DNA of 33,951 nucleotides from Candidatus Falkowbacteria bacterium CG10_big_fil_rev_8_21_14_0_10_39_11. Its GTDB lineage: Bacteria; Patescibacteriota; Patescibacteriia; UBA11705. Where the stretch lies: assembly GCA_002773615.1 (NCBI GenBank), contig PFAP01000005.1, forward strand, positions 1-33,951. The letters run 5' to 3'. The translations under genes and the position numbers were made by a program. The notes under the pieces were generated by a model that was not told the origin of the DNA, did not search any database, and was given only the letters and a program-made list of their open reading frames with translations. Shown one piece after another: positions 1 through 33,951 of this stretch. Position 1 is the stretch's first letter; each line of letters starts with the position of its first letter.

Positions 1-79
1 CCATAGATATTGCCATATACCAAGATTATACAGTCTTGGGCAAAAACCGCCATATGTGTCGGCACATTACATTTTTATG

Positions 80-108
80 TTGACAAGATTTAATTTATAT
101 GTTAATTT
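80..108 (+). promoter_or_regulatory. Sigma70-type promoter of the 224-1425 operon
   Basis: TTGACA at 80-85, a 17-bp spacer and TAATTT at 103-108. It lies about 115 bases upstream of the first start codon, so the mRNA would carry a leader of roughly 110 nt. The bases before 80 show only a short hairpin (CCAAGA/TCTTGG near 21-40) and no gene. Confidence 0.7.
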
Positions 109-223
109 AGGCAGTTCTACTAAACATGAGGATGGAAATACAACGATTCAAACTGATTCGCTGTGACAATGTGGACATGATTTTACAAATTATTGACACC
201 CTAAACCCGAGGAGGCGGAAACA

Positions 224-862
224 ATGAGAATTATCAAGAGTGTTGGTCATTTCCTAAAATGGCTTTGGGAATATTGTCTTTGGTTTCCAACCGCTATGGT
301 TATCGCAATCAGCTTGATGTACGCCTTGATTATTGGTTGTTCTTGGCTGAGTCAGTATGACAACACCGTGAGCCACAAGTTTTTTTGGAAGCTTTCTCGT
401 TTAGAGCGCATCTACAGAGAAAATTATGACCTTCTGCGTGAAAATCCTGGACTTCTGAACCAACACTACAAAATGAAAAGCAACCCCAGTTATTTTCTTC
501 GACAAATCGTGTTTTTGATAGACAATTCTGACGGCACTATTATTTGCGAAGTTTTAAATCGAGGAACCAATGATATCGTTCTCATATCTACAGAGTATAG
601 CAAATTTTTTGGTGGCCAAGTTATCTATCAGCGAGCAAGGTTTGTCTCATCAAACAATAACGAAATAACAGTCGCTCTTAACAATGACGATGAGCATCAA
701 GATAGCAAGGATGATGTTCGAGAACACCTGAGGCCCTTTGCTGAGGAGTGCTTGGCCTACCTGCTTGATGATTTTATTTACGCTCTACCAGAACGTTTCA
801 AAGATCCTGATATAGAAGAAGAGCGTGAGGATAAAGTTTATGACGAGCTTGTCAATTTCTAG
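224..862 (+). CDS. Orphan single-pass membrane protein, paralogue of the next gene
   Basis: 212 aa. I do not recognise the family. A hydrophobic segment at about residues 18-42 follows a basic, Trp-rich N-terminus, which suggests an inner-membrane anchor. The rest is soluble and ends in a very acidic stretch. The ATG at 224 is set by a strong GAGGAGG Shine-Dalgarno at 209-215. The C-terminal block REHLRPFAEECLAYL matches RRRVKPLAKECIEYF in the downstream protein, and the block around SYFLRQI matches GYFLTAI there, so the two are diverged tandem paralogues. They are co-transcribed from the promoter at 80-108, and the second gene starts 11 bases after this stop. Function unknown. Confidence 0.75.
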   Translation: MRIIKSVGHFLKWLWEYCLWFPTAMVIAISLMYALIIGCSWLSQYDNTVSHKFFWKLSRLERIYRENYDLLRENPGLLNQHYKMKSNPSYFLRQIVFLIDNSDGTIICEVLNRGTNDIVLISTEYSKFFGGQVIYQRARFVSSNNNEITVALNNDDEHQDSKDDVREHLRPFAEECLAYLLDDFIYALPERFKDPDIEEEREDKVYDELVNF

Positions 863-873
863 TGGAGGAATTA

Positions 874-1425
874 ATGACCACTCGAACGAAAGTATTTTTT
901 GTGTCGGTGATTGTTTGCACTATTGGCACCCTGTATCTAATGTTCTTTACTCCATTTTTCTTTTGGGTGATCAGAACTGACAATAGTCTCAAGTTTGTTG
1001 ATAAGGATGATGTTGAGTTAGCTTTTAGCGTTTTGAAGCGAAGCGATGAAGGTGAATATACCTATAATTTGAATCATCGCTTAATGGATAAAGAAAACAG
1101 TGGCTATTTCTTGACTGCAATTCAGCTGGATCATGATAATGGGCTTATTTGTGTCATCAAAAGTCCCAAACAGACAAAACTCCGAATTAAGATCTTATAC
1201 TCCAGTTTTTGTGCAGAGTTCAGTCTTTGGCGGAGTGTTTTTTGTCAAAAAGATGGTGTTTGTGGTGACCCGATATCATTATCTGACGAGAGAGAGAATG
1301 ATCATGTCCGTCGCCGGGTAAAACCACTTGCAAAGGAATGCATTGAATATTTCTTTGAACACTACGGTGAGCCGGAAGTAACAGACAAACAAAATCCCGA
1401 GGCAGATAAAATTATCACCTTCTAA
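874..1425 (+). CDS. Orphan single-pass membrane protein, paralogue of the preceding gene
   Basis: 183 aa. The ATG at 874 is preferred over the in-frame GTG at 862 because GGAGG at 864-868 is correctly spaced for 874. A hydrophobic segment at about residues 7-32 is followed by a soluble domain. Homology to the upstream protein is visible in the GYFL block and in the C-terminal (K/R)P(F/L)A(K/E)EC block, including a shared Cys. A terminator directly follows, so the pair forms a complete two-gene operon. Family and role unknown. Confidence 0.75.
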   Translation: MTTRTKVFFVSVIVCTIGTLYLMFFTPFFFWVIRTDNSLKFVDKDDVELAFSVLKRSDEGEYTYNLNHRLMDKENSGYFLTAIQLDHDNGLICVIKSPKQTKLRIKILYSSFCAEFSLWRSVFCQKDGVCGDPISLSDERENDHVRRRVKPLAKECIEYFFEHYGEPEVTDKQNPEADKIITF

Positions 1426-1432
1426 ACAAAAA

Positions 1433-1460
1433 ACTTGCGTAATACCGCAAGTCTTTTTTT
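1433..1460 (+). terminator. Rho-independent terminator of the paralogue operon
   Basis: The 7-bp stem ACTTGCG/CGCAAGT has a 6-nt loop and is followed by seven T residues. Confidence 0.85.
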
Positions 1461-1493
1461 GTCCAGATATATTATTTGATTCATCAACGACCT

Positions 1494-3110
1494 CTAATAA
1501 ATTTTCTCCAAGTTTATTCCCGTATAATAATATTTTAGAAGTTGATCATAGCTCCAACCATCAAACTCTGCTCGGTTGAGCGCATCTGTCGCATCAATAC
1601 CGACACCGTGACCAAACAATGTTTTTCCTTCGGTGTACGGTGTTGGTACTGATATTAGATATGGCACTTCATAGGTCCAAACTTCCGAATAGCTGCGTGT
1701 TCGCCCATCACTTCGGGAAAAGTATGGCGCAACGATTATTTTGTCGTTGTATGTTCCAATTATTCCGCTGGTTGCACTTACCGCCTCTCCGACTCTAGGG
1801 AAAATTTGCATTGACACAAACCCCTTGTAAACCTGATCAAACTTTGAGTCTACATGGAAAAACTCATCAGCATGTTTAGTATATCGGTCGTAGTGATATA
1901 GGGCATAAGTTCTGGCTGCTACAGCCATAGTTTTTAAATATTCGATTGGATCGTAGTTTGTTGTTTCTTGAATTCCTTTTAAATATGTTTCGACGGGTAA
2001 AATTTCGATCACCCACGTCCTATCTTTTGAATCATTGTGTCTTATCTCAAAATCGCCAATAAAATCATTGTAGTCTATATTTGAATTGTAACTGGGGCTG
2101 TTGTGATAGCTGGTTGTGGTATAGACTCCATTGTTGATGTTTTTTAATGACAAGTATGACGTAGTACGAATGGTTTGATCAATGAAGTCGAATGAATATT
2201 CTTTGGTCTCATTGTTATAGAAAAAAGGAATCTCAATCTCTGCCGGAATTGATGCTAGCAACGTTCCATTCTCATTTAGCACTTGCCAGGCTTTTGTATT
2301 TCGAATGGTAATAATTTCATCAGAGTAAAATAGTCCCACCCGCATTATTGGTCCTTCGGCCGGCAGGTTAAATTCCTGAACACACGTTGTATTATCCACG
2401 CCGGACTCTGTGCCATCGATCAGGCCGGCTATCCTGAAGTTCAGTGAGCACATTGCCATCTGTTGATCATTGCTGGTTGGCCCAGAATCTGTATTATTCT
2501 CTTCTGGCGTCGTTTCGGTGACCATGTTCTCTGGGTCAGCCACAACGTTCATTATAACATTTGACCCTCCCCCGGAAATCAACACATTATCGTTAACTAG
2601 TATAAAATCACCGCTGTAATTCAAATTTAGACTGGGTGGCGACTCAAGGGCAAAGACAAACGTTCCCGCTTCCCCGGGGGCGACAATCTCTTCTTGAAGT
2701 TGAGCTGGTAAATATGGATCTGGCCAAAAGTTATGTTTAAATTTTAGAGCCGTTGTTGAAGATTTTAAATAAACTTTATCTTTTGTCCAGGTTGAGTCAC
2801 CGGTATTATTAAATTTCAATGTAAAAGTAAAGCCAGTATTTGGCCGAATGTTTACCGTTGTGTGCGATTGATGAATAAGCTCAGCTGCGTTAGTCGCCGC
2901 CGCCGCCGCTTTGATTCCCAAAATATCCGACATTGATTTATTGTAATAAATCATGTCATGAGCCACACGCAAGCTAAAGGCTACTAGGATTACCACCACC
3001 AACACCACCGCCACATTAACAAAGATATTGGTCTCTTGGCTTTTTTCCTTAATCGTATTTTCAGTTTGTTCCTTTAAGCCTTTTAAATATTCAAGTTGTA
3101 TTTTTTTCAT
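1494..3110 (-). CDS. SpoIID/LytB-domain cell-wall protein with an Ig-like insert
   Basis: 538 aa from the ATG at 3110; an ATG at 3140 would add 10 residues, and neither has a good Shine-Dalgarno. A lysine-rich N-terminus and one membrane segment (about residues 30-52) put the rest outside. An Ig-like region at about 85-180 carries an NTGDSTW motif of the kind seen in bacterial surface beta-sandwich domains. The SpoIID region follows: PVETYLKG, then E382 in the position of the SpoIID catalytic Glu, AVAARTYALY and GHGVGIDATDAL, the counterpart of the family's GHGVGMSQWGA. SpoIID proteins cleave denuded glycan strands or stimulate amidases. The Ser-rich linker near 210-225 is low complexity. Sporulation is not implied, since many non-sporulating bacteria carry the domain. 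Confidence 0.85.
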   Translation of the reverse strand: MKKIQLEYLKGLKEQTENTIKEKSQETNIFVNVAVVLVVVILVAFSLRVAHDMIYYNKSMSDILGIKAAAAATNAAELIHQSHTTVNIRPNTGFTFTLKFNNTGDSTWTKDKVYLKSSTTALKFKHNFWPDPYLPAQLQEEIVAPGEAGTFVFALESPPSLNLNYSGDFILVNDNVLISGGGSNVIMNVVADPENMVTETTPEENNTDSGPTSNDQQMAMCSLNFRIAGLIDGTESGVDNTTCVQEFNLPAEGPIMRVGLFYSDEIITIRNTKAWQVLNENGTLLASIPAEIEIPFFYNNETKEYSFDFIDQTIRTTSYLSLKNINNGVYTTTSYHNSPSYNSNIDYNDFIGDFEIRHNDSKDRTWVIEILPVETYLKGIQETTNYDPIEYLKTMAVAARTYALYHYDRYTKHADEFFHVDSKFDQVYKGFVSMQIFPRVGEAVSATSGIIGTYNDKIIVAPYFSRSDGRTRSYSEVWTYEVPYLISVPTPYTEGKTLFGHGVGIDATDALNRAEFDGWSYDQLLKYYYTGINLEKIY

Positions 3111-3200
3111 AGTTTTCGACACCCTGCAATGAGGAGACATTTAGCCCCAAACCGCTTATTGATTTAATACTATATATTTTAACACAAACAACCTATTCTG

Positions 3201-3866
3201 TTAACTGGCATTATTTGTCTTATTCCAGTCACAGCTGTGGCTATTGTTGTTGTTTATCAATAAAATTTGTTTGACCTTACTTATCAAATCGTCTTGTTCT
3301 GACGTTGTGTTTTTAAGATCAGTATTGTCAATGTTGTAAACCAAGACTGGACATCGGGTAAAGGACTTTGCCCAGGCTTCATACATCGTGTTTAGCGTTA
3401 GGATATACTCAAGAGTCATATATTTTTCCACTTCCCGGTTCCTTTTCTGAATTCTCTCCCACAATCTTTGTGGTGATGCCTGCAAATAAACGATCAAGTC
3501 TGGCGGTGTCATAATATCAAGCAGCGATGTGTACAAATGTTCATATGTTCCCCACTCTTTGTCAGAAAATAATTTTTGTTTATACAAATTCATCGCGAAA
3601 ATTTCCGCATTCTCATAAAAACTTCGATCTTGGATTGCTGATTCGTTTCTTTGTGCCAAATCAAAATGGTGCTTGGCCATTTTACTCAAATAAAAAATTT
3701 GGGAGTGAAAAGCCCAACGTTTCATATCCTTATAAAAGTCTTCCAAGTATGGGTTCTCATCCACCGGCTCCGCTGCCAACGCCCACCCCAGCCGTTTTGA
3801 CAATATCTTGGACAAGGTTGTTTTTCCCGCTCCAATATTACCGGAAATTGTAATAAAATATCTCAT
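3201..3866 (-). CDS. Deoxynucleoside kinase (dNK/dGK family)
   Basis: 221 aa, close to the usual length for this family. It phosphorylates deoxynucleosides in the cytoplasm for dNTP salvage. The P-loop GNIGAGKT lies at residues 9-16, the substrate Glu is E33 (AAEPVDENPY), and the family DRS motif is D80-R81-S82 in DRSFYENAEIF. A LID-like Arg-rich segment ERIQKRNREVE comes later. Substrate preference (dA, dG or dC) cannot be told from sequence. The last ~20 residues are Asn-rich and probably disordered. It stands alone on the minus strand, 60 bases upstream of the SpoIID-like gene's predicted leader. Salvage kinases fit an organism that scavenges nucleosides. Confidence 0.9.
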   Translation of the reverse strand: MRYFITISGNIGAGKTTLSKILSKRLGWALAAEPVDENPYLEDFYKDMKRWAFHSQIFYLSKMAKHHFDLAQRNESAIQDRSFYENAEIFAMNLYKQKLFSDKEWGTYEHLYTSLLDIMTPPDLIVYLQASPQRLWERIQKRNREVEKYMTLEYILTLNTMYEAWAKSFTRCPVLVYNIDNTDLKNTTSEQDDLISKVKQILLINNNNSHSCDWNKTNNAS

Positions 3867-3926
3867 ATTCTTACCCTTATCTTAAACGATAGCGATCAAA
3901 ATATCAATGTTAATAAACATTACAAA

Positions 3927-3955
3927 TTGACAAAAAAATCAAAAATAGATAGTAT
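3927..3955 (+). promoter_or_regulatory. Promoter upstream of tRNA-Lys
   Basis: TTGACA at 3927-3932, a 17-bp spacer and TAGTAT at 3950-3955, about 95 bases before the tRNA. The intervening stretch has no ORF and would form the 5' leader of the tRNA precursor. Confidence 0.55.
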
Positions 3956-4049
3956 ATGTTTGTATCTGGTTCTTAAATTGGATGCAAAAATTAATTGCTT
4001 TGTATGATGGACGGGGGGAACCCAGTATCGATACGAAGCATTCACTTCA

Positions 4050-4125
4050 GGGCGCATAGCTCAGCTGGTAGAGCAGTTGGCTCTTAACCAATTGGTCGGA
4101 GGTTCGAGTCCTCCTGCGCCCACCA
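4050..4125 (+). tRNA. tRNA-Lys(CTT)
   Basis: Complete cloverleaf. The acceptor arms GGGCGCA/TGCGCCC pair fully, the D arm contains AGCTGGTA, the anticodon loop CTCTTAA gives anticodon CTT, and the T loop is TTCGAGT. Discriminator A and CCA are encoded. It reads AAG. Confidence 0.97.
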
Positions 4126-4226
4126 CTTTTTAGGCCAAAGAATGCCTTTCGAAACTTTATCTGTACAAGGGCAATTTTATTAGACTTGTTCCTACATCTT
4201 GGTACTATCCACCAGTTACCTTTTAC

Positions 4227-4303
4227 GGGCCTTTAGCTCAGTTGGCTAGAGCGCTTCCATGGCATGGAAGAGGTCAAGGGTTCGAGTCCCTTAAGGTCCA
4301 CCA
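4227..4303 (+). tRNA. tRNA-Ala(GGC)
   Basis: Complete cloverleaf. The acceptor arms GGGCCTT/AAGGTCC contain one G-U pair, the anticodon stem is CTTCC/GGAAG, and anticodon GGC lies in the loop ATGGCAT. The T loop is TTCGAGT and CCA is encoded. It lies about 100 bases after tRNA-Lys and shares the terminator that follows, so the two may form one transcript. Confidence 0.96.
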
Positions 4304-4307
4304 ATTA

Positions 4308-4331
4308 AATACGATTTGTCGTATTTTTTTT
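4308..4331 (+). terminator. Terminator of the tRNA-Lys/tRNA-Ala unit
   Basis: Stem AATACGA/TCGTATT with a 4-nt loop, followed by a run of T residues. Confidence 0.8.
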
Positions 4332-4334
4332 ATC

Positions 4335-4360
4335 AAAAAACACCAGCTTTTTCTGGTGTT
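4335..4360 (-). terminator. Terminator of the lipoprotein gene on the minus strand
   Basis: On the minus strand, the 8-bp stem AACACCAG/CTGGTGTT is followed by a T run at 4340-4335. The stem begins inside the last codons of the lipoprotein gene. It faces the tRNA terminator, so the convergent units each have their own. Confidence 0.75.
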
Positions 4361-4796
4361 AAAAAATATCTTCTTCCTCATATGTTTTTCGATTCATCAC
4401 AACATCTGCTTGCACCAAATAGCCGTTAATGCTGATATTTGGATTTTTTACTACATCTACCATATCACCGTTTGAACAGTTTATTTCTGAATTTAGATAG
4501 GTTGAAGTAAAGACAAAAGAAATTCTTGGGGTTTCTACCGTGTCGTCGACAATTGTATTAAATTTATCAATGGGGATTTTTGATGTTATGATTTCTCCGG
4601 CAGTTCTTTCCCAGGAAACCATAATATCACTTCCAGGACTCCTATCATATTCAGACGTAAAGAACTTTTGAAATCGCTGCGATTTAATTACTCGAAATGG
4701 GCCAAAAAGATTTTTTCCTTGCAGGCATTCACTCACTCTCGAACAGTCAGTCAAGCAAAAAATAATGAACAGCCACACCCCAACCCTCTTTGCCAT
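4359..4796 (-). CDS. Putative lipoprotein, paralogue of 5005-5550
   Basis: 145 aa. The start at 4796 is chosen because a G-rich Shine-Dalgarno (GGGGGA) sits just upstream; an ATG 18 bases earlier has none. The N-terminus is a short basic and hydrophobic signal ending in LTDC (Cys near residue 18), a plausible lipobox for LspA, which is also encoded in this window. The mature part contains PIDKFNTIVDDTVETPRISF, which aligns with MDKFDFYIDDTLEVPKIKF in the gene upstream, so they are diverged duplicates. I do not recognise the family. About 200 non-coding bases separate the pair. Confidence 0.7.
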   Translation of the reverse strand: MAKRVGVWLFIIFCLTDCSRVSECLQGKNLFGPFRVIKSQRFQKFFTSEYDRSPGSDIMVSWERTAGEIITSKIPIDKFNTIVDDTVETPRISFVFTSTYLNSEINCSNGDMVDVVKNPNISINGYLVQADVVMNRKTYEEEDIF

Positions 4797-5004
4797 TGTG
4801 TCCCCCGCGATCATTATTTGTGTTTATATAAAAGCTGTGGTTTTGCCAAGTTTCGCAATGACGCAGGTACATCTCTTGTATATTCTGCGAGTTCTTCTTG
4901 AGTTTGTCTCCGGCATCGAATTTCTGCCGCTTGACACAAGCTATACCAGCGAGAAATTATCATTGCTCGGTTTATTTTCCCCTTGAAAGCATTGACCACA
5001 ACAT

Positions 5005-5550
5005 CTACATGAGTCCACAACATGACTGCTTATCCAGAAAAGCCACAATCAACGTTGATTCTGACGAGGTTGTGTCTGACTCTATTCCCCCCTGTTTACA
5101 AATAAGTCGGTTCCAGTCATTTGATGAAATTGACACAAAGACTGACAACACCAGCTGGTCTTCAATCATTACTTGTTTATTGATTCCCTTCTCATTTGGC
5201 AAATATTCCAGGTCAATTTTCCTATAGCGATAGCCATCTTTGTTAAAAATAAATTTAATTTTTGGCACCTCCAACGTATCGTCGATATAAAAGTCAAATT
5301 TATCCATTGCTAAAAATGAAAAATACCTCATTTGGCCATCAGACCACGCAAAACTGAATGCCGGTACGGTTCTTCGATTCATTCTTTCAATAAAAGTATT
5401 GGTAAAAAAACAATTATTCAGTTCTACCAAAACAAACATTTCTTCATATCCAGATGCTTTAATGTAGGCATTATTTCCTTTATTTGTTTTACAGCTCACA
5501 AATGTGATGATCATTATTATCAATAATGACTTCAATAAAAGTGGTCTCAT
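5005..5550 (-). CDS. Putative lipoprotein, paralogue of 4359-4796
   Basis: 181 aa. The ATG at 5550 has a strong GAGGAGGGG Shine-Dalgarno; the longer in-frame start at 5589 does not. The signal sequence MRPLLLKSLLIIMIITFVSC ends in a lipobox-like VSC, so the mature protein is probably lipidated at C20. It shares the DKF..(I/V)DDT.E.P.I.F.F block with the neighbouring lipoprotein. Several later Cys residues, including CC near the C-terminus, could form disulfides outside the membrane. Role unknown. Confidence 0.72.
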   Translation of the reverse strand: MRPLLLKSLLIIMIITFVSCKTNKGNNAYIKASGYEEMFVLVELNNCFFTNTFIERMNRRTVPAFSFAWSDGQMRYFSFLAMDKFDFYIDDTLEVPKIKFIFNKDGYRYRKIDLEYLPNEKGINKQVMIEDQLVLSVFVSISSNDWNRLICKQGGIESDTTSSESTLIVAFLDKQSCCGLM

Positions 5551-5655
5551 TTGCCCCTCCTCGTTGTTTGACTGCTTACTGTATCTCAACCGCTCTTATT
5601 TGTCAAGAGTTTGGATCAAAAAAGATTGGTGAAAACACCAATCTTTTCCGTAACT

Positions 5656-7263
5656 TTATAATGTATATTCATCACTCATTGACAACATACTGAGATCTTC
5701 TTCGGTCATCGTTTGTAGTTCGTCAAAGTTGTTGACTTCAGCCTTTAGCAGTTTTAGTGCTTCATCAGATCCAAGTAGGTTGGTAAGCTGTTGAACCTTT
5801 TTGTCAAAATCTTTTTTTATCATTCTTATTCCTTCAGGTTTTTTTTCCGGTTTATATCCCCCTGGCACAACAATTTGTTCTTTGGCTAAAAAGTCTCGAA
5901 TAAAATAGTGCCTTGTCAGTTTCAACTTATCATCTGGATTCGCCTTGAAAAAATCTCTGAGAGCATCTACCAACCGCTGTTTATTTTGTCTATTTTTTCT
6001 CTTTTTTTGTGACACAGTATCAAAGCGAAGCAGTAGATCTGATAGCCTGAAGAGAACTCTTCCCACAATGTCATCAGTTCTTTTAACCTCTCCAATTAAT
6101 CTGGTCATTACTTCTAGGTCTTCGATTGTTTCTGGCAGATATTTGTCAATGTACTTTTCATGTTGTGCTTTCAGTCCAGCCAGTTTTTCAGGGTCTTTTT
6201 TTGCGTTTTTAATACGATCTTGATTCCAATATCTATCAGGCCCAAAATCTTGTCGTCTTCTCATTAGTACATGGAACTCACCCTCCGTCCAATCTTTTTC
6301 ATCTCCCTCAACATCAATGTGCAGTTTTTCTTTCGCAAACTTTGGCCAATCCAATCCCATGTCCTTTATTAAACCTCCAGATCTAGCCTCTTTTCTCCTC
6401 AAAGCAATACTGGGGTCAAATCCTAGATCTTTGTATATTTCTAGTTCTTTATCAGTAGACGCTAATATTAAATCTCTGGCATTAAAGTGGTTTTTATTGG
6501 CTTCTGTTACTTTCGTTTGGTTTTGTAATGTCACAAGGCTTTCTTTAAGACCCTTCTTTGCTTCTTTGAGTCCCAATTTTTCGGCAGCAGAAAAACCGTC
6601 AGGCAAATCTTCCGGAAATCCCCCCGAAGCCACTTTTCCCAAAAAATTATTAACTCTGTCAATCGCTTCTTCTCCTTCGGTCTCATCTTCAAAGACCTCT
6701 TCTGGAGATTTTGGTTGTTCCGGCAGTTTATTTTTTAATCTCTCTATTATAGACATAATTTCTGGACCTACAATTTCCTTTGCTTTATCAGCCCCAACTT
6801 TTGCCACAAGCGCCTCATGGCTTTCAAGTACTTTCTGTTGATCCGTTTCGACTTGTCTTTCAAGCTCTGGATCTGGTGTCTCAACGGTCTTTGAGTCCTG
6901 TTTTTTTTTCTTAACCTCATTTGGATATTTTTGCGAGAGTTTATCCAAAAAGTCCACAATACGACTCTCTTCACTTCCCTCTTCAGTACCACCTTTATTT
7001 GATTCTGCTGTATAGGACTTGAACACTTTCGAATTATCAGATATTGCTGCTCGCAGTTCCTCTTTGCGCTTTCGGTCTGACCCAGCTCTTTTTCTTTCCG
7101 TTGTTGTAAACTTATTCTTAAAATCATCTTCCGGAGGACTCAACTCGGGGCGCTTGAGCGGATCGATGGCTTCAAATTTTTCAAATGCCCGAGCCAGATC
7201 ACGTCTTGCTTTATCGAGTTGTTTTTTGTCGGAGAGTTCGGATCCCCCCGGAGTTTTTGGCAT
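5656..7263 (-). CDS. Large charged, coiled-coil orphan protein
   Basis: 535 aa from the ATG at 7263; an ATG at 7272 adds three residues. There is no signal peptide or membrane segment. It is extremely rich in Lys, Glu, Asp and Arg. Residues up to about 220 look disordered or helical, with acidic runs such as EDETEGEE, and the rest is predominantly amphipathic helix. A more ordered stretch (FDPSIALRRKEARSGGLIKDMG to DFGPDRYWNQDRI) may be a small domain. I recognise no catalytic motif. A cytoplasmic structural or nucleic-acid-associated role is possible but unsupported. A (TAA)7 repeat sits between a -10-like element and the start codon. Confidence 0.75.
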   Translation of the reverse strand: MPKTPGGSELSDKKQLDKARRDLARAFEKFEAIDPLKRPELSPPEDDFKNKFTTTERKRAGSDRKRKEELRAAISDNSKVFKSYTAESNKGGTEEGSEESRIVDFLDKLSQKYPNEVKKKKQDSKTVETPDPELERQVETDQQKVLESHEALVAKVGADKAKEIVGPEIMSIIERLKNKLPEQPKSPEEVFEDETEGEEAIDRVNNFLGKVASGGFPEDLPDGFSAAEKLGLKEAKKGLKESLVTLQNQTKVTEANKNHFNARDLILASTDKELEIYKDLGFDPSIALRRKEARSGGLIKDMGLDWPKFAKEKLHIDVEGDEKDWTEGEFHVLMRRRQDFGPDRYWNQDRIKNAKKDPEKLAGLKAQHEKYIDKYLPETIEDLEVMTRLIGEVKRTDDIVGRVLFRLSDLLLRFDTVSQKKRKNRQNKQRLVDALRDFFKANPDDKLKLTRHYFIRDFLAKEQIVVPGGYKPEKKPEGIRMIKKDFDKKVQQLTNLLGSDEALKLLKAEVNNFDELQTMTEEDLSMLSMSDEYTL

Positions 7264-7661
7264 TTTTTCCATAGAATTACTTTATTATTATTATTATTAT
7301 TATACTATTTTTTGAAGAAAAAAGCAGATTTCTGTGTATAATTATCAAACAAAAAACAGGTATTACCTGAGTGAGACTATTAGTTGTGGTCAAGTTATAC
7401 TATCCGTTCCCTTTCCCAATTAACCTGTTATGAAAGAGAGTGGTGTTGCTGGCATTTTTCTCTTAGTATTGTTGTTGATTGTATAAAAAAATTTGTTAAT
7501 ATGTACATTATTTTAAATTTAATCACAGGGTGAACAGCATAGAGAATAATTTAAGTGAAAATTTTAACAAAAAACCTGACATAAAGCAATTATATCAAGT
7601 ACTATTTTGGTATCAAAAAATATTCATAAAATGGCGCGCCAGCCGAATCATTGGCGAACGC
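7264..7661. other. Gene-free stretch with a (TTA)7 repeat
   Basis: The stretch holds seven perfect TTA copies at 7282-7302, abutting ATTATA at 7299-7304 (TATAAT on the minus strand), and a small palindrome CAGGTATTACCTG near 7358. The rest is AT-rich. The only open frame (7530-7727) runs into the tRNA and is not convincing. The stem arm 7617-7634 belongs to the tRNA-Arg bracket. Confidence 0.6.
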
Positions 7662-7768
7662 TGGTGCGCCCAGAGGGACTCGAACCCCCAACCTTTTGGT
7701 CCGAAGCCAAACGCTCTATCCAATTGAGCTATGGGCGCAGATTCGACACACCATTTTATGAATATTTT
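7617..7768 (-). repeat. Perfect 18-bp inverted repeat bracketing tRNA-Arg
   Basis: AAAATATTCATAAAATGG at 7617-7634 is the exact reverse complement of 7751-7768. A second, imperfect 11-bp inverted repeat (7633-7643 with 7660-7670) overlaps the 3' end of the tRNA. In a minus-strand transcript running out of rnc, the outer arms would close an 18-bp helix around the tRNA, and the distal arm runs into six T residues. Confidence 0.85.
7662..7738 (-). tRNA. tRNA-Arg(TCG)
   Basis: On the minus strand the acceptor arms GCGCCCA/TGGGCGC pair fully, the D loop contains AATTGGAT, the anticodon loop CTTCGGA gives TCG, and the T loop is TTCGAGT. Discriminator A and CCA are encoded. It reads CGA. It lies 68 bases downstream of the rnc stop codon on the same strand with no terminator between, so it is probably co-transcribed with rnc. 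Confidence 0.96.
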
Positions 7769-7806
7769 AATTAGTAATTTTTACCTTCAGTTACCACCAC
7801 ACTCTA

Positions 7807-8499
7807 TCACACCCAATCTTTTTCTTCAAGAGCAGCTTGAGCCGCGTCTTCCTGGGCTTCTTGTTTACTTGATCCTTTACCCTTGGCAATCATTTCCTTG
7901 TTCAAATAAACCCCGACTTCGAAAGTTTTATTATGGTCAGGACCTTCTTCCTCTATTACTTTATATGACGGTGTTGCCCCCTCTTTTTCTTGGGAAGCTT
8001 CCTGAAATTTTGTTTTTGGGTCAATGAATAACTTTTTTTCCAAAATTTCCGGCAACTCTTTCAATATAGTTCTGGTGATAAATTCTTTTGCACCATCCCA
8101 ACCTTGATCTTGGTAGATAGAACCGATCAGCGCCTCCACAGCGTTCGCTAAAATATAGTTTCTGGCCTTTCCCGTATCTTGTTGTTCTCCTTTGCTCAGA
8201 TATAGATAGCTTTCCATTTTTAATTCATTAGCAATTCTGGACAGCATCTTACTGTTGACCAGACTGGCTCTCCAATTGGTTAGCTCTCCTTCTGGGTTTG
8301 GGTAGTTGTTATACAAGTTTTCAGTCACCACCAACTCCAAAACCGCATCACCTAGAAATTCTAGTCGTTCATTGTGATCCAATTCAAAAGTTCTGTGTTC
8401 ATTCAAATATGAACGATGAACAAATGCTTGTTGCAGTAGTTTTGGATTGTTGAATTTTACTTTAATTTGTTTCTCAAATTTTGAAAAATCTTTTTCCAT
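7807..8499 (-). CDS. rnc: Ribonuclease III
   Basis: 230 aa, normal length. It cleaves double-stranded RNA, chiefly rRNA precursors and structured leaders. The endonuclease domain has the signature ERLEFLGDAVLEL at residues 44-56 with the catalytic acids E44 and D51, and further helices through KARNYILANAVEALIGSIYQD. A dsRNA-binding domain occupies about residues 160-228 (DPKTKFQE... SSKQEAQEDAAQAAL). The start ATG has no clear Shine-Dalgarno, as for most housekeeping genes here. nusB lies upstream on the same strand, separated by hairpins. Downstream is the tRNA-Arg enclosed by an 18-bp inverted repeat, itself a possible substrate of this enzyme. Confidence 0.97.
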   Translation of the reverse strand: MEKDFSKFEKQIKVKFNNPKLLQQAFVHRSYLNEHRTFELDHNERLEFLGDAVLELVVTENLYNNYPNPEGELTNWRASLVNSKMLSRIANELKMESYLYLSKGEQQDTGKARNYILANAVEALIGSIYQDQGWDGAKEFITRTILKELPEILEKKLFIDPKTKFQEASQEKEGATPSYKVIEEEGPDHNKTFEVGVYLNKEMIAKGKGSSKQEAQEDAAQAALEEKDWV

Positions 8500-8682
8500 A
8501 TGATTTTAATACTGTTCCAAATTGATTTGAACGAATCACGTCCTTCAAAAATATTTGTATCAGTATTTTATTAAATATTATCATTTGTATCTCCACAAAA
8601 CAATCAAGTTTTGACCGCGAAGAATTCGTCTCGTTTCAGCCACCTTGTCTTTGTGCTTTGTCACGTTTATTTATTTATAATC

Positions 8683-8721
8683 AAAAAACTCACACCCCCT
8701 CTAAATTGGTTTTGATGTGAG
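8683..8721 (-). terminator. Hairpin with T run between nusB and rnc
   Basis: On the minus strand, CTCACA and TGTGAG enclose a 21-nt loop and are followed by six T residues. A further hairpin (CCACG/CGTGG near 8735-8760) precedes it. The 8500-8800 interval contains no ORF; these hairpins separate nusB from rnc. Confidence 0.55.
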
Positions 8722-8800
8722 AAATATAACATCGAACCACGCAAAGTAGGTTTACGTGGCAAGCAAAAAACAATAAACATTTATTATTCTTTGCTTGCAA

Positions 8801-9349
8801 TTATTTTGACTCTGGGACGCTAGCCTTTTCTGCTTCTTTCTTTTTTGTAGATTTTTTTTCTGTAACTTTTTCTATCGGTTGATCTGTTACCGCGGGCGAT
8901 TCTTTTTTCCCTTCCTTATCCTCACTTTTATCTACTTGTCCCTGGTCTTTATAAATCGAACCAAGCACTCCATTAACAAATTTACCAGATGATTCACCAC
9001 CAAATGTTTTTGCGATTTCAATCGCCTCATTAATTGCTACTTTTGATGGAATATCTGTATCAAATGACAATTCATAAATACCAATGCGCAAGATGTTGCG
9101 ATCAACATTTGTTATTTGATCCAATGGCCATTCTGGAGCATACTTTTGAATCATTTTATCGATCTTTTTATGATTCTTGAGTACACCGGTTACAATTTTT
9201 CGAGTAAAACTGTGATCAGCTTCCTCTGGAGCAAATTCTTTATAATTGTAATCAATAAAATCAGGCAAGGAGTCTTTCGGTTGCCCCTTGAAATCCCACT
9301 CAAATAGCGTTTGCATGGCAATAGTCCGCGCCAAGTGCCGGTTAGACAT
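8801..9349 (-). CDS. nusB: Transcription antitermination factor NusB
   Basis: 182 aa from the ATG at 9349 (MSNRHLART); an ATG at 9370 would add 7 residues. NusB binds boxA RNA with S10 and supports rRNA antitermination. The all-helical NusB fold is recognisable: [19 protein letters not shown] at the start, [16 protein letters not shown] in the middle, and [32 protein letters not shown] at the end of the domain. After about residue 140 there is an unusual low-complexity tail of roughly 40 residues rich in Lys, Glu, Ser and Pro. The promoter at 9391-9419 directly precedes it and is divergent from the ubiquitin-like operon promoter. Confidence 0.95.
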
Positions 9350-9390
9350 AGTGAAATGTTCTTTTAACAAAATATTATTAAGTCGCTATT

Positions 9391-9419
9391 ATTATACTAC
9401 AGATTTAGAAAAAAAGCAA
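9391..9419 (-). promoter_or_regulatory. nusB promoter
   Basis: On the minus strand: TTGCTT (9419-9414), a 17-bp spacer and TATAAT (9396-9391), about 40 bases before the nusB start. Confidence 0.7.
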
Positions 9420-9482
9420 GAGATTAATTATTTTCCTTAAATTAGGCAATCTATTTTTTTCTCACAGTTAAACATGGGGATA

Positions 9483-9511
9483 TTGACAAAAAATATAATT
9501 TATGTTAAGTT
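9483..9511 (+). promoter_or_regulatory. Promoter of the ubiquitin-like conjugation operon
   Basis: TTGACA at 9483-9488, a 17-bp spacer and TAAGTT at 9506-9511, about 100 bases upstream of the first start codon. It is the only good promoter seen before the four-gene operon. A second TTGACA at 9576-9581 has no matching -10. Confidence 0.7.
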
Positions 9512-9610
9512 TAAGCGTAAAAAAGGGAAATCATTAATTCGTAAATTTATCGAATAAGAGTTCCTTTCAGTTTTTTGACAACACAAAACCGACAAGCTCC
9601 GGAGGAAACC

Positions 9611-11905
9611 ATGGAACAAACAAAGAATTTTTGTTGGATTACCGCTCTTGTTGTTTTTCATCTGAGCATTTTGTTTTTGATCGGTTCTTATTATGCCTTG
9701 TACTTGAACAATTCTTCATTTGATCAGGAAATGTCTTCCTATTTGATCATTAATGAACCTGAGTATATCAAAGCTCGTGATTTGCCCGTTAACTTTAGTC
9801 ATTTTTTTAATTATGGCTATGTTGAATTTCCGCAAATTACAGATGTGGTTAATCCCATTTTGACCAAGACTCTTCACGATAGTTTTCTCAGTTGGAAGAC
9901 CAATTTTACTCATCGTACGATGGTTTGGCTTTTGGTTTTTCTGATGCTTGGTGCCGCCATTACTACATACCGATTTCTTAGATTGCGAAAAATACCATGG
10001 CTTATCTATTCAATGGCTGGTATTATCTTGCTGCAGATTGTAACACCATTAATTATTTCACATAGTTATGGTAAAAAGTTTGAGCAGCGACAAAAAGAGT
10101 TTATGGCCAGGGTGCATGAAATTAAGGATCAGTCCGGTGTAGTCAAGTTTAGTGCTCGAGGTTCCGTTCATGATTATCAAGTCGAAGACAAAGAGATGTT
10201 CAATGAAATTATCATGAAGATCGAAAGTGATTTTGCCGATAAGGGCAACAACCTTATTGGTAATTATAGTTTTCTGATTCTTGTTGCTGATAGTGGTATT
10301 GCTTTGCTCTCAGTCTTTATGTTCTTCGCTGGTTTGGGTTTACGACATGTTGTCGTGTGGATCGAAAGTGCTTTCCGAGCGGTGGCCGTTCGCCGTTATA
10401 TTGCCGGTAATCTGATTTTTGACGATCCGACAGTCATTGTTAGTCGTCGAGGTGTTCGCATCGTTCAAGATGAACGTCTCAACAATGGCGATTTTCACCG
10501 CGCAGTATTGGCCGAGCATACAGTACCTGACACCTTGGAGTTGCTGACCGGTCGTTCCGGCTTGGAACGCAATGTTAGAGATGTTTTGGAGCCAGTGTTG
10601 ACAGCCGAAACCTGGAACGGCTTTGCGCCTCCGGGAGAAGCGGCTCTGAGTGCCTACCTTGACAGCAACGTTCAGACATTTGGTCGAGCTGCTGACAAGG
10701 CCAGAAACGATACAACTGCGCTTTCTGTCATGAGTGATTCCCATCAGGTCTTGACACGGGTTTCCCGCGAATCGGTTCAGCACGCTCTGCGTACATGCTC
10801 CAAAGAATTCAAGGGTCTGTTTATGGGGCGACTGGAAGATCAAGTTGAAACCATGTCAGGCAAGCTTAATCGCCGTTTGGCCAGCTATATCGAGAGTCAG
10901 GGCGATGGTTTGACCAATACAACAGAACCGATTCCTGATGGTACTCGTTTCATGGTTCGCCGTGGCAATCATTTGAGTGTTGTTATCGAGCAGCGTCCAA
11001 CTATTCGCAGCCTTATCTTTACTGAAAGCTTCTTAGATATGGATTTGAATCATAATGGTCAATACAACAAGGCTGAATTTCTCATTGGTCGTGATACTGC
11101 CGCTATTCAAGTAGCTCTTCCTTACGTTGTTTTTATCATTCACTTTGTAAACGGAATGGCTCAGATCAATAATGTCCAGGTGTTTTATCGCAACGAAGCT
11201 TTGACCTCATTGGATGATGTTGTTTGTGGTTACAACTTGCCTAATATTGGTTCTAGTGGCAACATCTGTTTGCGAATGCCGAATGTTCAAGCTCGTACTG
11301 TCAGTGGTCAGATCAGAGAGATTCTTCAGTACTACTGGTCCAGTCGTTTCAACAATCACCTGCCTCAATCTTACCTTAAATATGCCAACCGCTTCCCGCA
11401 GCTGCAGTCAATTGCTACGTGGCATCGGCATTCTATGGAAGACCCCAATTTCGTGCTCCATCTTGATTGGGATCCAATCGGTACCGTTAGTGAGCATATT
11501 AATCGTGCTCAGCCAACCGATGTGAGCATTGCGGTTGATGTTAGTGATATTGTTCGAAGTACGGTTCTTGATTTGGGTGATGATTTGGTTTCTGGGATGG
11601 GCCCGGTTTTCAGTCGTTACATTAAAAACGGTTATCGTTCTGACCAGATGGTTGAAGCTTCTCTGGAACGGTTTCTGGAAACCATCCGCACTTTCTATCT
11701 TCGTCGTTGTCGTGAGTTGACTTTGGAAGAGTCTTACGATCCCGGTTCACTCGCCAAGTATGTTGATCAGCTGGTTCTGCGCAGCATCAAGGATGCAGTG
11801 AGTCAAAGATTGCAAAGCGGTTTGGATCAGGTTGACGTTGCCGGTCATATTGCGGCTGATTACGACTCTTTGATTGCTCGTCTTACCGGCCAAACTCAGG
11901 AGTGA
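9611..11905 (+). CDS. Membrane-anchored E2-like ubiquitin-conjugating protein (predicted)
   Basis: 764 aa. The ATG at 9611 is set by a GGAGGAAA Shine-Dalgarno at 9601-9608; an upstream in-frame TTG at 9575 has none. Predicted membrane segments lie at about residues 9-32, 104-120, 130-150 and 219-245. The basic RFLRLRK loop between segments 2 and 3 places both ends in the cytoplasm. Residues ~255-460 are helical with no recognised motif. Residues ~470-580 look like an E2 core: strands around IQVALPYVVFIIHF and VQVFYRN, then LPNIGSSGNICL at 543-554. Eukaryotic E2s have HPN, seven residues and the catalytic Cys followed by L. Here N545 and C553 keep that spacing and only His is replaced by Leu. 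The same region resembles PRTRC protein B/Prok-E2 families. Residues ~600-764 are helical. It is the first gene of an operon with JAB, E1-like and Ubl genes. The E2 call is motif plus context; catalysis is inferred. Confidence 0.75.
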   Translation: MEQTKNFCWITALVVFHLSILFLIGSYYALYLNNSSFDQEMSSYLIINEPEYIKARDLPVNFSHFFNYGYVEFPQITDVVNPILTKTLHDSFLSWKTNFTHRTMVWLLVFLMLGAAITTYRFLRLRKIPWLIYSMAGIILLQIVTPLIISHSYGKKFEQRQKEFMARVHEIKDQSGVVKFSARGSVHDYQVEDKEMFNEIIMKIESDFADKGNNLIGNYSFLILVADSGIALLSVFMFFAGLGLRHVVVWIESAFRAVAVRRYIAGNLIFDDPTVIVSRRGVRIVQDERLNNGDFHRAVLAEHTVPDTLELLTGRSGLERNVRDVLEPVLTAETWNGFAPPGEAALSAYLDSNVQTFGRAADKARNDTTALSVMSDSHQVLTRVSRESVQHALRTCSKEFKGLFMGRLEDQVETMSGKLNRRLASYIESQGDGLTNTTEPIPDGTRFMVRRGNHLSVVIEQRPTIRSLIFTESFLDMDLNHNGQYNKAEFLIGRDTAAIQVALPYVVFIIHFVNGMAQINNVQVFYRNEALTSLDDVVCGYNLPNIGSSGNICLRMPNVQARTVSGQIREILQYYWSSRFNNHLPQSYLKYANRFPQLQSIATWHRHSMEDPNFVLHLDWDPIGTVSEHINRAQPTDVSIAVDVSDIVRSTVLDLGDDLVSGMGPVFSRYIKNGYRSDQMVEASLERFLETIRTFYLRRCRELTLEESYDPGSLAKYVDQLVLRSIKDAVSQRLQSGLDQVDVAGHIAADYDSLIARLTGQTQE

Positions 11906-11914
11906 GGAGGTTGT

Positions 11915-12850
11915 ATGAGCGTACCGGTTATTATTGCTAACCCGGGTGTCAATTATCCTGATCAAACCTGTTATGTTGTTGGTGAAAATGGTATCTTTCT
12001 CCGTTGGCTTTCTCCATTGATTACCGCCATGATCCGCGTTGATTATTGCCAGACACTACAGCAAAGTTCTTTGGAAGTTTTACAAGAATATGCCCGCATC
12101 GGTATTAGGCCATTGCCGGCAAAGAAGTTTGCGCAGTGTTTTAACTTCTTTTTTGCTGCCTACAAGAGATTCTCAGCGGAATCCGGAGTGTTGATTTATT
12201 ATCATCGAGAAGAGAAGCGATTTCTTTTGTATGTTCCAAAGCAAAGGGTTAGTAGCTGCAATATTGATTATGAGCATAGACCAGATGTTCCCGGTTATGT
12301 CCTCATCGGTTCGATTCATTCTCACCATACCATGAACGCTTACCATTCAGGCACAGACCGTCATGATGAAGATTTTTTCAACGGTATCCATTTTACGGTT
12401 GGTCGGATTAATGAAGGGAACTTTTCTGTCGCCGCTTCGATTGTCGTCAATCATGTTCGCTTCCCGGTTGAACCGGCTGATTTTATCTGCGGACTGCGCA
12501 AGATCAAGCCTTGGTATGCCAAGCGAGCTGATGAAGAAGACTCAGCCGCTGCGCCAATTCCAGAGACCATGAGTCATATTGTGGCCGTTCCGGAACGGAC
12601 CAGTACCTTTAGAATCGAGAGTGGTCGTTATCGTTACCAACTTGATTGTCCTGGCACCAGTGATGTTTCTTGGCGCAAGTGTGGTTTCCCCAAGGGGTGG
12701 TTTGGGCAAGTTGCAAAATCTTCAGCTTGGGAAAATATCAAGGACGGTGTCAGTCGGGTTTTTCCCCGCCCATCGTCGTCTTCTCCTCCTGCGACTATTC
12801 ATAATGTCTCACTACTGGGTGCTGGAGAAGAGACATCATGCAAACACTAA
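11915..12850 (+). CDS. JAMM/JAB metallopeptidase of the ubiquitin-like operon
   Basis: 311 aa; the ATG at 11915 follows a GAGGAGG Shine-Dalgarno, 9 bases after the E2-like stop. The JAMM zinc site is complete: E89 in SAESGVLIYYH, then H135-x-H137-(x7)-S145-(xx)-D148. JAMM enzymes hydrolyse isopeptide or peptide bonds after the C-terminal Gly of ubiquitin-like proteins, so the expected role is deconjugation or trimming of the modifier encoded at 13559-13849. The first ~70 residues and a C-terminal ~110-residue region (Ser/Pro-rich near 285-297) are outside the JAB core and not recognised. The gene overlaps the E1-like gene by 13 bases, suggesting coupled translation. No membrane segment is seen, so it should be cytoplasmic. 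Confidence 0.88.
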   Translation: MSVPVIIANPGVNYPDQTCYVVGENGIFLRWLSPLITAMIRVDYCQTLQQSSLEVLQEYARIGIRPLPAKKFAQCFNFFFAAYKRFSAESGVLIYYHREEKRFLLYVPKQRVSSCNIDYEHRPDVPGYVLIGSIHSHHTMNAYHSGTDRHDEDFFNGIHFTVGRINEGNFSVAASIVVNHVRFPVEPADFICGLRKIKPWYAKRADEEDSAAAPIPETMSHIVAVPERTSTFRIESGRYRYQLDCPGTSDVSWRKCGFPKGWFGQVAKSSAWENIKDGVSRVFPRPSSSSPPATIHNVSLLGAGEETSCKH

Positions 12851-13509
12851 AAGTCATTGGACTTGGCGGCATTGCCGAGTATTTGTTGCCCCCACTGTTA
12901 CGTTACTTGACATATTCTGATTATTCTGATACCGTTGTAACCTTGGTTGATGGCGACTCTTTTGAGCCCAAAAATCTCTCCCGCCAGAGTTTTCGACATA
13001 TCGGCAACAAGGCTGAGGTTCGAGCTACTGAGCTTAGAGAGGTTTTTCCCCAATTGACAATCAAATACATCGGTGAGTATGTTGGTGATGCCAACGTCAA
13101 TATGGTTATTAATGAAGGTGATGTAGTTCTTCTGTGCGTTGACAATCATAGTACTCGGCGTTTGGTTGGAGCTCGATGCGAAGCGCTCGATAATATTTGT
13201 TTGATCACGGGTGGTAATGAGTATACTGATGGTAATGTCATTGTCTTCGTAAAAAAAGACGGTAACGCTTTGAAGCCGACAATCACCAGATATCATCCGG
13301 AGATTGCTGAAGCCGAAGGTGACCACCCTCACGATATTGGTTGTGATATTCAAGTGGTTAGCTCTCCTCAGTTGGTTCCCATGAATAATCTTATTTCCGG
13401 TTTGATGCTATCAACTTTATATGTTTATCTTGTCGATTGTTTGAACTATTGTGAAATTCAAATTGATATGAAGCGAGGCTCAGCTCGAGCCTTGAGATTG
13501 CCTCTATAA
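12838..13509 (+). CDS. ThiF/E1-like ubiquitin-activating enzyme
   Basis: 223 aa, a minimal single-domain E1. These enzymes adenylate the C-terminal Gly of a ubiquitin-like protein with ATP. The nucleotide-binding loop is IGLGGIA at residues 7-13, followed by VDGDSFEPKNLSRQSF (the Asp, Asn and Arg-Gln typical of ThiF/MoeB/E1) and DVVLLCVDNHSTRR, matching the family's D(x)TDN..TR motif. C169 in DIGCDIQVVSSP sits where E1-family proteins carry their Cys before the final helix, so it is a candidate thioester residue. The CxxC zinc pairs of many ThiF/MoeB proteins are absent. The start overlaps the JAB gene by 13 bases, with GGAG upstream. Its length and position next to JAB and Ubl genes resemble the PRTRC ThiF gene. 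Confidence 0.9.
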   Translation: MQTLKVIGLGGIAEYLLPPLLRYLTYSDYSDTVVTLVDGDSFEPKNLSRQSFRHIGNKAEVRATELREVFPQLTIKYIGEYVGDANVNMVINEGDVVLLCVDNHSTRRLVGARCEALDNICLITGGNEYTDGNVIVFVKKDGNALKPTITRYHPEIAEAEGDHPHDIGCDIQVVSSPQLVPMNNLISGLMLSTLYVYLVDCLNYCEIQIDMKRGSARALRLPL

Positions 13510-13558
13510 ATGATGACATTGATTGAAGCTGGCCAAAAACAACCATAGGAGGAAGAAG

Positions 13559-13849
13559 ATGGCTAGAGACACTCATGTTGCTGATCGTGAGGAGGCTATT
13601 GCCAATAATGAGGTCTTTGTTTCATTTGGTGATTCTACCAACGTCAAGTATGCTCTTCGCCGACAGGGTGGGATGATGACTGTTGGTGACGTTATGCGAG
13701 TAGCTCGAGTTTCCCAAGGGATCCCAACCAAGGTTCAGACCGTTATTCTGCATCGTCAGGGAGTTGAGCCTCGTCAGGTACAGCTCAATGAAGTGTTGGA
13801 GCCGGGTGATCACGTTGAGCCTCTGCGTCCGGCTGGTCGCAAGGGCTAG
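13559..13849 (+). CDS. Small ubiquitin-like modifier ending in Gly
   Basis: 96 aa; the ATG at 13559 is set by AGGAGG six bases upstream, in preference to an in-frame ATG at 13523. After a ~15-residue charged N-terminus, the sequence fits a beta-grasp pattern: a strand EVFVSFG, a central helix TVGDVMRVARVSQ, strands TVILHRQGVEP and RQVQLNE, then VLEPGDHVEPLRPAGRKG. The phrase 'L.PGD.V' followed by a short flexible tail is typical of ThiS/MoaD and PRTRC-C-type Ubls. The last residue is Gly in RKG rather than GG, and the tail is exposed as translated, so no proteolytic maturation is needed. Its last place in an E2-JAB-E1-Ubl operon supports the call. Beta-grasp similarity is judged by eye. Confidence 0.82.
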   Translation: MARDTHVADREEAIANNEVFVSFGDSTNVKYALRRQGGMMTVGDVMRVARVSQGIPTKVQTVILHRQGVEPRQVQLNEVLEPGDHVEPLRPAGRKG

Positions 13850-13858
13850 AAGTTTGTA

Positions 13859-13887
13859 AGTACTGATAATATTCAGTACTTTTTTTA
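13859..13887 (+). terminator. Terminator of the ubiquitin-like operon
   Basis: The stem AGTACTGA/TTCAGTACT around a short loop is followed by a seven-base T run, 10 bases after the Ubl stop codon. Together with the promoter at 9483 it delimits a four-gene transcription unit. Confidence 0.9.
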
Positions 13888-13911
13888 TTCATAAAAGCCC
13901 ACTTTGATCAA

Positions 13912-13940
13912 TTGACTGTCTCCCCAAAACCTGCTATGAT
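13912..13940 (+). promoter_or_regulatory. Promoter of the LysM/M23 gene
   Basis: TTGACT at 13912-13917, a 17-bp spacer and TATGAT at 13935-13940, 36 bases before the start codon. Confidence 0.75.
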
Positions 13941-13976
13941 TTTTAATGAACCTATATAAATTAGCAATATTTACAT

Positions 13977-15356
13977 ATGAGTCACATCAATAAGAATGCA
14001 CTTAAATTAGTCATTTTTATCATCCGTGGTTTAAAAAAAATACTTAATCTAAGCAAAAAAGGATTGACCTATGTCGGGCGTCCATTTTCGGTTATTATAG
14101 ACAAGTTAGCTCGATATACTTTGATTCCACTTTATCGCATTTACAACTTTTTCAAACGACGATTTCTCGGATTCGTTGGTCCTGCCCGTAGTCGAGTGTT
14201 TGCTATTTTGACCAAAAAATATATTGTCCACGTTTTAATTGTTGTCATGTCTCTATTTGTTTTTGTCGGTAATATCAGTGCCAAAGAAACTCGAGCTGAA
14301 AACTTTGGTGAACAAACAGTGGTCTATGGCATTTTTAACAATGAAGAGCGATTCCAGCTGGTTGAAGAAAAAGCCACAGTCAATCCAGAAGAAAAAGTAC
14401 TAAGTTATTTAGATACTGGTAGTCAGATCAACAGTCGTAGCTTAATTTTAGACGACAACTCTGTGACTGAGGAACAGTTGGCTGAGGGCTTGTCATCGGT
14501 TACCTCTGGTGGTTCTGCCATTGTCAAACCAAACATTACTGAAACCGAAATTTCTATTGCCTCTCGCAATCAAACAGTAGAGCACAATGTGGCTTCGGGC
14601 GAAACGATTTCAACTATTGCCAAACGATATAATGTTAGTATTAATACCATTCTGTGGGCAAATAATTTAACTGAACGCAGTGTTATTAAACCCGGAATGA
14701 GTTTAACCGTTTTGCCCGTGAGCGGCGTACAGCATCAAGTTGCTCGTGGTGATACGGTTCAAAGCTTGGCTCTGAAATATAGTGTGGAATCAGAAAAAAT
14801 TACCTCTTATAACAACTTATCCGAAGATGGTCAGATTGTGATTGGTCAGGATTTAATTATCCCAGGTGGTGAACGCCCAGCACCAACCATTGTTTCTCGT
14901 AGCACCAACCAATATGCTGCTATTCCTGATGTTAGTTTGTCCAAGATTCTGCAACCCACCACTCTGGAGACCGCACCTCGCGGATCATCGGTTGGTACCG
15001 GGAAGATGGTTTGGCCAACAACTTGGCGCGTGATTACTCAGTATTTTAGTTGGCGTCATGCCGGTTTGGATATTGATGGTGATTATAGTTCACCGATTTT
15101 GGCTGCCGATGCCGGTGTCGTTACCCGTGTCGGTTGGGGGAATGGTTACGGAAATATGGTTATGGTCGACCATGGTAATGGAATTGTAACCCTGTATGCT
15201 CACCTTAGTAAATTTCACGTCACTCAGGGTCAAACCGTTTCTCGCGGCCAGTCTTTGGGTATGATGGGTACTACCGGTTGGTCTACCGGCACCCACCTTC
15301 ACTTTGAAGTTCGCGTTAACGGCGTGAAGAAGAACCCACTAAGTTACATCCAGTAA
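13977..15356 (+). CDS. LysM-LysM-M23 peptidoglycan endopeptidase
   Basis: 459 aa. A basic N-terminal region of ~80 residues precedes a membrane segment near 84-100. LysM repeats at about 202-246 and 251-297 bind glycan strands. A linker leads to a C-terminal M23 (lysostaphin/LytM-type) domain with a full zinc set: H361 and D365 in RHAGLDID, H409 in YAHLSK, and H442 in GTHLHFEV. The enzyme should cleave peptide cross-links, or activate amidases, at the outer face of the membrane. It has its own promoter and terminator and no Shine-Dalgarno. The long basic cytoplasmic N-terminus is unusual for the family. Confidence 0.93.
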   Translation: MSHINKNALKLVIFIIRGLKKILNLSKKGLTYVGRPFSVIIDKLARYTLIPLYRIYNFFKRRFLGFVGPARSRVFAILTKKYIVHVLIVVMSLFVFVGNISAKETRAENFGEQTVVYGIFNNEERFQLVEEKATVNPEEKVLSYLDTGSQINSRSLILDDNSVTEEQLAEGLSSVTSGGSAIVKPNITETEISIASRNQTVEHNVASGETISTIAKRYNVSINTILWANNLTERSVIKPGMSLTVLPVSGVQHQVARGDTVQSLALKYSVESEKITSYNNLSEDGQIVIGQDLIIPGGERPAPTIVSRSTNQYAAIPDVSLSKILQPTTLETAPRGSSVGTGKMVWPTTWRVITQYFSWRHAGLDIDGDYSSPILAADAGVVTRVGWGNGYGNMVMVDHGNGIVTLYAHLSKFHVTQGQTVSRGQSLGMMGTTGWSTGTHLHFEVRVNGVKKNPLSYIQ

Positions 15357-15373
15357 AAAAATATTCAAATAAA

Positions 15374-15401
15374 AACAGCGCTTCTAAGCGCGGTTTTTGT
15401 T
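15374..15401. terminator. Bidirectional terminator
   Basis: The stem GCGCTT/AAGCGC has T-rich flanks in both orientations. It serves the M23 gene on the plus strand and the toxin gene on the minus strand, whose stop codon lies at its edge. Confidence 0.75.
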
Positions 15402-15923
15402 TATCTGATTGAACTATAGTGCTGATTAAAGCTGTCTTCATTAAATTTATAAAAGCCAATGTTGATAATTTCTTCCTTTGTGTCAATTGTCAAAACATTT
15501 AGTCTGTCGTGGATGATTTGTGGGAAATCTTTGTTGTTTATTGTTGCCAATAATAAAGTTTTAGAATGAAGTTTTAAAAAGGCTGATAAGTAACAGTCAA
15601 CAAAAGAAATCCCATTGTTACTCTTATTTGAATAAATATTTGATATTTCAATTGCGTTTTTATAAATGTTGGGCATTAGTGGAAGTGTAGCCTCTGATAG
15701 CTTATTTAGAACGGCTAGTTTTGCTAGAATATTTTTTTGTTTTACAGCCTCGCAAAAATTCAAATTGAACAAACTCATTAATCACAGGTGTCGCATGATT
15801 ACTTTTTAGAATATTAAAAAAATCATCAAAATATTGAGATTCACTATACTTTAGTGCGTTTGCTAGAATGCATGTATCAAGTAATACATGCTGCCTTTCT
15901 AGGAATTTAAAACTGGTTGACAT
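15401..15923 (-). pseudogene. PIN-domain toxin gene with a frameshift
   Basis: Two overlapping frames make one PIN-like protein. The first (ATG at 15923) gives HVLLDTCILANAL, with the first PIN Asp, and EFVQFEFLRGC. The second continues with ILAKLAVLNKL, then GISFVDCYLSAFL, the second acidic motif, and LLLATINNKDF, the typical PIN C-terminal strand. The frames join at a run of seven T residues on the plus strand (15732-15738), consistent with a single-base indel. PIN toxins are Mg-dependent RNases. The rejoined product would be about 173 aa. The 49-aa gene directly upstream overlaps its start and is the probable antitoxin. A real lesion, a slippage switch and an assembly error are all possible. 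Confidence 0.75.
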
Positions 15924-16048
15924 TGTGTGTCCATCATTTGTTTTTTTTCTTCATCTTCGGCTTTTTTTGCCTCTTGAAAAAGTCTTTTTAGTTCATTTAT
16001 ATCCCAGTCATAGTTTTCCGTTTCTGTTTGTTTGTTTGTATTATTCAT
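15899..16048 (-). CDS. Small antitoxin-like protein upstream of PIN toxin
   Basis: 49 aa (MNNTNKQTETENYDWDINEL...QCQPVLNS). It is acidic and Lys-rich, with a central helix ELKRLFQEAKKAEDEEKK, and its stop codon lies 25 bases inside the PIN gene. The order (small gene first, overlapping a PIN gene) is the usual plan of type II toxin-antitoxin operons. No DNA-binding motif is evident; the protein resembles only the toxin-wrapping part of an antitoxin. Identification rests on context. Confidence 0.6.
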   Translation of the reverse strand: MNNTNKQTETENYDWDINELKRLFQEAKKAEDEEKKQMMDTQCQPVLNS

Positions 16049-16280
16049 ATACGTTAATTATAACAAACCTATGTTTTTTGTAAATTTATTACTAACAGGC
16101 AGGTAGGAAGGTTGGTGAATTACAGTTTATCGTAAAGTAATTTGAACAACCTTTGCTGAAACCTTGCAATAATCGAATTCTCAAAAACCTGAGTGAAACA
16201 CGCAGGTTTATATTTTCATCGGCTGTTACAATTCCCACTCAGTATTAATTACCAGTTACTAATTACCAATTTACCAAGAG

Positions 16281-17789
16281 CTAGCTTTGCTGTCTATACT
16301 GCAGCGCCTCTGCAATATGCTTAGTTTCAATATTTTGATTTTGTTCCAAATCAGCAATTGTTCTGGCCAGTTTAATGATTCTATAATACGATCTGGTCGT
16401 TAAGTGCATTTTTTCTGCCGCTTGTTTGAGTAGTTTTCTGGTATCATGGTTTAGTTCACAAAACCGATTCAAATCTTGCGGCCTCATTTCGCTGTTATAA
16501 TTAATGTTTAAACCTTCAAACCGTTTGTGTTGGATGTCGTGAGCAATTTTTACTCGGTCTCTAATCGTCGCCGACGACTCAGCCTCTTCATCAGTTTGGA
16601 TTTTTTCAATCGGGACTCTTGGCACCTCCATATGTAGATCAATTCGATCTAGGAGCGGTCCAGAAATCTTTTTTTTGTATTGAATTCTTTGATTCATGCT
16701 GCAAGTACATTCTCTTTCCGGATCAGTGGCGTAACCACAGGGGCATGGATTCTGACTGGCCACCAATATAAACCTAGCCGGATATTGGAACGTTCCCTGG
16801 GCTCTGGAAATTGCAATGATTCCGTCTTCCAATGGTTGTCTCAAATGTTCCAGTGCAGATCTTGGGAACTCCGGTAGTTCATCCAAAAATAAAATTCCGC
16901 GATGAGCCAAAGATATTTCTCCCGGTTTAGGATTGGTTCCTCCACCGACAAGCGCTACTCCGGAGCTGCTGTGATGTGGTGCTCGAAATGGCCGAATTTT
17001 TATCACGGGTTGTTCTCTGCTGAGTAAACCAGCAATTGAATATATTTTAGTGACTTCCAAAATTTCTTCATCACTTAGCTCCGGTAAAATTGTTGGCAAC
17101 GTTCTAGCCAGCAAAGTTTTTCCTGATCCCGGCGGTCCACTCATCAGAATGTTATGAGCCCCAGACGCTGCAATTTCTAGTGCCCGCTTTGCTTGGTCTT
17201 GTCCCTTTACATATTTCATGTCCGAGTCGTATTCTTGCTTTTGCTGGCCAACCTTAGTTCTTAATGTTTCATTAATTATACTTATCTGATTCAAATGATT
17301 GACCACTGATTTGAGGTCTGGTACCGGAATTACTTTTATTCCACTAACCAGTGCCGCTTCATCTTGGTTGTGCGGTGGTACAAAGATATTTCCAAAGCCG
17401 TGCTTCTTGGCAAAGATCGCCGCCGGCAATATTCCTTTTGTCGGTCTAAGACTACCATCTAGAGCCAGCTCACCCACAAAAAGAGATTTACTCAAATCAA
17501 CACTCATCTGATTACTGCACATCAGGATCGACAGCGCCAAAGCGAGGTCAAATGCCGGACCTTCTTTTTTTATATCAGCCGGAGCTAAATTAATAGTTAT
17601 TCTCCTTTTAGGAAATGCAAAACCACTATTGATCAGTGCATGCTTCACCCGTTCTTTAGCCTCTTGTACCGCAGCATCTGGCAACCCAACAATTATAAAA
17701 TTAGGCATTTCATAGGAGATGCCAGCTTCAATTTCTACTAGATGGCCATCCAGCCCTCTGTGGGTGACAGAAAATACTTTGTGAATCAT
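16281..17789 (-). CDS. comM: ComM/YifB-type AAA+ ATPase (Mg-chelatase family)
   Basis: 502 aa, standard length. ComM is a helicase that drives branch migration during natural transformation. The N-terminal ChlI-like lobe shows GLPDAAVQEAKERV and RRITINLAPADIKKEGPAFDLALAL, then KGILPAAIFAKK. The AAA+ core has Walker A GPPGSGKT near residue 217, Walker B GILFLDELPEF and RAPHHSSS. The C-terminal domain includes the Cys-rich NPCPCGYATDPERECTC and LTTRSYYRIIKLARTIADLE. No Shine-Dalgarno is visible, and no competence gene is adjacent. Its presence suggests the organism can take up and recombine DNA. Confidence 0.95.
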   Translation of the reverse strand: MIHKVFSVTHRGLDGHLVEIEAGISYEMPNFIIVGLPDAAVQEAKERVKHALINSGFAFPKRRITINLAPADIKKEGPAFDLALALSILMCSNQMSVDLSKSLFVGELALDGSLRPTKGILPAAIFAKKHGFGNIFVPPHNQDEAALVSGIKVIPVPDLKSVVNHLNQISIINETLRTKVGQQKQEYDSDMKYVKGQDQAKRALEIAASGAHNILMSGPPGSGKTLLARTLPTILPELSDEEILEVTKIYSIAGLLSREQPVIKIRPFRAPHHSSSGVALVGGGTNPKPGEISLAHRGILFLDELPEFPRSALEHLRQPLEDGIIAISRAQGTFQYPARFILVASQNPCPCGYATDPERECTCSMNQRIQYKKKISGPLLDRIDLHMEVPRVPIEKIQTDEEAESSATIRDRVKIAHDIQHKRFEGLNINYNSEMRPQDLNRFCELNHDTRKLLKQAAEKMHLTTRSYYRIIKLARTIADLEQNQNIETKHIAEALQYRQQS

Positions 17790-18019
17790 GATGTCGAAAA
17801 AAATGTAATTAAATTATTCCGTTTGAACTGATTGATTTTCGCCAGAAGACGGATACATCCTTTGGCGCATAATTATTATGAAAAATATCTAATCCTCAAT
17901 TTACTAATACAGCCAATTCGTACCTTTATTCTTATAAATAGATTGGATTAATTTGTATGATTAGTATAATTAGAATAATTACTACTATTTTATCACAATT
18001 AGTTATTTTAGCCCTATTG

Positions 18020-18048
18020 TTGACAGAATCAAATTAAGATGGTAACAT
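18020..18048 (+). promoter_or_regulatory. Promoter of the 18083-18828 gene pair
   Basis: TTGACA at 18020-18025, a 17-bp spacer and TAACAT at 18043-18048, 34 bases before the start codon. The remainder of the 17790-18082 gap is AT-rich and shows nothing else. Confidence 0.75.
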
Positions 18049-18082
18049 ATATTGTCCTACCCCACCACCAGCCGGAGGCAAT

Positions 18083-18478
18083 ATGAGTCAACTCACGATT
18101 TATGTCGATCTTTCTCGACCAGCGTCGAGTAAACCGCTAAAAATGGCCATCGCTCAGGTTTTTTCTGCCTTTGGTGCCATTTCTGTCGAGCAGCCGGTTT
18201 CCTCTGAGCAAGTTGAAGCCGACATTGCTGTGACTGACTCAATTGAGAACGCCAAGCGTCTGCTTGAAGAAACAAAACAGACAATTATCGTCGTGGCACA
18301 TTTGAAAGAAAAAGACGTCTTGGCGGCCAACAAGTTTGCCAGCCTCAATCCTGACCGAGTGCACTCCATTCACTACTTTGGCTTATGTGGCCAGGAACAA
18401 ATGTCTTTGGTTGTCCTACTTTTGAAGATCATCAATGATAAGTCTGGAGTAAAGATTAATCCCAATGATTTAACCTAA
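18083..18478 (+). CDS. Orphan cytoplasmic protein, possible alpha/beta fold
   Basis: 131 aa; the ATG at 18083 follows CCGGAGGCAAT. I do not recognise the family. Alternating strands and helices (LTIYVDLS, ADIAVTDS, ENAKRLLEETK, QTIIVVAHL, VHSIHYFGL, SLVVLLLKIIN) suggest a small Rossmann- or receiver-like fold, but no phosphoacceptor or nucleotide motif is clear. There is no membrane segment. A membrane-protein gene follows after 32 bases on the same transcript, ending at the terminator at 18832-18864. The two may work together, but nothing in the sequence says how. Confidence 0.7.
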   Translation: MSQLTIYVDLSRPASSKPLKMAIAQVFSAFGAISVEQPVSSEQVEADIAVTDSIENAKRLLEETKQTIIVVAHLKEKDVLAANKFASLNPDRVHSIHYFGLCGQEQMSLVVLLLKIINDKSGVKINPNDLT

Positions 18479-18510
18479 AATAACGAGGAATCTGGAAAAC
18501 AGGAGTCAGC

Positions 18511-18828
18511 ATGACACAGCCAGTTCGAGGTTTCTGGGGCGTTATGGGAGTCCTCTCGCGGTATCTCTTGTCATTCATTGTCATTTACGCTGTGATTTGC
18601 TTGGCACTTGGTAGCGTTTTCTATTTTCTGACTACGAAGTTCGCCAAGGTCGGGTATGACTGGAATTATTATTACAACGTCTATTTGCCGGAGAACGACG
18701 CAGTTACTCTAATATATTTTTTCATTCTACTAGGAAGTTTCTTTCTTAGCCTGATGGCTCTACGTTGGATCGAACAGCGATTCTTCCCGACCGAACATCG
18801 AAGAGTTTTTCGTTCAGATATCGTTTAA
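18511..18828 (+). CDS. Small two-segment membrane protein
   Basis: 105 aa; the ATG at 18511 follows AGGAG at 18501-18505. Two hydrophobic segments (about residues 13-38 and 66-87) flank a polar Tyr-rich loop DWNYYYNVYLPEND, and a basic tail RWIEQRFFPTEHRRVFR follows. Positive-inside rules put both ends in the cytoplasm with the loop outside. No family recognised. Confidence 0.65.
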   Translation: MTQPVRGFWGVMGVLSRYLLSFIVIYAVICLALGSVFYFLTTKFAKVGYDWNYYYNVYLPENDAVTLIYFFILLGSFFLSLMALRWIEQRFFPTEHRRVFRSDIV

Positions 18829-18831
18829 AAT

Positions 18832-18864
18832 TTAAAACAACGCTAATGAGCGCTGTTTTTTTGA
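18832..18864 (+). terminator. Terminator, copy 1 of an identical 33-nt element
   Basis: Hairpin CGCT/AGCG extended by flanking ACA/TGT pairs, then seven T residues. The 33 bases are identical to 19252-19284. Confidence 0.85.
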
Positions 18865-18881
18865 AAAATGATTCCATCAAA

Positions 18882-18910
18882 TTGACGAAACAGCCAATAA
18901 TATATAATAT
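18882..18910 (+). promoter_or_regulatory. Promoter of the 18944 gene
   Basis: TTGACG at 18882-18887, a 17-bp spacer and TAATAT at 18905-18910. The expected transcription start (~18917) coincides with an in-frame ATG there, which is therefore not the likely start codon. Confidence 0.75.
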
Positions 18911-18943
18911 TAATGCATGGATACAGTCACCAAAGGAGGCTGG

Positions 18944-19255
18944 ATGTTCAAATATAGAATCGAAATCAACGATGAGTATTTCGAACGACAGGCCTGCCTC
19001 GAAACAGAATTAGAGGGGACGCCAGAACTCAATGATTTTTTGCCGATTCACTTGGTGGGATTTGATGTGATTTTGGCCGCTCGAGTCCTGTTTGTTTTGA
19101 ACTTTCTAATTATTCCCGGCCAAGATCCGCAAACTCCGATCGTGTCGGTCGTAATTAATTCTCGTGAAATGGATAAACTCCTGCATGTCGCTAGCGATTT
19201 TGAAGATCAGAACAACATCGACACCAGTTCCCAGTTCAACATGTCTGAAGATTAA
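18944..19255 (+). CDS. Orphan small protein
   Basis: 103 aa. The start at 18944 is chosen because AAAGGAGG at 18932-18939 is ideally spaced, while the ATG at 18917 lies at the predicted transcription start. A hydrophobic centre (IHLVGFDVILAARVLFVLNFLII) could be a buried core or a weak membrane segment. The ends are polar, with an acidic tail EDQNN to SED. No family recognised. With its own promoter and a terminator identical to the preceding one, it looks like a self-contained one-gene cassette. Confidence 0.65.
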   Translation: MFKYRIEINDEYFERQACLETELEGTPELNDFLPIHLVGFDVILAARVLFVLNFLIIPGQDPQTPIVSVVINSREMDKLLHVASDFEDQNNIDTSSQFNMSED

Positions 19256-19284
19256 AACAACGCTAATGAGCGCTGTTTTTTTGA
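19252..19284 (+). terminator. Terminator, copy 2 of an identical 33-nt element
   Basis: Identical to 18832-18864. Here the first bases include the TAA stop codon of the gene it terminates. Confidence 0.85.
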
Positions 19285-19312
19285 TATCAAAAAAGCCCGT
19301 TTCCAGCGCGCT

Positions 19313-20281
19313 TTACATAAAGATTTCCTGATAAAAAATTTCCTTCCCAAGACTATCCAAATATTCAATCTTCCGTCTTTCAAAGAAATCACTTGCCTCT
19401 CCTTCGAAAAAGTTCCATAGGCAGTAGATGAGGATTACCAGCTTGAATACATCGAACAAATGTCGCTTTTCATTGTCATTCAATGGCCGATATTTTTGGT
19501 AGTGGGCCACGATTTTCTTTGTTTCGGAAAAGTTGAAAACATTTTGATCTTTCTTGAACTTCTTCCATGTATTATGATTGAAGGCAGATACAAATGGATC
19601 CATTATGGCAGCCAGATCAAATATTTTGTATGTATAGTTGGCATCATCAAAATCAATCAACGCTTTGAATTTACTATTTTTGAACAGAATGTTCGCAAAG
19701 TGAAAGTCACAATGACACACCCCTTTTGGTAAATTACTGGGCAGATGCAAATTTCCAAGCGCCGCCTGATACCATTTCAATTTTTCTTTAGCATTTTTAG
19801 TCCCAAGCTCCTTGGCTTTGCTCTGTGACAACTTTTTACAAAGTTTTACATTATAATTCCACCGACTTCCTTTGTTTGGCGGACAATACTTCCCCACTAT
19901 GTTTTGTAATTCTGCTACTTTTTGCACCAACTGCTTTTTTTGTACTTCACTCGGTTTTTTCAGATGTACACCGTCTATATATTCAAAAATAACATAAGAT
20001 CTGTTTTCCAGGGATCCAATAAACTTACCAGCTTTATTTTTTATTGGAGCTGGACACGGAAATTCATGTTTTACTAAAAATTTAATCAGATTAATTTCAA
20101 ACTCAACTGATTTTTTTGATCTGCTTTTATAATATCTCAATACTACTGATCCTTTTTGGGTTTGAAGCAATACATTTGTCTGTACACTTCCGTGAGTGAA
20201 GACTTTTGATTTTTTTAGCTCACCCAAATTATATTCTGACAGTATTTGATTGTAAACATTTTTTGTTAGGCTCTCTCTCAT
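19313..20281 (-). CDS. APH/ThrB-fold small-molecule phosphotransferase
   Basis: 322 aa from the ATG at 20281; a TTG at 20335 would extend it by 18 residues. The fold is protein-kinase-like. The N-lobe has VVLRYYKSRSKKSVEFEINLIKFL with the expected Lys and Glu. The hinge is SYVIFEYIDG. The catalytic loop H190-x-D192...N197 lies in CHCDFHFANILF, and the metal-binding Asp is in ALIDFDDANY (D210/D212). Such proteins phosphorylate homoserine, choline, sugars or aminoglycosides; the DFDDA motif is most like homoserine kinase type II and its relatives, but the substrate cannot be fixed here. No threonine-pathway neighbours are present. No Shine-Dalgarno of note. Confidence 0.85.
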   Translation of the reverse strand: MRESLTKNVYNQILSEYNLGELKKSKVFTHGSVQTNVLLQTQKGSVVLRYYKSRSKKSVEFEINLIKFLVKHEFPCPAPIKNKAGKFIGSLENRSYVIFEYIDGVHLKKPSEVQKKQLVQKVAELQNIVGKYCPPNKGSRWNYNVKLCKKLSQSKAKELGTKNAKEKLKWYQAALGNLHLPSNLPKGVCHCDFHFANILFKNSKFKALIDFDDANYTYKIFDLAAIMDPFVSAFNHNTWKKFKKDQNVFNFSETKKIVAHYQKYRPLNDNEKRHLFDVFKLVILIYCLWNFFEGEASDFFERRKIEYLDSLGKEIFYQEIFM

Positions 20282-20390
20282 AGTGATACGATAATCTCCA
20301 GAACTTATATGTGAAATAAAATCACTTGTCAGCAAGTATGGTTTGGGGGCAAATTTTTGTAAAACTTTATCTTATATGATTTTGTAAAAC

Positions 20391-21065
20391 CTAAATCACT
20401 CCGCCCAACATCAACGCACCAAGAACGACCATTCCGACACCCATTATAAGTCGTAGAACATTTTTGTTTTTTTGATACCACCCGCTTATTTCTTCTGACG
20501 TATTTCCAAAATAGATAATCAACCAAATTATAATTAAAGGTAGAATAAAGAATAGATTATAAATCATCAAATAGACAATCGGCTTGAAAGTTAATCCTTC
20601 TCGACCCAGGACAGTTAATATCGCCAGATAAATGCCTCCCGTACAAGGCAGTTCAAAAGCCGAAACCAGGAATCCTAGAATTATTGCTGCTGGAACAGAA
20701 GTTTTTTTTACCCATTTTTCGATTACCGCCTTTTTACTGGTTGGGATTTTAAGTGTAGCCTCTTTTTTCAACACTACGTCTTTGATATTAATTAATCCCA
20801 GCAAAACTACCAGTCCCCCAGCTAAATAATATATCCAGGCTGTGATTGAAGTTGAAGCCAAGATTGACAATAAACCTAAGCCGGCTAAGAAGTAGACAAC
20901 ATAAACCGTCAATATGTAAACCGCACCAACTAGTAGTATCTTTTGCTTCAGTTTTAACGCAATTAAATAAGTTAACAAAAAAATTAAAACAGCAAACGCG
21001 CACGGATTGATCGAATCAACCATGGCCGCCCCGATTATTGCCGGCAACGCAATACTTGTTGTCAT
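20391..21065 (-). CDS. CcdA/DsbD-like transmembrane thiol reductant carrier
   Basis: 224 aa with about six membrane segments. CcdA-type proteins carry electrons across the membrane to extracytoplasmic thioredoxin-like proteins. The two conserved Cys lie in the expected places: C22 in DSINPCAFAVLIFLL and C141 in FELPCTGGIYLAIL, each after a Pro in the first segment of each half. It lies ~100 bases downstream of a secreted CPHC thioredoxin-like gene on the same strand, its natural partner. The start ATG at 21065 has no strong Shine-Dalgarno. Confidence 0.92.
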   Translation of the reverse strand: MTTSIALPAIIGAAMVDSINPCAFAVLIFLLTYLIALKLKQKILLVGAVYILTVYVVYFLAGLGLLSILASTSITAWIYYLAGGLVVLLGLINIKDVVLKKEATLKIPTSKKAVIEKWVKKTSVPAAIILGFLVSAFELPCTGGIYLAILTVLGREGLTFKPIVYLMIYNLFFILPLIIIWLIIYFGNTSEEISGWYQKNKNVLRLIMGVGMVVLGALMLGGVI

Positions 21066-21166
21066 ATATGAGAGGGTAATTAGTAAAATCTTATTTCATT
21101 AATTCGCAAATTAGTCAATTCGTTGTGTTCTATACTTTTATGGTGCATGGGTAAATTCGCAACTCG

Positions 21167-21721
21167 TTATTTCTGCTTATTTGACTTCCCCTTCATTTGT
21201 GTAATTACAACCACGAAGATAATCAAGACTATCATGATAATTACCACCCAGCCTATGGCTGTATAATTGTCTTGGTTCGCTGGTGTGGTGTTTACTTCTG
21301 TTAGATCCAAGTCCTTCTTTTTCTCTTCGAATAGTTGTGTTGGTGTCGGACAGGGTACTTGGCTGCATTTTTTTAGTTCATCACGGAGAGCTTCAACATT
21401 TTCCCCGTCAATTACTTCATTACCAATAAAAGTTATTGGCACGCCATCAGTTCTGACCCCAAATACTTTGCCATATTGAGCAAAGAGTAGTTGATTGTCG
21501 GTGTTATGATAAACTTCATACTCGATCAGCCGCGCTTGTGGGAAGTCAGACTGTTGCAATGAGGAAAAGGCTTCTTTCAGTTTGGCACAATGAGGACATC
21601 CTTCACCCACGAACATTACCACCTCAATTTCTTTAGTGGGTGCCGCATTTACTAGTGTAAAAGTGACAGCCAAAAAACCAAGTAGTAAAAAAAAGAGACT
21701 ATATTTCAATTTTTTATTCAT
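21167..21721 (-). CDS. Membrane-anchored thioredoxin/glutaredoxin-like protein (CPHC)
   Basis: 184 aa from the ATG at 21721; an ATG at 21733 adds four residues. A signal-like segment at about residues 8-26 leads to a thioredoxin-fold domain with C42-P-H-C45 in FVGEGCPHCAKL and the cis-Pro motif VPITFIG. A second, later Cys pair (KKCSQVPC) follows. The C-terminus has a membrane segment (GWVVIIMIVLIIFVVVI) and a basic tail, so the redox domain is held outside between two anchors. It probably receives electrons from the CcdA-like protein encoded just downstream and acts on disulfides of exported proteins. Confidence 0.88.
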   Translation of the reverse strand: MNKKLKYSLFFLLLGFLAVTFTLVNAAPTKEIEVVMFVGEGCPHCAKLKEAFSSLQQSDFPQARLIEYEVYHNTDNQLLFAQYGKVFGVRTDGVPITFIGNEVIDGENVEALRDELKKCSQVPCPTPTQLFEEKKKDLDLTEVNTTPANQDNYTAIGWVVIIMIVLIIFVVVITQMKGKSNKQK

Positions 21722-21827
21722 ATTGATTACCAAATTACAAATTGTTTACCAACCAGCAAAGATAATTGTAGTATTAGTCGTCTTTGTCGGTTTACGATTA
21801 TTTGTTTTATTTGTAATTTATTATTGA

Positions 21828-22337
21828 TTATTTCTGATTTGTTATTAACGTCTTAATTATCACCATGATCGTTACCACAATTACCACATCCGCAAAATTG
21901 AATATGGTTGAGTACCAATTATTTATATTCACAGATAAAAAGTCGATCACCCCCGTATATATAATTCTATCATAAAGATTACTGATCGCTAAGACCAAAA
22001 GCAAATACCACCAGCCGGCCAAGTGCATTTGATTTTTATCTACCAACTTGGAAATTACGAACCCAATTAATGATAAAAAAAACACAGACAGGCCGATTAT
22101 CAGCCATTGCGGCATTGGGATGGAGAGAGCTAGAGCCTGATTGAGGGAAAGCTTCAGTCCAACAGTTATCTTTGATCCCAAATCAACAAAAACTCCGGGA
22201 GAGTCCTGGAGTTTTTCAAGTGCAGACAGTTTACTGACCCTATCAATGACCAGTAATGCCAATGATGCTGCCAGGTAGTAGAAAAAAATATTTTTTTTAT
22301 CTCGATTGAGTCGAAATAAACGCGGAGATAACAACAT
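21828..22337 (-). CDS. lspA: Lipoprotein signal peptidase (signal peptidase II)
   Basis: 169 aa, normal length, with four membrane segments. It cleaves lipoprotein signals before the lipidated Cys. The aspartyl protease pair is present: D123 in SNLYDRIIYTGVIDF and D150 in FNFADVVIV. The start abuts the stop of the DksA-like gene (TAAATG), so the two are co-translated. Likely substrates in this window are the two lipoproteins at 4359-5550. Confidence 0.95.
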   Translation of the reverse strand: MLLSPRLFRLNRDKKNIFFYYLAASLALLVIDRVSKLSALEKLQDSPGVFVDLGSKITVGLKLSLNQALALSIPMPQWLIIGLSVFFLSLIGFVISKLVDKNQMHLAGWWYLLLVLAISNLYDRIIYTGVIDFLSVNINNWYSTIFNFADVVIVVTIMVIIKTLITNQK

Positions 22338-22724
22338 TTATAAAGCTTTTAATTTTGTTTTACATGTGACACAAGCGCTTGAAGTTGGACGAGCTTTGAG
22401 TCTAGCCACATCGATTGGTTGCTTGCAGTATTTACATTGGCCATAGTCTTTGCTATCTAAATTGCTAAGAGCTTTGTTTACATCTCTTAGGGCTTTTTCT
22501 AGCGTTTGTTCCAGCGATTTGTCCAAAGAATATTGAGCCACTTCTGACACATTATCACTTTCGTCACTGCCAACATCTGTAAATTTTGCCTCGTAATCAT
22601 CATCAGTATTTGGATTTTTGACAGCAATCTTTTCCAGTTCTTTTTCAAGGTGTTTTTTTTCTGTCATTAGACTATTTTTTATTTCATCTAAATCCTTTGA
22701 GGTAATTTTTGTATTCTTTGCCAT
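22338..22724 (-). CDS. DksA/TraR-type zinc-finger regulator
   Basis: 128 aa from the ATG at 22724; the frame extends upstream to 22826, but the promoter at 22755-22783 excludes that start. A coiled-coil helix (residues 8-33) precedes a helical middle (EQTLEKALRDVNKALSNL) and a four-Cys zinc finger C97-x2-C100...C118-x2-C121. DksA/TraR proteins bind RNA polymerase through the secondary channel and modulate initiation with ppGpp. The DxxDxA tip motif of E. coli DksA is not obvious, so the exact activity is uncertain. A dksA-like gene next to lspA is a common arrangement. Confidence 0.88.
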   Translation of the reverse strand: MAKNTKITSKDLDEIKNSLMTEKKHLEKELEKIAVKNPNTDDDYEAKFTDVGSDESDNVSEVAQYSLDKSLEQTLEKALRDVNKALSNLDSKDYGQCKYCKQPIDVARLKARPTSSACVTCKTKLKAL

Positions 22725-22754
22725 ATAGTTTCTTAATAATGTTAATATAAGACC

Positions 22755-22783
22755 AGTATAATGGAAAATGTTAATTTTGTAAA
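22755..22783 (-). promoter_or_regulatory. Promoter of the dksA-like/lspA operon
   Basis: On the minus strand: TTTACA (22783-22778), a 17-bp spacer and TATACT (22760-22755), about 31 bases before the preferred start codon. Confidence 0.7.
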
Positions 22784-22855
22784 TAGGTTTTGCGCCGATA
22801 TTTTTATGTGTCAAAAAACCGTCCATTTTGAACGGTCAAGGATATTCGTTAATTT

Positions 22856-24172
22856 TTAGTCAACCAGTGCCATCATCAAGTCAAAGTCACGATACACCTC
22901 CGCCCTTTTCATCACTCGCATGGAAGTGTCGATCTCCACACGGAAGAAGGTTACTTCTGCCGTGTGATTCTTCGGACTTCCCTCATCCACCAGCTCGAAA
23001 TTTGGGTTGTCGATCATGTAGGCATTGGCATCCGGCGGCGCCATTCTTCGTACTTCACTAACGGGGTAGGTGAAAAGTCCGTAGTAGCCAGTAATCTCGG
23101 TAGTCAAGATCTTTGGTCCTCCAGGGAGTTCCATTGCGCTTGTCACCAGGAATTTCGGTTCATGACTGTCCATGGAGTCTCCCTTCTTGGGATAATCCGA
23201 GAACAGCCTATCACCGACCTGAATCAGATGGTGAAATCCAATTCTGGTATTGGTCGTTCCTCCCGGATTCTGGATCAGCAGCTTCTTGAGATGCCGCTTA
23301 ACCAGGTCGTTATGATCAGGGAGACCAGGGTGAATGTCTTCGACCTGTTCGGCGCGAACACCGATCATTCGAGTACCATCACACCAGTCGTGGCAGTTGA
23401 CATCCAGGGTCAGGCTGCTCCGAAATTCCATGTCATTTTCATAGTCTTGTCCCCAATACTGATGGTGATTTACACCCAAGCTGCCGGTGCTGAGCAGGTG
23501 TCCGATCGCCGTGTCTGGAGCTTGACTCAGGTGGTGGATAAACATTCTTGAGCTGGCGTAACTACAGTTCGTCGTACAGTCCATGGATATAACGCATGGC
23601 AGGAAGTAGGGTTCCTTGCCCTCATTCATAGACCACTTGTCAGCCATTGCTTCTTGCTTGCGGCAGAGCTCTTTCCAGCGTGGGCCCAGTCGAGCCTGCC
23701 AGAGCGGCTCGTTTCCCAGCTCTACTCGAGTGATCGGGTGACCACTGAACTGATACGGTCGACGAGCCCAGATTTCTGCCAACGGAATGATTGTAACATC
23801 CCCATAGTAGCCACTTTCGAGTCGGAGAAACTCATTTTTGGTAATTCGACCACCATGTCGATTTCTAGACTTGTCTTTGAACTGAAAGCTGTAGGCCTTC
23901 AGCACTCCGTCCAGAGTAGCCATCGGTCCGATACCGTGAGCCACGATGACGATCGCTTCACCACTTCGTGAGATACCGACATACTCTGCCGACATGGTGG
24001 TGTAGTATTGCTGCCAAGGAGCCATACTCGGCTCCGTTGCCAGCCTGGCGTCCACTACGTCCAGCATTGTACCAACATGACCGCCATCACCAGCAAAAGC
24101 CTTTGCATGATTGAAAGCAGGCACAAAGCCATTGGGGTTATAGAAGGCCATCGCACCGAGTCTGTTGTCCAT
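22856..24172 (-). CDS. Large orphan cytoplasmic protein
   Basis: 438 aa from the ATG at 24172 (MDNRLGAMAF), preceded by AAGGGCGG; in-frame starts at 24193 (ATG) and 24226 (GTG) are possible. There is no signal or membrane segment. It is higher in GC than its neighbours. Distinct features are Cys-rich VISMDCTTNCSYASSRMFIHH, a His-rich GSLGVNHHQYWGQDYEND and VNCHDWCDGTRM, suggesting a metal site or thiol chemistry. The sequence looks globular and well ordered throughout (many aromatic and Gly residues), so it is probably an enzyme or structural protein of a family I do not recognise. It has a near-consensus promoter, so it may be well expressed. Confidence 0.8.
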   Translation of the reverse strand: MDNRLGAMAFYNPNGFVPAFNHAKAFAGDGGHVGTMLDVVDARLATEPSMAPWQQYYTTMSAEYVGISRSGEAIVIVAHGIGPMATLDGVLKAYSFQFKDKSRNRHGGRITKNEFLRLESGYYGDVTIIPLAEIWARRPYQFSGHPITRVELGNEPLWQARLGPRWKELCRKQEAMADKWSMNEGKEPYFLPCVISMDCTTNCSYASSRMFIHHLSQAPDTAIGHLLSTGSLGVNHHQYWGQDYENDMEFRSSLTLDVNCHDWCDGTRMIGVRAEQVEDIHPGLPDHNDLVKRHLKKLLIQNPGGTTNTRIGFHHLIQVGDRLFSDYPKKGDSMDSHEPKFLVTSAMELPGGPKILTTEITGYYGLFTYPVSEVRRMAPPDANAYMIDNPNFELVDEGSPKNHTAEVTFFRVEIDTSMRVMKRAEVYRDFDLMMALVD

Positions 24173-24246
24173 CTGTTCCGCCCTTCCCATTTTCTGGGTT
24201 TTGGGGGTTGTCACCAGGCCTGCCACTGTAGCAGACTTGATTACAA

Positions 24247-24275
24247 ATTATAGAAAAAATTAGTAATTATGTCAA
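24247..24275 (-). promoter_or_regulatory. Consensus promoter of the 22856-24172 gene
   Basis: On the minus strand: TTGACA (24275-24270), a 17-bp spacer and TATAAT (24252-24247), a perfect match to both hexamers. Transcription should begin near 24240, leaving a 68-nt leader for the start at 24172. Confidence 0.9.
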
Positions 24276-24323
24276 TATTGTCTTAAAGTGAAGAAATGTT
24301 GTATTGGTTTTTATAAATGATTT

Positions 24324-24666
24324 AAAAACAAAGGGGACGTCTTCTGCCCGATGTGTTATTACACAGTTAGTTAATGGCTAGACGCCCCTTGAGCGAACGA
24401 AGATGTTTGTCCGTCTCAGGTCCACGGATGGATCAAGACAGTGCAAACGTCTAAAAGCTCACTAATTTTTTACCTAGTAAAACCTCTTCCTGGCCCTCAA
24501 GTCACGCAGACAAGAGCCAAATAGAATTTTGTTTTTGTTTTTGTCGAATGAATTTGTCAGAAGAAGAAATTACAGGTTTTTTTGTGGGGAAATGTGGAAT
24601 TGTGCGAAAGAACAAAAAGAACAAATTATGTGTTCGTAGGACTTGTGGTTAGTTAACCATCCTACT
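24324..24666 (-). ncRNA. Candidate structured non-coding RNA, ~340 nt
   Basis: No credible ORF fills this interval, but it has a promoter (24673-24701) and a strong GC-rich terminator. Read on the minus strand, the RNA would open with hairpin GTAGGA...TCCTAC (24665-24636) enclosing GGTTA/TAACC. A G-poor, C/T/A-rich linker follows (about 24600-24530). A paired domain then carries CTTGAG/CTCAAG long-range pairing around a hairpin with GTTTG/CAAAC, GTCT/AGAC and TCCA/TGGA stems. The 3' end is stem GGGGCGTCT/AGACGTCCCC (24388-24333) with TTTGTTTTT. The motifs I would expect of tmRNA, RNase P RNA or SRP RNA are absent. 6S RNA cannot be excluded. Confidence 0.6.
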
Positions 24667-24672
24667 GACATA

Positions 24673-24701
24673 ATTATATCACATATTTGCCTTATTTTCA
24701 A
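24673..24701 (-). promoter_or_regulatory. Promoter of the candidate ncRNA
   Basis: On the minus strand: TTGAAA (24701-24696), a 17-bp spacer and TATAAT (24678-24673), placing the start near 24666, just before the first hairpin. Confidence 0.75.
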
Positions 24702-24759
24702 TGGTGTGGTCAGCTTAAATAGCTCATTTACTGTAAAACATAATGAAAATAATCTAATT

Positions 24760-24832
24760 TTGTTCACAGCTCAGTTTTTTTGTGTATAAAAAAACTGTGG
24801 ATAACATGTTATTAACCACAGCTTTATCCCCA
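24760..24832. other. Cluster of DnaA-box-like 9-mers
   Basis: Two exact TTATNCACA matches on the minus strand (24789-24781 and 24804-24796) lie with three one-mismatch sites: TTGTTCACA at 24760, TTAACCACA at 24812 and TTATCCCCA at 24824. Part of the cluster coincides with a terminator hairpin, which may explain the paired sites. Confidence 0.4.
24788..24821 (-). terminator. Terminator of the 24845-26056 gene
   Basis: On the minus strand, CTGTGG and CCACAG enclose a partly paired loop and are followed by seven T residues (24794-24788). Confidence 0.7.
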
Positions 24833-24844
24833 TTTTTGTCTACA

Positions 24845-26056
24845 CTAGTCTACACAAACACTCAAGTTATTGAATATTGTTGATGATAAATACATGTTAG
24901 TATCTCTCTTTAGATCAAACCAGGCGAAATCATGATCCAATCGATCACAGCCATCAGGCATTGATTTAAAGACTCCACTCAGACTAAAGAAATAGTTGAT
25001 TGGCTTACCAAGCGTAATTATAATTTCATTCTGACCGTTTTCATGAGGAATTTCCTGTATATAGATGCTTGTGTCCTCAATTTCAAGTTGATATGTATTT
25101 TCAATCAGTTCGAATTCAAATTTACCAGGATCAGCGATCAGGTGGACAGCATTAGAATTATCTGGCAGTGTTATTCGCTTTTTTGATGGATAAATTTTAG
25201 CCATCAGTTGAGATATTACTGTCTGAAGCTCATCAATTGATTTTTGAGGCTCTGGAATCAATATTATAGATAGGTTATTATCAGCATTATCAAATTTTTG
25301 ATACTTCATACTTTCATTTATGTTTTTTAGTAGCAAATAATCCAGATTTTCTGGCACATAACTTACATTTTGGGTCAAATAAGTTGCGGGATTAATATTG
25401 TCTAGACTCATATTTGCTTGAAAATAACGTGGTAAAGGTGTGTTTTTATTCAATTTGGGTGCCTGAAGTGTAGTCACTATCCTTATTTTTTCTTTTTTAA
25501 AGTTCAAATATCCCCAAAAGGGCTCAGTATTTTCAGGGTTCATAATAGCTGACGGAATAATATCAACAGATTGACCAGAGATATAGATTTTTATATCAGA
25601 AAAGTCAAACAATCGCGGTTTTATTACCAGTTTGTCCTTAAGGCTCGCCGATATCTGACCCAAACCACTTTGTTTTAGTGGAAAAATAACAGTTTCATTA
25701 TTCAAATAGTATGGAATGTTATTTATTTTCAACCAACTTTCAATTGAAGCACTTTTTTCTTGAACAAAATACCAGTTTTTATCTTCTCTTTGTATGATGG
25801 CCGTTTCCATGTTGCTGTTATCAAACAGGTGATTTACTTGATCAGTCTCCAATCCGGTTTCTGCCACCAAATATATAATTGCCTCGGGTCGGTGTCGGTT
25901 CAAATTTTGCCAATCACTATTTTTTGCATGCAAGTAAACCGTAATATCACCGGGCATTTGATTAATTAAAGTATCTTTGTGGTCTACAATTAAAACCAAG
26001 ACCGCAACGCAGCCAATGACGATTCCCAGTACAATTAGTAGTATTTTTATCTTCAT
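24845..26056 (-). CDS. Orphan single-pass membrane-anchored protein
   Basis: 403 aa from the ATG at 26056 (MKIKILLIVLGIVIG); a start at 26080 adds eight residues. A single hydrophobic segment at about residues 3-24 anchors a large extracytoplasmic part of mixed strand and helix, with no recognised domain. Repeated beta-like units (DITVYLHAKN, KIYISGQS, STSIYIQEI-type strands) and SLSGVFKSMPDGCDRL resemble the look of 'DUF' proteins that scan stress or fold, but I cannot name a family. It lacks a Shine-Dalgarno. It is followed by its own terminator. Confidence 0.75.
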   Translation of the reverse strand: MKIKILLIVLGIVIGCVAVLVLIVDHKDTLINQMPGDITVYLHAKNSDWQNLNRHRPEAIIYLVAETGLETDQVNHLFDNSNMETAIIQREDKNWYFVQEKSASIESWLKINNIPYYLNNETVIFPLKQSGLGQISASLKDKLVIKPRLFDFSDIKIYISGQSVDIIPSAIMNPENTEPFWGYLNFKKEKIRIVTTLQAPKLNKNTPLPRYFQANMSLDNINPATYLTQNVSYVPENLDYLLLKNINESMKYQKFDNADNNLSIILIPEPQKSIDELQTVISQLMAKIYPSKKRITLPDNSNAVHLIADPGKFEFELIENTYQLEIEDTSIYIQEIPHENGQNEIIITLGKPINYFFSLSGVFKSMPDGCDRLDHDFAWFDLKRDTNMYLSSTIFNNLSVCVD

Positions 26057-26216
26057 AACAAATAAAATTAAAATTGCCACCCTTCGAGGATTTAAAAGGC
26101 GAGATTATGTGCCCTAGCACCTCAGAGTGACAATATGTAAATGCTTATTTTATTGTAGTCTATTTATTCGTTGTTGTAAATTATTCAAAATCCGACTTCA
26201 AATTTCCGAGTGCAAG

Positions 26217-27248
26217 TTATTTTTCATTAACAATTTTTCTCACTGGCCAAGATATTTCAATTCCTTCTTTGTCATATCTGGCTTTGAGCGCTTTGATAAA
26301 CTCATGTTTTACCAAGTATTGAGACACATAATCCTCAACCCGCATAATTACCGTGAAGTTAATATTAGAATCTCCAAAAGTGTGGAAGCGGATAAACGGT
26401 TCATAACCTTTTTTTGCTCCGGGTGCATACTCTTGGATTTTTTTAGCTACTTCATTAGTCACCATTTCTACTTTAGACAGGTCTTCACCGTAACTAATTC
26501 CGACTTGAACCAACAAAGATTGTTGTGGATCTCCGATGGAGTTGTTGGTTATGATACTGTTGGCTACTGTTGAATTTGGTATTGTGACTACATTGTTTCC
26601 CATGGTTTTTATTCTCGTCGATCGCCACCCGATATCAGAAACCGTACCCTTTATGTCAGTCCCAATTTCTACAAAGTCACCCACCTTTACCGGTTCATCA
26701 GAAATAATTTGAATTCCTGAAAAGAAATTTGATAGCGTATCCTGCAAAGCCAAACCGACAGCCAAGCCTCCAATACCTAATGTGGCAATTAGTGGTGATA
26801 TTTCAATGTTAAAATATTCCATAATAATAATTAATGCCACTAGATAAACCGCAATGTTGATTAGCCGAGATACCAATTTAGGCGCCGTTTCCAAGCGTCT
26901 TTTTTTCTTAAACCAACTGTTAAAAAGTTTACTGAAAATTCTGGCCAGTACATACGTGATCAACAAAACGTAAGCCACAAAGAATAGCTTGTTGGCCAGT
27001 GCATGATAGCCATTGACAATATTTAAGCTCAATAGAGAAATATGGGTTCCAAGAATAAAAGTGGTCAAATAAAGCGGTCGGCTGATAATGTCGATAATAA
27101 CATCATCAAAATCAGATTCGGTTTTTTTTGTAGCGGAACGTAAACCACTAACCAGAATAGTCTTAACAATCTTAGCGGCAATCAGTGCCACAATTAAAAT
27201 TGCTATTAACTGAAACCAGTCATTGTGTATTAATGTTGTCCAGGTCAT
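26217..27248 (-). CDS. Small-conductance mechanosensitive channel (MscS family)
   Basis: 343 aa. MscS channels open on membrane tension and release solutes during hypo-osmotic shock. Four or five N-terminal membrane segments lead to the pore helix region LIATLGIGGLAVGLALQDTLSNFFSGIQI, followed by the MscS beta domain VGDFVEIGTDIKGTVSDIGWRSTRIKTMGNNVVTIPNSTVANSIITN and a C-terminal alpha/beta domain. It is longer than E. coli MscS (286 aa) through its extra N-terminal segments. It stands alone on the minus strand. Confidence 0.95.
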   Translation of the reverse strand: MTWTTLIHNDWFQLIAILIVALIAAKIVKTILVSGLRSATKKTESDFDDVIIDIISRPLYLTTFILGTHISLLSLNIVNGYHALANKLFFVAYVLLITYVLARIFSKLFNSWFKKKRRLETAPKLVSRLINIAVYLVALIIIMEYFNIEISPLIATLGIGGLAVGLALQDTLSNFFSGIQIISDEPVKVGDFVEIGTDIKGTVSDIGWRSTRIKTMGNNVVTIPNSTVANSIITNNSIGDPQQSLLVQVGISYGEDLSKVEMVTNEVAKKIQEYAPGAKKGYEPFIRFHTFGDSNINFTVIMRVEDYVSQYLVKHEFIKALKARYDKEGIEISWPVRKIVNEK

Positions 27249-27428
27249 AAAATAATAAGTTTATATAAATTAAATCGATTTAGTAAATTATACGCCAAGG
27301 ATGTAATCGTCATCCCGCAGAGATAATTTATTATATTATAGCAAAATAACCGAGCTTTATCAATGTTTTATTCTCGTTGTTTCTTCGGGTATTTGAAAAA
27401 AATAAAAGACACATGGTTTCATGTGTTT

Positions 27429-27632
27429 TTAGTTAGTCAGTAAATACATTGATGTCAGCATCATTGCTTGAAGGCTTACTCCAAAAAAGTCGTATTTATT
27501 CAAACTCCGATTATTCAATTTGGATCCTATGAATGTCCCAATCACCAGTCCAAAAGAGATACCAAGTACCGATGACAAAGTGATAATACCATCGTCATTT
27601 GATAGGAAATATCCGAGCGCAAAAGCGAGCAC
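27429..27632 (-). CDS. Small hydrophobic protein (possible)
   Basis: 67 aa starting at GTG 27632; an in-frame stop lies 51 bases upstream and no ATG is available. Two hydrophobic stretches (TLSSVLGISFGLVIGTFIGSKL and FFGVSLQAMMLTSMYLL) suggest a two-segment membrane protein with a Gly-zipper-like first helix. The coding pattern is plausible but the start is weak and no family is recognised. It could be a remnant. Confidence 0.45.
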   Translation of the reverse strand: MLAFALGYFLSNDDGIITLSSVLGISFGLVIGTFIGSKLNNRSLNKYDFFGVSLQAMMLTSMYLLTN

Positions 27633-27835
27633 TAGGTCGATTGTATACTTTATGGCTCGTGACCATATTTGTTTGTTTATTGCTTAGTGCAAAAAACAAG
27701 CTACAATAAACAATCCGAGCATAACCAGAAATCCTGGATGCATATCATCCCCCGCTGTTTTGTTTACGGATATTATATCTTATTGAGAATTTATCAATTT
27801 GTCAACCCTTCGCGAAGAGCTGATCAAACAAAAAA

Positions 27836-27868
27836 CCCGTCTCGAGCTGGTCGAGAGACGGGTTTTTA
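27836..27868. terminator. Bidirectional terminator downstream of pnp
   Basis: The stem CCCGTCTC/GAGACGGG is flanked by an A run on one side and a T run on the other, six bases beyond the pnp stop. Confidence 0.9.
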
Positions 27869-27874
27869 TATATC

Positions 27875-30046
27875 TTACACTTGTTTCATTGATAGACTTA
27901 CTCTACCCGTGTCATCAATTTTGAGGACTTTAACTTTGACTTCCTGACCGACCTTCAAGTACTTGTTGATATCATTGACTCTTTCCGTCTTACTGATTTC
28001 TGAGACATGTACCATTCCGTCTTGATTTGGGAAAATTTCGACGAAAGCGCCGAAGTCCATGATTCTAACTACTTTACCATCATAGGTTTTACCAACCTTT
28101 GCCTCTTGAGTTAGATCCTTGATCCATTGGATTGCTTCTTTCATTCCATCGGCCGATATAGAGGTGACAAATACAGTTCCGTCATCTTCAATGTCAATCG
28201 CCACACCAGTTTTATCAATGATCTCATTAATCATCTTACCACCCGGGCCAATGACATCTCGAATTTTATCAGGACTAATTTTAATCGTTTCAATTCTTGG
28301 CGCGTATGGAGACATTTCTTCTCTTGGTTTTGCAATCGCCTCATTCATTACTTTTAGAATTTCGATGCGAGCATCCTTACCTTGTTTTAACGACTCTTCG
28401 ATTATTTCTAGTGACACACCGGTAGTTTTTGTATCCATTTGAATCGCTGTGATACCTTCATCTGTACCAGTAACCTTAAAGTCCATTCCACCTTTGCCAT
28501 CTTCAAGATCTTGGATGTCGGTGATAACCCGATAGTTTCCCTTGTCATCACTTGCTAGACCAATCGCGACACCGGCAACCGCTTTTTTGATTGGTACACC
28601 AGCATCCATGAGGCTGAGTGAACAACCACAGGTGGAAGCCATCGAACTTGATCCGTTTGAACTCAAGACCTCAGACACAACTCGGATAGTATATGGAAAA
28701 TCTTCTTTGCTTGGTAAAACAGGCATGATAGCCTTTTCAGCTAGTGACCCATGTCCCACTTCACGCCGTCCAGCACCACGCATAGGTTTTGCTTCACCAA
28801 CAGAATATGGCGGGAAATTGTAATGATGCATAAATCGTTTTTTTCCAGTCAACTCCATACCGTCTAAAAATTGTTCATCACCGGGAGAACCCAATGTTAC
28901 AATTGACATGACTTCAGTTTCACCTCGATCAAACAAAGCACTACCATGAAGTCGAGACAAGAAGCCAACCTTTGACTTTATTTCTCGGACATCAGTGATA
29001 TTTCGTCCATCAATACGTTTTTTGTCCTTGATGATTGCCTCACTTACTCTTGTTTCAATGAAATCATCAAAGAAAGTAAGGATTTTTTTAATTTTATCTT
29101 TTCCGACATTTTTTTTCTTAAGCATTTCTACCAATTCATCCTTTAGCGCGTAAACCTTTTCTTTTCTGTCCCGTTTTGTTCCAACCGGAACATTAAACAG
29201 ATATTTGTCGATTCCTTTGGCTGCAAATTCCTTGGCTTCTACCGTCAAGGCTTCGATTTCTTTTTGGCTGGCCTTTTGATTGCTATCCAACTCCTCGTCA
29301 TCTTCTTGTCCATTCACGCTGATTACCATTTTTTCTTTACCAACTTCCTTTCGAAGTTGTTCCAGCAGTTTCAACGGCTCTTTGATATGTTTCTGACCAA
29401 ATTTAAATGCTTCAAGCATTGTTTTTTCATCAGTTTCATTTGCTCCCGCTTCAATATTGATTATCTTGTCATCATGGAAACAAATAGTTAGCTCAAAGTC
29501 AGATTTTTCTCTGGCTTCATAACTTGGATTCAAAACCCATTCACCGTTAATTTGTCCGACGCGAATTCCGGCGATTGGTCCGGCCCAAGGGATATCAGAA
29601 ATGTGCAACACAGCAGCTGCACCAAAAATTGATGGTATATCTGGATCATTTTCACCGTCATGTTGTAACACTGTAATGATAACTTGAATATCATTCCGAA
29701 TTCGTTCATCGAAAAGTGGTCTAATACCGCGATCGATAAGACGAGCTGTGAGAATAGCCTCGTCAGTTGGCCGGGTTTCACGTTTAATAAAACGTGATCC
29801 TTTAATTCTTCCGGCTGCATACATTTTTTCTTCGTAATCAACCATCAATGGAAAGAAACTGGTTCCTTCTCGAAGTTCTTTGTTGATTACTGCTGTCGCA
29901 AGAATGACCGTTTCTCCATAAGAAACAATACAGCTTGCATTTGCTTGTTTGGCTACAACATTTGGCTCAATAGTGAGCGTTTTGCCTGCCCAATCAAGGG
30001 TGTACTTATCTTTTTTCATAAGTGCATGTCGTCCTTTGATCATCAA
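27875..30046 (-). CDS. pnp: Polynucleotide phosphorylase
   Basis: 723 aa. PNPase degrades RNA 3'-to-5' by phosphorolysis. The ATG at 30046 has GGAG five bases upstream; a later ATG at 30019 gives the more usual MKKDKYTLDW start. Two RNase PH-like domains are visible: the first has YEEKMYAAGRIKGSRFIKRE, the second FNFPPYS-type motifs (HYNFPPYSVGEAKPMRGAGRREVGHGSLAEKAI) and the catalytic-site stretch KGGMDFKVTGTDEGITAIQMDTK. A KH domain (IRDVIGPGGKMINEIID) and an S1 domain (GKTYDGKVVRIMDFGAFVEIFPNQDGMVHVSEIS) close the protein. An 18-residue acidic linker (GQEDDEELDSNQKASQKE) sits in the first half. rpsO lies upstream, as in many bacteria. Confidence 0.98.
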   Translation of the reverse strand: MMIKGRHALMKKDKYTLDWAGKTLTIEPNVVAKQANASCIVSYGETVILATAVINKELREGTSFFPLMVDYEEKMYAAGRIKGSRFIKRETRPTDEAILTARLIDRGIRPLFDERIRNDIQVIITVLQHDGENDPDIPSIFGAAAVLHISDIPWAGPIAGIRVGQINGEWVLNPSYEAREKSDFELTICFHDDKIINIEAGANETDEKTMLEAFKFGQKHIKEPLKLLEQLRKEVGKEKMVISVNGQEDDEELDSNQKASQKEIEALTVEAKEFAAKGIDKYLFNVPVGTKRDRKEKVYALKDELVEMLKKKNVGKDKIKKILTFFDDFIETRVSEAIIKDKKRIDGRNITDVREIKSKVGFLSRLHGSALFDRGETEVMSIVTLGSPGDEQFLDGMELTGKKRFMHHYNFPPYSVGEAKPMRGAGRREVGHGSLAEKAIMPVLPSKEDFPYTIRVVSEVLSSNGSSSMASTCGCSLSLMDAGVPIKKAVAGVAIGLASDDKGNYRVITDIQDLEDGKGGMDFKVTGTDEGITAIQMDTKTTGVSLEIIEESLKQGKDARIEILKVMNEAIAKPREEMSPYAPRIETIKISPDKIRDVIGPGGKMINEIIDKTGVAIDIEDDGTVFVTSISADGMKEAIQWIKDLTQEAKVGKTYDGKVVRIMDFGAFVEIFPNQDGMVHVSEISKTERVNDINKYLKVGQEVKVKVLKIDDTGRVSLSMKQV

Positions 30047-30173
30047 ACTCCAGACTATTGGTTCGGGATTTCCCTACCTTGCTAAAAGCTTAAAGCTCAA
30101 AGCTGTTTTTTATAGCCTATATGTTTGATGACCAACGTTTGGACTTAATAATAATTAATTTAAATATATATAA

Positions 30174-30193
30174 ACGGCCCCTGAAGAGGCCGT
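30174..30193 (-). terminator. Hairpin between rpsO and pnp
   Basis: ACGGCC/GGCCGT stem followed on the minus strand by an AT-rich, not pure-T, tract. It could be a weak terminator that lets some transcription run from rpsO into pnp, or a processing site. Confidence 0.5.
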
Positions 30194-30207
30194 CATATTA
30201 TAACAAT

Positions 30208-30585
30208 TTATTCTTCGATTTCTTCTTCGGTTTCAATAATTTCATTCATGTCATTTTCAGCATCTTCTTCGTCATTAAGAAGTTTTTTGATTTCCTCTTC
30301 TCGTTGTTGAATTTTCTTTGAGATTTTCAATTTCAGTTCTGTCACTAGACGGGTATAACTTTCAGGATTTTCTGAGTACAGATAACGTAAAAGTCTTTTT
30401 CTCTCACCTAACTTTTTTAACAAACCACGTCTTGATGAGTGGTCTTGTTTGTGCATCTGTAAGTGCTTGGTTAGCTCCTTGATTTCTTCAGTCAAGATCG
30501 CAATTTGCACTTCTGTCGAACCAGTATCATTGTCATGTGTTTTAAACTTGGCAATAATACGTTGTTTTTTCTTTGGATCCAACAT
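30208..30585 (-). CDS. rpsO: 30S ribosomal protein S15 with acidic tail
   Basis: 125 aa from the ATG at 30585 (MLDPKKKQRII); the longer frame to 30627 is unsupported. S15 binds the central domain of 16S rRNA. Core motifs are intact: DTGSTEVQIAILTEEI, HKQDHSSRRGLLKKLGERKRLLRYL and SYTRLVTELKLK. S15 is normally ~89 aa; here an extra ~35 residues form a highly acidic tail (NDEEDAENDMNEIIETEEEIEE). No Shine-Dalgarno is seen, typical of the housekeeping genes here. Confidence 0.97.
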   Translation of the reverse strand: MLDPKKKQRIIAKFKTHDNDTGSTEVQIAILTEEIKELTKHLQMHKQDHSSRRGLLKKLGERKRLLRYLYSENPESYTRLVTELKLKISKKIQQREEEIKKLLNDEEDAENDMNEIIETEEEIEE

Positions 30586-30829
30586 ACTTGATTCAACAAT
30601 CCACGAATTGATGACGAATTCTACCAATGTTTATTTTAGATTATGTTGGTCTAAGATTCACATTCGCAGTATTTGTATTATTCGTAGATTCGTTGTCCTA
30701 CCTCCACAGAACCGCTTCGTATTCTACGAGAATGGCAAGGCGTATTCCACAGGGAAGATTATTTATATTCTTTGTCTATTTTAGCATAAATAATTAATTC
30801 TGGCAATAGCCCAAAGATTTTTAGCCAAT

Positions 30830-30858
30830 TTGACACAATTTATTCAAAATGGTAATTT
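30830..30858 (+). promoter_or_regulatory. Promoter of the Cys-rich exported protein gene
   Basis: TTGACA at 30830-30835, a 17-bp spacer and TAATTT at 30853-30858, the same -35/-10 pair as the promoter at 80-108. Confidence 0.75.
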
Positions 30859-30884
30859 GAAATTGCTCTAACCTAGGAGGCGTC

Positions 30885-31325
30885 ATGAACAAAAAGGTTC
30901 TAATTGCTATTGTTATTGTTATCGCGGCCGTCGTATTTCTGGCTGCAATGATTCTTCTTGATAATAGCAAGACGGCCAAGGCCAAATCTTTGATGGCTAA
31001 GACAATTGTTGTTAGTTGGTGTTTGTCTGGTAAGTATGACTATGATTTCAATTACAACTTTGGGTTTGGTCAAGCAAGCTCAGTTATCGTTGTTAGTTGC
31101 TACAGTGATTCCGGGGAGACTTCTCAACGGCAAACATACGATGGTGATTCTGGAACCTTAATTTCTACATATGATTTTACCCTTTCATCTGATCACCCCA
31201 TTGTCACCTGCCATCAGACATGCCCGGAACTAACTCATGGGGAACGAAATGTTGAGATTTGCGGCCAAGGAATGATTTGCTACGACGAACAATGTGTTTA
31301 TTATAATATCTCCTGTTCTACTTAG
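30885..31325 (+). CDS. Exported, membrane-tethered Cys-rich orphan protein
   Basis: 146 aa; the ATG at 30885 follows AGGAGG. One hydrophobic segment (residues 5-26) after a short basic start acts as a signal anchor. The mature part contains eight Cys, an even number that would allow four disulfides, the last five within the final 35 residues. The first half is rich in Tyr, Asn and Gly (YDYDFNYNFGFGQ). Exported Cys-rich proteins would depend on thiol chemistry such as the CcdA/thioredoxin pair at 20391-21721. Family unknown. It has its own promoter and terminator. Confidence 0.75.
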   Translation: MNKKVLIAIVIVIAAVVFLAAMILLDNSKTAKAKSLMAKTIVVSWCLSGKYDYDFNYNFGFGQASSVIVVSCYSDSGETSQRQTYDGDSGTLISTYDFTLSSDHPIVTCHQTCPELTHGERNVEICGQGMICYDEQCVYYNISCST

Positions 31326-31351
31326 GTCAGTTAAACCCAGCTGGCTTTTTT
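31326..31351 (+). terminator. Terminator of the Cys-rich protein gene
   Basis: GTCAGTT/AGCTGGC stem with two G-U pairs and a 6-nt loop, then six T residues. Confidence 0.7.
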
Positions 31352-31435
31352 GTTACATCCACAGCTGTATTGTGTATTATGAAAGTGTGTCGTAAAATAT
31401 AAGCAACGAATAAACAAATACTACAAATTATACAA

Positions 31436-31606
31436 ATGCGTTCAGAAGGCAAAATCCTGCATAAAGACTTGAGCTATAAAATAACAGGAGCCCGGTTTAA
31501 TGTTTATAATTACTTGGGTGATGGTTATCGAGAAGTGTCTTATGGAGATTTATTATCTAAAGAGTTTACCAAACTCAAAAATAACATTCGTAGTATTCGT
31601 CATTAA
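31436..31606 (+). pseudogene. Truncated GxxExxY-family protein
   Basis: 56 aa. The sequence LHKDLSYKITGARFNVYNYLGDGYREVSYGDLLSKEF matches the N-terminal part of GxxExxY proteins, where the motif is LGxGxxExxY; here it reads LGDGYREVSY. Full-length members are about 120-130 aa and carry PD-(D/E)xK-like residues after this point. This copy stops at 31606 with no continuation before the Xer gene at 31627. It is probably a remnant, though a short functional variant cannot be excluded. Confidence 0.65.
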
Positions 31607-31626
31607 TTAGTTGATTAGTTGCATAT

Positions 31627-32619
31627 ATGGGCCGAACAAAAATTGAAAATCAAATCACCAACTTTCTCGAAGACCTTGAAGTTACCAAAGGCCGAACTTC
31701 GCGCACTATACGCAATTACGATTTTTACTTACGGCGTTTTGCTAGCTGGTTAAAAGAACAAAAGGTCAATTCTCCAGACAAGCTAAACTTGGAGCTCATA
31801 CGAAAATATCGTTTATGGCTAAATCGTCTTAGAGATAATAAAAAAGAAATTCTTCAAAAAAGCACCCAGAATTATCACTTGATTGCGATTCGGTCATTTC
31901 TAAAATATTTAGCCAAGCACGATATCGAATCATTGGTCCCAGAAAAGGTTGAACTCGCTCGCCTCCCGGAGCGCCAAGTGGCTTTTCTCGAGGGCAGCGA
32001 TTTGGACAGTATTTTGGAGGCTCCATTAAAAACAGACACCAAGAAAGTTATCAAATTTCGTGACAAAGCAATTCTAGAACTCTTCTTCTCTACCGGCATG
32101 CGTGTTTCCGAGCTGGCCGGCTTGCAACGTGATATCAATTTAAAAAAAGACGAACTTTCAATTCGTGGTAAAGGCGGCAAGATTCGCGTGGTCTTTATTT
32201 CCAAGCAAGCTCGTTATTGGATCACGGAATATTTGAAGTTGCGCAAAGACAAAAATCCATTTCTTTTTATTGGACACGACAAAGCGGCTGAAGCTAGAGA
32301 TAAAGAAGTCATAGAGGCCAAAGATTATATCGGTTTGACTCCTCGCAGCATTGAGCGCACCGTTCAAAAGTACGCCAAAATTATTGGCATCAACAAAAAA
32401 GTCACTCCGCACACTCTGCGCCACAGTTTTGCTACTGATTTGTTAATGAACGGCGCTGACATTCGTTCTGTTCAATCCATGCTTGGTCATTCATCCATTA
32501 ACACCACTCAAATTTACACTCATATTACCGACCAACAGTTGCGGGATGTTCACTCTGCCTTTCATGGCACTCGTCGCGACTCCAAACCGAAAAAAAATAC
32601 CAAGAAGAAAAAAAGATAA
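31627..32619 (+). CDS. Tyrosine recombinase of the XerC/XerD type
   Basis: 330 aa. It resolves chromosome dimers, or serves as an integrase. The N-terminal SAM-like domain has TRTIRNYDFYLRRFASWL. The catalytic set is complete: R159 in STGMRVSELAGL, K182/K185 in GKGGKIRVVF, H262-x-x-R265 in PHTLRHSFATDLL, H288 in LGHSSINTTQIYTH and nucleophile Y297. An insert of ~20 residues (HDKAAEARDKEVIEAKDYIG) and a Lys-rich tail (KPKKNTKKKK) are unusual. A chromosomal Xer function is likely because no phage genes are near. The start ATG at 31627 lacks a Shine-Dalgarno. Confidence 0.94.
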   Translation: MGRTKIENQITNFLEDLEVTKGRTSRTIRNYDFYLRRFASWLKEQKVNSPDKLNLELIRKYRLWLNRLRDNKKEILQKSTQNYHLIAIRSFLKYLAKHDIESLVPEKVELARLPERQVAFLEGSDLDSILEAPLKTDTKKVIKFRDKAILELFFSTGMRVSELAGLQRDINLKKDELSIRGKGGKIRVVFISKQARYWITEYLKLRKDKNPFLFIGHDKAAEARDKEVIEAKDYIGLTPRSIERTVQKYAKIIGINKKVTPHTLRHSFATDLLMNGADIRSVQSMLGHSSINTTQIYTHITDQQLRDVHSAFHGTRRDSKPKKNTKKKKR

Positions 32620-32646
32620 TTACTACTCCCCCATTAAAAAACAATT

Positions 32647-32666
32647 CCGGCTGAGCCGGGTTTTTT
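32647..32666 (+). terminator. Terminator of the Xer gene
   Basis: Stem CCGGC/GCCGG with a TGA loop, then six T residues. Confidence 0.85.
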
Positions 32667-32733
32667 ATTTATTTAAATACAAACACTATTTTTTCTCACC
32701 GTTCTGTGATCCCTAATTACTGATAGCTAAAAT

Positions 32734-32756
32734 AAAAAAGAACGACTTTGTCGTTC
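32734..32756 (-). terminator. Terminator of the 32760-33737 operon
   Basis: On the minus strand, GAACGAC/GTCGTTC is followed by six T residues. Confidence 0.85.
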
Positions 32757-32759
32757 ATA

Positions 32760-33134
32760 TTACTGTTTGTCGCTTATTTTCTTTGCTGCCTTATCCCTTA
32801 TTCTACTGAAATTGGCACTTCTATCACCACCAGAGATTTGGGGTGTGGTTGTTTTTGCCAGAGAGTCAGCCAGCGCTTTCTTTATTAGCACTGAAAATTG
32901 ATTCTGATTATAACGGAATCCCGGGTCTCCTAGATTCAAGCCTAGTTTTTGAGATTTAAAAATCGGTCTCATTCCTTTAATTGGCTTACCAGTGTTGTCA
33001 TATGCTACCTGCCCAACTCTAAAGCCACTTCTTTGATATTCATTCACTTCAGATGGATGATTTCCAATATTTCCAATCCAATCTTCTCCCGGCAGAGCTT
33101 CCGGATGCTTCTTCTGGTCAAAAGGTTCTGACAT
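32760..33134 (-). CDS. Orphan polar protein, third gene of an accessory operon
   Basis: 124 aa; the ATG at 33134 follows an AGGAGAG Shine-Dalgarno. It is polar, Gly- and Asn-rich (EDWIGNIGNHPSE, GLNLGDPGFRYNQNQ) with a basic helical C-terminus (RIRDKAAKKISDK). No membrane segment or known motif. Its start overlaps the preceding small gene by 17 bases, and the operon terminator follows three bases after the stop. Confidence 0.65.
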   Translation of the reverse strand: MSEPFDQKKHPEALPGEDWIGNIGNHPSEVNEYQRSGFRVGQVAYDNTGKPIKGMRPIFKSQKLGLNLGDPGFRYNQNQFSVLIKKALADSLAKTTTPQISGGDRSANFSRIRDKAAKKISDKQ

Positions 33135-33282
33135 GATTCTCTCCTGTATTGTTTCCGGTGGTTGTCTGGCAGTCGACAGTCAGTGCAATCCAAAACACCA
33201 CAGATTCGCCATTGTTAGGAGTTTCAGTTCCTACTTTCCCCGGATATTCGTGAAAACGTTCGACTGTAGATTTCTCAGCCAT
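33118..33282 (-). CDS. Small orphan protein, second gene of the operon
   Basis: 54 aa (MAEKSTVERFHEYPGKVGTE...NTGENHVRTF). The ATG at 33282 shares one base with the TGA of the upstream gene (TGATG), and AAGGAG lies upstream, so translation is probably coupled. Its end overlaps the downstream gene by 17 bases. A short hydrophobic stretch SVVFWIALTV is too short to call a membrane segment. Function unknown. Confidence 0.6.
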   Translation of the reverse strand: MAEKSTVERFHEYPGKVGTETPNNGESVVFWIALTVDCQTTTGNNTGENHVRTF

Positions 33283-33737
33283 CAGTATTTCGCTCCTTCT
33301 GCCATCTGCCTGTACTCAGGTACCAAACAGGTTCCAGGCATGTTGTGAGAAATTTTGGCATACCACGGCAGACTATAAATAACTGCATCGAGCATACTGA
33401 CAAGCTGTTCAAGATCGTGTCCCGCAAGATGTTCGCTGCAAAGATCTGATCCAACAAACGCCGCTCGTAGGCTGTCTTCGCCACGAAGAGCATTGGCACA
33501 GCTGATTTGTAGTTTACATTCAGATGAATACAGATCAGTAATTTCATCATAGGCCATCATTTGCTTGTGGTGCGTCAGCCATGGCAGTACACATGTCATG
33601 AAAAAAAATGCAAACATTGAAACAATCATAATTGGAAGAAGTTTTCTGGATGACAGGATGTTTCGTTCAAGCCAATTTCCGATTCGCTCCATCCAATCAA
33701 AATCTCTTGGATCTTTCTGTTTCCATTCTCTGGGCAT
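33282..33737 (-). CDS. Single-pass membrane orphan, first gene of the operon
   Basis: 151 aa; the ATG at 33737 is set by GTGGAGG upstream, rather than the ATG at 33806. After a charged cytoplasmic start (MPREWKQKDPRDFDWMERIGN) comes one membrane segment near residues 33-52 and a ~95-residue extracytoplasmic part with five Cys. Weakly similar in plan to the anchored orphans at 224-1425, but I see no sequence match. No family recognised. Confidence 0.7.
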   Translation of the reverse strand: MPREWKQKDPRDFDWMERIGNWLERNILSSRKLLPIMIVSMFAFFFMTCVLPWLTHHKQMMAYDEITDLYSSECKLQISCANALRGEDSLRAAFVGSDLCSEHLAGHDLEQLVSMLDAVIYSLPWYAKISHNMPGTCLVPEYRQMAEGAKY

Positions 33738-33781
33738 GGTTACCTCCACGCCACATGTGGTGTGATATAAAATATTACCAC

Positions 33782-33806
33782 TTGGTCTATTTGTTAAATT
33801 GACCAA
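33782..33806. promoter_or_regulatory. 25-bp near-palindrome at the transcription start
   Basis: TTGGTC at 33782-33787 and GACCAA at 33801-33806 flank ATTT/AAAT inner arms, with only symmetric T/T mismatches and a three-base centre. It lies just downstream of the -10 at 33809-33814 and covers the expected start site, a typical repressor-operator position. Confidence 0.6.
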
Positions 33807-33808
33807 AT

Positions 33809-33837
33809 ATTATATCAAATATTTTATTTTTTGTCAA
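33809..33837 (-). promoter_or_regulatory. Consensus promoter of the 33118-33737 operon
   Basis: On the minus strand: TTGACA (33837-33832), a 17-bp spacer and TATAAT (33814-33809), matching both consensus hexamers. Confidence 0.9.
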
Positions 33838-33951
33838 TATTTTGTACAGTTAACCTTCAAGGGTTACACTAGTATAATTTAAGCTTAAATAGTCTTGAGT
33901 AAATCATATCCCTCATCAGCATAAATTGCCAAAATTTGGCTTTTAAATGCC

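Follow-up and report, generated by a model that had tools for sequence, protein, structure and literature searches.

A candidate ubiquitin-like conjugation cassette with a putatively membrane-tethered E2, found in Patescibacteria and large phages

Could four adjacent genes on a chromosomal contig of a Falkowbacteria bacterium encode a ubiquitin-like (Ubl) conjugation pathway, and if so, where did they come from and what might they do? Bacterial Ubl conjugation has so far been described chiefly in operons of mobile elements and in a small number of defence systems. We analysed a stretch of 33,951 nucleotides (hereafter the window) from a Patescibacteria-type assembly (1.10 Mb, 85% complete), in which reversible Ubl conjugation is in our judgement the highly probable biochemistry. 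With somewhat less confidence, we read the cassette as a reversible Ubl module of the PRTRC or Iyer 6d kind, with a membrane-tethered E2 and a horizontal origin, that is common to Patescibacteria and large phages.

Four genes and their predicted products

Four plus-strand genes at 9611–13849 encode, in this order, E2-like, JAMM, E1/ThiF and Ubl proteins. The features of the locus are as follows:

9611 to 11905, plus strand: E2-like conjugating enzyme, 764 aa (ORF with an ATG start behind a Shine–Dalgarno sequence)
11915 to 12850, plus strand: JAMM/JAB metalloprotease, 311 aa, with E89-H135-S-H137-x7-S145-x2-D148 (profile matches and residue conservation)
12838 to 13509, plus strand: E1-like ThiF/MoeB-type adenylyltransferase, 223 aa (Pfam ThiF match over cut-off)
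13559 to 13849, plus strand: single-domain protein with a predicted beta-grasp ubiquitin-like fold, 96 aa (AF2, Foldseek, profiles of relatives and a conserved tail)
13858 to 13887, plus strand: intrinsic terminator with a 9-bp stem, a 6-nt loop and a T-run (hairpin at 13858–13881)
9381 to 13974, no strand: segment inserted relative to six related genomes (gap between nusB and the M23/LysM gene of 170–310 bp elsewhere; GC content)

A preliminary description had read this locus as one promoter, four genes and one terminator encoding a ubiquitin pathway complete except for an E3. The ORF calls bear out the identity, order and strand of the genes and the 13-bp overlap of the JAMM and E1 genes (12838–12850); the E1–E2–JAMM–Ubl set is complete with no recognisable E3 in the operon, and a good hairpin with a T-run stands 3′ of the Ubl gene, which has a Shine–Dalgarno sequence of its own. 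The promoter fared less well: a perfect −35 (TTGACA) lies at 9485 without an acceptable −10, a consensus promoter scan lists no acceptable site there, leaving the upstream promoter unconvincing, and shuffled sequence yields promoter-like sites at least as often as this region does.

The residues that the preliminary description had picked out in the JAMM and E1 enzymes are all in place. The JAMM protein carries the complete E...HxH-x7-S-x2-D motif of catalytic JAMM/MPN+ peptidases, and among 86 homologues E89 is conserved in 97% and H135, H137, S145 and D148 in 100%. Its match to Pfam Prok-JAB (E 4e-5) falls just below the cut-off, its nearest family is NCBIfam PRTRC_A (E 1.4e-10; 41.1 bits vs a cut-off of 101.8), and a PDB sequence search with the JAMM profile returned nothing meaningful. 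The E1 passes the Pfam ThiF cut-off (E 1.3e-19) and is compact, of the ThiF/MoeB type, without a separate Cys domain. It has the expected GLGGIA, DGD...NLSRQ and VDN motifs, together with K58 and, at the crossover-loop position, C169; across 89 sequences D38, N46, R49, Q50, K58, D102 and C169 are conserved at 97–98% (98% for C169) and D40 at 95%. PRTRC_ThiF is among its weaker NCBIfam E1 matches (E 8.5e-9; 35.1 vs 144.75 bits), and PADLOC gave only weak matches to an E1–E2 system, confined to the E1, with no model fitting the gene set.

Structurally, the Gly-ending small protein (a single domain with the tail ...RPAGRKG) is predicted to have a ubiquitin-like beta-grasp fold, as had been proposed: its AF2 model (pLDDT 80) has the element order bb-a-bbb, and the top PDB matches of a Foldseek search with that model are the Raf RBD, TGS, SUMO and ubiquitin, with probability 1.00. 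At the sequence level, the window's Ubl has no meaningful family match by itself and a PDB search with the Ubl profile found nothing meaningful; its relatives match ThiS and TGS, and a Nomurabacteria Ubl passes ThiS. The GxKG end is conserved in 81 distinct Ubls (Lys in 100%, Gly in 92%), 52 of which end exactly in KG and five in KA or KL; most of the other 24 run on briefly past KG, often by a single Cys.

The assignment of the E2-like protein leans on relatives. Its gene starts at ATG 9611 behind a ggagga Shine–Dalgarno sequence, so that Cys553, as numbered in the preliminary description, is C565 of the longer ORF starting at TTG. This catalytic-type Cys lies in the active-site stretch LPNIGSSGNICL, which reads as LPN-x7-C with an Asn-to-Cys distance of 8; the classical E2 site is HPN...C, with which the Pro-Asn and the distance of 8 agree. 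The Cys is invariant in 57 aligned relatives and present in 96% of 91 copies, and the Asn of LPN in 94% of the 91. Alone, the window's E2 has no meaningful Pfam match, including to Prok-E2_D (PF14460), but 33 of the 57 aligned relatives match Prok-E2_D and no other family; the E2 of the Moraniibacteriota relative passes its gathering cut-off (L006, 28.2 vs 25 bits). By way of these relatives, the window's E2 probably belongs to the Prok-E2_D superfamily. The AF2 model of the core has a pLDDT >90 over most of ~190 residues; Foldseek places first 5tte_E, an E2 in an E2-Ub/RBR complex, and also lists CDC34 and Rad6, all non-significant (E ~0.6–2, probability ~0.1–0.2), and a PDB sequence search with the E2 profile found nothing. 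The E2 fold proposed around C553 is therefore favoured by family profiles, and the structural comparison is weakly consistent with it.

In layout, residues 1–250 of the E2 contain four predicted transmembrane (TM) helices, in keeping with the large membrane E2 that had been described, followed by the core at ~438–632 and a helical C-terminal tail. By hydropathy and charge, loop 2 (RFLRLRK) and an Arg-rich stretch after TM4 fit an N-in/C-in topology with a cytoplasmic E2. Locus L029 has an E2 with a similar four-helix pattern and a like charge pattern, and BLASTP between the membrane domains of the two found no homology. Of the loci examined, just two of the 17 cellular ones and none of the phage ones show this predicted architecture; phage E2s lack TM helices and have their E2 domain close to the start of a ~850-aa protein. 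Since the E2s of most relatives are soluble, membrane targeting appears to be a local addition. A second E2 gene is present in some cellular loci, in three cases without the Cys; such Cys-less copies resemble eukaryotic UEV proteins.

Insertion in the chromosome and distribution in cells and phages

In six related genomes nusB and an M23/LysM gene are divergent neighbours ~170–310 bp apart; here the gap is 4.6 kb, with the cassette inside. DNA similarity to a same-genus genome ends at ~9380 and restarts at ~13975, and the GC content of the insert is 43.5% vs ~38% in the flanks; no target-site duplications or inverted repeats were found at its borders. Because the site is empty in the six relatives, the cassette here appears to be a horizontally acquired insert. 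The M23 gene itself has a GC content of 42%.

In a genome survey with the E1 profile, 5 of 380 genomes sampled across the phylum carry the cassette, as do 10 of 381 from the class (each sample including the genome of the window), a patchy 1–3%; the one same-genus genome and the one same-family genome lack it. The named E1 relatives among genome contigs are all Patescibacteria MAGs. Profiles of all four parts show the genes together in cellular loci, all four being present in 12 of 17, so the gene set sought in other Patescibacteria does recur there. The sites are unrelated: with genes named by eye, the cassette is flanked by alaS on one side and ribosomal-protein genes on the other in L029, and lies next to ychF in L030, recA in L014 and pyrG in L031. 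In the window, the annotated neighbours are housekeeping genes, with no defence gene and no phage gene recognised. We also considered that cellular copies might be mis-binned phage contigs; housekeeping genes in the flanks led us to reject this for the window's copy and several more.

Scans of IMG/VR with the E1 profile (53 loci) and the JAMM profile (49 loci) gave 71 non-redundant loci, of which 61 have all four genes, usually in the order E2-JAMM-E1-Ubl; several loci short of four, viral or cellular, are cut by contig ends. Co-occurrence of JAMM and E1 is partly selected for by these searches, whereas E2 and Ubl were not used as bait, and co-occurrence of the four genes across viral and cellular loci is far beyond chance, in line with what the preliminary description required of homologues. 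The viral block is near-fixed in place beside phage RNA polymerase subunit genes, its recurrent neighbours being a second ThiF-like gene (54 loci), RNA polymerase beta′-like (54) and beta-like (53) genes, a radical SAM gene (48) and an SbcC-like gene (40). A terminase was found in 24 of 36 sampled viral records (21 over cut-off), and these contigs are therefore mostly real large tailed phages; mis-called bacterial DNA was rejected for most of them on this ground. PHROGs returned no match for E2, JAMM or Ubl.

Evolutionarily, the E1 tree (90 rows) shows four to five changes of cell/virus label, the window being a lone long branch and the deep nodes unsupported. This tree speaks for exchange between cells and phages, to which it gives no direction. 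Divergent versions of the cassette occur in the cultured Salmonella phage Arash, Bacillus phage vB_BauM_KLEB27-3, Vibrio phage D69 and Acinetobacter phage ME3: JAMM and E1 in all four, and E2 in Arash, KLEB27-3 and, weakly, D69. Their proteins are ~25–40% identical over parts only, no TM domain was noted on the E2, and the genes are not annotated as a conjugation cassette in the records examined. In Arash, a small ORF ends in GTKG and scores only weakly with the Ubl profile. A literature search, with subscription journals mostly outside its reach, found nothing on Ubl cassettes in Patescibacteria or large phages. The cassette puts a putative Ubl pathway in the chromosomes of Patescibacteria and, which is less expected, in dozens of large phage contigs, where it forms a conserved block.

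Proposed mechanism and alternative explanations

Computation established which genes are present, their homology, the conserved active sites, the Ubl fold, the insertion and the distribution in phages; the catalytic steps, topology, substrate and role that follow are inferred. Translation would yield a Ubl whose C-terminal Gly is free from the start, so that JAMM trimming would not be needed for maturation here and the JAMM enzyme would mainly remove conjugates; in relatives with one to six residues past KG, it would trim as well. The E1 would adenylate the Gly and then hold the Ubl as a thioester, probably on C169, before the Ubl is handed to Cys553 of the E2, aided by the Asn of LPN that replaces the HPN of classical E2s. 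The four N-terminal helices would hold the E2 in the cytoplasmic membrane with its catalytic domain in the cytoplasm, where, needing no dedicated E3, it may put the Ubl on lysines of targets near the membrane. The module would move horizontally between Patescibacteria and large phages, and its most likely role would be in conflict with phages or other replicons, although we regard defence or conflict and a phage-derived modification as about equally likely. If conjugation does take place, phages themselves would be users of ubiquitin-like tagging, and a cultured phage such as Arash would then allow the tagged target to be sought.

That the cassette is a Bil-like antiphage operon, attaching its Ubl to virion proteins of an infecting phage, is a doubtful reading, one which the same enzyme set, the horizontal insertion, the patchy distribution and the compact operon would suit. 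Its anatomy, however, is not that of Bil (a single Ubl, a minimal E1 and no CEHH), no PADLOC model fits it, and phages themselves carry the module in abundance. That abundance (~70 non-redundant IMG/VR loci, with terminase in 24 of 36 and a near-fixed place beside RNA polymerase subunits) speaks instead for a phage-derived module kept in, or passing through, the chromosome, whose phage version modifies virion or host proteins in infection; we hold this to be just as uncertain. Arash, with E1, JAMM, E2 and the GTKG-ending small protein, bears on it further, since proteins from the cassette region appear in its virion proteome: the Arash paper reports Gp246–249 and Gp251 in purified virions. This is only suggestive of virion association, because 116 of 252 proteins were detected, the authors caution about carry-over, and the paper's numbering and the GenBank structural labels agree incompletely. 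Against a phage origin stand the window's housekeeping neighbours with no phage gene recognised, its N-terminal TM helices, unlike the E2s of phages, and the mixing of cellular and viral branches in a tree without direction.

An improbable alternative is a sulphur carrier of the ThiS/MoaD–ThiF type, in which the E1 would thiocarboxylate the small protein as a sulphur donor and no protein would be tagged. The compact E1 lacking a Cys domain and the ThiS and TGS matches of the Ubl relatives would agree with it, but nearly all loci retain, as partners, a Prok-E2_D protein with its Cys and a JAMM with the full catalytic set, and no rhodanese, cysteine desulphurase or thiazole/molybdopterin gene could be identified in the cassette or among its annotated neighbours. 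Finally, that the membrane-anchored E2 joins the Ubl to a lipid amine, as in the Atg8 system, is very improbable: the preliminary description had raised lipid modification, and the four predicted TM helices and free C-terminal Gly would allow it, but nothing specific points to lipid and the E2s of most relatives are soluble.

Returning to reversible protein conjugation, we tentatively posit, as a possibility somewhat short of probable, that the complete pathway is fixed in a broad, mostly uncultivated group of large RNA-polymerase-encoding phages and repeatedly exchanged with Patescibacteria, the E2 having been re-tooled with a four-helix membrane anchor in the window's lineage to give a membrane-directed bacterial system. 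The cassette could serve in studies of ubiquitin-like tagging in bacteria and viruses, both its movement and its workings.

Comparison with known systems

CBASS and 6A-type E1–E2 fusions differ from the cassette, in which E1 and E2 are separate genes. Bil (BilABCD) likewise unites E1, E2, JAMM and Ubl in one operon, but has a tandem-Ubl BilA, an E1 that combines an inactive and an active adenylation domain with a Cys domain, and an E2 with CEHH (PMC11354881), whereas here there is a single Ubl domain, a 223-aa E1 and no His at the CEHH distance past C565.

The PRTRC system (NCBIfam TIGR03734-03739, 03741-03742) is closer, sharing adjacent genes for a JAMM (PRTRC_A), an E1 (PRTRC_ThiF), an E2 (PRTRC_B/Prok-E2_D) and a small Ubl. 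All scores are well below the curated cut-offs, the window's E2, JAMM and Ubl passing none, and PRTRC_B is matched only via relatives (23 vs 131.5), with no match for the window's own E2. Additionally, the E2 here has a membrane domain and, as had been described, no PRTRC ParB adjoins the cassette (ORFs and neighbours). The genome's only ParB match lies on another contig (135 vs 278.6 bits), as in control genomes, and PRTRC_D has no match in the genome's 85% complete assembly, nor in control genomes.

Iyer class 6d comprises a stand-alone E1, a JAB with an N-terminal extension, an E2 with a Cys and a small Gly-ending Ubl, as well as an invariant His that follows the E2 Cys and an extra alpha-helical gene (PMC1779556). 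The operon here likewise has a stand-alone Gly-ending Ubl, a JAB, an E1 and an E2, but no alpha-helical partner ORF, an 87-aa helical-looking candidate being seen only in L006/L007, and among 91 E2s no His column downstream of the Cys is conserved at ≥60%. The distinct lineage once suggested for this cassette is thus not what the profiles indicate: the JAMM, the E1 and, through its relatives, the E2 fall with PRTRC and Iyer class 6d, in a cassette that is common in large phage contigs, and profile evidence supports tying it to this superfamily.

Conserved ends of the JAMM and Ubl proteins

Beyond a variable linker, a PxxW..KV-like motif at the C-terminus was kept in nearly all of the JAMM proteins, its Trp being 98% conserved and corresponding to W262 of P0002, the JAMM protein of the window. 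One of the partners, E1, E2 or Ubl, may dock at this motif. The Ubl domain itself was preceded by an N-terminal segment of ~40 residues with SAP/HeH-like helix-extension-helix resemblance, in the cellular loci L031-L034 and in many phage Ubls. Many phage Ubls also carried one Cys after the conserved Lys-Gly (KG) end (L038, L051, L082, L092, L094, L095, L099, L100 and L103), and trimming would therefore have to precede activation.

Paired and tandem genes in cellular loci, and a possible split gene in the window

Two large E2-domain proteins were adjacent in L031, L032 and L034, with the second lacking the active-site Cys, a sequence pattern that suggests one active and one inactive member. At L014 (1-5871), adjoining recA, the E2-JAMM-E1 set was present twice in tandem, and the profile search recognised no Ubl in these sets. 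Downstream of the window's cassette lies:

15401-15923 (-): two overlapping ORFs, PIN-domain-like by eye

These look like a single gene split by a frame change, possibly a pseudogene or an assembly error; the second part had no match in Pfam.

Phage loci

On large phage contigs, the same gene block recurred around the cassette:

L036-L136 (IMG/VR): SbcC-like, radical SAM, two small genes, E2-JAMM-E1-Ubl, second ThiF-like, RNA polymerase beta'-like, beta-like

A divergent E2, JAMM and E1, with a small protein ending in GTKG, were also found in cultured Salmonella phage Arash:

OQ632216.1 172978-180819 (L163): Arash cassette region

Existing annotation describes these genes as structural or hypothetical only, and proteins from this region are listed in the published Arash virion proteome.
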